Assembly (NCBI GenBank): GCA_032622095.1
Contig: CP136069.1
Span: 9,936,036-10,000,035 of the forward strand
Length of the DNA stretch: 64,000 bases
Direction of reading: 5' to 3'
From: Siphonodentalium dalli
Lineage: Eukaryota; Mollusca; Scaphopoda; Gadilida; Siphonodentaliidae
Shown: positions 1-64,000 of the stretch, in pieces
Layout of the letters: each line of letters begins with the position of its first letter
Position numbering within the stretch: the stretch's first letter is position 1
Program-made: the position numbers and the translations under genes
Notes under the pieces: generated by a model
Told to the model about the DNA's origin: nothing
What the model saw: only the letters and a program-made list of their open reading frames with translations
The model's database searches: none

Positions 1-301
1 AAATAGTAATTTGCGAGCGTTAATTCGGATTATGCATCTTTAAATATGTGTACCTTATTGAAATAATTGTGTTGAACTTATTATCTCAACATTTCCCTCC
101 AAAAAAAATGAATCATTCGGAACTTGTATTATTTGTCGTCTGCTTATTTTCCCCACCAGATGAATAATATACCATTCCGATGTATCCTTTTATAAATGAG
201 TGGTACAATCCATTTAGTATAGAAATGGTTAAATGTGCAACCAGGTAGAACAATACTCATTTTTTCAATCATAAATTAGTTAGAAGTGATGACATATGGC
301 C
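1..301. other. AT-rich non-coding flank
   Basis: No convincing coding segment. The first 20 bases are the reverse complement of part of the MITE at 1951-2354 (its CGCTCGCAAAT...AAATTACTATTT stretch), so the window may open inside the tail of another copy of that family. Confidence 0.4.
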
Positions 302-640
302 ATGATAGATCATGTGATGTCATGCTTGAGTGATAGATCATGCCATGTATCTCTACTCTGGCCATGCCCGTAGATATCATATTCCACCAGTACAAAACCT
401 GGGAACGTTTTGGTGTTCTGGCGGGGAACTTTACAACATTGATAGCGTAATAGTGTATTTCACTTTATATACATGTATGTGAAGGTCCCAGCTCGAGATT
501 GCATGATTGATGTGACTTTTGTTGGCCGATTTCGCTCTGCATAGCTTACAATCATGAAATTTCCTTGGGCATATTTTAATTAATGGCATTCAATGGCCAG
601 ATACCGACCTTCAAAAGGGAAAGTGTTAACACAATTTGGA
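302..640 (+). mobile_element. End of a dispersed element, also present at 59.8-60.2 kb
   Basis: The segment starts with GATCATGCCATG, then TCTCTACTCTGG and GCCCGTAGATATCAT, and continues through ACCTGGGAACG, GGGGAACTTTA and CCAGCTCGAGAT to ACAATCATGAAATTTCC. The same ordered blocks occur at about 59795-60015 in the same orientation, and the first 110 bp recur inverted at 60204-60095. No ORF is seen. It is best read as one end of a non-autonomous DNA element whose terminal repeat starts near 302. The other end is not recognisable here. Confidence 0.6.
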
Positions 641-869
641 TTTTTTCATCATGGCAAAAATTCCAATGATTGTTTGTGATAAAGAGCGTCTATGCTTCCA
701 TCGTATATCATAAAGAGCGTTTTAACTTAAGATTGTTACGTAAAATGTATGGATGCTTTCCTGGACTTTCCCGATGCCTCTGCCATGCCAATAATGGTGT
801 TTGGCAGTGTTTTCCCTATTTTATATGCCTGGTAACTTGTTAAGCTGAAAATCCAATTTTCTCTAAAAA
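641..869. other. Intergenic, with two ATAAAGAGCG motifs
   Basis: No coding signal. The motif ATAAAGAGCGT occurs twice (about 678 and 708). It recurs in the dispersed repeats at 15.4, 47.3 and 53.4 kb. Confidence 0.35.
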
Positions 870-1494
870 AATCCCTCTTCAAATGTCATTTTAACACATA
901 TCCAGAATCTGTCGGAAATCCCACTATATTGCAACGGAAAGGCCGTTACGTGTGTAACATATATGGACATGCCCTTGGCTCGAGTGTATTCACAATTTGA
1001 ACGTAGAGAGTATTGATTTTGACACCCCGCTCTCAGTCTATGTACGTCTAGTTGTTTAAGTTGATGATCACTAGTTGCCAAAAATATGTACGCCAAGTTG
1101 TGATGATGGGATTTGTGTGCAAAGACGAACCCATGAATTAGGTATCCATATTATAGATACTCGGCCTCCCGATGGTCATTATTAACCTTCAATCACAAGA
1201 GAAAGGTACTGTTCCGCTCCACATCCGTTTTCCGAATCTGGGATAGGGACCCAGCCCATCAAAACTGCTTCAAATGACAATTTTACTCAGTTTTCCTGAT
1301 CTATCTTTTCTTATCAATGTTCCGTATCATGATTATAAAAGCATTCCCACTGTTATATACCAACAGCACTGTAAAGTTTCAAAACAATTCTTCAATAAAT
1401 GTGGGCTGTACGGTATGCTGATGGATTGACATTTTAAATCCAATATGGCTTCAGGTGCCCATGTTTGTTTTAAACAAATTTTGCGGAACAATGA

Positions 1495-1885
1495 AGGCTC
1501 CCATCTAGAGGTCACGTCGAAGATCCATATGGAGTTCGGTGACGATTGGATGAGAAATGTGACCTGTAAGGTGTGCTAAAGGATTTGGTCATACAAAGAG
1601 TAAAATCCAAGATGGCCAAAATGGCAGCCATTTATTTTACAAAATTTGGGAAAAATCGAAGGCACCCATCGAGAGGTCACAACGAAGATCCATATACAGA
1701 TTGGTGATGATCGGATGAATGATAAGCTCTGCATTTTGTGTTAAAGGATTTAGTAATGCAAAGAGTAATATCCAAGATGGCTGCCAGTGGCCATATTTTT
1801 CATAAAAAATCATTCCAATTTGTCAGCTCCCATCTATAGATGATCCTCGACCCATATACCGAATAGCGTTGAAATCGGTCAATGT
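1495..1885. repeat. About 174-bp tandem repeat, two and a third copies
   Basis: Copies start near 1495, 1665 and 1828. Shared blocks are CTCCCATCTAGAGGTCAC or CACCCATCGAGAGGTCAC, then GAAGATCCATAT, GATTGGATGA or GATCGGATGA, AAAGGATTT and TCCAAGATGGC. The third copy is truncated. It lies inside the 2.1-kb element and has no coding content. Confidence 0.65.
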
Positions 1886-1950
1886 TTGTTTTAACACATT
1901 TGTTTTATTTTATTACAGTTTTTTAATAGTCTATTTTTATTTGAAGAGTT

Positions 1951-2354
1951 AAAAGTACTCAATCCGAAATGTCGCTCGCAAATCTGCGCAAATTACTATT
2001 TCCTTGGCATCGGCGGTAAAGATATTTGATTCGGGTCGCGGAACCGACCCATCAAAGCTCAGAGTGATCGGATATCGATGTTTGAATTCTATTATTAAAA
2101 TTTTAGGTGACCCACTAAATAGTCGACAAGAAGACTTATCTGAACAAATCGCGGATGAAGATGGATAACTCTAAAAACAAGTGACTTTTTGTGTCAGATA
2201 TTTGACAATAACATGTTTTGGGCAATTTTATACTATAGTTGACTGTGATTAACATTAGTTTTTGGCAATTACTCGATTTTTATAGCTGAAGCGGCATTTA
2301 AACAAAAAATGTTGTTGTTGGAATCTGATGACATGGATCGGATTGAGTACATTT
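1951..2354. mobile_element. MITE, family shared with 42545-43017
   Basis: The left end AAGTACTCAATCCG pairs with the right end CGGATTGAGTACATT. Internal blocks GATATTTGATTCGGGTCG, CCCATCAAAGCTCAGAG and GATGGATAACTCTAAAA recur in the 473-bp copy at 42.5 kb. It is about 404 bp, has no ORF, and sits inside the 2.1-kb element. Confidence 0.75.
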
Positions 2355-3066
2355 ACGTAAAGAGTTTACATTTATTTGAAGAATCTATTATTGTGTTATG
2401 CTTTCATTTACACCAGGTTGAATAAATGATTTTAATAGAACTATTTAAATACGAGCCTTTCTATGCCAATGTGCATTGATAGATCCTTGAGCATTTATAA
2501 ATTAGCAAGCTGACATTTTTATTACCCCTTGGTGTCATTCCTCATTATTAACTGCTGGTGAACTCAAACCCCCTAACAAGGGTTGAGTGCATACATATTA
2601 AATAAAAGAAGCATTCTTAAAACCTTCTGTCCCATTTATTTTGAAGAAAAATGACTCTAGGAACAAAAGGAAAAATGTGTAAACAGGGCTGCAGAATCAA
2701 CCACCGCCCCGCCTAGTGTTCGGAAAACAATTGCAGACCCCACCCCTGACCTATACACAATTTTCTCAGAGAATACAACATATATCCTCAACCCCCAAAT
2801 ACAGTTTTGTTACATGCGATGTCGAATAAAAGTAGCTAAATAGTATCGGAATACATTGTTTGATTCAGGCAGAGTCTATAAGTTCAATGACGTGACATTT
2901 CAAAGACATTGTTATGTTTAAGTGGGACGAAAGGAACATATCATTACTGTACGATTCCTGTATAACATCGCAACTAGTATTGTCGTCGTACACAACTAGG
3001 CGTACATAGACTGACGAGCGGGGTGTCCAAATAAATACTCTCTACTTTTAAATTGTGAATACACGG

Positions 3067-4010
3067 GACATGACAATCTGCGGGATGGGATGGGATATGG
3101 GACAAAACGACAATCTGCGGGACAGAATTTCAAATTGCGTGGGACGGCCGATATCTCGAGGAATACAGGGCGTAGGGGGCTCATTTTGGTGTCTAACGAA
3201 AGGCCCGCATTCGCCCTATCCACACATATTAACTCCGCTACACCAGAAGTTGCATTATTTGATCGACAACTGACCTAACATGGGGTGGAATTTGGGATAG
3301 CATGACAATCTGCGGGACGGGATTTTCAAATTGCGTGGGACGGCCGATATCTCGAGGAATACAGCGCGTAGAGGGCTCCTTTTGGTGTCCACATTCGCCC
3401 TATCCACATATTAACCCCGTCACTGACCGGACACCGGAAGGTACATTATTCGGTCGACAACTGACCTAACATAAAATGCCAGAAACACGAAAAACTGCGT
3501 TCGACATTAATGTTTAGAATTTAGATTTCTCGATGAATACACTAGAAAACAACAAGTTTGAGGTATCAAATAACGCAGTGGAATACTGTACATTCGTTTT
3601 TAGCTACAATATGGCTGTTTTATTGCGAATATTGTAATGGCGAACACGCAAACACGCTCCGATAAAACAGCTAAAAATAGACTCGATGTTTACAATTACA
3701 GGATCGATTTCAGCCGGTATATTCAATATAATGGGGCGTATAGTATATCAAAATGTAGAATTAGACACAGGGAATGTATTTTTTCCAAATGGGTCCAACA
3801 GGCGGTGAAATTGTTGCAGAAATTCGCTCCAAGATATTCGCACTTATTTTTATTTCAGTTGTGACTAAAAGCCCAGATACCGGAGCCCAGCGACTAAAAG
3901 CCAAGTTACAAAATAGATCAACTGGTTTGAACGAATGAATATGTCAATGGTAACACTATTCAAAAGAATATTCAAATCAAATAGTGTTTATAGACTTAAA
4001 AACTTATGTG
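3067..4010 (+). repeat. Unique part of left arm with a 200-bp direct duplication
   Basis: Two diverged copies of about 190 bp (about 3108-3290 and 3308-3475) share GACAATCTGCGGGAC, CGTGGGACGGCCGATATCTC, TTTTGGTGTC and TCGACAACTGACCTAACAT. The mirror copies are at 10140-10345 and 10346-10550. The rest (3480-4010) includes a 75-codon ORF at 3637-3864, which is duplicated inverted at 9750-9977. I do not recognise it, and it has no splice or promoter context, so I do not call a gene. Confidence 0.7.
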
Positions 4011-7000
4011 TCCGCCATTCATATATGCGGTGAAGTTCTCATATTATCTCCCAGTAATACGCGGTGGAGGTTCTCATATGAACATATTATCTGCCGGTCA
4101 TACATGGTGGAGGTTCATATTATCCGCCGGTCATACGCGAGGGAAGTTTTCTTATTATCCTCCAGTCATACGCTGGGGAGGTTCTGATATGAACATATTA
4201 TCTGCCGGTCATATGCGGTGGAGGTTCATATTATCCACCGGTCATACGCGAGGGAGGTTCTCATATTGTCCTCCGGTCACACGATGGGGAGGTTCTCATA
4301 TGAACATATTAACTGCCGGTCATACGCGAGGGAGGTTCTCATATCATCCACCGGTTATACGTGAGGGAGGTTCTCATATTGTCATCCGGTCATACATACA
4401 TGTAGGGGAGGTTCTCATATGAACATATTATCTGCCGGTCATACGCGGTGGAGGTTCATATTATCCGCCGGTCATACGCGAGGGAGGTTCTCATATTATC
4501 CTCCGGTCATACGTGGGGGAGGTTCTGATATGAACATATTATTCGCTGGTTATACGTGGTGGAGGTTCATGTTATCCACCGGTCATATGCGAGGGAGGTT
4601 CTCATATTATCCTCCGGTCATACATGGGGGAGGTTCTGATATGAACATATTATTCGCCGGTCATACGCGGTGGAGGTTCATATTATCCACCGATCATACA
4701 TGGTGGAGGTTCTCATATGAACATATTATCCACCGGTCATACGCGGTGGAGGTTCATATTATCCGCCGGTCATACGCAAGGGAAGTTCTCATATTATCCT
4801 CCGATCATATGTGGGGGAGGTTCTGATATGAACATATTATCCGCCGGTCATACGCGGTGGAGGTTTATATTATCCGCCGGTCATGTGCGAGGGAGGTTCT
4901 CATATTATCCACCGGTCATACGCGAGGGAGGTTCTCATATTATCCTCCGGTCATACGTTGGGGAGGTTCTCATATGAACATATTATCCGCCGGTCATACG
5001 CGGTGGAGGTTCATATTATCCGCCGGTCATACGCGAGGGAAGTTTTCTTATTATCCTCCAGTCATACGCGGGGGAGGTTCTGATATGAACATATTATTCG
5101 CCGGTCATACGCAGTGGAGGTTCATACTATCCACCGGTCATACATGGTGGAAGTTCACATATGAACATATAATCCGCAGGTAATACGCGGTGGAGGTTCA
5201 TATTATCTGCCGGTCATACACGGTGGAGGTTATCATATGAACATATTATTCGCCGGTCATACGCAGTGGAGGTTCATATTATCCACCGGTCATACACGGT
5301 GGAAGTTCTCATATGAACATATTATCCGCCAGTCATACGCGGTGGAGGTTCATATTATCTGCCGGTCATACACGGTGGAGGTTCTCATATGAACATATTA
5401 TCCACCGGTCATACGCAGTGGAGGTTCATATTATCCACCGGTCATACACGGTGGAAGTTCTCATATGCACATATTATCCGCCAGTCATACGCGGTGGAGG
5501 TTCATATTATCTGCCGGTCATACACGGTGGAGGTTCTCATATGAACATATTATCCGCCGGTCATACGCGGTGGAGGTTCATATTATCCGCCGGTCATGCG
5601 CGAGGGAGGTTCTCATATTATCCACCGGTCATACGCGAGGGAGGTTCTCATATTATCCTCCGGTCATACGTTGGGGAGGTTCTCATATGAACATATTATC
5701 CGCCGGTCATACGCGGTGGAGGTTCATATTATCCGCCGGTCATACGCGAGGGAAGTTTTCTAATTATCCTCCAGTCATACGCGGGGGAGGTTCTGATATG
5801 AACATATTATCTGGCGGTCATATGCGGTGGAGGTTCATATTATCCACCGGTCATACGCGAGGGAGGTTCTCATATTATCCTCCGGTCATACGATGGGGGG
5901 GGGGTTCTCATATGAACATATTAACTGTCGGTCATACGCGAGGGAGGTTCTCATATTATCCACCGGTTATACGTGAGGGAGGTTCTCATATTATCATCCG
6001 GTCATACATAGGGGAGGTTCTCATATGAACATATTATCTGCCGGTCATACGCAGTGGAGATTCATATTATCCGCCGGTCATACGCGAGGGAGGTTCTCAT
6101 ATTATCCTCCGGTCATACGTGGGGGAGGTTCTGATATGAACATATTATTCGCTGGTCATACGCGGTGGAGGTTCATGTTATCCACCGGTCATATGCGAGG
6201 GAGGTTCTCATATTATCCTCCGGTCATACATGGGGGAGGTTCTCATATGAACATATTATCCGCCAGTCATACGCGGTGGAGGTTCATATTATCTGCCGGT
6301 CATACACGGTGGAGGTTCTCATATGAACATATTATCCACCGGTCATACGCAGTGGAGGTTCATATTATCCACCGGTCATACGCAGTGGAGGTTCATATTA
6401 TCCACCGGTCATACGCGAGGGAGGTTCTCATATTATCCTCCGGTCATACGCGAGGGAGGTTCTCATATTATCCTCCGGTCATACGTGGGGGAGGTTCTGA
6501 TATGAACATATTATTCGCTGGTCATACGCGATGGAGGTTCATGTTATCCACCGGTCATATGCGAGGGAGGTTCTCATATTATCCTCCGGTCATACATGGG
6601 GGAGGTTCTCATATGAACATATTATCCGCCAGTCATACGCGGTGGAGGTTCATATTATCTGCCGGTCATACACGGTGGAGGTTCTCATATGAACATATTA
6701 TCCACCGGTCATACGCAGTGGAGGTTCATATTATCCACCGATCATACGCAGTGGAGGTTCATATTATCCACCGGTCATACACGGTGGAAGTTCTCATATG
6801 AACATATTATCCGCCAGTCATACGCGGTGGAGGTTCATATTATCTGCCGGTCATATGCGAGGGAAGTTCTCATATTATCCTCTGATCATATGTGGGGGAG
6901 GTTCTGATATGAACATATTATCCGCCGGTCATACACGGTGGGGGTTCATATTATCCGCCGGTCATACGCGAGGGAGGTTCTCATATTTTCCACCGGTCAT

Positions 7001-7414
7001 ACGCGAGGGAGGTTCTTATATTATCCTCCGGTCATACGGTGGGGAGGTTCTCATATGAACATATTATCCGCCGGTCATACGCGGTGGAGGTTCATATTAT
7101 CCGCCGGTCATACGCGAGGGAGGTTCTCATATTATCCTCCGGTCATACGTTGGGGAGGTTCTCATATGAACATATTATCCGCCGGTCATACGCGGTGGAG
7201 GTTCATATTATCCGCCGATCATACGCGAGGGAGGTTCTCATATTATCCTTCGGTCATATGTGGGGGAGGTTCTGATATGAACATATTATCCGCCGGTCAT
7301 ACGCGGTGGAGGTTCATATTATCAACCGGTCATACGCGAGGGAAGTTCTCATTTTATCCTCCGATCATACGCGGGGGAGGTTCTGATATGAACATATTAT
7401 CTGCCGGTCATATC
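4011..7414 (+). repeat. Minisatellite, three monomers in a 111-bp higher-order unit (forward block)
   Basis: The monomers are about 33, 35 and 43 bp. All are built on CGGTCATACGCG-GGAGGTTC-TCATATTATCC. The 43-bp type adds ATATGAACATATTATCC. The three in order make 111 bp, or 37 codons, so several frames stay open for up to 258 codons with a repeating peptide. Order varies in the inner part (pairs of 33-mers, tandem 35-mers), showing local expansion. I do not regard the ORFs as genes: the period is divisible by three, and unrelated peptides are open in other frames. Confidence 0.9.
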
Positions 7415-9605
7415 CTCCCTCGGGTGTGACCGGTGGATAATATGAGAACCTCCCTCGCATATGACCGGCAGATAATATGTTCATATGAGAACCTCCACCG
7501 CATATGACCGGTGGATAATATGAACCTCCACCGCGTATGACCGGCAGATAATATGTTCATATCAGAACCTCCCACACCTATGACCGAAGGATAATATGAG
7601 AACTTCCCTCGCGGATAATATGAACCTCCACCGCGTATGACCGGCGGATAATATGTTCATATGAGAACCTCCACCACGTATGACCGGCGGATAATATGTT
7701 CATATGAGAACCTCCACTGCGTATGACCGGCGGATAATATGTTCATATGAGAACCTCCCCTACGTATGACCGGTGGATAATATGAACCTCCACCGTGTAT
7801 GACCGGCGGATAATATGTTCATATCAGAACCTCCCCCACATATGACCGAAGGATAATATGAGAACCTCCCTCACGTATGATCGGCGGATAATATGAACCT
7901 CCACCGCGTATGACCGGCGGATAATATGTTCATATGAGAACCTCCCCAACGTATGACCGGAGGATAATATGAGAACCTCCCTCATGTATGACCGGTGGAT
8001 AATATGAGAACCTCCCTCGTGCATGACCGGTGGATAATATGAACCTCCACCGCGTATGACCGGCGGATATTATGTTCATATGAGAACCTCCACCGTGTAT
8101 GACCGGCAGATAATATGAACCTCCACCGCGTATGACTGGCGGATAATATGTTCATATGAGAACTTCCACCGTGTATGACCGGTGGATAATATGAACCTCC
8201 ACTGCGTATGACCGGAGGATAATATGTTCATATGAGAACCTCCACCGTGTATGACCGGCAGATAATATGAACCTCCACCGCGTATGACTGGCGGATAATA
8301 TGTTCATATGAGAACTTCAACCGTGTATGACCGGTGGATAATATGAACCTCCACTGCGTATGACCGGCGAATAATATGTTCATATGAGAACCTCCACCGT
8401 GTATGACCGGCAGATAATATGAACCTCCACCGCGTATTACTGGCGGATTATATGTTCATATGAGAACTTCCACCATGTATGACCGGTGGATAGTATGAAC
8501 CTCTACTGCGTATGACCGGCGAATAATATGTTCATATCAGAACCTCCCCCGCGTATGACTGGAGGATAATAAGAAAACTTCCCTCGCGTATGACCGGCGG
8601 ATAATATGAACCTCCACCGCGTATGACCGGCGGATAATATGTTCATATGAGAACCTCCCCAACGTATGACCGGAGGATAATATGAGAACCTCCCTCGCGT
8701 ATGACCGGTGGATAATATGAGAACCTCCCTCGCGCATGACCGGCGGATAATATGAACCTCCACCGCGTATGACCGGCGGATAATATGTTCATATCAGAAC
8801 CTCCCCCACATATGATCGGAGGATAATATGAGAACTTCCCTTGCGTATGACCGGCGGATAATATGAACCTCCACCGCGTATGACCGGTGGATAATATGTT
8901 CATATGAGAACCTCCACCGTGTATGACCGGTGGATAATATGAACCTCCACCGCGTATGACCGGCGAATAATATGTTCATATCAGAACCTCCCCCATGTAT
9001 GACCGGAGGATAATATGAGAACCTCCCTCGCATATGACCGGTGGATAACATGAACCTCCACCACGTATGACCAGCGAATAATATGTTCATATCAGAACCT
9101 CCCCCACGTATGACCGGAGGATAATATGAGAACCTCCCTCGCGTATGACCGGCGGATAATATGAACCTCCACCGCGTATGACCGGCAGATAATATGTTCA
9201 TATGAGAACCTCCCCTATGTATGACCGGATGATAATATGAGAACCTCCCTCACGTATAACCGGTGGATAATATGAGAACCTCCCTCGCGTATGACCGGCA
9301 GTTAATATGTTCATATGAGAACCTCCCCATCGTATGACCGGAGGATAATATGAGAACCTCCCTCGCGTATGACCGGTGGATAATATGAACCTCCACCGCA
9401 TATGACCGGCAGATAATATGTTCATATCAGAACCTCCCCAGCGTATGACTGGAGGATAATAAGAAAACTTCCCTCGCGTATGACCGGCGGATAATATGAA
9501 CCTCCACCATGTATGACCGGCAGATAATATGTTCATATGAGAACCTCCACCGCGTATTACTGGGAGATAATATGAGAACTTCACCGCATATATGAATGGC
9601 GGACA
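7415..9605 (-). repeat. Same minisatellite, inverted block
   Basis: The array is the reverse complement of the block at 4011-7414. The switch happens near 7414-7424, where the GCCGGTCAT of a forward unit runs into CCTCCCTCGGG of a reversed unit. The outer 1.1-1.4 kb (about 8460-9605) mirrors 4011-5180 unit by unit. The inner part is about 1.2 kb shorter than in the left arm, so the arms have expanded or contracted independently near the centre. Confidence 0.9.
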
Positions 9606-10670
9606 CATAAGTTTTTAAGTCTATAAACACTATTTGATTTGAATATTCTTTTGAATAGTCTTATCATTGACATATTCATTCGTTCAAACCAGTTGATCTA
9701 TTTTGTAACTTGGCTTTTAGTCGCTGGGCTCCGGTATCTGGGCTTTTAGTCACAACTGAAATACAAATAAGTGCGAATATCTTGGAGCGAATTTCTGCAA
9801 CAATTTCACCGCCTGTTGGACCCATTTGGAAAAAATACATTCCCTGTGTCTAATTCTACATTTTGATATACTATACGCCCCATTATATTGAATATACCGG
9901 CTGAAATCGATCCTGTAATTGTAAACATCGAGTCTATTTTTAGCTGTTTTATCGGAGCGTGTTTGCGTGTTCGCCATTACAATATTCGCAATAAAACAGC
10001 CATATTGTAGCTAAAAACGAATGTACAGTATTCCACTGCGTTATTTGATACCTAAAACTTGTTGTTTGCTAGTGTATTCATCGAGAAATCTAAATTCTAA
10101 ACATTAATGTCGAACGCAGTTTTTCGTGTTTCTGGCATTTCATGTTAGGTCAGTTGTCGACCGAATAATGTACCTTCCGGTGTCCGGTCAGTGACGGGGT
10201 TAATATGTTTGGATAGGGAGAATGTGGACCTTTCGTGAGACACCAAAAGGAGCCCTCTACGCGCTGTATTCCTCGAGATATCGGCCGTCCCACGCAATTT
10301 GAAAATCCCGTCCCGCAGATTGTCATGCTATCCCAAATTCCACCCCATGTTAGGTCAGTTGTCGATCAAATAATGCAACTTCTGGTGTCCGGTCAGTGGC
10401 GGGGTTAATATGTGTGGATAGGGCGAATGTGGGCCTTTCGTTAGACACCAAAATGAGCCCCCTACGCCCTGTATTCCTCGAGATATCGGCCGTCCCACGT
10501 AATTTGAAATTCTGTCCCGCAGATTGTCGTTTTGTCCCATATCCCATCCCATCCCGCAGATTGTCATGTCAAGGGCATGTCGATATATGTTGCACACATA
10601 ACGGCTTTTCCGTTGCAATATAGATGCTGGCTACATGTATGTGTTAAAATGACATTTGAAGAGGGAATTT
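7415..10670 (-). repeat. Right arm of the giant inverted repeat
   Basis: It holds the reversed minisatellite (to 9605), the unique arm segment (9606-10560) and the outer 100 bp (10567-10670). It lacks the 2.1-kb insertion and so preserves the ancestral arm. Beyond about 10670 similarity to the left flank drops to a few scattered matches, and no clear terminal target duplication is seen. Confidence 0.85.
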
Positions 10671-11049
10671 TTGCGAGAAATGTTTTTTCTGAAGTGATCA
10701 AAGGCCGCTTTTATTTATTAAACAGAGTCTTTGGCTCAAATGGAGCCCGCTTACGATCGGCAAATGTGTATGTACAATTTATAATTACGTTTATAGATGT
10801 GTTGCGACCGTATGTCCGTCTGAAACCTTAATTTTGTGGTGTTGTTGTGATATTTCTGTCACATTTACGTTCTAAAAATAGCATCTTTCGTCTTTTCGAA
10901 AACAACTTCCGATTTATTGTTTGTACGGTTTATACACTGTGATAGGGGATTCATGTGCAATATAGCATTGATATTTATTCAGCCGCGAATGACGTTGCGT
11001 TCCATGTAAACGGAGATGTGACATTAGGAATTTAGGGTACGATAAGATA
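10671..11049. other. No recognisable feature
   Basis: The flank of the big palindrome. There are short open frames only, with no splice-site pair, motif or repeat that I recognise. Confidence 0.4.
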
Positions 11050-11985
11050 TTTTATTTCCAATACACATATATAGTACACTAGAAGGTGACCCGACTTCGT
11101 CCGGTGTTTGACCTTGAATTGTCTATTTTGAAGGCCAAGGTCAGGTGGGGTCACGATTTGACCCGTCCAAAACACAGTGCCTGAACAAAAGTACCCGTCG
11201 AAATCCATCCGGTTTTACCCGATTTGACCTTGAATTGACCATTTTGAAGGTCAAGGTCAGGTGGGGTCCAACACCCCAAAAATGGTGGAAATCGGCCCAG
11301 CGGATACCGGGAAATCGACCCAGCGGATACCGAGATACCCTATGCATCAAATTTCGTCCGTAAAAATCCGCCAGTTTAACCCGATTTGATTTCCACTGAA
11401 GTATATAAACGCGCCTCATATACACACACGCTCATTAATTATCAAGTTTCAACGTAAAGATAAATTACCATCGGTGCCCGAGATATCGCCAAGACATCTG
11501 AAACATCTCAAATGCATCGGCCGGGTAAGAGTTAACGTGGTCTAACTGTATGACCTCTAACGACGTCATAGAAGTTACGCATCGTTTTTACCCTGATAGA
11601 AGATCGTACCACTTCTTCTTAATAATTGAGGCAGATAACTAAAACGGATACATACATATTATATATCGTTGGAAAGAGGAAACGCCACAGATTCTAACCG
11701 TGCAAATTATATGACTGGCATTTTATTATTCGCGCTATATCGAATCGATTTGTGAGCACCGAACTGAAATATATTAGCGCAAAACGGCGTAAAAACAGAT
11801 TTGACCTCGGCACGTGAAAAGTTGACCTCGCACGAACAAATTAATAGGCCTATGTTCATCGTGGCCCGAAAATACCCTCACGTACCAAGTTTCATCGAAA
11901 TTGGCGGAGTCGTTTTTGAGTCCATCGATTACACACAAACAAACACACAGATCTTTCAAAATATATAATAGATAATAATGATGAA
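11050..11985 (+). mobile_element. Dispersed retroposon-like repeat
   Basis: Two copies of TTTGACCTTGAATTG-then-TTTTGAAGG-CAAGGTCAGGTGGGGTC lie 117 bp apart (about 11108-11155 and 11225-11270), followed by a direct repeat of ATCG(G/A)CCCAGCGGATACCG. The distal end, 11885-11965, has CCAAGTTTCATCGAAATTGG, GTCGTTTTTGAGTCCATCG and then (CACAAA)n. This resembles the 3' tails of many invertebrate non-LTR or SINE-type retroposons. No reverse-transcriptase ORF remains. Assignment to a family is inference. Confidence 0.45.
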
Positions 11986-12437
11986 AATTATAGTTAATTC
12001 TGTCGTATATTGTGGGGGATGGCATAATCTGGCAAGACTGTCTTCCTGTCATCGCCAGTATGGTAAATATAGAAAGCAATAACTTATTGTAAGCCGTGCA
12101 CAGTGAGCCGTGCACATATTGTGTATACACATGTATGTAATTTATTAGTTTAGGGCTTAGTTCAAGAGTGTGTGGAAATGGATACTACACGAGGACTGAT
12201 CAATACCGTGTATATGATTCCAATTCAGATGATCGGAGAGTATTTTTGGCGGATGAGGTTACAGGGACTACTGATTCGTATAGGTTGACATTGAACGCGT
12301 TATGTGTACACTTAACGGGATATGTTTTGGGGGCAGTCTGGGCATCCTCGATTTTTTGCATTTGATATTATTAGAATATGCGCTTATCATTTTCTCTGTT
12401 ATGTGTTTTTTGAATACGAACATACTTTGATTTTCAG

Positions 12438-12517
12438 TCATAGTGTTATCTAAATTGTTCCATGAGGTTGGGAATGCTGAAATGGTAGCTGTTCAGAAAA
12501 TGAGGTTCATTATACAT
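12438..12517 (+). CDS. Weak candidate internal exon, unknown protein
   Basis: An acceptor TTTGATTTTCAG ends at 12437. Downstream, one frame reads IVLSKLFHEVGNAEMVAVQK and on to MRFIIH, with a possible donor GTAGTT at 12518 (alternative GTAGAT at 12531). An upstream open stretch at 12168-12365 lies in a different frame, and I could not join it. The peptide is not recognised. The evidence is only a good acceptor plus a plausible composition, so this may be chance. Confidence 0.2.
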
Positions 12518-12643
12518 GTAGTTCGGATATGTAGATTAACAGCGAGTTTGCCACACCCGTATATGACGGGAACTGGTACGGGAAAATCGGTGAACTTCGC
12601 CACAGTGACTCGCATATACTTTCATTGCACCACATATTATAAG

Positions 12644-12782
12644 TTACAGGGCGAGTTGTTGCCGGATACGGTGTCATATGAGGCGAAGTGAGATAAATAT
12701 CGGGCGAGGCGCTAGCCGAGCCCGATATTAATCTCGCTGAGCCTCATATGTCACCGTAGCCGGCAACAACGAGCCCTGTAAC
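12644..12782. repeat. 139-bp hairpin (foldback)
   Basis: The arms run from TTACAGGGC at 12644 to GAGCCCTGTAA ending at 12782, folding at about 12713. They share GTTGCCGG, ATACGGTG, CATATGAGGC and ATATCGGGC with few mismatches. There is no coding content. It is probably a small non-autonomous foldback or MITE. Confidence 0.75.
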
Positions 12783-13187
12783 GATTTTATCATGTCACCC
12801 ACATATCATGTTTTCCGTGTGAGAATTTGAATTACTTAAATACGAAGTTGATTACCTGCCAGTAAGTAAATTTGTTGTCTATGGCTATTAACTTATGTAA
12901 CGTCACAGTGACGCGTCATGGGCGTTGAACGTCAACGCACTGAGTCAATGGCTAATCACCAGAAGCAGGACAACAAACTTGAGTTTGATAGTTAATTTAT
13001 GAGTGTTTAGAATTTCTCAAATATATCACATGCAGGTTTTGGTATATGGTACTATGTCTTTAAATTAACAGAACTTGATTTCCGACAGTTATCCCTTTTA
13101 TTGGCGCCAAAATACACCGAAAATATACCCGAGGCGGCAGAGTTCCATGAAAAACAAAATGGCGGACATCGACCCCATATGGGAACC

Positions 13188-13224
13188 TAGCCCGTCCCAT
13201 ATGGATTCCATATGGGACGGGCTA
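13188..13224. repeat. Perfect 18-bp palindrome with 1-nt centre
   Basis: TAGCCCGTCCCATATGGA is followed by T and then the exact reverse complement. The flank CCCCATATGGG at 13173 repeats part of the motif. Confidence 0.85.
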
Positions 13225-13766
13225 CAAAGATGACGACCCCATGTCTCCTGATATGCTTCTACCAACGGAGCGTCCTCATTGGTCGATCCAACCAGGTGAC
13301 ATGATAAACACCGATATGGATTTTGGAACGGGTAGATGTGTCCCATTGGCCGGTAATCTTTCGCTAAGGTGTTCTCACACATAAGTACACGAATTATATA
13401 TGAAATAGCAGTCAGCTATGAATTTATCTATTTCTTACAATAAATCATCCGCAAATCTCATTGAAACGTAGTCATTTAACCAACTTTTTGCTTCAGCACT
13501 TGGCTATAACTACGGAATGCCATTCGTTTCACTAACATATGCGTTCTCTCCAGTAAAGACAGATTATGATTAAGAGAGTGAGTAGATTGTTTAGATATTT
13601 CACTACGAGCGATTTAATTTTATATGACTTGTATTTACACGTATATGATACCATAATGTATGCATGTTTCGATACTAGACGAGATCGGCTCTATTCCCGA
13701 CAAGGGCGACAATCGGGACCACTTTTCAAGCTTGATCTGAATTGATGGACATCTCAATGTGCCATA

Positions 13767-14143
13767 CCGATCGATATATGGCCATTCCGATCGATACATG
13801 GCCATTCCGATCGATACATGGCCATTCCGATCGATACATGGCCATTCCGATCGTTTCATGGCCATTTCGATCGATACATGGCCATTCCGATCGATACATG
13901 GCCCTTCAGATCGATACATGGCCATTCCGATCGATACATGACCATTCCGATCGATACATGACCATTCCGATCGATACATGGCCATTCCGATCGATACATG
14001 ACCATTCCGATCGATATATGGCCATTCCGATCAATACATGGCCATTCCGATCGATACATGGCCATTCCGATCGATACATGGCCATTCCAATCGATACATG
14101 GCCATATCGATACATGGCCATTCCGATCGATACATGACCATAC
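13767..14143. repeat. 20-bp tandem array, about 19 copies
   Basis: The consensus unit is CGATCGATACATGGCCATTC. Each unit contains CGATCG (or ATCGAT) and TGGCCA palindromes, so single strands can pair within and between units. One unit near 14101 has lost about 4 bp. Frames are open on both strands because 60 bp returns to frame and the unit has no stop. I do not call these ORFs genes. Confidence 0.95.
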
Positions 14144-15149
14144 ATAAGAATTTGTTCACTGAAGCAAGCACCTTTGAAAACAAATGAACCCTAATATTGA
14201 GTCTGTGCCTCTTTAGCTATAACACACAATCACTGTGTATATCCGTCACCGGAAATAATGCAAGAATTTTGCCAATTTTGCCCTCTTGATAGTATGCCAC
14301 TGTTATAATTTTTTGGCATTTTCATTTATACTGCGTAATAATTTTGAAAAAGTCTCTCGCTGAATACGTTCGCTATTCAATGGCTTTGTGGGGATTATCG
14401 ACGATGAGTTGAAAATGTGGTAAAATCAGTGAAATACTGCCTAAGCCTCAACTTTCAGAAGTCAAACCACACGGGCATTGGTTACTGTCATGAAATATAC
14501 TAAAGAAAGAGACATACAATGACTACCGGTACCCACAGTACTATACTGAATTTTATTTAAGATAGAACAAAAACTGAAACGTGTTTGCCAAAAAGGCAAT
14601 GAAAAGAGGTCGCCGTTCAATAGTGACGTCATGTTTGACGTTACAGTTCTAAGAGAAGAACTGTTTGGTGGAAAATCATACCGCGCAGAGCTAGAAACTG
14701 GGGTATGATATAGCAGGTTGAACGTATGTCACTACAATTGCGACCAAAACAGAAACTGATTGTGGGACTCAGCTTCGCGTCGTCCTACAATCAGTTATTT
14801 TGTGATCAAATTCTACTGTACACGCCGATGCGCAATGTATGTATTTGTTATATATGGTATACTCTACAACTATTCAGAGGGATTTTATCTTCCTGATGTG
14901 TTCTGGTTTTTAACAATCACGATTTTTCGGTAAAACATAACGGCATATTGTGTAAACAAATGAAATTTTCCTGCACAATTTTCGGTGTCGGATATACACA
15001 GTGACAATGATTTTCAAGTATAAAGACGCTCTGATTTTATCCTTTGAACGGACATGGCGCATTTGAACCTCAAAAATCATGAACATTGTAGTGGGGATAA
15101 TATAGGTTGATCAATACACCAATATATAGAACATCATATGGATCTTAAA
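14144..15149. other. Intergenic, with one short hairpin
   Basis: No exon or repeat array is seen. A hairpin at 14754-14796 has arms AACTGATTGT(G)GGAC and GTCCTACAATCAGTT around a CG-rich loop. A 45-bp block near 15095-15140 (GGATAATATAGGTTGAT, ACATCATATGG) recurs at about 54206-54255. Confidence 0.45.
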
Positions 15150-15633
15150 GATACGAGCGGCGTTGGCGGTGGGTATGCTGTTAAAATATTCACCTCCGTC
15201 AAAACACCGCTATAAACAGAAAGAATAGTAAAATATAGACAGACCAATAAGAATTATGGCATAAACAGTATGTTATTGTCAAATGCTTGTCCTTTGTTAT
15301 GTAAACAAAAGCAAAAAACGTTACAGAACCTGGCTTTTGTTTAGATCCGGATATGGTAAACATAAAGAGCGTTATTTGTTACTGTGTTCCTTATATGGAA
15401 ATAATAAAGAGCGTTTATATAATTGATGTGTGATTAACCAATATAATTGCACTGTGTTATGTAAACATAATCAACACTTCTGTAACACGATCAGGCTCTT
15501 GTTTACGTACACCATCGTACATGTATGTTTGTCATAATATGAACAAAACTATATATATTTTAATATTCCTTCCGTTGATGGCGATTTGAACACCTATGAA
15601 CATTTCTGCAACGAAAGCCGCCCGTGCCTTTAA
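15150..15633 (+). mobile_element. Non-autonomous element, copy A (partner at 47.07-47.61 kb)
   Basis: It is about 75-80% alike to 47069-47612 in the same orientation. Shared blocks are GCTGTTAAAATATTCACCTC, ATAAACAGAAAGAATAGTA, TTATGTAAACAAAAGCAAAA, GATATGGAAATAATAAAGAG, GTTGATGGCGATTTGAACA and TTTCTGCAACGAA. The ends are short inverted repeats of ACGGGCGG-type sequence. The motif ATAAAGAGCGTT occurs twice. There is no ORF. Confidence 0.75.
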
Positions 15634-15919
15634 CAGACGTGTTTATGGTCACATCTAGATAGAGCTACATGTAATACTTGCTCATGTTAGCAACACAATG
15701 TGAAATGTGGAGTGTTATCACTTCAATTCCATGTTATCCATCTTAATTGCAAGCTGTTTTGAAATATCAATTTCTGGTGAGGGGATGGAAACAGTAATCG
15801 AATTATCACATCGATGACTCAAAAATTGCTTTTTAACTGTAAACAAACAGGCGAAAAGGTCAACGAGGAACCGCAACAGCCGTTGTACTTTTAGGAATAG
15901 GTTCAGGCGTGTATGAATT

Positions 15920-16114
15920 ATGGCCGTTAAAAGTGAGGAGGTATTCCAACAAGTGAACTCCCTTGTAACTTACTATATCAATAGCGACGCGTTTGTTAAA
16001 GTGGAGAATTTATATATTTTTTATCGACATGCCTATGTGGCTAAATCCCTATATAGAAAGATATACAAATGGGGCTTCGATGTCAAAAAGCATTATCCCA
16101 ACCGATTTCATTAG
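15920..16114 (+). CDS. Small ORF of unknown status
   Basis: A 64-codon ORF begins ATGGCCGTTAAA and encodes a lysine- and tyrosine-rich peptide ending KKHYPNRFH. There is no recognised domain, signal peptide or membrane segment. It lies between a MITE copy and the 42-bp satellite. It could be a small gene, a first exon or chance. The start is the first ATG, with a weak context. Confidence 0.15.
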   Translation: MAVKSEEVFQQVNSLVTYYINSDAFVKVENLYIFYRHAYVAKSLYRKIYKWGFDVKKHYPNRFH

Positions 16115-16365
16115 CTGGTTTACGTTGAAGGAAGCTAAAGATCATGGTGAAATCTATATTTGAAATTCAATGTGTGGTGATTGAGGGTGCAAACAAGATA
16201 GAGTAACCATTTTTCTTATAGGCACGCTATTGTTATGCTCTGAGGGTTTCCATGCGGATTTCTGTTATAATAATAATGCCCTTAGAAATGTCTCGCAGAT
16301 ATATATGTTAAGAAAAACCTAATCTATATACAATTTATGGTAAGAGAAACACAATCTGTCACAAA

Positions 16366-18722
16366 TTAGAATAAATTCATTCTCATGTGATATATCCATA
16401 AACAATGTTAGAATAAATTCAGTCTAAGATGATATATCAATCCACAATGTTATAATAAATTCAGTCTAATATGATATATCCATCCACAATGTAAGAATAA
16501 ATTCAGTCTAATATGATATATCCATCCACAATGTAAGAATAAATTCAGTCTAATATGATATATCCATCCACAATGTAAGAATAAATTCAGTCTAAGGTGA
16601 TATATCCATCCACAATGTTAGAATAAATTCAGTCTAAGGTGATATATCCACCCACAATGTTAGAATCAATTCAGTCTAATGTGATATATCCATCCACAGT
16701 GTTAGAATAAATTCAGTCTAATGTGATATATCCATCCACAATGTAATAATAAATTCAGTTTAATGTGATATATTCATCCACAATGTTAGAATAAATTCAG
16801 TATAATGTGATATATTCATCCACAGTGTTAGAATAAATTCAGTCTAAGTTGATATATTCATCCACAATGTTAGAATAAATTCAGTCTAATGTGATATATC
16901 CATCCACAATGTAAGAATAAATTCAGTCTAATGTGATATATCCACACACAATGTTAGAATAAATTCAGTCTAAGGTGATATATCCACCCACAATGTTAGA
17001 ATAAATTCAGTCTAATGTGATATATCCATCTACAGTGTTAGAATAAATTCAGTCTAAGGTGATATATTCATTCATAATGTTAGAATAAATTCAGTCTAAG
17101 GTGATATATCCATACACAATGTTCGAATAAATTCAGTCTAATGTCATACATCCATACGCAATGTTAGAATAAATTCAGTCTAAGTTGATATATTCTTCCA
17201 CAATGTTAGAATAAATTCAGTCTAAGGTGATATATTCATCCACAATGTTAGAATAAATTCAGCCTAAGGTGATATATTCATCCACATTGTTAGAACAAAT
17301 TCAGTCTAATGTGATATATTCATCCACAATGTTAGAATAAATTCAGTCTAAGTTGATATATTCATCCACAATGTTAGAATACATTTAGTCTAAGGTGATA
17401 TAGTCATCCACACTGTTAGAATAAATTCAGTCTAATGTGATATATCCATCCACAGTGTTAGAATAAATTCAGTTTAAGGTGATATATCATACACAATGTT
17501 ACAATAAATTCAGTCTAATGTGATATATCCATCCACAATGTTATAATAAATTCAGTCTAGGATGATATATCCATCCACAATGTTAGAATAAATTCAGTCT
17601 AATGTGATATATTCATCCACAGTGTTAGAATAAATTCAGTCTAAGTTGATATATTCATCCACAATGTTAGAATAAATTCAGTCTAATGTGATATATCCAT
17701 CCACAATGTAATAATAAACTCAGTTTAATGTGATATATCCATCCACAATGTTTGAATAAATTCAGTCTAATGTGATATATCCATCCACAGTGTTAGAATA
17801 AATTCAGTCTAATGTGATATATCCATCCACAATGTTATAATAAATTAAGTCTAAGGTGATATATCCATCCACAATGTAATAATAAATTCAGTTTGATGTG
17901 ATATATCCATCCACAATGTTAGAATAAATTCAGTCCAATGTGATATATCCATCCACAGTGTTAGAATAAATTCAGTCTAATGTGATATATCCATCCACAG
18001 TGTTAGAATAAATTCAGTTTAATGTGATAGATCCATCCACAATGTTAGAATAAATTCAGTCTAATGTGATATATCCATCCACAATGTTAGAATAAATTCA
18101 GTCTAATGTGATATATCCATCCACAGTGTTAGAATAAATTCAGTCTAATGTGATAGATCCATCCACAATGTTAGAATAAATTCAGTCTAATGTGATACAT
18201 CCATCCACAATGTTAGAATACATTCAGTCTAATGTGATATATCCATCCACAGTGTTAGAATAAATTCAGTCTAAGATGATATATCCATCCACAATGTTAG
18301 AATAAATTCAGTCTAATGTGATATATTCATCCACAGTGTTAGAATAAATTCAGTCTAAGTTGATATATTCATCCACAATGTTAGAATAAATTTAGTCTAA
18401 GGTGATATATTCATCCACACTGTTAGAATAAATTCAGTCTAATGTGATATATCCATCCACAGTGTTAGAATAAATTCAGTTTAAGGTGATATATCATACA
18501 CACTGTTACAATAAATTCAGTCTAATGTGATATATCCATACACAATGTTACAATAAATTCAGTCTAATGTGATATATCCATACACAATGTTAGAATAAAT
18601 TCAGTCTAAGGTGATATATCCATACACAATGTTAGAATAAATTCAGAATGGTTCAGTCTAAGGTGATATATCCATCCACAATGTTAGAATACATTCAGTC
18701 TAAGGTGATATATCCATTCACA
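16366..18722. repeat. 42-bp satellite, about 56 copies
   Basis: The unit is built on GTTAGAATAAATTCAG, TCTAATGTGATATATCC and ATCCACAAT, and the period is exactly 42. Variants alternate (AAGGTGATATATTC, ACAGTGTTAG). A 41-bp unit with TATCATACACA occurs near 17480 and 18490, inside two blocks that match unit by unit. This shows a duplication with a period of about 1007 bp (24 units). The last unit runs into a candidate exon. Confidence 0.95.
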
Positions 18723-18807
18723 ATGTTTCTGATGATATTTTCTTTCTCTTTGATGACTTCCTTCATCTGTTGGCTTATTTCCTTGATTCGGTCCTGCGCT
18801 TTTCCCT
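18722..18807 (-). CDS. Candidate coding exon with coiled-coil character
   Basis: On the minus strand the acceptor is a T-rich tract ending TTTTAG at 18808. The exon reads (AG)GKAQDRIKEISQQMKEVIKE and then KENIIRNI, a charged heptad-like helix typical of coiled coils. The donor GTGAAT starts at 18721, inside the first unit of the 42-bp satellite, so the satellite would begin right at the 5' splice site of the next intron. The exon begins with two bases of a split codon and ends in phase 0. It may belong to the same minus-strand gene as 30108-30337 and 32430-32529, but the phase would require another exon between them. The protein is unidentified. Confidence 0.4.
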
Positions 18808-18911
18808 CTAAAAATTAAAAGATTGTCAACAAATTAATATCGTAACGCGAAAAAGGATCAGAATCACAAACATTACTAACTGCGAGCGAACCTGTTTACA
18901 AACAGGAAAAC

Positions 18912-18950
18912 TGACGATTCATTAGGACGACGGACAGATGATGCATTACG
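18912..18950 (+). repeat. Orphan unit of the 24-bp minisatellite
   Basis: GACGATTCATTAGGACGACG and GACAGATGATGCATTA match the array at 22810-23500 but stand alone, 3.9 kb upstream of it. Confidence 0.7.
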
Positions 18951-19039
18951 CCACTAGGTGGTGTAGGCTGTTTTTCAGTTTTTGATAATCTATGGAGCAG
19001 TGAGCGAATATATTGTTGGAGAATAGGTTTTTGTACCTT

Positions 19040-20025
19040 GCTCATTCGTACCGATAGAATCACGTAAATGCTGAAATTGTAAAGTTAACGCCACCGTAAA
19101 TAATATGTTCTTGAAAATATAACTCAAAGATATGTGCCAAGACAACCCCAGGGACATAACTTTCAACCCGGGAAGAAAACAGACAATCTCTAAGTCGCGG
19201 GGGCCGCTCGATTACCACACATATCAGCGCCACTGTCGGCTACATCTAGATTGCAAAGTACTGGACATCAAAACAGATTAGCGGACATCCATGCGGTACC
19301 CATGTCCGACACATACATAGGAGGATAATTGGGAAGTAAACAGAACGATTTTGGGATTAGCGAGACCAGATACTTCGCCAGGAAAAGCCACTGAAACCTA
19401 ACGCAGCGTGATGGATAGGAAGAAGGGTCTAAAGAGCACACAGGAAAACTACCCCGCCTGGTTAGCCTAGGAACGCCCCAATTAACGTACCATGAAATGC
19501 GAACCGAGCCGGAATAATACCGTCCCTGTATTTGAACGCGGACCAATCGAGACCCGACAACCAATTCTAACCGACTACCCAGCAGTTACAAAGAATTCTC
19601 GGACGCCAAGAAGACAGCTAGGATCTCTAGCCGGAAGCATGGATAGGAATGCAAGGTAATACATTATGATCTTGCATTCCTAACAACACACCACTGATGC
19701 GCCGACGGAAGAAGAAGAGCAGACGACAGGAAGATAAACTCAACCGGAACTCAACCGAGTAGACGGCAAGCAGACACGCCCAACCTATGAAGACGGGAGA
19801 AGACCCTAAACCGAGCAGACGACAGGAAGACAAACTCAACTAGGAGGAACCCAGATGCCGAAGATTGAACATTATTGACTTTGTTATAATTAAATAATCA
19901 AACCGTTCTTATAGTCTTAAGAGTTATATGTACCCGTATTGGCACACATACCGATAGAGTCAGGACAGGCTGAAATTGTAAACTTAAAGTCACCGGTGTA
20001 ATAATATGTTCTTGAAAATACAAAT
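19040..20025. repeat. Segment flanked by an 80-bp direct repeat
   Basis: ACCGATAGA-TCA, GCTGAAATTGTAAA and AATATGTTCTTGAAAATA occur in the same order at about 19045-19120 and 19950-20022. The GC-richer block between (19130-19870) has no recognisable ORF: the 98- and 70-codon frames on the minus strand are not recognised. It could be an insertion between repeat copies or a degenerate tandem duplication. Confidence 0.45.
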
Positions 20026-20769
20026 AATCTGATCGCCTGAAAATAAATAATGTATAACACATTGGGAACCCCTGGTGTAGTGAAGTGAATTATGTGTAAT
20101 TTTAATTGGAGCGCGCATGTCTGTTCTGTTGCAGACTTGGATTAACCGCCATCTTTTATTTTCTGGTCATCAAGTCAAAATTGTATCGTATACACAATGT
20201 GTTTGTACCGATGGATGTATCGCGACTCGACTCGTTTTCGTGGTCATATAGGCCCTATATAACCTATGATCACGAACACGAGCAGTGTCGCGATATCTGA
20301 TAGAATTCCAGGAATTGTACATTCACTTCCAATAGTATAGATTCACTGGAATCTGCCGCGGAAATCCCAAAATTGTAAGCTTCTTTCATTTTCAATAGGA
20401 TTTTCCACTTTCACTTTTCACTTTTACCACGCAAAGCGACCTTAGTTGACACATATATATGGCACACTGGCTGAGTCCATGACAAATAGTTTATGTAGAA
20501 TGCTTCTTTCGTTTAATTAAAGCTCACCTCGTTAAAACGCATGTCAATCGTATTTGTTTACAAATTGCATTGGGTGCGACGATTTGCAGTAGGTCCCGAT
20601 TTGTGGAGGTCACTTTGCGGAAGTCCCCGAATTCGCGGAGGTCCCCTAAAATGGGCGATATATATAGATTTTAATGAGGGAACGGGTGCGAAAATGTCAA
20701 TTGATACGCATCTTAAACAAATAACGACACGATCATCATAATAGAGGTCTGTTCTATCAATTTATTTTT
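20026..20769. other. No recognisable gene
   Basis: Only short ORFs without splice context. TTTTCACTTTTCAC and GGAGGTC near-repeats are present around 20400-20650. Confidence 0.35.
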
Positions 20770-20844
20770 GATTTGCACCAAGTGAACTCGGCGCATATAT
20801 AATTGAATCAATTATATATGCGCCGAGTTCACTTGGTGCAAATC
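20770..20844. repeat. Perfect 37-bp inverted repeat, 1-nt spacer
   Basis: GATTTGCACCAAGTGAACTC begins the left arm. The right arm is its exact reverse complement around a single A near 20807, with no mismatch over 74 paired bases. Confidence 0.95.
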
Positions 20845-21034
20845 AAACGGCGATAAATATTCTCGTGTACCTGACGGACTCCGTAAAGTTGTGAATAAGA
20901 TGAATATTTATTAGATGTTATTTAACAAGTCATTAGTTAGCGCCTATATTAGCGCTAACTTATGAATAATATTTTATATTATAATTATATTATAATTTAT
21001 ATTTATGGCTAATAATATGATCTTGGTGGCGTTA

Positions 21035-21259
21035 CCATTTCTGACTATGGTTTTCTTGTTAAGCTAGCCACACATGCTTGCGTATGCGTATGGTGCGTTG
21101 CGTTATTTTTATCGCATGCGATTGTCGGATGGAAAATGCCCGTGCATTTCTACTTGATTTTCCATCCGACAATCGCATGCGATAACAATAACGCAACGCA
21201 CCATACGCATACGCAAACATGTGTGGCTAGCTTAACAAGAAAACCATAGTCAGAAATGG
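21035..21259. mobile_element. 225-bp foldback with about 103-bp arms
   Basis: The left arm starts CCATTTCTGACTATGG and the right arm ends CCATAGTCAGAAATGG, with a 19-nt loop and only a few mismatches. Internal blocks include AAGCTAGCCACACATG and CGCATGCGATTGTCGG. A diverged piece of the arm (CGCATACGCAAGCATGTGTG) sits at about 22785-22808, just before the 24-bp array. Confidence 0.9.
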
Positions 21260-21569
21260 AAACTGAATTGGTTATAAATGACCGTTACTGTTTAGTGCTC
21301 AGACAATCCCAACTGAAGGTGACGCTATTCTCATTGAATTTCCGAACTTCATCTTGGGTCTTTACTGCTCATCAAGACTAAACTAAAATACTAATTGTAT
21401 ACTGTTATCGCTTACAAATAGATGAACTTAAATAATGTGATGCATTCAGATGCATTGGGAAATGACATTCTTCAATGTCTTCAAAGTTCAAACTAAACGT
21501 AAAACCAAGAATAAAATCTGACTGAGACTATACTGCAGACTCATGCACAAATGTACATATGGTTGAGTT

Positions 21570-21965
21570 CTAATCATGCAAAATGTGTTTACGGATGGAA
21601 CAAGGCCGGTAACTCTGGTATGAATGGACAGGGGAAACCTGTGATATGCAGTAATACATGTATGTGCATACATCCTTCCTCTATCATTCTGGTCTATCAC
21701 CACAAAATTCGACAACCGACACTTCAACTTATATTGCAAAAAACATTGTACGGACTGAATTGCATGAAGTCGAACAGCGCCCATGACGCTGGTAGGCATT
21801 GGTGCTCACAACCCGTGATTATTATGCATATTCGTTCCCCATTTCTGGTCCTTCAGCATGCCATAGAGCATCAAAATATGACAATCGACTCTTGCGTTAT
21901 AATGCAAAATGTTTGTACGGACGCACGGATGGCTCGAGACGTCAGCCATATACCCGCCGACTAAT
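21570..21965. repeat. Three diverged copies of a 160-bp unit
   Basis: Blocks ATGCAAAATGTGTTTACGGA (21577), TTGCAAAAAACATTGTACGG (21735) and ATGCAAAATGTTTGTACGGA (21901) are about 160 bp apart, each preceded by TCTGGTC and GACAATCGACTCTT-like sequence. A 137-codon ORF crosses them in one frame, but nothing in it is recognisable. Confidence 0.5.
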
Positions 21966-22429
21966 ATCGGGGGTATAATAACCATATATCTATGTGAATA
22001 CCTAACCAAAAACAATTCCCCTCTCCCACCCCACCCCGGTGGATAAGCCTAAAGAGTTCTTTGGTCATGCATAAATAATTGTAGAACCCCTGACCTGTTT
22101 ACCACTATTTACACTGATCAGTGTTCTCTGTCAGACACAACACACTCGATATATTAATTAAGGCTATAATGGGGTCTATGGCGATTTGTGACATAAAGTG
22201 TACATACACTATATGCTTTATTATTGTTGTTAGATACTGAAAACACCAGGAAAAACATGGAAATCGTTTATTTTTCGTTTTTATGATCTGTGTTTACCAA
22301 TTAAGCATGTTATTGCTTGAGTCTTAATTTTACACAGCAAGAGTTTGCACCAAAAAGGATAGTGGAATGGGATTGAAAGGCAGTTAACACTGTTATTGAA
22401 GAACGGCTAAAAAAAACTCTGAAATTTTG

Positions 22430-22660
22430 ATAAAAACATGAGAAAGGGGGTGAGTCCCCAAAATTTGGATGAAAATAAATGCACAAATGGGGTGGTGGGT
22501 CCCTCGGGGTCGGGACAAAAAAACTTGTTGGGCCCTGTATGTGCAATTTTTTTCCAGACCCCCCTGAGAATTAAGATCGTTTATTTCTTAACCTCCTATG
22601 GTAATGATACACAGCAACAATCACTAACAATTCCCTCTCCTGTAAATCCATGGTGAAGTG
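22430..22660 (+). repeat. Possible dispersed repeat with GGGTCGGGAC block
   Basis: The GC-rich run GGTCCCTCGGGGTCGGGAC, then TTGTTGGGCCCTG and CCAGACCCCCCTGAGAA, stands out from its AT-rich surroundings. I recall similar blocks from bivalve intron repeats but cannot verify it. No second copy was found in the window. Confidence 0.25.
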
Positions 22661-22809
22661 ACTGAAACGATCACTATCGGACAACGTTCGCATGACCCCA
22701 ACGGAACGATAACTCAAACATGTGTGGGTACTTTCGCACGACGAACGGATCCGATGAACGGATCCGATTATTTTCGCTAACGCATACGCAAGCATGTGTG
22801 GATAGCTTT

Positions 22810-23500
22810 AGGACGACGGACAGACGATTTATTAGGACGACGGACAGACGATTCATTAGGACGACGGACAGACGATTCATTAGGACGACGGACAGACGAT
22901 TCATTAGGACGACGGACAGACGATTCATTAGGACGACGGACAGACGATTCATTAGGACGACGGACAGACGATTCATTAGGACGACGGACAGACGATTCAT
23001 TAGGACGACGGACAGACGATTCATTAGGACGACGGACAGACGATTCATTAGGACGACGGACAGACGATTCATTAGGACGACGGACGGATGATTCATTGGG
23101 ACGACGGACAGACGATTCATTAGGACGACGGTCAGACGATTCATTAGGACAGACGATTCATTAGGACGACGGACAGATGATTCATTAGGACGACGGACAG
23201 ACGATTCATTAGGACGACGGACAGACGATTCATTAGGACGACGGACAGACGATTCATTAGGACGACGGACAGACGATTCATTAGGACGACGGACGGATGA
23301 TTCATTGGGACGACGGACGGACGATTCATTAGGACGACGGTCAGACGATTCATTAGGACGACGGACAGACGATTCATTAGGACGACGGACAGACGATTCA
23401 TTAGGACGACGGACAGACGATTCATTAGGATGACGGACGGATGATTCATTAGGACGACGGTCAGACGATTCATTAGGACGACGGTCAGACGATTCATTAT
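22810..23500. repeat. 24-bp minisatellite, about 28 copies
   Basis: The consensus is GGACGACGGACAGACGATTC followed by ATTA. The 24-bp period equals 8 codons, so long ORFs of repeating RTTDRRFI or GRRTDDSL arise on both strands. One unit near 23148 lacks 7 bp and breaks the frame. Variants GGACGGATGATTCATTGGG mark two duplicated sub-blocks (about 23078 and 23291). Confidence 0.95.
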
Positions 23501-23532
23501 GTTGTGTGTCAAATTACAAGTTCTTAGAAACA

Positions 23533-23658
23533 ATGGCGTCGACATTAGCTACGCATGCGTGTAACTTACACTTGGCTGTAAAGGTCGCGAGCTTTTACGA
23601 CGATAAACCTATACACGTTTTAGATATAGACCCAACGTCTAGCGAATCTTGTGCATAG
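23533..23658 (+). CDS. Small ORF or possible first exon
   Basis: A 41-codon ORF (MASTLATHACNLHLAVKVAS...) starts with ATG in the context AACAATGG, immediately after the 24-bp array, and ends at TAG. A weak donor (GGCTGTAAAG) could truncate it. The opposite strand is open here too (23595-23867), so coding status is uncertain. It is not recognised. Confidence 0.2.
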   Translation: MASTLATHACNLHLAVKVASFYDDKPIHVLDIDPTSSESCA

Positions 23659-24249
23659 CATTCCGGCGGTGATGACAAGTCGTCACCAAACTGACCACAT
23701 ATATGTATATCACAGGGGCATATCATTATCTGGATACTGTACACAAAATCCGGACATTTATGGGACCATCTCCTTTTATACTCAATAGAATATATGCAAC
23801 AAATGAATGAATGTGAGCCATATATTAGTGCAAAATACACTGATATGTATATGCATGATGCAAACATGAAAATGAATAGGAATTCATTTAGACCCCATAT
23901 AAATGTTCATGTGTACATTTCTAAATTTAAATGATTTTTCCTAAATTGAGAAAATGTTTTTGATGCTGCAGCAATGTCCGTGTGACTATAATACGGTACT
24001 TTTCTTGTCTCACCAACGACTAAATTAAGACACCGCGTGTTATATTATATCGGCTCTTGACGAGCCAAATTTGGAGTTATCTATATAAACCTCGCAACTA
24101 TGTACTGTACACATTCTAAACGAGGAACCAAATCTTGAAGGAAAACATTTCCTACTTGCTAAAGTGAAGTAGGCCATTCAGTGTTTCTAGAACTGCGATT
24201 TGGCATTGTATAGTACTTGGTACAGGATTATGTATTTTCCTTCAACATG

Positions 24250-26215
24250 ATTAAAACAATATGGAATTTAGTTCGGATGTGGAACCGAACTATGGTTCCC
24301 CCAACACAACATATGGTTGCAATGGAAAATAATGAAATTTGGTTCCACAGTTTGGTTCTCCACCAGGAGCGAACGAGTAGCAACTGACAGGGGAGCGCTC
24401 TTTTCAGAACGAACCAATGATTGGATAGTAATTATTCCATTATGGCTCTTCATGACTCAGGTGATTCCCTCTAGATCACTATACGCACTCTCTTCCTAAT
24501 GAGCAATCTAATTTAGAGACTGCGAAACCACATCCTTCGTTCTTCTTGGCTGAGATACTATAGTATGGGTAATTGGAAATATATTGGTTCCAATTTCTAT
24601 TATTTAATAGGGGATAAATTAAGACCACAGTAAAGATATTTGGTTCAAAATATATTTGTTTGGGTCGCAACTAACTCACCTTTATTCTCGCTACAATATG
24701 CTGTGTAATATGCCGACCATGAAGACCCAGAGAAAATCTTATCAGGCGTCGGAAACTCGTTCGTCAGTTGAAGAATACCACCAACGAATGTATAGGCATG
24801 GCGATATATGTCCTGCAAATACAAGAATACCAACAATGAATGAATACGCATGTCGATATATGCCCTGAAAATACAAGAATACCACAAATAAATGCATACA
24901 CATGACGATATATAACCTGCAACTACACACTTAGCAGAATGTGTGTCACTAGAAAATATTCGGTGTTGCTATTGTGGACATGGACATGAATTGCTATTAT
25001 TTTAGATAATTCTGTTCGGTTGTGATATGTACATGATTTTGATCGAAAATATACGCTCTCGAATAAGTGAATACGCATGGCGATATATGGCATGAAAATA
25101 CAAACTTCCGTAAAGAACACACTCTAGTCAAACAAAACGTGTGTCACTAGAAGATAGTTTGTTGCTAGTGTGGACATGGACATTGTTATTATTTTAGAAC
25201 ATTTATACTGTTCAGTTGTGACATGTGCATGACTTTGATAGAGAATATACACTCTAAAACAGCTCTCAATTTGGTTCCCCGGAGAACCAACTACCAACAG
25301 AGAAACCAAACAGAGATTGGTTCCACTCTCATTTGGTTCCATCTCGAACCCACCGAAAACTACCACACTCTAAGAAATCAGCCATAAATGTGGTTCCCGG
25401 AAGAACCAAATACCAACATATAACAAACAGTTTGGTTCCACACTGCTTTGGTTCCACTTGGAACCATATACTAGAACCCGCCGAATTCAAGGTTTGTGTG
25501 GGAAAATGGACTAACTTAAGTGTCATATAATCTAAAATTCCCCAATATGTTCACGCTTTTCGGGTTAAGGTGATATGGGGAAGACAGGATTCCTTTGAAA
25601 TACCAATGTACATATCCCCTTAGCCTGTTTCGGCTAATATGCATATATTCTGGTCATTTGATTGCTGGCTCATATCACAAACAGGTGAAACATAATGGAA
25701 CAATAACTGTGTTAATATATTTTCGATATTTTCGGGGTATATTCGATGAACATGAACAAACATCGTGTGATATAAATTTTAAACGGTATAACGTATTTAC
25801 GAACTAAAAAGAACATTCAGAAACAAAGACACCGCAAATGTGCGTATAATCAACACGAATAGTGTCACGGGCATTTTTATCCAAATTCACTCATCATTGT
25901 TTCCTAGGCATTTAATGAAGCAAATGGGGAACCCAAAGGAACTATTTAGTTCCATGCTCTGGTTCTATCAGGGGAACAATTTATGGAACCCTCAGGACAA
26001 ACAATCGAAACAAGTTTGGTTCAAAGAATGTTGAACCAGAATGTCTGTTTTCCACTTGATTTGATTCTTTAATTTGGTTCTTAGAAAAAACAAAATATGG
26101 TTGGTTTTTCATTTGTTTCTTTATTTTAGTTCGTCGCGAAGAACCAAAACATGGATGTGATTGGTTCTTAATTTCGTTCTTTATTTTGGTTCTTCGCCGG
26201 GGAACCAAAATTTCT
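24250..26215. repeat. Field of TTGGTTC / GAACCAA motifs
   Basis: The motif TTTGGTTC and its complement GAACCAA occur many times in three clusters (24250-24370, 25262-25480, 25925-26210), often as inverted pairs around short spacers such as GGTTCTTCGCCGGGGAACC. Two copies of a roughly 125-bp unit (25272-25350 and 25396-25470) share AGAACCAA, TACCAACA and TTTGGTTCCA. No ORF is conserved across copies. The likely source is a decayed repeat family with short palindromic subunits. Confidence 0.6.
24770..25262. repeat. Local tandem duplications (60 bp and 190 bp)
   Basis: A unit of about 60 bp with AATACAAGAATACCA and GGCGATATATG occurs three times between 24770 and 24915. Next, GTGTGTCACTAGAA, GTGGACATGGACAT, CTATTATTTTAGA and GAAAATATACGCTCT-like blocks repeat at 24945-25055 and 25140-25255. 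Confidence 0.65.
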
Positions 26216-28105
26216 TTGTGTGTAACCCTATTTATATACCGTTATGGCATTCAATATTTGTAAATTTCGCACTTGTCCGATACCAAGAACTTCTGAATTA
26301 TAGAAGTCTTTGCAAAAGTGCAGTTCATATATTCATGGTATCAAATCTGAAGAGAGGAGGCTTAATTTTTTGATTTTTTCATTCAGAAAGACAATCATCC
26401 ATATATAGTCGTCTATATTTGAAAATGTTCATGTCATGCCTGCTGATCAATATCACTTTGAGATTTATATGTCATATATAGGTTCATAGCCGAATCACCA
26501 GCTGAAAACGTATTTTTAATTCAAAGTAAGGTTTAGAGCTCAAGAATTGTTCTTGACCAAAATCTCGAAGACGAGATTTATTCTCCTAAAGAACAATTCG
26601 CGTGCTCTGACCGACTTCGAGCACAATTGATCCCACATAATGCAATCCACTGGAAATGTGCGTGTTTTGATCACGACGCACAATCCGTGCGTTGTTGGAG
26701 ATAGAGAGTGGGGGAGAGTGTGGGAAACAGTTCACTTGGCATTATAGAATGACAACAATTAATTAATACCGTGATTTTTTGAATGAATTCGTCCATTCAG
26801 CTTGACAAGGTGTTCAGCCGAGTCGCAAGGCGCGCTCGTCGTCACGTGACAGGGGATTCCAATCTCACCAAATCAAAAAAGAATTTGCATTGTCTCAAAA
26901 ACACATGCAGCTTCTAAAAACTGGCGTGTGTTATAAAGTTAAATGCATTTACAAAGGATAACGCTCAGCAAATACATTCTGCATGCAGCTTTGCCAAATA
27001 ATTACCATATACCTAACATTGATTCTAACACAAAGGCCATAAAAAATACAACGTTGAACACGATCTTAGAGTCCCAAACACAAAACAAGTTATTTGCATG
27101 GCATGGAACATAAAAGACCGCTCCGTGTTGGTCTATTCCTGATAAAAAATAAAGAACGTTTATTTCACTTTTGTGCAAATATTGAAAGCATCTGGAAAAT
27201 GGCTGTAAACATGACAACTATTTTGCAGAGCATATGAAGCTGGCGTATGAACATTTCGTGTGTATGGCAATCTAACTCACACCTCCTTTCAAAATTTAAA
27301 TAGTTTATGAATATCTTATATGAATATAACTATGTGAGGTGGCTTAAGTGGCCATCATCGAACATCAGTTGTGTTTTTTAATAAATGGTTGTTCACATAA
27401 TATGAAACGTATGTATAATATGAATACCCACACATGGATGATAATTAATATTTGTCTTACAATTTAGCTATATTTCCTCAAATACACGCGAAAACGCCTA
27501 GGCGGTTTCCGATCTTGTATCCTGGATGGCAACAAGGATATCGTGTATGGCAACGAGTGCACGTGCGTTTTGACAACTGGCTTGTTTTCAAAACAAAGCG
27601 TCTAAATAACAAATTTAAAAGCCGTAAAATAACATCAGCGTGCGCTACAGACGTAATATAATAAATACTTGTGTTAACAAAGTGGAAAAATGTGGAGAGA
27701 AGACAGGACAGGACCGAAACAACTAAAAAAAGCACCCCAAATGTTTGGAAATTAAAAAGCAACACATTGTTTACAGCGCGTACGAATACGGACTATTTTG
27801 ACAATTTCTATTATAAGCGAAGTAGGGAATTCCCCGTAATTCAGTACGGTCTTGATCAGAAACTGCTGACGGCAATTTTTATTCGATAAAATACAGAAGG
27901 GAAATTGAAATAAAATTATTTTTTGTTAAGGATACAAGAGAGATTACTTACGAAAAGTCCGTAATTTCATTGAATTTCTCATGAATTAATTTTAATGGTT
28001 GATTTAGATGCTTTTAAAGCGTCGTCTGCATTTGCAATTTCTGCAGAGTACACAACGTAAATCTAGCGATTCTTGCGAAAAAACGTAAAATAAATTAAAA
28101 ACAAT
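26216..28105. other. Intergenic or intronic, no supported gene
   Basis: Short ORFs only. Around 26537-26600 there is a loose hairpin (AAGAATTGTTCTT ... AAAGAACAATT). I see no promoter motif in front of the Crypton that can be named. A T-rich stretch and TAAATTAAAAACAAT directly precede its ATG. Confidence 0.35.
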
Positions 28106-29880
28106 ATGGAGTTTAACGAGATATCATACGATGATCTGATGCAGCTATTTCGAGAAGATGACGATTTGCATGATGTTGTGAGCAGAATCGACAATGAAAA
28201 CAGTTCTAAAACTATTGAAAATGTTTTTGTTGAAAGTCAGTGTACTAGTACTACTACTACTTCTCAAATGTTGCCTGTGGATGCCACGATCTCAGCCAGT
28301 GTTTCCGATTATGGGTCCTCAGTTCCACTATGGGGATGGAGAAGGAAGAACAGTGAAACTAACAACATTATCAATACAACTGCAAGTACTTCAACTGCTA
28401 TTATAAATACCACTGCTGTTAGTGTTACATCACCACAGTCACAGACATAAGTAAGTGCTCAGCAGAGACCAACAATGGCAACATCCAAAGCACCAACATT
28501 TGTTAATGTTCAGGACTCTGACAAAGATGACTTTGTATCAAGTATGCAAAATGAAAACACAGTAAAGAAAAAACTCAAGTTGTGATAAGGGCCTTTACAA
28601 TATTTCTGTCCCAAAGGAATGAATTTCGGGCTATTGAAACTATTGACCCAATTCACATGGATAATTATATAGGGTCCTTCATATTATCTGTCAGGAAAGC
28701 AGATGGATCTGATTATGAGCCGGATTCATTGACATCCTACCACCGCGGTATCGATAGATATTTGAGGGAGAAGAAATATCCATATCGTATATGTATGGAC
28801 CGCGAATTTGAAAGTTCCAGGACAGTATTGGCAAGCAAGAGGAAACAGTTGAAAGCAGCAGGCAAAGGAAATCGGCCAAATGCAGCTGAACCGATAACAG
28901 AAAGCGAGGAAGTTATTCTCAGGGAAAGAGATGTGTTAAGTGTTGATTGTCCCTATGGTTTGCAAAATCTAATGTGGTATAACAATGGGAAATTGTTCGG
29001 AATGCGCACTGGAAAAGAGCAACATAGTTTGCGGTGGGATGACATTATGCTCGAGAAAGATGCAATGGAATAGAATATTTGAAACACAATGAAAGGACAA
29101 CAAAAACTCGAACAGGAGAAAGTGCCAGTACTCACGACGGAGCCTTCAGTCCAAAAGCTTTCGCAATCCCTGGGGTTTCAGCTACAGAATGTCCAGTGGC
29201 AGCGTACAAAGTATTCGCATCAAAGCGTCCACTGAACACTTTGCAGCCTGATTCACCATTCTACATCCAAGTGAATCATAATCGCAAACCAGATTCACCT
29301 TTCTGGTATAAGGCTCAACTGATGGGTGAACACGCCTTATCCAAAATAATGAAGAAAATGGCAGAAAAGGGTCAACTTCCTGGTAGAAAGACCAATAACT
29401 GCGTCAGGAAAACAACATGCACTCGATTACTTCACAATGACATTACTCCAAACACCATTGCACAGCTTTCAGGTCACAGAAATATTGCCAGTGTAAATAA
29501 TTATTCTGTTGCGTCAGTGGAAATGCAACGGAAAATATCGGATATTCTCTGCATAGCACCAAAACGAACACTAACTTCCGACTCCAATGTTGAAAATTCG
29601 AATTCCGTTCCAACTAGAATTGTTGATACACGTGACTGACACTGAGAATGCAAGCCATAATTCGATTGTTGAAGTGACGGAATGTGCGGAATTCATTAAA
29701 ACAGTGAATGGACAGTCATCCCATGCAATGCCTCTCGCAAACAATATTACCATCCAAGGAAACTGCACCATCAAATGTTACAATTATCATGTTAAAAGTG
29801 ACAATTATGTTGAACATTCGAAACGGAAAAATCGTCGCCTCATCATTGAATCGGATTCCAGTCAAAGCGAAATTGAATAG
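28106..29880 (+). pseudogene. Crypton-type tyrosine recombinase (DUF3504-like), broken
   Basis: The family cuts and rejoins DNA through a phosphotyrosine to mobilise Crypton elements; related domains were domesticated in animal ZMYM, QRICH1 and KIAA1958-type proteins. Order: an acidic N-terminus (28106-28450), a nonsense TAA at 28448, the same frame on to 28585, a frame change, then the recombinase. Seen in the 28582-29073 segment: EPDSLTSYHRGIDRYL, GKGNRPNAAEP and FGMRTGKEQ (first catalytic Arg, residue 142). A one-base loss near 29065 shifts the frame. The 29079-29639 segment has TKTRTG, CPV, RP, FWYKAQ, TNNCVRKT, SGHRN and NYS (Tyr 142). The usual His of HxxR appears as Asn (29397-29399). 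A second frameshift near 29630 leads to a tail with NNITIQGNCTI ending at 29880. Four breaks mean it is inactive as read. No terminal repeats are seen, as expected for Cryptons. Confidence 0.88.
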
Positions 29881-29962
29881 TCACGCGACGTGACTTTCTC
29901 AGAATTTGACTTTTCACGACGTCGCGTGCGGAGAATATTGTGTACGTTTTGTGTTGCGCGTA

Positions 29963-29968
29963 ATAAAA
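29963..29968 (+). terminator. Poly(A) signal of the Crypton
   Basis: AATAAA follows the Crypton stop by about 85 bp (GCGTAATAAAATAG). Just upstream, CACGCGACGTG and CACGACGTCGCGTG form an imperfect palindrome. Confidence 0.5.
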
Positions 29969-30107
29969 TAGTTCCTGTTTTAAATTAAGTTTTATTGCAT
30001 TTTTATGGGACAAATTGTAAGATAAATCTTTTTTGTTGAACATTCATACTGAAAATCCATAAAAATACATGAACCACCAGTCAAATGTGAGATAATGTCA
30101 TTATTAC

Positions 30108-30337
30108 CTGGTACCAGTTGGCTATGGTTAAACATCGCGTTGTTGGGCGGATGACAATCTTTTGATACGATGCCTCTCTTTCACCAGGACTACTAAAAGC
30201 CATAGCAACCAAGGCTAGAAATTCATCCTTTTTGATTTTCAGGTTGCGTTGCCAGTTGAGTTGGAGGAAGTATCGCAAAATGTATATCATGAACGCATTT
30301 TCTCTGCCATAATCTTCAAACCACGAATTTTCCATGT
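30108..30337 (-). CDS. Candidate host-gene exon (76 codons), unknown protein
   Basis: Acceptor TTGCAATATTTTCAG ends at 30338; donor GTAATA starts at 30107. Between them one frame is open without a stop and reads (AC)MENSWFEDYGRENAFMIYIL, then RYFLQLNWQRNLKIKKDEFL and on to TTRCLTIANWYQ. Composition is that of an ordinary globular, helical protein. It starts with two bases of a split codon, and the upstream candidate exon at 32430-32529 ends with one base, so splicing would form GAC (Asp) and keep the frame. The next intron, downstream on this strand, contains the Crypton in antisense. I do not recognise the protein. Splice sites, phase match and open frame together make this the best host-gene evidence in the window. 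Confidence 0.55.
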
Positions 30338-30545
30338 CTGAAAATATTGCAAATGTTACATGATACACATTTGAACGCATAGTGGGAAATAAAAGGCCGT
30401 TGCCCACACCAGAAACTTTTCGAAAACGTCCCAAAAGTGCGCTGCATACATCGGACCGATAATATATGTTAGCTTCAGAGACAGAGATAATATTTTAATT
30501 TGGCAAAACTAAAGTAAAGGGCCGTCAGAAATGCTGATTTTACTA

Positions 30546-32195
30546 ATGTGTCGACCAGCGAGGCATACAGTCGAAAGGGTGTGTGGGTGTATTACCAATG
30601 TGTCGACCAGCGAGGTCGACCAGCCGAAAGGGCGTGTGGGTGTATTACCAATGTGTCGACCAGCGAGGTATACAGCCGAAAGGACGTGTGTCTGCATTAC
30701 CAATGTGTCGACCAGCGAAGTATACAGCCGAAATTGCGTGTGGCTGTATTACTAATGTGTCGACCAGCAATGCATACAACCGAAAGGGCGTGTGGTGTAT
30801 TACTAATGTGTCGGCCCGCGAGGTATACAGCCGAAAGGGCAAGTGGTGTATTACTAATGTGTCGACCAGCGAGGTATACAGCCGAAAGGGCGTTTGGGTG
30901 TATTACTAATGTGTCGACCAGCGAGGCATACATCCGACAGGGCGTGTGGCTGTATTACTAATGATTGTGTCGACCAGCGATGCATACAGCCGAAAGGGCG
31001 TGTGGCTGTATTACTAATGTGTCGACCAGCGAGGTATACAGCCGAAAGGGCGTTTGTGTGTATTACTAATGTGTCGACCAGCGAGACATACAGCCGAAAG
31101 GGCGTGTGGCTGTATTACTAATGTGTCGACCAGCCAGGCATACAGCCGAAAGGGCGTGTGGGTGTTTTTACTAATGTTTCGACCAGCGAGGCATACATCG
31201 AAAGGGCGTGTGGCTGTATTACTAATGTGTCGACCAGCGAGGCATACAGTCGAAAGGGCGTGTGGGTGTATTAATAATGTGTCGACCAGCGAGGTCTACA
31301 GCCGAAAGGGCGTGTGGGTGTATTACCAATGTGTCGACCAGCGAGGTATACAGCCGAAAGGGCGTGTGTCTGCATTACTAATGTGTCGACCAGCGAAGTA
31401 TACAGCCGAAATTGCGTGTGGCTGTATTACTAATGTGTCGACCAGCGATGCATACAGCCGAAAGGGCGTGTGGTGTATTACTAATGTGTCGACCAGCGAG
31501 GTATACAGCCGAAAGGGCGTTTGGTGTATTATTAATGTGTCGACCAGCGAGGCATACATCCGACAGGGCGTGTGGCTGTATTACTAATGTGTCGACCAGC
31601 GATGCATACAGCCGAAAGGGCGTGTGGCTGTATTACTAAGGTGTCGACCAGCGAGGTATACAGCCGAAAGGGCGTTTGGGTGTATTACTAATGTGTCGAC
31701 CAGCGAGACATACAGCCGAAAGGGCGTGTGGCTGTATTACTAATGTGTCGACCAGCCAGGCATACAACCGAAAGGGCGTGTGGGTGTTTTTACTAATGTT
31801 TCGACCAGCGAGGCATACATCCGAAAGGGCGTGTGGCTGTATTACTAATGTGTCGACCATCGAGGCATACAGCCGAAAGGGCGTGTGGGTGTATTACTAA
31901 TGTGTCGACCAGATAAACATACATCCGATTGGGCGGTGTGGCTGTATTGCGAATGTTTTTAACAGAGAGATCGAGAGAGAGGCATATAGCTTATTTGGTG
32001 ATGTGGCTGTAGTACTAATGTGTCGACCAGAGAGGCATAGCCTTGCATATTGGGCGGTGTGGCTATATTACTAATGTCTCGACCAGAGAGGTATGGAACA
32101 CATTGGGTGATGCGGCTGCTTTACTAACGTGTACCCATTGGGCGGTGTATCGACCAGGGAGACACAGAGTCCATTGGGCGGTGTGGCTTCTCACA
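30546..32195. repeat. 52-bp minisatellite in the intron, about 26 good copies plus a decayed tail
   Basis: The unit is built on TGTGTCGACCAGCGAGG, CATACAGCCGAAAGGGCG and TGTGGCTGTATTACTAA, with a 52-bp period and a SalI palindrome GTCGAC in each copy. Sub-blocks recur about 626-678 bp apart (for example CCGAAATTGCG at 30728 and 31406, ACATCCGACAGGG at 30930 and 31556), showing a 12-13-unit duplication. Units after about 31915 are diverged and lengthened. The ORFs across it are by-products. Confidence 0.93.
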
Positions 32196-32429
32196 AATTC
32201 AATAGAAGACAGCACAATACACTTGCTTGGAACTCTCTGAAATTAACGATATATTATCTGTCAACGATGGAAATGAAAACAGGAGATCATTTTGCCTCCA
32301 ATCAAATTTCGACCCTCAAATTAACAGTGACGCTATATGCATGTGTGGCTGATAACATTACCTGGGTTTGTATCTGAATGTGTCAATATACGACTGTGAC
32401 GCTTGTTGTACGTGTGACAGTAACAATAC

Positions 32430-32529
32430 CTGCATCTTTATCTGTATGTGTCATTATACGATGAAACGTCTTCAGATTTTCGCTGATCTGATCAATTAGA
32501 GGAAGGTTGCAGTCTTCTAATTCTAGAAC
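32430..32529 (-). CDS. Candidate host-gene exon (33 codons), unknown protein
   Basis: Acceptor CTGCTTGTTACAG ends at 32530; donor GGTATTG follows 32430 (GCAG then GTATTG). The frame reads VLELEDCNLPLIDQISENLK and then TFHRIMTHTDKDA plus one base. The exon starts in phase 0 and ends in phase 1, matching the phase of the exon at 30108-30337. The 2.1-kb intron between them is mostly the 52-bp minisatellite. The amphipathic helical composition fits a helical-repeat or scaffold protein, but no family is recognised. Confidence 0.5.
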
Positions 32530-33464
32530 CTGTAACAAGCAGAACAAATCGATATATAGCGCTGTTTAGATACATGTTACATGATCGGACGCCCAACCCA
32601 AATGTCCCCACATTCCTACTGGACATTATGTCATTAAATTGCACATTTTCCACTGTGTCCAATGCATACTTATCATAAATCAACAATATAATTGTTATTT
32701 TGTAAAAAAGATAAATGTAGATATTCGACAGATATATGCCGCCGATTGTCGAATCGAATCGAATATCATTTCGAATACCAAATATTCGTACTGGGGAAGG
32801 AACCTAATCTGATGTGGCAATTGAGCCTTTAGTTTTAAGTTCAGCTGTCCTATCAGAAATAAATTAGTCCATCTCAAATTATATAGGGATATTCTCATCT
32901 GGAAATCAGATTTCCAAAAATATCTGGATTTGCCGCTGATGAAACAGGAGTAAAGCTTCCAATATCTGTCCGATAACTGACGAGTAAATTAATTGATCTT
33001 TCCTCAGTTGTCAATGAAATAAATATTTGTAGATATATTTTACAAATCAGAAAATGATGTAGTCGTTTACTGCATTGATACGCTGATATTATTTTGTTCA
33101 AACTTATTTGGATACCCCTTTCATTGTACATCATACTAAGATGGGGAGAGGGTACTGTACATCATAACTCTGGATGGAAATGGGGTAATGTACGTCATAA
33201 CAATATATTTAGGAATTTACAAACAATATTCATCTAATGGACTACGATAACCTTTAACTATATTTATGAGGAATTATACCCATCCAATGTACTGCAATAA
33301 CCTTTATCTATATGTGTGTAACTACATGGGTGTGTAACTACTCTGTATACTTAATAGATACATGTATATGCCTTATACTATTATCGCGTGATTAAAACTT
33401 TGCATAACCGATGAAAAATCAACCGTTCTTCTATCCTAACCATTTCTGTTGACTTCTACATGTT
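32530..33464. other. Probable intron or intergenic
   Basis: No strong exon. A 35-codon minus-strand frame (ending about 32895) looks protein-like but lacks a donor before its stop. Confidence 0.3.
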
Positions 33465-33976
33465 GATAGCCGTGGGTTCACGCCTTCCGTTTGTCAGTCG
33501 ACGCATCACGCTGGTTTTTATCTGCCTGCTTGTGTGTCGGTGTGGCGTTTGCGGACCTTGTGCTATGTTATCATGTTTTGACATCACCTTTGCCATAATT
33601 GTCATAAACCATAAAACAAACTTATTTGGATACCCCTTTCATTGTTAAATTGGCTATATTTTCAACACATGTTGTCAAACCATAAGGAACTGAACTTGAT
33701 TTGTGTGCCCTGTTGTTTTATATTTACCTATGACTCTAACAGTATATTTTAATCTGCATGGTATTCGTTAAATACGCTATGTGGTTATGTTTGTAAATCA
33801 AGTTAAGCACAACCTGTAAACTAAATTGTTATTTGTATGACAAAGTGGATGACGGATCTAATAACTTAAAATATGGTGCGCAGGCGCCACACCGTCCCAA
33901 TCGTGCTGGCAAATAAAAACCAGTATGATGAGTCGACTGATAACAGGAGGACATGAACCCACGGCTATCTAACACT
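33465..33976. repeat. 100-bp inverted repeat pair
   Basis: GATAGCCGTGGGTTCA, CAGTCGACGCATCA, CTGGTTTTTATCTGCC and GGTGTGGCG at 33466-33552 are repeated inverted at 33976-33871. The 310-bp interior is unremarkable. GGTTCATGTCC resembles a pol III B-box, but no A-box is seen. Confidence 0.65.
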
Positions 33977-35240
33977 CGACAAAGTAATGCAGAATAAAAA
34001 ATGTCTGAGTGTTCGGTCGTCATTATGTATTTTTTCACATGTTAAGATTATAAAATAGGTGTATGCATATCCTGATTGAAGAGGATGGTCACAGCAAGAC
34101 ATATTCAAAAAATGGGAATATGTTTATGGTTTTGTGGCTAAATTTACAGGTACTGGTTTTCTCGTCTATCGTGATAACAGTTGCGAGGCATAGTCCAGGG
34201 CGGTTTACAGAAGTTTGAAACAGCTAATTCGAACGTACATACAGATGTAAAGTTTAAATAGCCAAAACAAATAAAAATGTTACTTATAGTTTTTAAAAGA
34301 TCAAAATGACACCGCGATGTGCCATCATTTGGTAGCGCTTGACTCTAAGACTCCCAACGCGGTTGCCACATTTATATTTTTCGGCACTTAACTAGCAAGA
34401 TGCTGCACTAGTCAAGCTGTGCCCCGGCATTTTCTTGTGTGTCTAAATCAAGCTGTGAGATTGGTATAGGTTATAACCCGCTTGGGTATATGTACAGGAA
34501 GTATAGACATGTTCGCGTTAGAGCGGCCGTCTGTATTTCTTGCACAGATATAACCAAGCTGGTTATGACATATTTATAAACCGATTCACACCCCAATGCA
34601 AATATAATTGAGCCACTTTCAATCTGATGATTACGTATCAATTACAATTCAATCAAAGATTAATTGAATGTTGTGTGGTGTTAGATATTCCTACCGCATA
34701 AGTCAAATGGTGGTTGACGGTGGGGGCACTTGCGTAGGGATTATTTATCGACGTCGATAAACATTTTGTCTCCAAATTTAAAGTATTTTTTATTCAAATT
34801 CCTCCGTGTGGCAATAAAATGCTGCGGATGTTAATGTTATTTTCATCTTGGTTCCAATAATAGGGTTATCGTTCAGAACTCAGGCGGCAATGTCGCGATA
34901 GTGTTCGAACATTCCGACTCCGAAAAGAAACTGTTCCGCATTACAGGACGTTTATGTGTTGAAATATCGGCGGCATTCATATAAAAAGATTAAAACAAAT
35001 ACGTGGTTTGTAGAATATTCTCAATGTTATTGTTATTGTGGATTATACATTCCAAACACATTTGTTTCAATGTATTCTTGTAATGATCCTCTATCAAGGA
35101 GGAATTAAAGATATATATCATGGCGTGTTGTTGTAATTCACACCTTCCGCTCCTCTCTCTTGTTCACTTACTCTCCAATTAATGCCAATTTATTTGGCTT
35201 CGGTAACATACAGACATATTGTTCGTGGATTGTAGCGATG
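33977..35240. other. No supported gene
   Basis: Only short frames. TTATAAACCGATTCACACCCC at 34574 is a lone half-copy of the palindromic unit found at 35241-35373. Confidence 0.35.
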
Positions 35241-35373
35241 ATTGGCCGAGGGGTGTGAACCGGTTTATAAATTAATTTATAAACCGGTTCATACCCCCAT
35301 ATACCCCATTGGCCGAGGGGTATGAACCGGTTTATAAATTAATTTATAAACCAGTTCACACCCCTCGGCCAAT
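35241..35373. repeat. Two palindromic units in tandem
   Basis: ATTGGCCGAGGGGTGTGAAC, then CGGTTTATAAATT, is followed by its reverse complement (35241-35298, right arm cut short). A second, complete 66-bp palindrome at 35308-35373 shows only two or three mismatches. Confidence 0.85.
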
Positions 35374-35451
35374 CAAATTGTTCCAATTCATGAACAATAT
35401 TCCTTGTAAGAATCTGTACTTCAACGGGGCCAAAAATACAGACTTGAGCTA

Positions 35452-36428
35452 AGGGTGCATTTACATTGCTATAGAAATGTACACAGATCTACACGCAGAC
35501 AGTGTAAACGGGTTGATATAGAAATGCACACAGAAAGAAAACGGTATTAGTTCGTGTGAGCAAAAATCGTGACCGCTACACGTCACGGTCAACGCCCATA
35601 TATTGCGACAGGCAAATCAGTTTTGATTAATTGTTACTCGGGCTTGGCGAATGTTTTCGTTGTCATTTCAACCCGTGTATTTCGAATATTGAACACGGAT
35701 AGGGATGTGGCAACTTGTTCAACGGTTGGATATTTCATACCTGACACAACATTAGTTGTAATTTCCAAACCACCGATATATTAAAAATGATCTTGTAGTT
35801 TGATTTTCAAACATTTTATTTGGGGGGGGGGGGGTATTGTTTTCGGACCAATATTTGCATAATTTCCTACTTTTTATCAAAATTTTGGACTGGAATGGCC
35901 ATCAGCTGGAAATTTTCCAACCTTATCATAGGGGCGGATGTAATGTTGGAAATGTCCAACACTTGGAAGATTGTGTCCTGGTCCCTCCCCGTGGCCAGTC
36001 ATCATCATCATATTTATTGTCTAACAGCTATATATAAAAACTGCATGTAATTTAAGAAAACAATATTGTCCTACATTGGTTAACATTGTCATTGGAATTG
36101 TCATCAGTTGAAAATGTTACTACATTTGGTCAAATAAAGGGTGTTGTAGGGTAACTGCATGATTTTCATTCTTTCTTCGAACCATTATCAAGTGGTATAA
36201 GGATACACTTTAAATACATGCGGCACATACCAAATCGCTGTTATCTGCTGATAGTTGATACATTTTTATGTCTGGCCTAAACTGACACGACTCGCAGTGA
36301 ATTGTCAATTACCAGAGTACTGATCAGCGCGCGTTCACTATTAGTAATCATGTTGTGATCACAGTAATGCGCGACACGTGACTTCATACCGATCTGTATA
36401 CATTTCTATAGCAATGTAAATGCACCCT
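35452..36428. mobile_element. 977-bp non-autonomous DNA transposon
   Basis: The terminal inverted repeat AGGGTGCATTTACATTGCTA, then TAGAAATGTA-ACAGATC, at 35452-35488 is matched inverted at 36428-36392. The interior holds a poly-G tract (35821-35833) and no transposase. An internal echo (GATATAGAAATGCACACAG) lies 65 bp in from the left end. The ends start with AGGG, loosely hAT-like, but no 8-bp target duplication is seen. Confidence 0.75.
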
Positions 36429-37550
36429 GAATATCACACATAAATTGACATTAATTGGATAGTGAGCTGAAAGCAGATCGGAGCGGTAGGTGTGAAATTC
36501 TAACAATGCGCCAGGGTAATGATCGCACCAGTCACTCGGGAAGTTAAAACACGGATCGTTCCATTATTATCGGACATACATGTATAGGGGTGGTCTGCAT
36601 AGGTGGGGGCCAACACTCTCGGTTGAATGTTTTGGTTTGTCAGGAGGGGCGGGTGATTGGAAGTAAAACTGAACGAGATCCAACCCTGTTTCGAATGTTT
36701 TATCCACAATAATCACGTAATGATCGCGGCCTTGGTCTATATTTATTGTACAGATTCCCATTGGGGTTATAACCTATACGTATTAACTTTGAATAGACGA
36801 CTGTCACCGAGCAACCGCAATGACCGACCCCTCCCATATGAGTGACTGGCATTCATCCATTAAACTCTAAACTCAGTCATTGCGAATTCAGTGATCTGTT
36901 TTTGACATTCGTACATGTGCTATACATATTACGTGGATAATCATCAGAATAGCTGATGCACTGACTCAGAATAATATATCACGGCTTCTGTGTGCGTGAA
37001 TAAACTGCATGTATCATTTTATCGAAACCATGTTAAGTTCGGAATGGCACGCAGAGATTTCCACCATGACATATCAAATTTGACAATCGGTCGCGATTTT
37101 CGCCTGTCGAAGTTCGATGATAATAACGGGCCTGTTTGTGGGCTAATAAAAGGAGGGTAAGGCATTAATTGACATCGCCCATCTATTCAATGTGTTGATC
37201 CCGCCCATTTAATCCAAGCGTAATGGTTGCAGAGTCGAAGCCAGTTTCAAGACCTCTGTGTCTTTCAATATATCAGACTTAATGAATAATTATTTAATTA
37301 CAAGTTCATTCGTCGTAGTCCAGGGTTGGTAGGACCCCTCGTGCATCCATCAATACTTAACGGCTTTTGTATTTTCATATAACCTAATATGTACTGATCA
37401 GGAAAAATGATCTTAACAGCAAATATTTCGGGTCCTGGTGTACTTACTGGGTAAAAGTTTATCCTTACTCGGTTACCATTTTTTCCCGATTATGATGGGT
37501 GGGGGAAACTGATATCCCATATGGGTAATGTATTGTGATTGTATATTAAC
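36429..37550. other. No supported gene
   Basis: Short ORFs without splice pairs. No array is seen. Confidence 0.35.
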
Positions 37551-37742
37551 ATGTGAGATGTCGTTTTGTATATATTTGAATACTCTATCCACTAGTAGCA
37601 AACAAGATACGTCTTCATTTATGACGTCCCCAGATGTCAAAAGTTCACGCAACTGCGATGAAAACACAAACATAGTCTGGGATCTGACATGGTTCCCAAG
37701 CACCCGACCACATGACTTAACTTTTCTCCACTCATTTTCTAC
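37551..37742 (-). CDS. Possible exon (64 codons), unknown protein
   Basis: A minus-strand acceptor GGCATTACCAG ends at 37743. One frame then reads VENEWRKVKSCGRVLGNHVR and on through SSQLRELLTSGDVINEDVSC to YIQNDISH. The composition is protein-like over a 113-codon ORF (37473-37814). The acceptor has a poor pyrimidine tract, and the nearest donor (GTTAAT at 37550) is weak. If real it would enter and leave in phase 0, compatible with the phase-0 start of 32430-32529. It is not recognised. Confidence 0.25.
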
Positions 37743-38437
37743 CTGGTAATGCCCCTCCAATTTAAATGTTAACACGAAAAAAAGCAGCCGTGTAAACATG
37801 AGGCAAGATGGCATCCAACTGGTGGCCGTTTTAAGGCTTTATGAGACAGTTTGATCCAAGTGTATATGTTATTGTGAAGCTACCTTTTTGTGGCAAACTT
37901 GGAACACCACGTCCGGGATGACCACCACAATGACCGCGGAGGTGGACATACAACTAAGTTAGTTTCTGCTGTTTGGAACTGGTTGACAATAGCGACTTTA
38001 TTTTGTATTTTGCATGTTAACTGATCATTGGAATAAATAATAAAGAATGGCTTTATGTGGGTCGCAGCCCCTTCCGATCCCTAACAAATTTGATTTTACA
38101 TTCTGGTCACACTCAACAAGAAATGAGCAGAACAGTGCAATGTAAGTTAGACATACCATTACTTATAAATATTCGAATTCAATGGATCCAAAATTGTCAC
38201 TTTAGCTCACCTTGGACAAATTATGGAAAATATATTGCCCCAGTGTGCCCTGCAATCGGTTACAAGTTGGGTTGATGAATATAATCGACTAATATGCCTT
38301 CTATACATTGAATACTAACAATGACGATGCAGCCTGTTTACTTGTTTCTTTTGTAACCACTGACATTGGAATTATTGGATTTTTCTTTCACAAACTTGAC
38401 ATCAAAATCAGCCAAAATGGACATCTCATGTATGACA

Positions 38438-39315
38438 CTGATGTGTTTTTTGACCGAATTACTTAAGATGGCTTGCAAAATGGCAACCACATCTGGTAAA
38501 AAGTTTAGTTTTCGCACATATATCCCAAACATTATTATCTGCTGTTCCGAAATGGTAACAAAGCGTGAATCATTTGGTTATTGAACATGCTACGTGACCA
38601 ACTGAAAATAAATGGACATTCTGGTTTTCCCAGTGCCTTATGGGTCATGACAAATTTATTTCAAATGATGCAGTATGGAATTTTGCCGAAAACTTCTTTT
38701 GTGATTCGGGCCATGTTTATAACGGAGATGGGCAGACATTTCAAAAGGAACTGAGAGAGACCATAGTACATATTTTTATAACAATGGTTTGTCAAAAAGT
38801 GGCGGGATAAGTGGATTTGGCATGAATCAATGGATGGTGAATTAAAGTAACTATATTTCGTAGCAAAAGTGTTTTTTATCTGTCTTAAATGTGTCACACT
38901 GATGTTTTTTTTTACCGAATTACGTAAGATGGCTTGCTTACAAAATGGCAACCACATCTGGTAAAACGTTTAGTTTTCACATATATCCCAAATATTATTC
39001 TCTGCTGTTCCGAAATGGTAACAAAGTGTGACTCATTTGGTTATTAAACATGTTACGTGACCAACGACAGCTAAATGAACATTCTGGTTTTCCCAGTGCC
39101 TTATGGGCCATGGCAAATTTATTTCAAATGATGCAGTATGGAATTTTGCCGAAAACTTCTTTTGTGATTCGGGCCATGTTTAATACGGAGATGGGCAGAC
39201 ATTTCAAACGGAACTGAGAGAGACCATAGTACATAATTTTATAAACAATGGTTTGTCAAAAATTGGCGGGATAAGTGGATTTGGCATGAATCAATGGATG
39301 GTGAATTAAAGTCAT
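38438..39315. repeat. Tandem duplication of a 470-bp unit
   Basis: Both copies contain GACCGAATTAC-TAAGATGGCT, GGCAACCACATCTGGTAAAA, TCTGCTGTTCCGAAATGG, CAGTGCCTTATGGG, TTTGCCGAAAACTTC and GGCGGGATAAGTGG. They are about 93% alike (38438-38907 and 38911-39315). There is no shared ORF. Confidence 0.9.
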
Positions 39316-39839
39316 ATTAATTATTGTGGTGATACCTGGTCATGATGAGTTAAAAAATATATATCCGATGCGGGTTAATCCGCCATGTCGTCGGTACAGG
39401 GTGTATATATAAATTGGGTGATGTAATATTGCAACTGCATGCGAATGGATTTCGATTGTGTATATTTATATTTATGTTCAAGTTTCAACTATACGTCATG
39501 TTCCTGCCAGTCCTGCCTAACTATATATATTATAATTATAGAAGATATAGATAACGATAACGTACATGACCATCACGATTAGTTAAGTTGCGTTTACATT
39601 TACTTTAGTTATTTTTCGCTAGACACAGTCATATATTTTGGCAGAGGTGTGGATCGTCATGACTGAATGATGGTGATCTAAGGAAACACAAGCTACGAAA
39701 ACCGTTTAGTTTTGATTATGAATGTTTGGACAGCCATAACAATTGTGCAATTGACATACCCTTTTAAATTCCAAGTAAATTATGGCAAAATCAGGTAAGC
39801 AATTATATACTCTGGTCGAAGCCACGTAAAAGCCACGTA

Positions 39840-40630
39840 AATGTACATATCCTTGCAAATCCCAAATAAATCATGGTAAAGTCAGGTTAACGGTGATAAA
39901 CTCCGGTAAGGGCCATGTAGACCCACGTAAAATGCATCCCCTTGTAATTGCCATGCAAGTAAAGGCATGGTGTACCCCTCTGTACTTAGTAAAATTCATG
40001 GGTAAAACTCATGTAAATCAGAACATATTGTAATAATTTAGATCACTTCTTCTCTAAAATCGCTCATCAATAAGGCTCTTTAAACATTTGTATTATTTTC
40101 CATTTCTGATTACATATGATTACATACAGAATTCTTCGAGGAAAAGAAAAAATCGCTTTACTTCAAAAGTCGTCAGTTACTTCAAAACGAGGAGATATAC
40201 AACCATGATGCTTTTGGGTTGGTTCCAATCAGAGATGGGTGTGGTGAATAACTAAGTTCTACATTCTCTAATATTAATGTTAGGTGGCAGATAAGAACAC
40301 ATCATGTGATTTCGAATGAGGTGAGGTATTGCCATACAATAATATCCCAGTGATTAAAGAGGAATGATAGTATAAATCTTGTCCTATTTCTGGACTAAAG
40401 TCTGGTATGCTGTCATTGTAGCAGGTCAGACTTACACTACCGATCATACAAAACGTATTTCAACAAAGGTACACGGATGCATTTGGTTGGTGTATAATTT
40501 CAGTGGGGTACACCATGCGTTTACTTGGTATTTGCAAGGGTATGTCCGACTTTAACATATTTTGCGAGAGTAGAGTCATGAAAACCACGATTTACCGGGC
40601 TTTACCAACGTATTTTACACGAATATGAGC
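39840..40630. mobile_element. Foldback-like element with inverted ends
   Basis: GCATGGTGTACCCC-CTG at 39966-39984 is repeated inverted at 40500-40516. Flanking blocks (CCTTG-AA-TACC, GTAAA-CC, TTTACG) are also mirrored out to about 39840 and 40630. Similarity is about 70%. The interior has no ORF. Confidence 0.4.
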
Positions 40631-40923
40631 GATAACTCTATTTCAAAATAGCACATATATCAGCTGTGGTGTTTTCTGTCTCTTTTAGCCTTGTGTATGT
40701 GAATGCAAGGATATCAACGTCTTCATATTATGCAGAATAACACCTGTTTTGGGGATTAAGCTTTTAATATTAAGATGCATTTTATGGAATGCCCTGATTG
40801 CCATCCCCATATCGATATGACAGTTGAGAAGATTTAATTGTTCAAATGACTTAATTGGGTCACCATTTGTCGAGATTGTGAAATTTGAATGTCCAAAACT
40901 CCTTAAATTGATATGGAGATGGC

Positions 40924-41852
40924 CTGGGACCGATAATTTTCTTAATTTACGTTAACGATATGTCAAATTCGACAACCATGGATATCTTATCATACGCGGA
41001 CGATACGACTCTAGTAACTGGTGGAAAAAATGGCATCCTTGTAGAAAGTTATGTGAATAATGAGTTACGCAACATATTTGCTTGGTGCTGTAGCAATAAG
41101 TTAGTGATCAATAATAAAAAAGCAACTATATGCTAATACACCCAGAGAACAATGATGACAAATGGAACTTTATAAAGGTTTACTTAAATAATAAGGAACT
41201 AAACAAGATAGGAAATCTTGAGCACGAATCCTCCACAAAATTCTTAGGAATCCATATAGACGAAAACCTGACTTTCAAAAAACATGTGTCCTCTGTTTGT
41301 TCTAAAATGGTGAATGCCATATACCACATCAATAAAGTTAAACACTTCTTTCCTGGTAGCGCACTTAAAACATTATATTATGCTATAATACAAAGCCATC
41401 TCGTCTACGGTGTTCAAATATGGGACATGTTCATGCTTCAAAAATGCGCGATACGAGTTTTATGTAATAAGAAATGTAGAAGCCACACAGAACCTCTCTT
41501 TAAAAAAGAAAATATACTCAAAATCCACGACATCCACAAAATACAAGCGGCTGTTTTCATGCATGATTGGTATCATATGCGCTTAATAGAATCATTCACC
41601 GACATGTTTACCAAACACAAAAACCGGACCAGACACCCGGCAAAAGCACCAACTATTTAAAAAAAACCAAGAACATCTTGGTCCCAACAACTACCATTCC
41701 ATTCTTTTCCAACTATATGGAACAACTTAGATAACGAATTTACATCATACCAATCCAGACACACATTCAAACGGCGTTTACATGCCGATTGCATTAAAAA
41801 TATGCTGCAACAATTAAATGCAACAATCAAAGATGTCCCGACTGTGTGGTAG
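40924..41852 (+). pseudogene. Non-LTR retrotransposon reverse transcriptase, 5'-truncated
   Basis: The enzyme copies element RNA onto a nicked target. Seen: LGPIIFLIYVNDM, then SYADDTTL (the YADD catalytic aspartates, about 40990-41015), in a frame that ends at TAA 41134. A shift near 41128 moves to the frame starting LIHPENN, with STKFLGIHIDENLTFKKHVS, LKTLYYAIIQSHLVYG, LQKCAIRVL and HTEPLFKK, which are thumb and C-terminal motifs of CR1/Rex1/Jockey-like LINEs. A TAA at 41658 interrupts that frame, after which SFPTIWNNLDNEF continues to the natural-looking stop at 41852. The endonuclease and the fingers of the RT are missing. One frameshift and one internal stop make it inactive. The clade is inference. 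Confidence 0.85.
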
Positions 41853-42103
41853 CTCGTCAATAAGTGACTTCCCCTATATCGCAATCCTCAACCTCACTCA
41901 GCACATTCCTACTCGACTTTCAAGGAACATCCCACTGACAAGAAAGAGACAAACCATAGGGTAACCAATAAGCGATTTATCTAGACGTATACCCTCCATG
42001 TATATAACGCAGTTAAATGCAACGATTGTGTGATACATAATTATATAGCCGTGCATTGTATAAGAAATCTTGACCGCCTATCGTAACATCTTTTCTTCTT
42101 TAA

Positions 42104-42210
42104 GGGGTGGCAGTAAGACAGTATATTCTGACTATGCCACCCCCTCAAATATACAATGTAATATTTGTCAAATGTATTATGCATTAATGTGTGTATATTG
42201 AAATAAATAG
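42104..42210 (+). terminator. LINE 3' UTR: hairpin and poly(A) signal
   Basis: GGGGTGGCA and TGCCACCCC (42104-42142) form a 9-bp stem around about 22 nt. AATAAA follows at 42202. Many LINE 3' ends carry such a stem for template recognition. Here the role is inferred. Confidence 0.5.
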
Positions 42211-42211
42211 A

Positions 42212-42321
42212 GAATACCTACGGGTGTTGGTTGAATACCCGGATTATCTCATTCGTGGGTACAATTCCTTATACCCACAAATGAGATAATCCGGGTATTC
42301 AATCAAAACCCGTAGGTGTTC
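42212..42321. repeat. 110-bp hairpin next to the LINE end
   Basis: GAATACCTACGGGTGTTGG, then TTGAATACCCGGATTATCTC, pairs with GAGATAATCCGGGTATTCAA and CCCGTAGGTGTTC. The arms are about 46 bp with few mismatches. Confidence 0.88.
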
Positions 42322-42544
42322 TTTTTATTATTATGCGCTGCGTTATAAACCGCCCCAAAACAGCTAGTTTTGTCCTACAGTTCACTTCAAATTATTAGAA
42401 AACTTCGACATTTGTATTTTGTTTACATTCCATCAATTGATTTGCTCACCGCTAAATGACAAATATCGAGCATATCCGCCATAAGAAATAGTCCCCATTG
42501 TTTTATTCTCAAATGATGCGAAAAAATTAATGTATACATAATTT

Positions 42545-43017
42545 AAAGGTACTCAACCCGTAAAGAGGGTCCCCATCTCAACTGATTCCAACAACAACAA
42601 TCCGATCAGAGGGTCCTATATTACTATTTCTTTGGCTTTGGGGGTAAAAAATATTTGATTCGAGTCGAGGAACCCATCAAACAAAGCTCAGAGTTATTAG
42701 ATATTGATTTTTCAAATTTGTTATGTTCTCGAGATGAGTACTAATAACTGCCGTAATCTGCTCTGGATGTGTACTCCAAATCTATTTAAACAGACAAGGA
42801 TGAATAACTCTAAAATCAAGTGGTAATTTTAACGCAATTTTGACTGAGTTCTGGGCCAGATAGTATTCCCGATAATGAAAAATAATAGATTTCTAAAATC
42901 GATATCTAACAAATCTGAGCTTTGATGGGTGACTTCCTCGACTCGAATCAAATATTTTTGACCCCCGAAGCCATTGAAATAGTAATTGAGAGGAGTTTTA
43001 TCGGGTTGAGTACCTTT
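42545..43017. mobile_element. 473-bp MITE (same family as 1951-2354)
   Basis: The ends are AAAGGTACTCAACCCG and CGGGTTGAGTACCTTT. The arms extend inward for about 170 bp (AAATATTTGATTCGAGTCGA, CATCAAA, CTCAGA). There is no ORF. Confidence 0.88.
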
Positions 43018-43189
43018 AATGATAAGAATATATTAAAACAAATGAGTTAACATTATAACAATTAAAACTCATTCGCTACCGTAAAAATCAACAATTAAAA
43101 AAATATTCCGGCTGTTATTGATACGCTTTGAAACAGTATGTGATTCGCCGCTATAAACCGGAAGTAATCTCCGAAAAAGTAATACTATT

Positions 43190-43330
43190 GTGTTATCCAT
43201 CGAGTCGGTCAGTGTTATCCATCGAGTCCGTCCATGCGATGGATATAACGCTCTACGCCACGGCAATTTCCCACTATTTAATGGGGAAGCATATAATAAA
43301 ATATCCTATCTTATCCTATCCTATCCTGTG
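43190..43330. repeat. 22-bp duplication and (TATCC)n microsatellite
   Basis: GTGTTATCCATCGAGTCGGTC is followed directly by a near copy (about 43190-43232). A short TATCC-type run lies at 43300-43328. Confidence 0.7.
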
Positions 43331-43369
43331 TGACTATATATAACTTATAGGTGGATATCGGCCACGGCG

Positions 43370-45275
43370 AATAGCAATCTTATCAATGATAGTTCATATC
43401 CTCTCGCCACCCGTGACCCAAGCGACACCAAATGTGATTTAATTCCTCGTATCATTAGAGAATAATGTGTATGAATTTGGTGGAAATTAGTGCTAAATGT
43501 ATTTGTTTCAGCTTTGGTGCAACTGCCATCCTCATGCATGACTTTAACGGCGCCTCTTTTGACATAATTTAAACCACGACCGTTAGACTAATGGATGCAT
43601 GATATACTGGAGATGATTATATATCGGTTTGCTGGTAATAAACAACTAAACAATTCTTATAATAGTTATGACCCCCCTCATCTCTCACCCAAACGTCAGC
43701 GTCTTTAAATCACACGATTATATTCCTCGTATCATAGAGAAGAATAATATATCAATTTGGTGGAAATCTACGCTAAAAATAGTTTATTAAATCAATTGTT
43801 GATGCCTCCCCGCAACGCTGACTCGAACAGCGCCATATCGCGGAGGTGATTATGTATGCGTTTGTTGGAAACCGCGACAAAACTATTTCACCATATTTTT
43901 TTTTTTTTTTTCCGATCTCCCCCCTTTCTTCCCCTGACAACAACAGCGTCACTTTAGAAAATTTTAACCCACACCATTATCTTCCTCGTAAAAAGTTACC
44001 CATCTTAAAACGCCTTGGTGTCATCTCGATTGCTCACCATGAAGTTATATACAAAACGCATGCAGACAGACAGACAACACGATTTGATTTCTCGTATCAT
44101 TTGAGAAGAATGTGTCTGAATTTGATGGTAATTGGTTCTAAAAATATTTAGTTTTGGTGACCCCCCCGTCCCTATTTTGGACTCAAATGGTGCCACTTTA
44201 GTCACCGTTAAACCACACACTTACACTCATTAGAGATTAGAGATGCATATATATAAAATTTGTGAAAATTGGCGAGTATACAAATTCGTATCAAATTCAA
44301 GGTCCCCATATCTCTCACTCAGAGGGCACCAAGTTGGTGTATCTAATCCACACGATAAGATTCCTCGTATCACGGAGAAGAATATGTATCAATCTGGTGG
44401 AAATCGGCGCAAAACATATTGTTATAACTGTGTGTGTCCCTCTCACCTCTATACACCACTTACTCAAATGACCCACTTGTGACATCATTAAACCACACAA
44501 TTAAATGTATGATATCATGGAGATGATTATTTATAAGTTTGGTGCTAATCGGTGAGTAAACAAATTTTTATCAAATTTGGTGACCACCCCTCCCCTCCCC
44601 ATCTCTCAACCAAACAGCACCAATATGGCGTGTTTAAATCACACGATTAGATCTTCGTAATTGGATAAGAACGTGTATCAATTTGGTTGAAATTGGCGCT
44701 AAAAATATTGTGTATCAATTTGGTGCCCCTCTCGTTTTTAGTGCACCCCTGACTCGAATGAGGCCACATTTGACAGATTTAAGCCACACCATTATACTCC
44801 TCATACCATGTGGATTATTTTGTATAAGTGTGGTGGCAATCGGCGACTAAACACATTCTTATCAAATTTAGTGCCCACCCCCAATCTCTCATTCAAACGA
44901 CAACAATTTGGCGTTGTTAAATCGCACAATTAGATTGGTGGAAATCGGCGCTAAAATTAGTTTGATCAATTTTTGGTGCCCCTCTCTCCTTCCGTGCATC
45001 CCTAACTCGAACGACGCAACTTTTGCCATATTTAAACCACACCATTAAATTCTTCATATCATGGGGATGATTATATGTAAGTTTCGTGGCAATCGGCGAC
45101 AAAAACAAATTCTGCCCCTCCCCATGTTCTGCCCCTGACAACAACGGCGTCACTTTAGAAAATTATAACTCCCACCATTATCTTTCCCGTAAAATGTTAC
45201 GCCTAGTAGACCCCTTTGGTATCATCTAGATGGTCCCCTGTGAATTTATATAGAACACAGACAGACAGACATTTG
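43370..45275. repeat. Degenerate array of 150-300-bp retroposon-like units
   Basis: Two alternating blocks recur about five times each: CCTCGTATCA-GAGAAGAAT with ATCAATTTGGTGGAAATCGG-GCTAAAA, and ATCATGGAGATGATTAT with AAGTTTGGTGGCAATCGGCG. Two places end in GGT(G/A)TCATCTAGATGG-type sequence followed by ACAGACAGACAGAC (44060-44075, 45253-45270), like the 3' tails of some LINE or SINE families. It is best explained as tandem or nested tails of one element. No ORF is seen. Confidence 0.55.
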
Positions 45276-46701
45276 CAAATATAGATATAGATGCATACGG
45301 TGCGTACCCAATTCTTCGGCCGTTTGTGTGACATTGAGAAATTATTAGTTAATTGTAGTCTATAAATCGTGTCTTGTGGTATCATCGGTTTCTATGGCAA
45401 CGGGTGCATATTTTTGGTCACCAATCAAATCAAATCCAAGAGTGAACACAACTAGGGAATCAAAGCGTGTCGTAGCGCAACATTATATGGCAACTTAATC
45501 CTTTGCCACAAAAGTTAGATTAGACTAATAGTACCACTTTATATTCAGTGAAGTGATTCTTCTGACTTACAAATCAATTAACAACATTTACTTTTCGCAA
45601 CTAAAATTGTCATAAATTAGTTTGGAATTATTTAGGCGTCTATTATCTAGTGTGTGTAAGTTCTACAATCGCGTTAAGTATTTTTGGCATTTACATGGCA
45701 ATATGGGCAATGGGGGCTGAGGGGCTGCAGCACCCACCCACCCTCTGAACGATTTGCAATCATAACATAACTGTCGGGCAAATCGCATGGTGCTTCGGGT
45801 GAACTTCTATATCTATACTTATACTTCACATTATTTGTAATGTATTATGCACCGTATATTCAATAATAATAATGGGGCCCAACTTCTCCGGTTACCTAAT
45901 TTATTTGTTCCAGAGTGGCTATTTTATCTCAGGCATGGAATGGCTTGCTATTATATTATCTTATACCTGGCCACCATTCGTCACTGCGTGTTGAAATTTC
46001 AATAATTTAAGTCTAAATTAAATCGCGATATGTATATTATATCCAAATCTTCAGGTAGTGTTACCTATCGTATCGTAGCCGAAGTGTGCATGTAATATTC
46101 AGTTCATGCAATGAATCGTGAGTAGAACCTGATTGAAATACTACTGTGTGGCGAGTCACACTCATCTTCGAGCTATTGGGGCCATGTACGTGTATGCATG
46201 GTGCTATGAACGGTTTGTATTGTGAATGGGTAAAATTATCTGCTCGTAAACCCTCATAGAAGACAGTTTTATACCAGGTTCTATTCAGTTTTCAGAAATA
46301 CATTTAGGTCGCAATGGAAATTTGCATGGTACATGTACATATTTGGTTAATATATTTTGGTCAAAGGTGGTAGCCGGAAATTTGGTTTAAATAACCATCA
46401 GTGGCAGTGCTCTTGTTTTGTCCATCAGTCTCTCTGGATCACTTTATGTTTTACTTTTACAAACATTTCAGAGTTAATAAATGGCTGATATATAGGGTCC
46501 TGATTCATATTGTTATTCTGATGATTCTTCCAAAACGAGGACTTAGTCTACACTGGACTTAAATAACTAATAGTTGTATTAAATGATATTTCTAAGTGAC
46601 CCATTGATAGCCACATTAATGTTTGAGACAGTTGCTTGCTCTTTTTCCATGCACACAATGATCTTGACTTTCGTCACATCAAGACAAGTTTATTTATTTC
46701 A
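45276..46701. other. No supported gene
   Basis: AT-rich, short frames only. No array is seen. Confidence 0.35.
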
Positions 46702-46802
46702 GTTGTACATTTCTTGAGGCTTTCTGAAGGGTTTCGTTTCACCCCACCACCACATATGCAACATGCCATATATCTTAATGTCATCTCTACAGTACTAAGG
46801 CC
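46702..46802 (+). CDS. Very weak exon candidate
   Basis: After the good acceptor TTTATTTATTTCAG (ends 46701), the only open frame reads VHFLRLSEGFRFTPPPHMQH and on until a TGA at 46808. The only donor-like GT is GTACTA. Its phase would not fit the exon at 47792. Confidence 0.12.
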
Positions 46803-47068
46803 CATATGAGGTCCCAGTAACATACAATATAGTGTTTTTGCAGTTACAAATTCTTATAATGTTTTAAATGTCATATAAGGGCACAAAAGGTCTTTAGTAA
46901 AACTACCAGTATTAACATCTGCAGGGTTTTGAAACTTTAATCTTTAATGAAATTACAGAAATATTCCATTAACAACAGCAAGGGACCCACATGGCCCAGA
47001 CCCCCCACCCTGCACCCAACAAACATCCCTTCCAACCGATATCATCTCCAACTTCCAACTTTTAAAGA

Positions 47069-47612
47069 TACGGGCGGTGTTGGTCGTGGGTACTAGTATG
47101 CTGTTAAAATATTCACCTCCGTCTAAAACCGCCATAAACAGAAAGAATAGTAAGATATAGACAGACTTTGTTCGTCTGCCAATCAGAAATATGACACAAA
47201 CAGTATGTTATTGTCAATTTGCCCCCCCCCCTTCGTTATGTAAACAAAAGCAAAAACAGATACGTTTCCTGGCTTTTGTTTAGACCCGGGTATGGTAAAC
47301 ATGAAGAACGTTATTTGTTACTGTTTTCCTGATATGGAAATAATAAAGAGCCTTTATATCATTTTTGTGTGATTAAACAATATAATTGCGCCGTGTTATA
47401 TAAACAGAAGCAAAACTTATGTAACACGAGCAGTCTCTTGATTACATACATCATCGTACGTCTTGACGACAATATACTATTTACACGCTGATTATGTTTG
47501 GCATATGAGCAGAACGGTATATATCTTGGTGTTCATTCTGTTGATGGCGATTTGAACAAATATGAATATTTCTGCAACGAACGCCGCCCGTGCATTTAAT
47601 ATCTGTTATGTT
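47069..47612 (+). mobile_element. Non-autonomous element, copy B (partner at 15.15-15.63 kb)
   Basis: It has the same blocks and order as the copy at 15150-15633. It has a C-run (47221-47230) and a longer spacer. The ends are GATACGGGCGGTGTTGG and GCCGCCCGTGC. Confidence 0.75.
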
Positions 47613-47791
47613 CACAAGCAGATATATCTCTGCAGATACATGTAGACAGAGAGAGACAGAGAGAGACACACACAGGACATTAATCTAGATTAAAATAATA
47701 TTCAGGTATGTCATCTGGCAGCCTTGGGTGTAAACAAAACTGCTAGAAATTAAAACAAACTGCCTGAATTTAGAGTGTCTGACATTTGCAG

Positions 47792-47912
47792 AATTAGGTC
47801 CACAGAGGGTGAATTTAGTGTTGATACCCTGTACAGTTGGCTAGCATCACCAAATACACCATCCAGGGACCTAATTCTGCTTAGGCATCATCTTCTGGGA
47901 AGTATTTTACAT
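47792..47912 (+). CDS. Candidate internal exon (40 codons), unknown protein
   Basis: Acceptor TCTGACATTTGCAG ends at 47791, and a consensus donor GTAAGTAT starts at 47913. One frame is open, with the other two stopped. It reads (A)IRSTEGEFSVDTLYSWLASP and then NTPSRDLILLRHHLLGSILH. The exon enters with one base of a split codon and leaves in phase 0. The following intron would contain the 390-bp dimeric array. A 12-bp inverted repeat (GAATTAGGTCC ... GGACCTAATTC) lies inside it. The protein is not recognised. Confidence 0.45.
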
Positions 47913-48059
47913 GTAAGTATCAAATTGAAATTTAGGTTTAGTTACTTTTTCCCTTCTGTTCAGTTTCTATGTCCCCCTAATTTGCAGAAGATAAAATACA
48001 TAATTGAGGTGGTCAATGGGTGTGCATTACAAACTTCAACTGTAGAACTTCAATCTGAA

Positions 48060-51000
48060 TAATGTGGCATCTCCTGCATATATAATATCCATGGTAATAA
48101 AAAAGGGAATTAGTGCCTTTTTTAGTGCTTCCCTCATGTGGTGGGCCTATATGAATGTAGACTCGAAAATTGAAGAAAAAACATATTTCCTAATGCATAT
48201 CAGCATACCTGCCCCAGGAATGTGTGTCTCCACCCGGAGTTCTAGTGTATTTGATAAAAGGGACATCTCCTGCACAGATATATACAAATTCCATGGTCAT
48301 AAAAAGGGAATTAGGGGTCCCAGGGGGCTTGCTTCCCTAATATGGTGCACTGATTGACTTAAATTGGGTAAACAATCCTATTTTCATGCCATCGGTATCC
48401 CTGCCCCATGCAAGTATTTCTCTGCACCATGGAGCTCTAGTGTATTTCAATAAAGGGGCATCTCCTGTACTGATACAAGTATACAATATCCATGGTCATA
48501 AAAAGGGAATTAGGGGTTACAGGGGGCCTACTTCCCTCATATGGTGTACTTATTGACTTAAAATTGGGTAAAAACCCCTATTTTCATGTCATCAGCATCC
48601 ATGCCCCATGTAAGTATTTCTCTCCATCCTGTAGCTCTAGCGTATGTCAATAAGGGGCGGGAATTATGGGTTACAGGGGGCCTGCGTCCCACATGTGGTG
48701 TGCCTATATATAGACTCGAAAATTGAAGAAAAACATTTTTCTGATGCATATTCACATCCCTGCCCCATGAGTGTGTATCTCAACCCGGATCTCTAGTTTA
48801 TTTGATAAAATGGTCATCTCCTGCACCGATATATACAAGTTCCATGTCATACAAGGAAAATTAGGGTCACTGTGGGGTTGTTTCCCTCCTATGGTGTACT
48901 TATTGACTTAAATTGGGTAAAATCCCTATTTTCATGTCATCGGCATCCATGCCACATGCAAGTATTTCTCTCCATCCTGAAGCTCTAGTGTAGTTCAATA
49001 AAGGGGAATCACTTGTACAGATACATACAATATCCATGGTCATAAAAAGGGAATTATGGGTTACAGGGTTCCTGCTTCCCTGATGTGGTGGGCCTATATA
49101 GACTTGAAAATTGAAGAAAACAAATATTTCCTAATGCATATCAGCATACCTGACCCATGCATGTGTGTCTCTACCTGGAGTTCTAGTGTATTTGATAAAA
49201 GGGACATCTCCTGCACAGATACATACAAGTTCCATGGTCATAAAAAGGGAATTAAGGGTCCCTGGGGCTTGCTTCCCTCATATGGTGTACCTATTGACTT
49301 AAAATTGGGTAAAAAACCCTACCCCATGAAAGTATGTCACCATCCCGGAGCTCTAGTGTATTAGAATACAGGGGCGTCTCCTGCACAGATATATACAATA
49401 TCCATGGTCATAAAAAGGGAATTAGGTGTTACATGGGGCCTGCTTTCCTCGTGTGGTGGGCCTACATGTACATGTAGACTCAAAAATTGAAGAAAAAATA
49501 TATTTCATAATGCATATCAGCATACGTGCCCCATGAATGTGTGTCTCCACCCGGATGTCTAGTGTATTTGATAAAAGGGACATCTCCTGAACAGATATGT
49601 ACAAGCTGCATGGTCATAACAAACGAATTAGGGGCCCAGGGGGCTTGCTTCCCTCATATGGTGTACTTATTGACATAAAATTTGGTGAAAAAAGCCTATT
49701 TTCATATCATCATCATCCCTGCCCATGCAAGTTTCTCACCATCCTGGAGCTCTAGCGTATTTGAATAAAGGGGCATCTCCTACATAGATACATACAATAT
49801 CCATGGTCATAAAAAGGGAATTAAGGGTTACAGGTGGCCTGCTTCCCCCATGTGGTGGGACTACATGTACATGTACGTGTACATACATGTATATTCGAAA
49901 ATTTAAGAAAAAACATATTTCCTTATGCATATCAGCATACTTGCCCCATGAATGTGTGTCGCCACCCGGAGCTCTAGTGTATTTGAAAAAAGGAACATCT
50001 CTCAATCATAAAAAGGGAATTAAGGGTTACAGGTGGCCTGCTTCTCTCATGTGGTGGGCCTACATGTACAATTACGTGTACATACATGTAGACTCGAAAA
50101 TTGAAGAAAAACATATTTCCTTATGCATATCAGCATACTTGCCCATGAATGTGCGTCTCCACCCGGAGTTCTAGTGTATTTGATAAAAGAGGCATATCCT
50201 GCACAGATATATACAAGTGCCATGGTCACAAAAGGGGAATTAGGGGCCATGGGGGCTTGCTTTCCCTCATATGGTGTACTTATTGACATAAAATTGGGTA
50301 AAAACACGTATTTTCATGTTGTCAGTATCCCTGCCGATGCAAGTATGTCACCACCCCGGAGCTCTAATGTATTTGAATAAAGGAGCATCTCCTGCACAGA
50401 TACATACAATATCCATGGTCATCAAAGGGGAATTGGGGGTTACATGGGGCCTGCTTCCCTAATGTGGTGGGCCTATATAGACTCGAAAATTGAAGAAAAA
50501 ACATATTTCCTAATGCATATCAGCATACATGCCCCATGAAAGTGTGTCTCCACCAGGAGCTCTAGAGTATTTCCTGTACAGATATATACAAGTTCCATGG
50601 TCATAAATAGGGAATTAGGGGTCCCTGGGAGCTTGCTTCCCTCATGGTGTACTTATTGACTTAAAATAATTTTTTGGGTAAAAACCCCTATTTTCATATC
50701 ATCACCATTCCTGCCCCATGCAAGTATATCTCCGTCCTGGTGCTCTGGTGTATTTGAATAAAGGGCATCTCCTGTACATATATTTACAATATCCATGGTC
50801 ATAAAAATGGAATACATGGGGCCTGCTTCCCTCATGTGGTGGGCCTATATAGACTCGAAAATTGAAACAAAAACATATTTCCTAATGCATATCAGGATCA
50901 CTGCCCATGAATGTTTATCTCCACTCGGAGCTCTAGTGTTTTTGGTAAAAGGGACATCTCCTGCACATATACATGTATATACAAGTTCCATGGTCATAAA

Positions 51001-51480
51001 AAGGGAATTCGGGGTCCATGGGGCGGCTTGCTTCCCCCATATGAATGGCAGCAAGCCATATTTCCGACTAAATCCTGAACAATTCTGTTGTGGTTAAGGA
51101 GTCGATTACTTAGGGCATTGCTGTACTTATTGACGTAAAATTGGGTAAAACCCCCTATTTTGATGTCATCAGCATCCCTGCCCCGTGCAAGTATGTCTCC
51201 ATTCTGGAACTCTAGTGTATTTGAATAAAGGGGCATCTCCTGCAGACCTGCACAGATGCATTCAACATCCATAGTCATCAAAAGGGAATCAGGGGTTACA
51301 GGGGGTCTGCTTCCCTCATGTGGGGTGGGCCTATATAGACTCGAAAATGGAAGAAAAAACATATGTCCTGATGCATATCAACTTCCCTGTCCCATGAATG
51401 TTTGTCTCCACCTGGAGCTCTGGTGTATTTGATAAAAGGGACATCGCCTGCACAGATATATACAAGTTCTATATATATAT
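48060..51480. repeat. 390-bp dimeric tandem repeat, about 8.5 dimers
   Basis: Two related subunits of about 195 bp alternate. A: TTCCCTCATGTGGTGGGCC, TATAGACTCGAAAATTGAAG, ATGCATATCAGCATACCTGC, GATAAAAGGGACATCTCC. B: TTCCCTCATATGGTGTAC, TATTGACTTAAAATTGGGTA, TTTTCATGTCATC, AATAAAGGGGCATCTCC. Both end in TCCATGGTCATAAAAAGGGA. Exceptions are BB at 48331/48533 and AA at 49843/50041. A diverged single copy lies at about 58900-59300. Confidence 0.93.
51041..51125 (-). mobile_element. Half-copy of a TACAGTAATGCCC MITE inserted in the dimeric array
   Basis: It interrupts a B subunit between CCCCCATATG and TGTACTTATTG. The sequence is the reverse complement of the arms at 60954, 61150 and 63895. Confidence 0.85.
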
Positions 51481-51680
51481 GGTAATCTATGAAAAGTTCC
51501 TAGCCAAAGTGTTGATTCAATGAATATTTCCAACAGTTGAAAGTATTGAAATAACAGTTAACTGTTGCAACATTCCAACCCATTGGGTGCAAATTTATGT
51601 CCCATTTCTATTTGTGAATTCATGCATTCGTTATTGTCATATAAATACATTTGAGGGCTCGCAAATTACGTTTACGATTA

Positions 51681-52330
51681 GTCATATTAAGCACTTAGTG
51701 GTCTTAAACCAGTTATTTCTTGTACTGCATGGTGCGGGCCACAGTGAAAAAACATTATAAAGAACGTACATCTGGTAAGTTATGAGTTTATTCGTGTTAT
51801 TGTCAGCCCACGATGAAATTAGAATCTACCAATATATAATATCAAATCCAAGTTCCTTGTGTATGTCTGTCTATCTGCAATTCCGTAACGATTTTCCTTC
51901 GACAGTAGAAGACGACACACAACATTTCAGGCCAATCTATACATGACGACTTGAGATTTAACGCGTTTCGGAAAAGTTATTAAAGCGGTATGTCCACTGA
52001 TATTTTCAATTCGAATGTGCTTTCAGCGGCGCCCGTCATGAAAAAACACCAACAACAAATTCCGGACATACTCGGCGTACCGTTGACCGGATTTCTATAT
52101 ATCGTTTTCAGTGGTTGCGATATTTTCCTGCGCGTCATGTTCGTCACCCGTCATTTGGACGGGCAATCGCATTGTAAGTCAATATGAGTCCACAATGGCA
52201 CTAAAAGGACTCTCGATTTCAGTTCGTTATGAAATCAAAATGAGGCGAGTCTAAGCTCATTATGAACCAAAAACAGATAATATTATAAGTCTGTAACGTG
52301 ATATTGTTCATGAGAACATACTGCCCATTC
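51681..52330. repeat. Dispersed repeat, longer copy (partner at 53.33-53.59 kb)
   Basis: TTAGTGGTCTTA-ACC, GCGGGCC, TATAAAGA-CGT, then (after a gap in the partner) TAAGTCAATATGAGTC, AATGGCACTAAAA and ATGAACC-AAAACA, are shared. The partner lacks about 51835-52172, which is where the ORF below lies. Confidence 0.55.
51990..52173 (+). CDS. Candidate first coding exon (61 codons), unknown protein
   Basis: The ATG at 51990 opens MSTDIFNSNVLSAAPVMKKH. The frame continues through QIPDILGVPLTGFLYIVFSG to RHLDGQSH, then meets a consensus donor GTAAGT at 52174 in phase 1. An internal start at the second Met (residue 17) is possible. LTGFLYIVF is hydrophobic but short for a membrane span. Local sequence is richer in CG than its surroundings. 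It lies inside a dispersed repeat whose second copy lacks exactly this part, so it may be an element's exon rather than a host gene. Confidence 0.35.
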
Positions 52331-52743
52331 AATCTCATTATTCCCATTCATATGATCAATTGTATCAGCATTCTGGTGGCAAGCGTATCTTTATAAATAA
52401 CACGTTTGATTAATTTTATAATTTACGGTTTAGGCAAACAAATTATGACATATATCAAAATAAACCTCTTATAAACTTCTTTCCCAGTTACAGAGTTTAT
52501 GTCCAGGCTATGTATGATGAAGAGTTTTATCAAAATCAGTTTCTGGAAACAACATGTGTGTTTATAAACAACTATATATATTCACCTAAAATAAAGGCCG
52601 TCATTATGATCGGACTTAATTAATATGTATGAACAAATTTACGATTATACAAAATAATAGATATTTCACTAAATAATTTATATAATGGACAGTTGCCGAG
52701 CGTGTTTATGATACTCTGCGGAATTCGATTGGGGCCACTACCT

Positions 52744-53018
52744 AATGACGCTACTGGCGCACACCGAACGCACCAACAAAACATACGCCATTAGCAGCGA
52801 GCCGAAAGCGCCAGAATCGGCAACTTTGCGCGACAGTATTGCACACCTTTTGGCGCTTGTGTATCTTTTGGCGTGCGCCAAAATGTGCGATATCATCGCT
52901 CCAAAATGTGCGCCCTACATGTATATAATGTCGCACATTTTTGGCGCTTCTGGTGGTTTCGACGCACTGCTAATGGCGTATGTTTTGGCGCGCGCCAGAA
53001 GCGCTATTAGAAAGTGGC
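52744..53018. mobile_element. 275-bp foldback rich in TTGGCGC
   Basis: AACATACGCCATTAGCAG, GAAAGCGCCAGAA and TTTGCGCGAC on the left are mirrored by GGCGCTTCTGG, CTGCTAATGGCGTATGTT and TTGGCGCGCGCC on the right. A 92-codon ORF crosses it but is antisense-symmetric repeat sequence. Confidence 0.75.
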
Positions 53019-53329
53019 TCTAACAGTATTTCATAATATTCTGAACATGTTCGGCAATGAACTCAAACTTACATTATCGTTATCCTCATTGTTTAGGCGC
53101 CGCTTTTTGGCGCCCTGTGTCTCAACGTTAGCGGTAGGTGTAAACAACGTCTTGCTTACCGTTACCTCTACCTGCAACAACAAAAAAAACATGATAAGCT
53201 GTCAAGATATTATAATACTTAAATAATACTATTTAAAAACAATCGGTGGCGCTACAAAACTACACCTAACTATATTCGGTTTTGAATTTGTTCCAGAGTC
53301 GAAATTCTCAAAAAGACACAATGAAGATG

Positions 53330-53590
53330 AAATAAGCCCATAGTGGTCTTATACCCGCTATTCCGTTGACTGGCGCGGGCCGGATTGGAAACAGACTATA
53401 AAGAGCGTTCATTTGGTATGCCGTGAGTTGGATGAAATTATAATAAGTCAATATGAGTCAATAATGGCACTAAAATGACTATCAATGTCCGTTTGTTATG
53501 GACTCAACAAGAAGACATTCCAAGACCAGTATGAACCTAAAACAAATCCTATTATAAGTGATTATAAGTGACGTATTATAAAGTAATCAT
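53330..53590. repeat. Dispersed repeat, shorter copy
   Basis: Partner of 51681-52330 with an internal deletion. It contains CTATAAAGAGCGTTCA. Confidence 0.55.
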
Positions 53591-53779
53591 TTGTCACAAG
53601 AAGATACAACATTGGACACAGCCATTTACGTGGTTTGAAAATAAAAAAAAATTGTTCGGAGTTAGTCTATTAATGATACGGTAGAATAACAGAGCGTTCA
53701 TTACACGTCTGTGCGAAGCTTGAAAAAATGTACAACCGTGGCTCATTCGAGCTTCCAAATTATGTCTACGTATAATATG

Positions 53780-54118
53780 TAATAGCTGCTCAATATCAAA
53801 GCTTTCGGACACAGGCCTTCCTCAGTGATGATCCAAACTACACTGTCGGCTACATGTTACAAGATTACTTATCTAAATCTAAATTTATATTAGCTTATCT
53901 AAATCTAAATATGTAATAGCTGCTCAATATCAAAGCTTTCGGTCACAGACCTTCCTTAGTGATGATCCAAAATACACTTTGGGCCACATGTTACAAGATT
54001 ACTTATCTAAATTTAGATTTAGGTAAGTAATCTTGTAACATGTAGCAGAACGTGTATTTTGGATGATCACAGAGGAAGGCCTGTGGTCGAAAGCTTTGAT
54101 ATTGAGCAGCTATTATAT
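53780..54118. repeat. Three copies of a 100-bp unit, two direct and one inverted
   Basis: TAATAGCTGCTCAATATC, AAAGCTTTCGG, ACAG(G/A)CCTTCCT-AGTGATG and ACATGTTACAAGATTACTTA occur at 53780-53878 and 53917-54012, then inverted at 54020-54118. The inner TCTAAATTTAGATTTAG is the turn. Confidence 0.9.
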
Positions 54119-54302
54119 ATTAAATGCTGATGTAACTACACGGCCCGTCTAATGTTTGGATCAACCACAACATTCCAATTATGTCTTCGTAATTTTGGTG
54201 GCCCGATAATATAGGTTGATAAATACACGAAATATTGATATACCGACATCATATGGTATGAAAAATACTTTACACGGTCACAACCATTTTAATTTTTTTC
54301 GC

Positions 54303-54783
54303 TCAGTTGTAGACCAACCAGAGAACACGTCTATGAATACAAGGACCTTTTACACAGTTCTGTATAATAATTAAACAAGATTCAATTTCTTTTCGATCAC
54401 AAATGAGTTTATTTTCTCTGTGCCTCGATTCGCGTTTACGATTTGATGAGAACTGAATTGTCGCACCACGAATGTCCAATATCATTGCGTCAAGGAAGAG
54501 TTTTTATAGCATGGGGGATTTCCGACAAGGAGTGCCATCTGGCTTGTACAATGTCATATCTAACTATATTCTCGTGCATGATTGTTTTTACAGTCGATGC
54601 ACTCCTTTTCATGCAGCAGGGAGTTATTAAATTTCCAAAATCCGACCCCCTTTCCGAGTTGTTAATTTCTATTGTGATTTTAATCATGGGGTGCTCCGAT
54701 CTATAAGGAGGTAACATATCTGGTCCAGTTTCTAGTAAACTTAAAAGATCTGAAGAAATTATAAAAGAGTGCAACCTTGCCAT
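54303..54783 (-). pseudogene. L1/Tx1-like LINE fragment: endonuclease end and start of the RT region
   Basis: On the minus strand, one frame gives LPPYRSEHPMIKITIEINNS and ERG. The next frame gives GFWKFNNSLLHEKEC, a hallmark that follows the SDH motif of apurinic-like endonucleases in L1-type LINEs (here EH replaces DH). Then LDIRGATIQFSSNRKRESRH and RENKLICDRKEIE match the linker before the reverse transcriptase. At least two frameshifts and several stops are present. The plus-strand ORF at 54443-54706 is its antisense shadow. Confidence 0.75.
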
Positions 54784-54828
54784 TTTAATTGGGGATTAAT
54801 GGAAGGTCGTTGAGGGAGGTTATTGTCT

Positions 54829-55050
54829 TAGCTACATAGTTAGTAGGTTTCTCGCCTTGTTCGACCCATTGAGCACGAGATCGAATCATGGCTTCGCGAA
54901 TATTATCTTTTCTCATATCTTGAATGTTTTAATCTAATTCATAAATTTTTCATAAAAGGGAATTTTTATCTTCGGGAAATTTTCAGTTCAATTTCTTTTC
55001 GATCACAAATGAGTTTATTTTCTCTGTGCTTCGAATCGCGTTTGCGATAG
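54829..55050 (-). pseudogene. Second L1/Tx1-like LINE fragment, upstream in the same strand
   Basis: It reads RKRDSKHRENKLICDRKEIE-like sequence, then, after stops and a frame change, IREAMIRSRAQWVEQGEKPT and NYVA, the linker just before the RT core in L1-type elements. Its first 55 bp are a direct repeat of 54376-54432 (TTCTTTTCGATCACAAATGA), because both encode the same linker. The two fragments are therefore separate truncated copies in head-to-tail order. Confidence 0.7.
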
Positions 55051-55478
55051 GACCAAGTAGTGTGGAGAAATACTCCCCTCCAGCTGAAGAGGGTTTCCTA
55101 TAAGTAAGCCGGAACGTTGTGATATATAACCATGGGTAAATTTTTATACTCGCGTCACAACAATGTCAGTCTGCTAATAAACCCCCAATACAACCGGGTT
55201 ATTCTATTAATAAGCCCCAAATACCCATGTCTAAAAGTAATCCATCCATTTCTATGCCAAAACCAACAACGTATCTTAGACATGCATATGTGATCAAAGG
55301 TCAGTAACGATAGCACTTTTACAGCCAACATGTTCGACCATGCTGGTGGCAGTTTTGTGACAGTAATGGCCCTTTGCCTAAAGTCTTCAGAGAACAGGTC
55401 CGGGATCTAAATATATTTCTCCAAGGTTCTCCGTCCCAATGCTCGTGAGCTGGGTGAGCAATTTGAGGATCTTCCTAA

Positions 55479-56990
55479 ATGAACACTGGAACTACCGGAC
55501 TATTCCAGTGTCACATGTATTATTGGAAACATAAGGCTTATACATATCAAACAGTTCGGTACCGATATGGGAGTGGTCCCTCCGCAAAGTGGACACAATA
55601 TATAGCACCGTGCATTACTTCAAACTCGTGTTTGACATATTGTCGCGTCCTCGCAGCTATTCTAAAGAGACTAACTGTCAAGGAGTGTGAGGAATTATTG
55701 AAGTCAAACGCGCCTCTCTGGCTTATTCACATCATGCGGGGCTACATATGCACATGTCGGATTCCCTCTGCAGATTTGCGGAAGCGCGTATATCATTCAT
55801 CAGATTAACCGAGCCATTATTGGCCCCTGCCGCTTTGTAAGCAGTCTGTCTGGTGCAATATGGACCACCATTTCTCCTCCGACACCAACCACCATCGCTA
55901 ATCCTCCGACACCAATCGCCACTTTGAGCGAACTCCCTCGGAAGGAGAGGAGGAATGAGCGATATAAGAACATTTGTGTTGCAATTGTCAGCCAAATTAT
56001 TCTGAGCGACGTAACAATCCGTTCCCGTTCTCCATTGAAACTTTCGTCATCTCCATCAGCCATAGTGTATGTTGCACCCAATAGCAGTCTTTTGACCACC
56101 ACCACTCAGATTCAGAAATCAAAACTTTCGGCATCTTCATCAACCATAGTGTATGTTGCACCCAATCGGATCAATGTGACTACCACAATTTATAAAGCTG
56201 TACTTACCTCTACGAACAGGGCAATTGCAAACAAACCTGTCTCTAAACAAAAACTAACTGGTTTTGATTCCCATTTCCATTTGGACAGGATGTGTTCTAT
56301 AGTCAAAAACTGAATCAACACACCACTGCTTCAGATGCGATTAGAATGGCAAACGTCTATTTCCTCAACATCCGCGGTCATTGGTGGCCTGCAAGTGTTC
56401 TGCCACCCAGAAAAGTATCCTGATATTAATGCCCTCAGCTGTGATCCACAATGAAAGGTAGCGGTAGGTTGCCACCCCAAGAAGTTTTCGAAGTTGCCTG
56501 TGCCGTCCATGATGGACAAGTTTAAGGCCCTCATTAATCATCATGGCGTAGTTGTTATCGGTGAGTTTGGCCTTGATCGTTCAGTTAAGTTTACCGATCG
56601 AGATCTTCTGTTGCAGTCTGCCCTTTTCTGGGATATTTTGGGCTTGGCCCGTCAACCTGTAAACATATTAGATTGCATCTGAGGGAAGGTCCCGATCAGC
56701 ATTTGAGTTCAGATGTTAGTTTCACCGCTTTGGAAGCAGTGTGCACCGACTCATACAAAACAGATCATTCCCTTTCACTGTTTCAGTGGCTCGAAAATAT
56801 GGTTGACGCCTGGTAGTACCATTGACATAACACGTTCTTGTTTACCGCTGTCTTTGCAGGGTTTAATGGCGCACACAAGGAGGTTATTCGAGTCATCCGG
56901 GCTAACACATTACTGCTCAAATCAGACGTGTCCCACTTCGACGAGCCTTTACTTCCCCCACGGTCATTGGTGAAGTGGCCATGTCCCTAG
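55479..56990 (+). pseudogene. TATDN2-like TatD-family metal-dependent nuclease, degenerate
   Basis: TatD enzymes are TIM-barrel metallo-nucleases. The frame at 55702-56973 shows, in order, a proline/threonine-rich stretch, an internal 27-residue duplication around IVYVAPN (about 56045-56180), GFDSHFHLDRM (HxHxxD metal motif, about 56260-56290), AVIGGLQVFCHPEKYP, VAVGCHPKKF, VVVIGEFGLDRSV (metal Glu) and IIPFHCFSGS (metal His). The frame is cut by stops at 56311, 56452, 56680 and 56695. Near 56900 it must shift for TLLLKSDVSHFDEP, the place of the family's LLLETDSP. A different-frame segment, 55479-55808 (KECEELLKSNAPLWLIHIMR), may be an N-terminal domain. Many lesions mean it is non-functional. 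Multi-copy TATDN2-like genes are, as I recall, common in molluscs; this is not checked. Confidence 0.75.
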
Positions 56991-58504
56991 AACGGATCCT
57001 GGGTACAACTTCTGGCCAGAGGAAGTGCTGGAAGGTACACAACTGAATGCACAATTCTTGTACGGCATTGAACCAAACAGCCACTAAATGTCAAAATTAA
57101 AGCAAAAATTCAATTATTTAAGCTGACCTGTCATTCTAAATTGATTTTCGGCTTTTGGCTTGTAGAAGACATTCTCGTTTTCGACTTCTGTTTCAATATT
57201 TTACCAAATTAAGAGTGTTTAGTGTTGTTAGTAACTGAAAATAGAGTCAGATTAGTTTCTTCGACCGCGCTTATTTCCATAATCTAGGGGTAACTTGTAA
57301 TTTTTACACCATTGTATACCGCCCAGACTTACAATGTTTAAATGTACTGGTGTCACGACTTTTCAATGCTGTACGCCAGCATGTGCGGTGTAAATTTCAT
57401 TTTTTATGTGATTGTGCAATTCTGTGATTGCGTAAAAACAGGATTGGTTAATTCGTCACAAACTTTGAATTCATCTGTCTTAAACATTCGCGGCCGAATT
57501 CTGGTCCCTGGTCTAGACCAGGGTTTCATGTAAACTATAGTCTAGACCAGGCCGAAACCACGGTGATCGCGATGTGTTACCCAGCTTCGAGGCGAGTAAG
57601 CTGGGATTATTGGTCAGCACTGGTCCGTATTCTCGTCTTTTTGAAACTCAGGTTTACGTAAACCTGGTTTGCCTTCTTATTGTCATTCAAGCCTTTGTCG
57701 GTCTGTTCATAATTCGAACCATGTGGTAACGTACAAGTTCTGGTAACAGAAACATAAGTATTTTTTGGAAGCATTTATCTTTATGTTAAAGTGACACAAC
57801 AATCTTCACCAATATACCCCCATTGACTGAAGCAATGATAAGGCGGAATCCCGCAGATATCTATTTTTAGCCACAATTCCATCCGCACGATCCGATTGGT
57901 CGGCGACCTTTCGTCACCAATTTGATACGATTGTTTTTACGACTTTGGAATAATAAATCACTCTCATTCTCAAGACGAAGTAAATTAATTAAAACCTAGT
58001 TAGAACGTATATTTGAATTGGATTATCGGAGTTTTAACTCGGTGTATGGTGCGTTGAGTGTTGGGTCGTCACATATGAATTCAACGATTATTGCCTGGAA
58101 AACTGGTCAAAACTCGTTTCGAATAAGTTCGTGTGTTGTTGACATTGTAATTGAATATTGTCAACAGCGGGAATTCTCAGCCTGATGACCAAGGAGCCGA
58201 GTGACTCGGGTCTCAATGGGACCTGTTGGAGAACCAATCGTTCAAACACGCAGATTTAAAAAAAACAGTGTGGGTAGATAGCGTCAGACAAATGTACATG
58301 TAGCAAGTGCAATTTGACACTGAAATGTACTAATATGCATGTATGGCTTTGGATTGGACTGGCTGCATTATGCCTACACTGACTACATACAGACCCTGCA
58401 GATTCAAATTCAACAAGTCTCAACAGTGACCCGTATAGTATTAAAATGACTAATTTCAAAATGTGTGGCCCAATATTAGATATATTTTTTTGTTGGGGGA
58501 AGTG
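56991..58504. other. No supported gene; two short perfect palindromes
   Basis: CAGGTTTACGTAAACCTG (about 57652) and TGGTCTAGACCA-type sequences (57510, repeated as AGTCTAGACCAGG at 57540) are the only structures seen. Confidence 0.4.
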
Positions 58505-60204
58505 TAGATCATGCCATGAATGATCTCTACTCTGGGTAATATGATTATGAGAGGCCACATTCACATTGAATTGCGCTTAAGTGCAATTGAATGCGCTTAA
58601 GCAAAATTTATTGCACTTAAGGGCAAACGATTGTGCATAAGTGCGATAAAATATTGTGCTTAAGTACAAATAGGGCATTCATGCTTAAGCATTATGAGTT
58701 GCACTTAAGCATGATTAATTGCGCTCAATTAGTGCAATTAATTGTAACTACTATCTAGCCTACCCATAAAATATTAATTGTCATAACCTGGAGTATCGCC
58801 TAGCATCACAAGAAGAGCATGTGCTAATTTTAACCTTTTTAAATAAGCCTAGTACAGTTACCTCTAACTGTATGTGTGCAACATTCAAAGATAATCCATA
58901 ATGTCATATAATTATCAGCGTCCCTTATATCCAAAAAATGGATGTCTCCTCTAGTATGTTTTAATATATTTTTTTTAAAGAATTTTTGCACAGATTTGGG
59001 CCATAGCTATGGTCATATAGCAATAATGTGGTGTCACTGTATGAGGGTTTACTTATTTACTTAAATCGTGTGAAAAACCCTAAATATTGTCATATTATCA
59101 GCATCCCTGTCCCAAAAATATGTGTTTCATTCTGGGAGCTTTGGTGTCTCACTCCTCGAGCTCTGGTAGTTTTATTAAATCAGCGTCTCTTGTAGTATGT
59201 CCATGTCATAAACTGTAGCGCGAATATGGTGTCACTGAGGACCTGCTTCCCTCATATGGTGCACATGTATACTGGTATATACTCGAAAATCAAAGTTGCA
59301 CCAACTAATACAGAAGTCAATGCTATCACGAATTGCCTGAACTAAAACAGAAGGTAATGCTATCGCGAGTCTACCATATCAATAAAGAACTTAGACTTGC
59401 TCCCTACCCATCCAAATTAATGAAAACAAGAGGTGATATGTCAGTAAGAACTATAAGGTTGAGTTATGGATAAACCTATTTATTCACCAGGGGTGTTTTA
59501 TATAATAGTTACATATAACCATGAAATGCGCTTAAGATTAGCCAATTGATTGCGCACAGCAAGATTGATTGCGCTTAAGCACAAATAATTATGTTTTCAA
59601 GAACAAATTACTATGCTTAAGCGCAATCGACTGCACTTAAGATCAATGATTGCGCTTAAGAACAATGATAAGTTCAAGTAATTCTGCTTAAGTGTAATTA
59701 TTTGTGCTTAAGTGCAATTAATTGCGCTCAAGTGCAATTAATTGCGCTTAATCACACTTCATTACTAAATGGCAATTTGGCCTCCCAGAGGCTAATGCCC
59801 GTAGAAATCATATTGTACCAATGAAAAACCTGGGAACTTTTTGAGGTTTTGATAGGGAACCTTATAAAGCTGAAAAAATAACACGGGAATATATTTCTTT
59901 GTTAATACCTGTCGCTTAACAGTTTATTCATAAGTAGGCGAAAGTGCCAGCTCGAGATGACATTATTTAACAGACTTGACGGGTGAGTTTGCTATGCGCA
60001 CTTACAATCATGGAATTTCCCCCATACTTTGAAGTTGATTATCGAGGAACAATTATAAACAAATAAATATGTTCCCTGCCTTGTTTTTTCAATGTTATAA
60101 AGTTCCCTATCAAAACATAAAAAAGTTCCCAAGTTTTGTACTGATGGAATAAGATCTCTACAGGCGATAAGCAGAGTAAAGATTCATGGCATGATCTAGG
60201 GGAG
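58505..60204. mobile_element. Palindromic element split by a nested element
   Basis: The left tip GATCATGCCATGAATGATCT (58506) and the right tip (TTCATGGCATGATCT ending 60204) are inverted. The rest of the left arm resumes at about 59793 (GCCCGTAGAAATCAT, CTGGGAACTTTTTGA), and the right arm is 60095-60204. The same contiguous arm is at 302-434. So 58549-59788 is an insertion in the left arm. Confidence 0.65.
58549..59788. mobile_element. Nested 1.24-kb element with CTTAAG subterminal arrays
   Basis: The ends GAGGCCACATT and (inverted) GAGGCCAAATT look like short terminal inverted repeats. The left cluster (58570-58742) has six CTTAAG cores and the right cluster (59525-59757) seven, mostly in TGCGCTTAAGTGCAATTA-like contexts. 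The interior (58900-59300) is a diverged copy of the 390-bp dimer of 48-51 kb. There is no transposase ORF. Clustered palindromes near both ends suit transposase-binding sites; this is inference. Confidence 0.6.
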
Positions 60205-60501
60205 GGGGTTTCTTCAATTTCAACTAGATAGCTCCAGGCTGTTGACCCAACATTCAACAATAATTTAAACAAGGACTAAATCATGCCAGAAGCTGGGGTT
60301 TGTCCCACAAAAATATTCATGATTGCCAATTACTCAATTAATAAATTCAATTGCAAGTCTATCACAGCTAGTGACAGTCAATTGTGATATTCAGTTATTA
60401 ACAGACTTTTTAATTATATTAAATTTAATTCATTAGTGAAAATTCATACATGTGTTATTGTGTTAAGTACCTTATTAATAAATCATTTAAAATAAGTCTT
60501 C

Positions 60502-60662
60502 TTAAATATATCTCTTCATGATATTGATGATGTCCCTCCCTCCCATGGCAGACCCCAGACTCCTATTCTGAATACTAATAACAAATAGGTGATTTTTCTG
60601 TGTACCAGCAGGTACCAGATAAGAAAATATGGATAGTGACAATGGAGTGAAATCTCCTGGAA
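60502..60662 (-). CDS. Candidate terminal exon, unknown protein
   Basis: On the minus strand, the acceptor GATATATCATACAG ends at 60663. The frame then reads (TT)PGDFTPLSLSIFSYLVPAGT and QKNHLFVISIQNRSLGSAMG, ending GGRDIINIMKRYI at a TAA (60502-60504). It is protein-like throughout and has no donor before the stop, so it would be a last exon. No AATAAA is seen close by. It is not recognised. Confidence 0.3.
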
Positions 60663-60953
60663 CTGTATGATATATCTCACTGAGAATAATTGTCATTGAG
60701 CATCAAATTGATTATTTTTTGTCAAAATGACATATTTTGATATAATTCAGTCTCATACTTCTTGATGAGCTGGAGTTATGGACAATACTTCAGCAGCAAA
60801 AATGTAATTATTTTCATATTTATAACAGTGTGAAATAACCATGGCTTCTATCCTATATTTTTTGTATCCGGTACTCATGATTCACCTCTGTTATTCATGA
60901 TTTATGGCAGGTGCTAGTACATGTATACCATCAGTAGTCAGAGTAATCAAAAC

Positions 60954-61052
60954 TACAGTAATGCCCTAATTAGTCGACTCCAATACCACAGCAGAATTAT
61001 GGGTAACTTTTCCGGATTTAGTCGGAAATATGGCTTGTTGCCATTCATCGGA
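60954..61052 (+). mobile_element. Half-copy of the TACAGTAATGCCC MITE
   Basis: TACAGTAATGCCCTAATTAG, CACAGCAGAATTATGGGTAA and GGATTTAGTCGGAAATATGG are present, ending at CATTCATCGG. The mirrored half is absent. Confidence 0.85.
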
Positions 61053-61149
61053 AATCTCTCCCATATAATAATGAAGTGGCAGTGTCTCAGAAACAGAACA
61101 TTAATTTGATTTGGCCTTACTAAACTCAGCAGAACCACCACCATCATAG

Positions 61150-61331
61150 TACAGTAATGCCCTAAATAATTGACTCCTTAACCACAGCAGAATTATGGGT
61201 AACTTTTGAGCATTTAGTCGAAAATATGGCTTTCCGATGAATGGCAACAAGCCATATTTCCAACTAAATCCTGAAAAGTTACCCATAATGCTGCTGTGGT
61301 TAAGCAGTCGATTAATTAGGGCATTACTGTA
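61150..61331. mobile_element. Full-length 182-bp MITE of the same family
   Basis: TACAGTAATGCCCTAA at the left and TTAGGGCATTACTGTA at the right enclose about 85-bp arms folding at about 61240. The TA at both ends would be the target duplication, as in Tc1/mariner-type elements. Confidence 0.88.
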
Positions 61332-61439
61332 TGTGGTTCATTTATGAGACAAAATACCAAACCTGGAGGGTCGGAACTAAAACTAAAACAAAAAATGTCT
61401 ATTTGGAATAAAATCAATTAACCCTTTCATTATGGGAGC

Positions 61440-62760
61440 AGCATTCACCCTTCCATGATTGGAGCATTGGAAATATTGCGAAAAAACCATGTGCTAATGC
61501 ATTCTCTTATATATGGTAGTTTCCAGTAGGGATCCTAGAATATGTAAGAGAATACATTACATGTACATTGGCCTAACAATATTTACCTTGACCTTGTAAG
61601 CCAGTGCATTCTCTTATATATGTGAGGCTACCTAGTATGGTATCTGCAAATATAAGGGAATGCACTGGCACATGATTCATTGCTCCACCAGCGCAGTTCC
61701 CATCAAGAAATGGTTATATTATATATTCGAGTCTCCCAAGTCCTTCCAACTGCATGTTTTGTAGATTTTATTTTCCTGCTTTACAGAAGAAATTTAATCA
61801 TTTACAAATTTCCAGGATTCACTAAAGATGGATTATCTCTTCCTCTAACATGTGTTGTATAGTTTACTGGTTATAAAATTATAAAAATAAGCCGGAGATA
61901 CCATTAAAATACTGGAAATTGATTGTATACTATTATAATACTAATTGATAGAAGTGTTTCCAGGCAAGGGTCTTCGATTCATATTTATTATGTTATACAC
62001 AGGAAACTATAAAATAATTGTTACAGAAAGAGATAATTATTAATCCATCTGTTAGAGTAAGGATTTTTCAAGTTGTGTGTTTTCAAGAATGGGAGTGTAT
62101 CACACTGAGCCAAATTCAATATATGATGGTCAGATATTTCAAAAACTAGAAATTTTTTGTACAGCCTTTTCATTGTTTTAGTAATTTTCTGACTACAATG
62201 TAGATTGTGTACAAAACATGATTTCTTTATTAGTCTATGATGAAGACAAAACTATTTTTGAACAAATTGTGTGTTAGACTTACAAACTGAAGGGATTTCC
62301 AAACACCTTGCGATGCTATATTTTTACAATTTAAAGTGTTCTAAGAGGAAAGTTCAAATAATTTTGCACATTTCATGACTGGAGCTTCCTGAAATTTTGC
62401 AAAAACACTATACCAATGCATTCCTCTTATATATGCCAGTCTCCCATTGGCAGACTCACATATTTAAGAGAATTCATTGACCTAACAACATTTATCTTGA
62501 CTATGCAAGCCAGTGCATTCTTTTATATATACAAGGTGCCATATGGGAGACCATTATTTATGATTAATCCTTCCATAACTGGAGCTTCATGAATTTTTTT
62601 GAAAACCTGTGCCAATGCATTCTCTTATATATGCGAGTCTCCCATAGGATGCCTTGCATATATAAGAAAATGCATTAAGCTAACAATACTTGTATTGAAC
62701 TTCTAAGCCAGTGCACTCTCTACTGATTGTTTTTTTCTATTTATGCCCCAACATTTGTTA
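61440..62760. repeat. Three 200-bp units with GCATTCTCTTATATATG inverted motifs
   Basis: Units at about 61450-61675, 62370-62555 and 62575-62760 each contain TGGAGC-T, AATGCATTCTCTTATATATG, the near-inverse CATATATAAGAGAATGCATT, CCTAACAA-ATTTA-CTTGA and AAGCCAGTGCATTCT. Confidence 0.75.
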
Positions 62761-63860
62761 AACAGACAAAAATACAAAAAAATGTCATTTTTGGAAAAGT
62801 ATCATGACTGAAGGATTAATCTCAGTCATAAGTTAATTTTAATCACCAAAAACACCAAAACAAATGCCATGAGAAAAGCAGGGTATATGGATTTAAATTA
62901 TTTCAATTTGCTCTGGAGGGGGGGGGGGGTGTTAATATATATTCAGACACGTATGTTACTTTTTTACCTTTGACCATTTCTGCAATTCACCCAGCCCCGC
63001 AACCAATTTCTTTCCCTCTTTACAACTGTTTTCCCCAAGCATTTTTCAACACCCCTCCTCATCTGTCTGTCTGAATATATATGTGGAGATTCTATGAGGA
63101 AAACAAATATTTTTTTCCTCACAGAAACCCCACTGTGAAAATATTTCAGTGAATTTTGTGTTAACTAAAGCTATTGTTCTTGTTTAATATTACAGTTTTC
63201 ACCACTTTTACATGAAATATTAAAGGGACCAATGCACTCGCAGTGCGGCAGTGGGTAAAATGTGCAAATATATTCGATAAAAACATCACCTATTAGAAGA
63301 ACATGGAGAAATAGATCAACTTTGCTCGATTGGCTTAAAGATGGATCATCTCTTCCTAAATTGTTTTCTATAATTTCTAGGGTATAAAATAATAATGATA
63401 AGTCAAGTTGTCAAAGACACCAGTCCAGAAACGCTTCTATCATTTAATATTACAACTGATTGATAATCAGTTGGGACAATCTTTTTTTACTATTTTCCTG
63501 CTTGCTATGCTCCGAACGTTTCCTCAAGCAGTAAAATGTCACAAATTATTTGTAGGTATACTAGTATATATACCAGAAAATTCAAAATAGAATGAACAGT
63601 AATTGATTGAAGCATTTCCGGACATTATTTTATACCCAGGAAAATATATAAAACTTGTAATAAGAATATATAGACCATCTTTAAACTGTAATCAAAATAT
63701 GAAACAGAGATTATTCCTTAAGAAATAATTTCAAGAGAGGGCACTGATTTTCTAACCTTTCAACTCAATCAACCTATATAATTAGGAGGCACAAGTTTGA
63801 AGTCAGAATCACTGAGTGCATTCTATTTACAACCGAAGGGGTTCAGAAACTTTTTTTTAA
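61820..63860. repeat. Diverged 500-bp direct repeat
   Basis: AAAGATGGATTATCTCTTCCT, ATAAAATTATAAAAATAAG, GATAGAAGTGTTTCCAG, TATACACAGGAAA and GTTACAGAAAGAGATAATTA at 61825-62050 have counterparts at about 63335-63725. Similarity is about 70%. Confidence 0.5.
62915..63085. repeat. Poly-G tract and short inverted repeat
   Basis: A G-run of about 12 at 62917 is followed by GTTAATATATATTCAGACA, mirrored by TGTCTGAATATATAT near 63067. Confidence 0.55.
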
Positions 63861-63894
63861 AACTCAATATACATGTGATTGGTATATACACATG

Positions 63895-64000
63895 TACAGT
63901 AATGCTCTAATTAATCGACCTCTTAACCAAAGCAGAATTATGGGTAACTTTTCAGGATTTAGTCGGAAATATATTTCCGACTAAATCCTGAAAAGTTACC
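63895..64000. mobile_element. TACAGTAATG MITE copy running off the window
   Basis: TACAGTAATGCTCTAATTAA, GGGTAACTTTTCAGG and TTTAGTCGGAAATAT turn into the exact reverse complement at about 63973. The right arm is cut by the window end. Confidence 0.88.

Follow-up and report, generated by a model that had tools for sequence, protein, structure and literature searches.

The mirror repeat within the window, the 64,000-nucleotide stretch of Siphonodentalium dalli DNA analyzed here, is a foldback DNA transposon present in the genome in high copy number; this copy extends from 3065 to 10570 and is inserted into the right terminal inverted repeat of a second element, E2. Its left arm appears, on the evidence of arm-specific bases and repeat order, to be the product of arm-to-arm gene conversion, with long-type sequence outside and short-type sequence at the center as the likely signature of that event. 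We consider the whole account, in which a foldback transposon descended from a single asymmetric founder underwent right-to-left arm conversion and lies in E2, to be very probable.

Structure and limits of the foldback copy

Each arm of the foldback begins with the terminus GGGACATGACAATC and continues through two subrepeats of ~205 bp, ~530 bp of unique sequence, and a minisatellite of 33-, 35-, and 43-bp units that reverses direction at 7413. The left arm (forward strand) comprises an outer domain with the two tandem subrepeats (3065 to 3480), an inner unique domain (3481 to 4034) with long-arm-type bases from 3840 onward, and an array (4035 to 7412) whose outer 42 units are colinear with the right array and which contains internal duplications beyond them. 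Adjoining the center is a remnant of the original short arm (7350 to 7412), with the marker CATTTTATCC at 7350, and the unstranded palindrome center motif common to the family spans 7406 to 7433. On the reverse strand, the right arm consists of a long-type array (7413 to 9591), the likely donor for the left array, followed by an inner unique domain (9592 to 10139) and an outer domain with its two tandem ~205-bp subrepeats (10140 to 10570). These limits follow from the termini, flanks, and duplications of other copies and from two terminus matches in the window. Two terminal bases are absent from the right end, and the copy has no target duplication: the sequence expected on the left, GAATACAC (3057 to 3064, forward strand), is missing its right partner. 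No coding region was found in the foldback, and an Rfam search of the window gave no match. Of 10 window frames searched against protein families, two had matches, which point to a tyrosine-recombinase-like gene lying far from the foldback.

A sequence-only reading of this DNA had described a near 10-kb inverted repeat from 870 to 10670. The mirror repeat is real, but the element is 7.5 kb long: positions 3067 to ~5700 and 10570 to ~7915 are colinear at 96 to 100% identity per 100-bp block, and the arms stop short of both 870 and 10670. The reading was accurate on several details, namely, the ~99% match between 3637 to 3864 and 9750 to 9977 (one base differs), the switch in minisatellite direction near 7414 (at 7412/7413), and unequal arrays of 3.4 and 2.2 kb (3,378 and 2,179 bp with the bounds set in this analysis). 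Its description of a very large foldback element holds for 3065 to 10570 but overstated the size, since a second transposable element, interrupted by the foldback, accounts for about 984 to 3064 and for the outermost ~100 bp at either end.

Most of that second element, E2, a separate inverted-repeat element on the forward strand, occupies 830 to 3064, with its left end cut or diverged near 830 to 858. The remainder of its right inverted repeat lies beyond the foldback at 10571 to 10941 (forward strand), an end set by eye from the E2 left ends CACAGTGTATAAACC. The supposed arm ends at 870 to 977 and 10570 to 10670 are thus E2 sequence, from a different repeat family. The idea of one 10-kb element into which 2.1 kb (978 to 3066) had been inserted was rejected on two grounds. 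The tips (858 to 977 and 10570 to 10680), only 91% alike, found no counterpart in the 20 other stretches retrieved at foldback copies, and E2 copies are continuous across the insertion point, with 10 of 10 other E2 right ends uninterrupted. A transposon landing inside the inverted repeat of another can make an inverted repeat look longer than it is.

A young family with a single asymmetric founder

Across the assembly (9 contigs, 2.23 Gb), the terminus motif gave 1,723 matches and the palindrome center motif 229, while reversed-pattern controls gave none; the mirror repeat is therefore far beyond chance. Foldback copies share a common terminus and differ in their flanks. The sequence-only reading had proposed searching for further copies with shared ends and target duplications, and these exist: perfect 8-bp duplications bound 10 of the 12 other copies for which both ends were fetched, representing nine independent sites. 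The window element has the long terminal inverted repeats, largely tandem repeats, of the foldback structural class; its family has the dispersed copies, common ends, and target-site duplications of that class, the last of which the window copy itself lacks. Some loci have been duplicated along with their flanks (L018/L023 and, on one side, L010/L011).

The same fusion was present at all 18 other centers aligned, so these copies share one founder; about 200 places bear the center, and the family is young. One array measured only 269 to 308 bp at 35 of 36 other centers, and the family rule is about 0.3 kb on one side versus 0.5 kb or more on the other. The inequality of the arrays, which had been taken as an argument against an assembly mirror, is genuine but is simply this rule; what sets the window copy apart is the near balance of its arrays. 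Its positionally short (left) arm has a 3.4-kb array that is long type outside and short type only beside the center. When arms were typed on two chromosomes, 4 of 30 short arms and 2 of 29 long arms proved to carry the boundary of the other arm.

Evidence for arm-to-arm conversion

The window left arm is long type at all 13 listed diagnostic positions, and 42 of 42 units of its array line up in order with the right array of the same copy; 13 other long arrays reach at most 28, although only 5 of these had 42 or more units. The short-arm marker CATTTTATCC lies 56 bp from the center in the left arm, compared with the usual 167 bp, and is thus nearer by 111 bp, or one higher-order unit. This marker is not strictly diagnostic, since among 38 other loci 19 lack it in the short arm and 3 have it in a right arm. 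Locus L037 is likewise long type outside and short type at the center. The 99% identity of the unique inner domains needs no conversion, because the family is young: the window value of 99.1% is unexceptional beside 99.2 to 99.4% in L009, L010, and L021, whose arms are unlike. Also counting against conversion, the right array is per unit nearer to L009, with 6 edits in 27 units, than to its own left array, with 26 in 42, six of these being one insertion. Between the window arms, 12 substitutions are left derived versus 2 right derived, a count made after setting aside the first 7 and last 2 rows of the alignment and another 6 that together represent a single 6-bp insertion. The left-arm 6-bp allele has one other occurrence elsewhere. 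Gene conversion, among the options raised by the sequence-only reading, best accounts for the colinear arrays of the window copy.

Alternative explanations

The most serious competitor is ectopic: the left arm could have been converted by, or exchanged with, another family copy. The excess of left-derived substitutions would fit such a source, as would the presence in other copies of three left alleles and the 6-bp insertion allele. However, no other array compared matches the 42-unit colinearity of the copy's own right array, and in the other copy carrying the 6-bp allele no stretch of six or more units is colinear at 1 edit or fewer each; we judge an ectopic donor unlikely. Alternatively, the window copy might preserve the original symmetric state, with the common short arm produced by a later deletion in one daughter lineage. 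Near-equal long-type arms are expected straight after an inverted duplication, and a few other copies have long-type boundaries on both sides. This explanation is disfavored by the short-arm remnant beside the center, displaced by exactly one 111-bp unit from its usual distance; the similar L037 and the tracking of the right array over more units than in any other compared array also count against it, leaving it quite improbable.

A mirror created by misassembly at a haplotype junction, another option of the sequence-only reading, had nothing in its favor and is contradicted by the recurrence of the same center 229 times, by the differing flanks and 8-bp duplications of the copies, and by arms that differ in private substitutions and a 6-bp insertion; the comparison of E2 right ends adds to this rejection, and we regard an artifact as very improbable. 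Segmental inverted duplication can draw on the loci noted above that were duplicated together with their flanks, but perfect 8-bp duplications abut the same terminus at nine independent sites, which refutes it for the family and makes it scarcely credible here.

Transposase and superfamily

No transposase or autonomous copy was found among the foldback copies examined. In a search for a partner among terminus pairs without the canonical center, 20 interior pieces were fetched on contig C1; 13 held the array, L063 held only 74 bp of the inner domain, and 6 (L067 to L072) held neither. Four of these six, L069 to L072, were refetched, and each was rejected as the autonomous partner. L069 has arms ~91% alike, no tandem repeat that we found, and pieces of LINE reverse transcriptase; in L070, itself a foldback, one of the inner domains contains an insertion; L071 proved to be a direct repeat of 5.6 kb, truncated; and L072 carries other minisatellites. 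No transposase was seen in any of the four.

The hAT superfamily makes 8-bp duplications of the form nTnnnnAn, which, judged by eye, fits only one of nine distinct perfect duplications (TTATATAG) and so does not agree with the family. Galileo, of the P superfamily, is described with 7-bp duplications (PMC3573991), which the 8-bp duplications of the foldback family do not match. For Mutator-like elements (MULEs), the account in PMC6446971 gives 8 to 11 bp; the 8-bp duplications in 10 of 12 copies fall in this range, a length not specific to the MULE superfamily, which is at most a candidate home for the foldback family.

Proposed history

A transposase encoded at another locus would presumably act in trans on the termini, moving the element by cut and paste and leaving the 8-bp duplications seen in other copies. 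The shared center arose once, probably through an inverted fusion within the minisatellite. The resulting founder, with a long array on one side and a short one of ~0.3 kb on the other, then spread to its present places. In the window copy, arm markers suggest that the long right arm was copied onto the left by interarm gene conversion, along a tract that starts at 3840 or farther out and ends no more than about 70 bp from the center. The 0.3-kb left array would thereby have become long and later been enlarged through internal duplication.

Palindrome-arm gene conversion is usually inferred without a known starting state. Here that state is known, as the examined center-bearing copies come from one asymmetric founder and converted arms are recognizable by type. 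The ~200 dispersed centers would allow the rate, direction, and tract length of conversion, and its link to the growth of minisatellites, to be scored within a single genome. A more speculative idea, which we think doubtful, is that breaks arising within the palindrome or next to it are mended by long, error-prone synthesis that copies the long arm into the short arm and that foldback transposons thereby grow minisatellites. If so, the 12-versus-2 imbalance would be the scar of mutagenic break-induced synthesis, and the descendants of the single palindrome founder, dispersed to separate sites, would serve as about 200 replicate experiments.

Comparison with known systems

Another known foldback system resembles the window family in combining a foldback structure and tandem repeats with 8-bp target duplications. 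Tetris, a foldback transposon of Drosophila virilis, is described as having target duplications of 8 to 10 bp and no transposase found, and the same account suggests homogenization by unequal crossing over or gene conversion (PMC4079207). As in the window family, each of its terminal inverted repeats joins a terminal domain to internal tandem repeats that expand. The Tetris unit is ~220 bp (PMC4079207); ours are 33, 35, and 43 bp, and our arrays meet directly at one shared center with one arm characteristically ~0.3 kb. Galileo, a foldback-like element of Drosophila, similarly has long inverted repeats whose internal tandem-repeat number differs between the ends of a copy, and its chimeric copies are ascribed to recombination and conversion; its bounding sequences are 7 bp rather than 8 bp (as described in PMC3573991). 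The Tm1 Mutator/Foldback elements of root-knot nematodes share variable-length composite inverted repeats with internal repeats and, by the published description, have duplications of 8 to 10 bp, mostly 9 bp (PMC3169594). They differ in an internal motif of ~14 bp and in that some copies encode a putative transposase, none having been found in the window family (PMC3169594). Phantom Mutator-like elements, as characterized in PMC6446971, have duplications of 8 to 10 bp, compatible with the 8 bp found here, and some Rehavkus/Phantom elements carry a minisatellite near one end. Those elements encode a transposase, and their minisatellite is one sided, whereas that of the window foldback is mirrored (PMC6446971).

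Structure, ends, and copies of the element

Self-comparison of the window bore out the inverted repeat with a mirrored minisatellite of unequal arrays described in the sequence-only reading. The arms (window 3067 to ~5700 and 10570 to ~7915) are inverted and 96 to 100% identical in each 100-bp block, falling out of register nearer the centre. The left array (4035 to 7412, plus strand) measures 3,378 bp and the right array (7413 to 9591, minus strand) 2,179 bp, both built of 43-, 33-, and 35-bp units that group into higher-order repeats 111 and 76 bp long. Their outer 42 units match one to one with 0 to 2 edits each, except for one 6-bp insertion, and the extra length of the left array consists of internal duplications, such as 6074 to 6404 versus 6440 to 6770 (two edits). 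The limits that the same reading assigned to the element were wrong: the 100 bp taken as the outermost arm ends (858 to 977 versus 10570 to 10680) are only 91% alike and lie ~2.1 kb away from the left arm, and the tip at 858 to 977 has no match in the 20 stretches fetched around other copies.

The window occupies C9:9936036-10000035 in a genome of 2.23 Gb and nine contigs. Across this genome, 228 bp taken from the unique inner domain gave 1,507 first-look candidates, and all 40 that were scored are at least 99% identical. The 20 stretches were fetched around these matches, and complete ones share one order, running from an outer domain of two ~205-bp subrepeats through an inner domain of ~530 bp to the plus array, then through the minus array to a second inner and a second outer domain. 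Flanks diverge immediately beyond the terminus, GGGACATGACAATCTGCGGG, which has 1,723 genome matches at ≤1 mismatch (reversed control, 0). We examined 26 loci that span 3 kb or more, 13 of which (the window included) have both ends and enough flank to assess target duplications. A perfect 8-bp duplication is present in 10 of the 12 other copies, corresponding to nine independent sites because loci L018 and L023 represent one insertion duplicated together with its flanks. In the other two, the duplication matches at 7 of 8 bases (L069) or matches with one extra base (L010). Left and right flanks of different loci are at least 7/8 alike in 2 of 156 comparisons, owing to the same duplicated locus. 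Further copies with a common terminus and target duplications, proposed as a check on the sequence-only reading, were thus found, and its foldback interpretation stands on structure and on the duplications in other copies: window 3065 to 10570 is a foldback transposon. Locus L072 (111 to 3397) has the same terminus and different internal minisatellites (55- and 37-bp units); the arrays that the terminal repeats carry seem to differ from one subfamily to another.

The left end of the window copy is intact, with GAATACAC just outside; the right end lacks its last two bases, and there is no target duplication. With the foldback removed, the flanks align as inverted repeats of one other element, E2 (window 830 to 3064 plus 10571 to 10941; ends CACAGTGTATAAACC), with a score of 288 versus a maximum of 57 in 200 letter shuffles and seven bases missing at the joint. 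E2 is abundant: of 3,400 first-look candidates, the 40 scored comprise the window itself (100%) and 39 at 88 to 93%. Since the flanks align as one element and the insertion point is uninterrupted in all 10 other E2 right ends fetched, the foldback entered the right terminal inverted repeat of E2; a small deletion presumably took away its right-hand target duplication.

Elsewhere in the window are minisatellites with periods of 20 bp (13761 to 14141), 42 bp (16366 to 18727), 24 bp (22808 to 23499), and 52 bp (30540 to 31956). No second foldback terminus pair was found in the window at ≤3 mismatches, so these four lie outside intact copies of the family. A tyrosine-recombinase-like gene spans two overlapping frames at 28555 to 29636 (DUF3504 and Phage_integrase matches); we take it to be possibly a Crypton-like element.

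A shared centre with unequal arms

The same inverted fusion of plus and minus arrays (window 7406 to 7433) occurs in 18 centres of 16 other stretches, differing only by scattered substitutions; 4 of the 20 fetched stretches have no centre. The 28-bp centre motif has 229 genome matches at ≤1 mismatch (control, 0). Twelve of the 100 centre matches listed fall, all on one strand, within 19 kb at C2:87385198-87404392; the foldback array has been amplified locally there. At L018 and L023 a single array holds four occurrences of the motif, each accompanied by a short stretch of the opposite arm; this array was amplified in 1.1- to 1.7-kb blocks containing the palindrome centre.

We measured array starts at 36 other centres, 16 from stretches similar to the window and 20 picked from the centre list. 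One arm's array starts 269 to 308 bp from the centre at 35 of them (the exception, L037, at 1,269 bp), and the length of the long arm varies widely among copies. Bases at 4025 to 4056 separate short-arm (S-type) from long-arm (L-type) sequence almost without exception in 15 short and 13 long arms, a comparison that omitted L024 and the window. At L022 (3588 to 6244), retrotransposon gag-like frames adjoin a short foldback array, with a Ty3 capsid model at E = 2.6e-06, just under the cut-off.

Probable conversion between arms

Judged by its side of the centre, the left arm of the window copy should be a short arm, but each of the 13 listed diagnostic positions in it is L-type. Over 42 of 42 units this arm's array is colinear with the copy's own right array; the best of 13 other long arrays, five of which have at least 42 units and two of which form a duplicated pair, reaches 28. 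The marker CATTTTATCC lies 56 bp from the centre in this arm and 167 bp from it in 17 other short arms, so that the two distances differ by exactly one unit of 111 bp. Because 19 of 38 other loci lack the marker in the short arm and three have it in a right arm, it is not strictly a short-arm sequence and supports, without proving, a short-arm remnant beside the centre. The simplest account is a right-to-left conversion tract, which would start somewhere left of 3840 and end ~70 bp short of the centre. L037 resembles the window, being L-type outside with short-arm sequence at the centre; L024 is the opposite, its long arm starting with ~100 bp of S-type array.

Several results run counter to this account. 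The inner domains of the two window arms are 99.1% identical, unexceptional beside the 99.2 to 99.4% at L009, L010, and L021, where the arms are of unlike type, and the average difference between copies is 2.2%. Such identity is therefore a sign of the family's youth, and it is the boundary and the array that speak for conversion. The right array has fewer edits per unit against L009 (6 over 27 units) than against the left array of the same copy (26 over 42, including six from a single insertion). Substitutions polarised against six other arms are left-derived in 12 cases versus right-derived in 2 (two-sided sign test, ~0.013); the nine that fall in the array are transitions without exception. 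Mutagenic copying may explain the left-arm excess, as may a mixed donor: other copies share three of the left-arm alleles, and one of them, at C6:180613004, has the allele with the 6-bp insertion although its arrays otherwise lack colinearity. Given this mixed evidence, we regard the copy's own right arm as the most likely, though not proven, donor. Overall, the window very probably holds, inside E2, a copy of a foldback family whose centre-bearing members share one founder, the left arm of this copy having been converted by its own right arm.

Boundary motifs number 468 S-type and 278 L-type genome-wide at ≤2 mismatches (controls, 0). We typed arms by exact boundary matches at 41 centres on contigs C1 and C2, omitting the 12 clustered centres. 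Typing succeeded for 30 short sides (26 S, of which 25 lie within 400 bp of the centre and one at 1,240 bp; 4 L, at 310, 423, 1,273, and 2,547 bp) and for 29 long sides, of which 27 are L and 2 are S. The remaining sides have no exact boundary within 9 kb. Approximately 1 in 10 typed arms therefore bears the boundary of the opposite arm, and such arms occur on short and long sides alike. Close, facing S-S pairs that lack a canonical centre among the listed matches (C1:128294109-128295998, C2:88902438-88903816, and others) indicate further structural classes within the family.

Comparison with known foldback systems

The family is real and well supported, a new family of a type already known. 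A search of mostly open-access literature (titles and abstract openings) found no description of it, which is weak evidence of absence. No transposase turned up in the interiors sampled by way of terminus pairs, which held arrays, other minisatellites, or retroelement pieces. The hAT duplication consensus is fitted by one of nine duplications, and the 7-bp duplications of Galileo disagree with the 8 bp found here. Our duplications are compatible with Mutator-like elements, for which a passage of PMC6446971 gives 8 to 11 bp; most foldbacks seem to be Mutator-like according to the PMC4079207 discussion. For Galileo, passages of PMC3573991 already report unequal tandem-repeat numbers at a copy's two ends and ascribe chimeras to recombination and conversion; homogenisation has been suggested, in a passage on that element, for Tetris. 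The record of arm-to-arm conversion in the present family is unusually clear.
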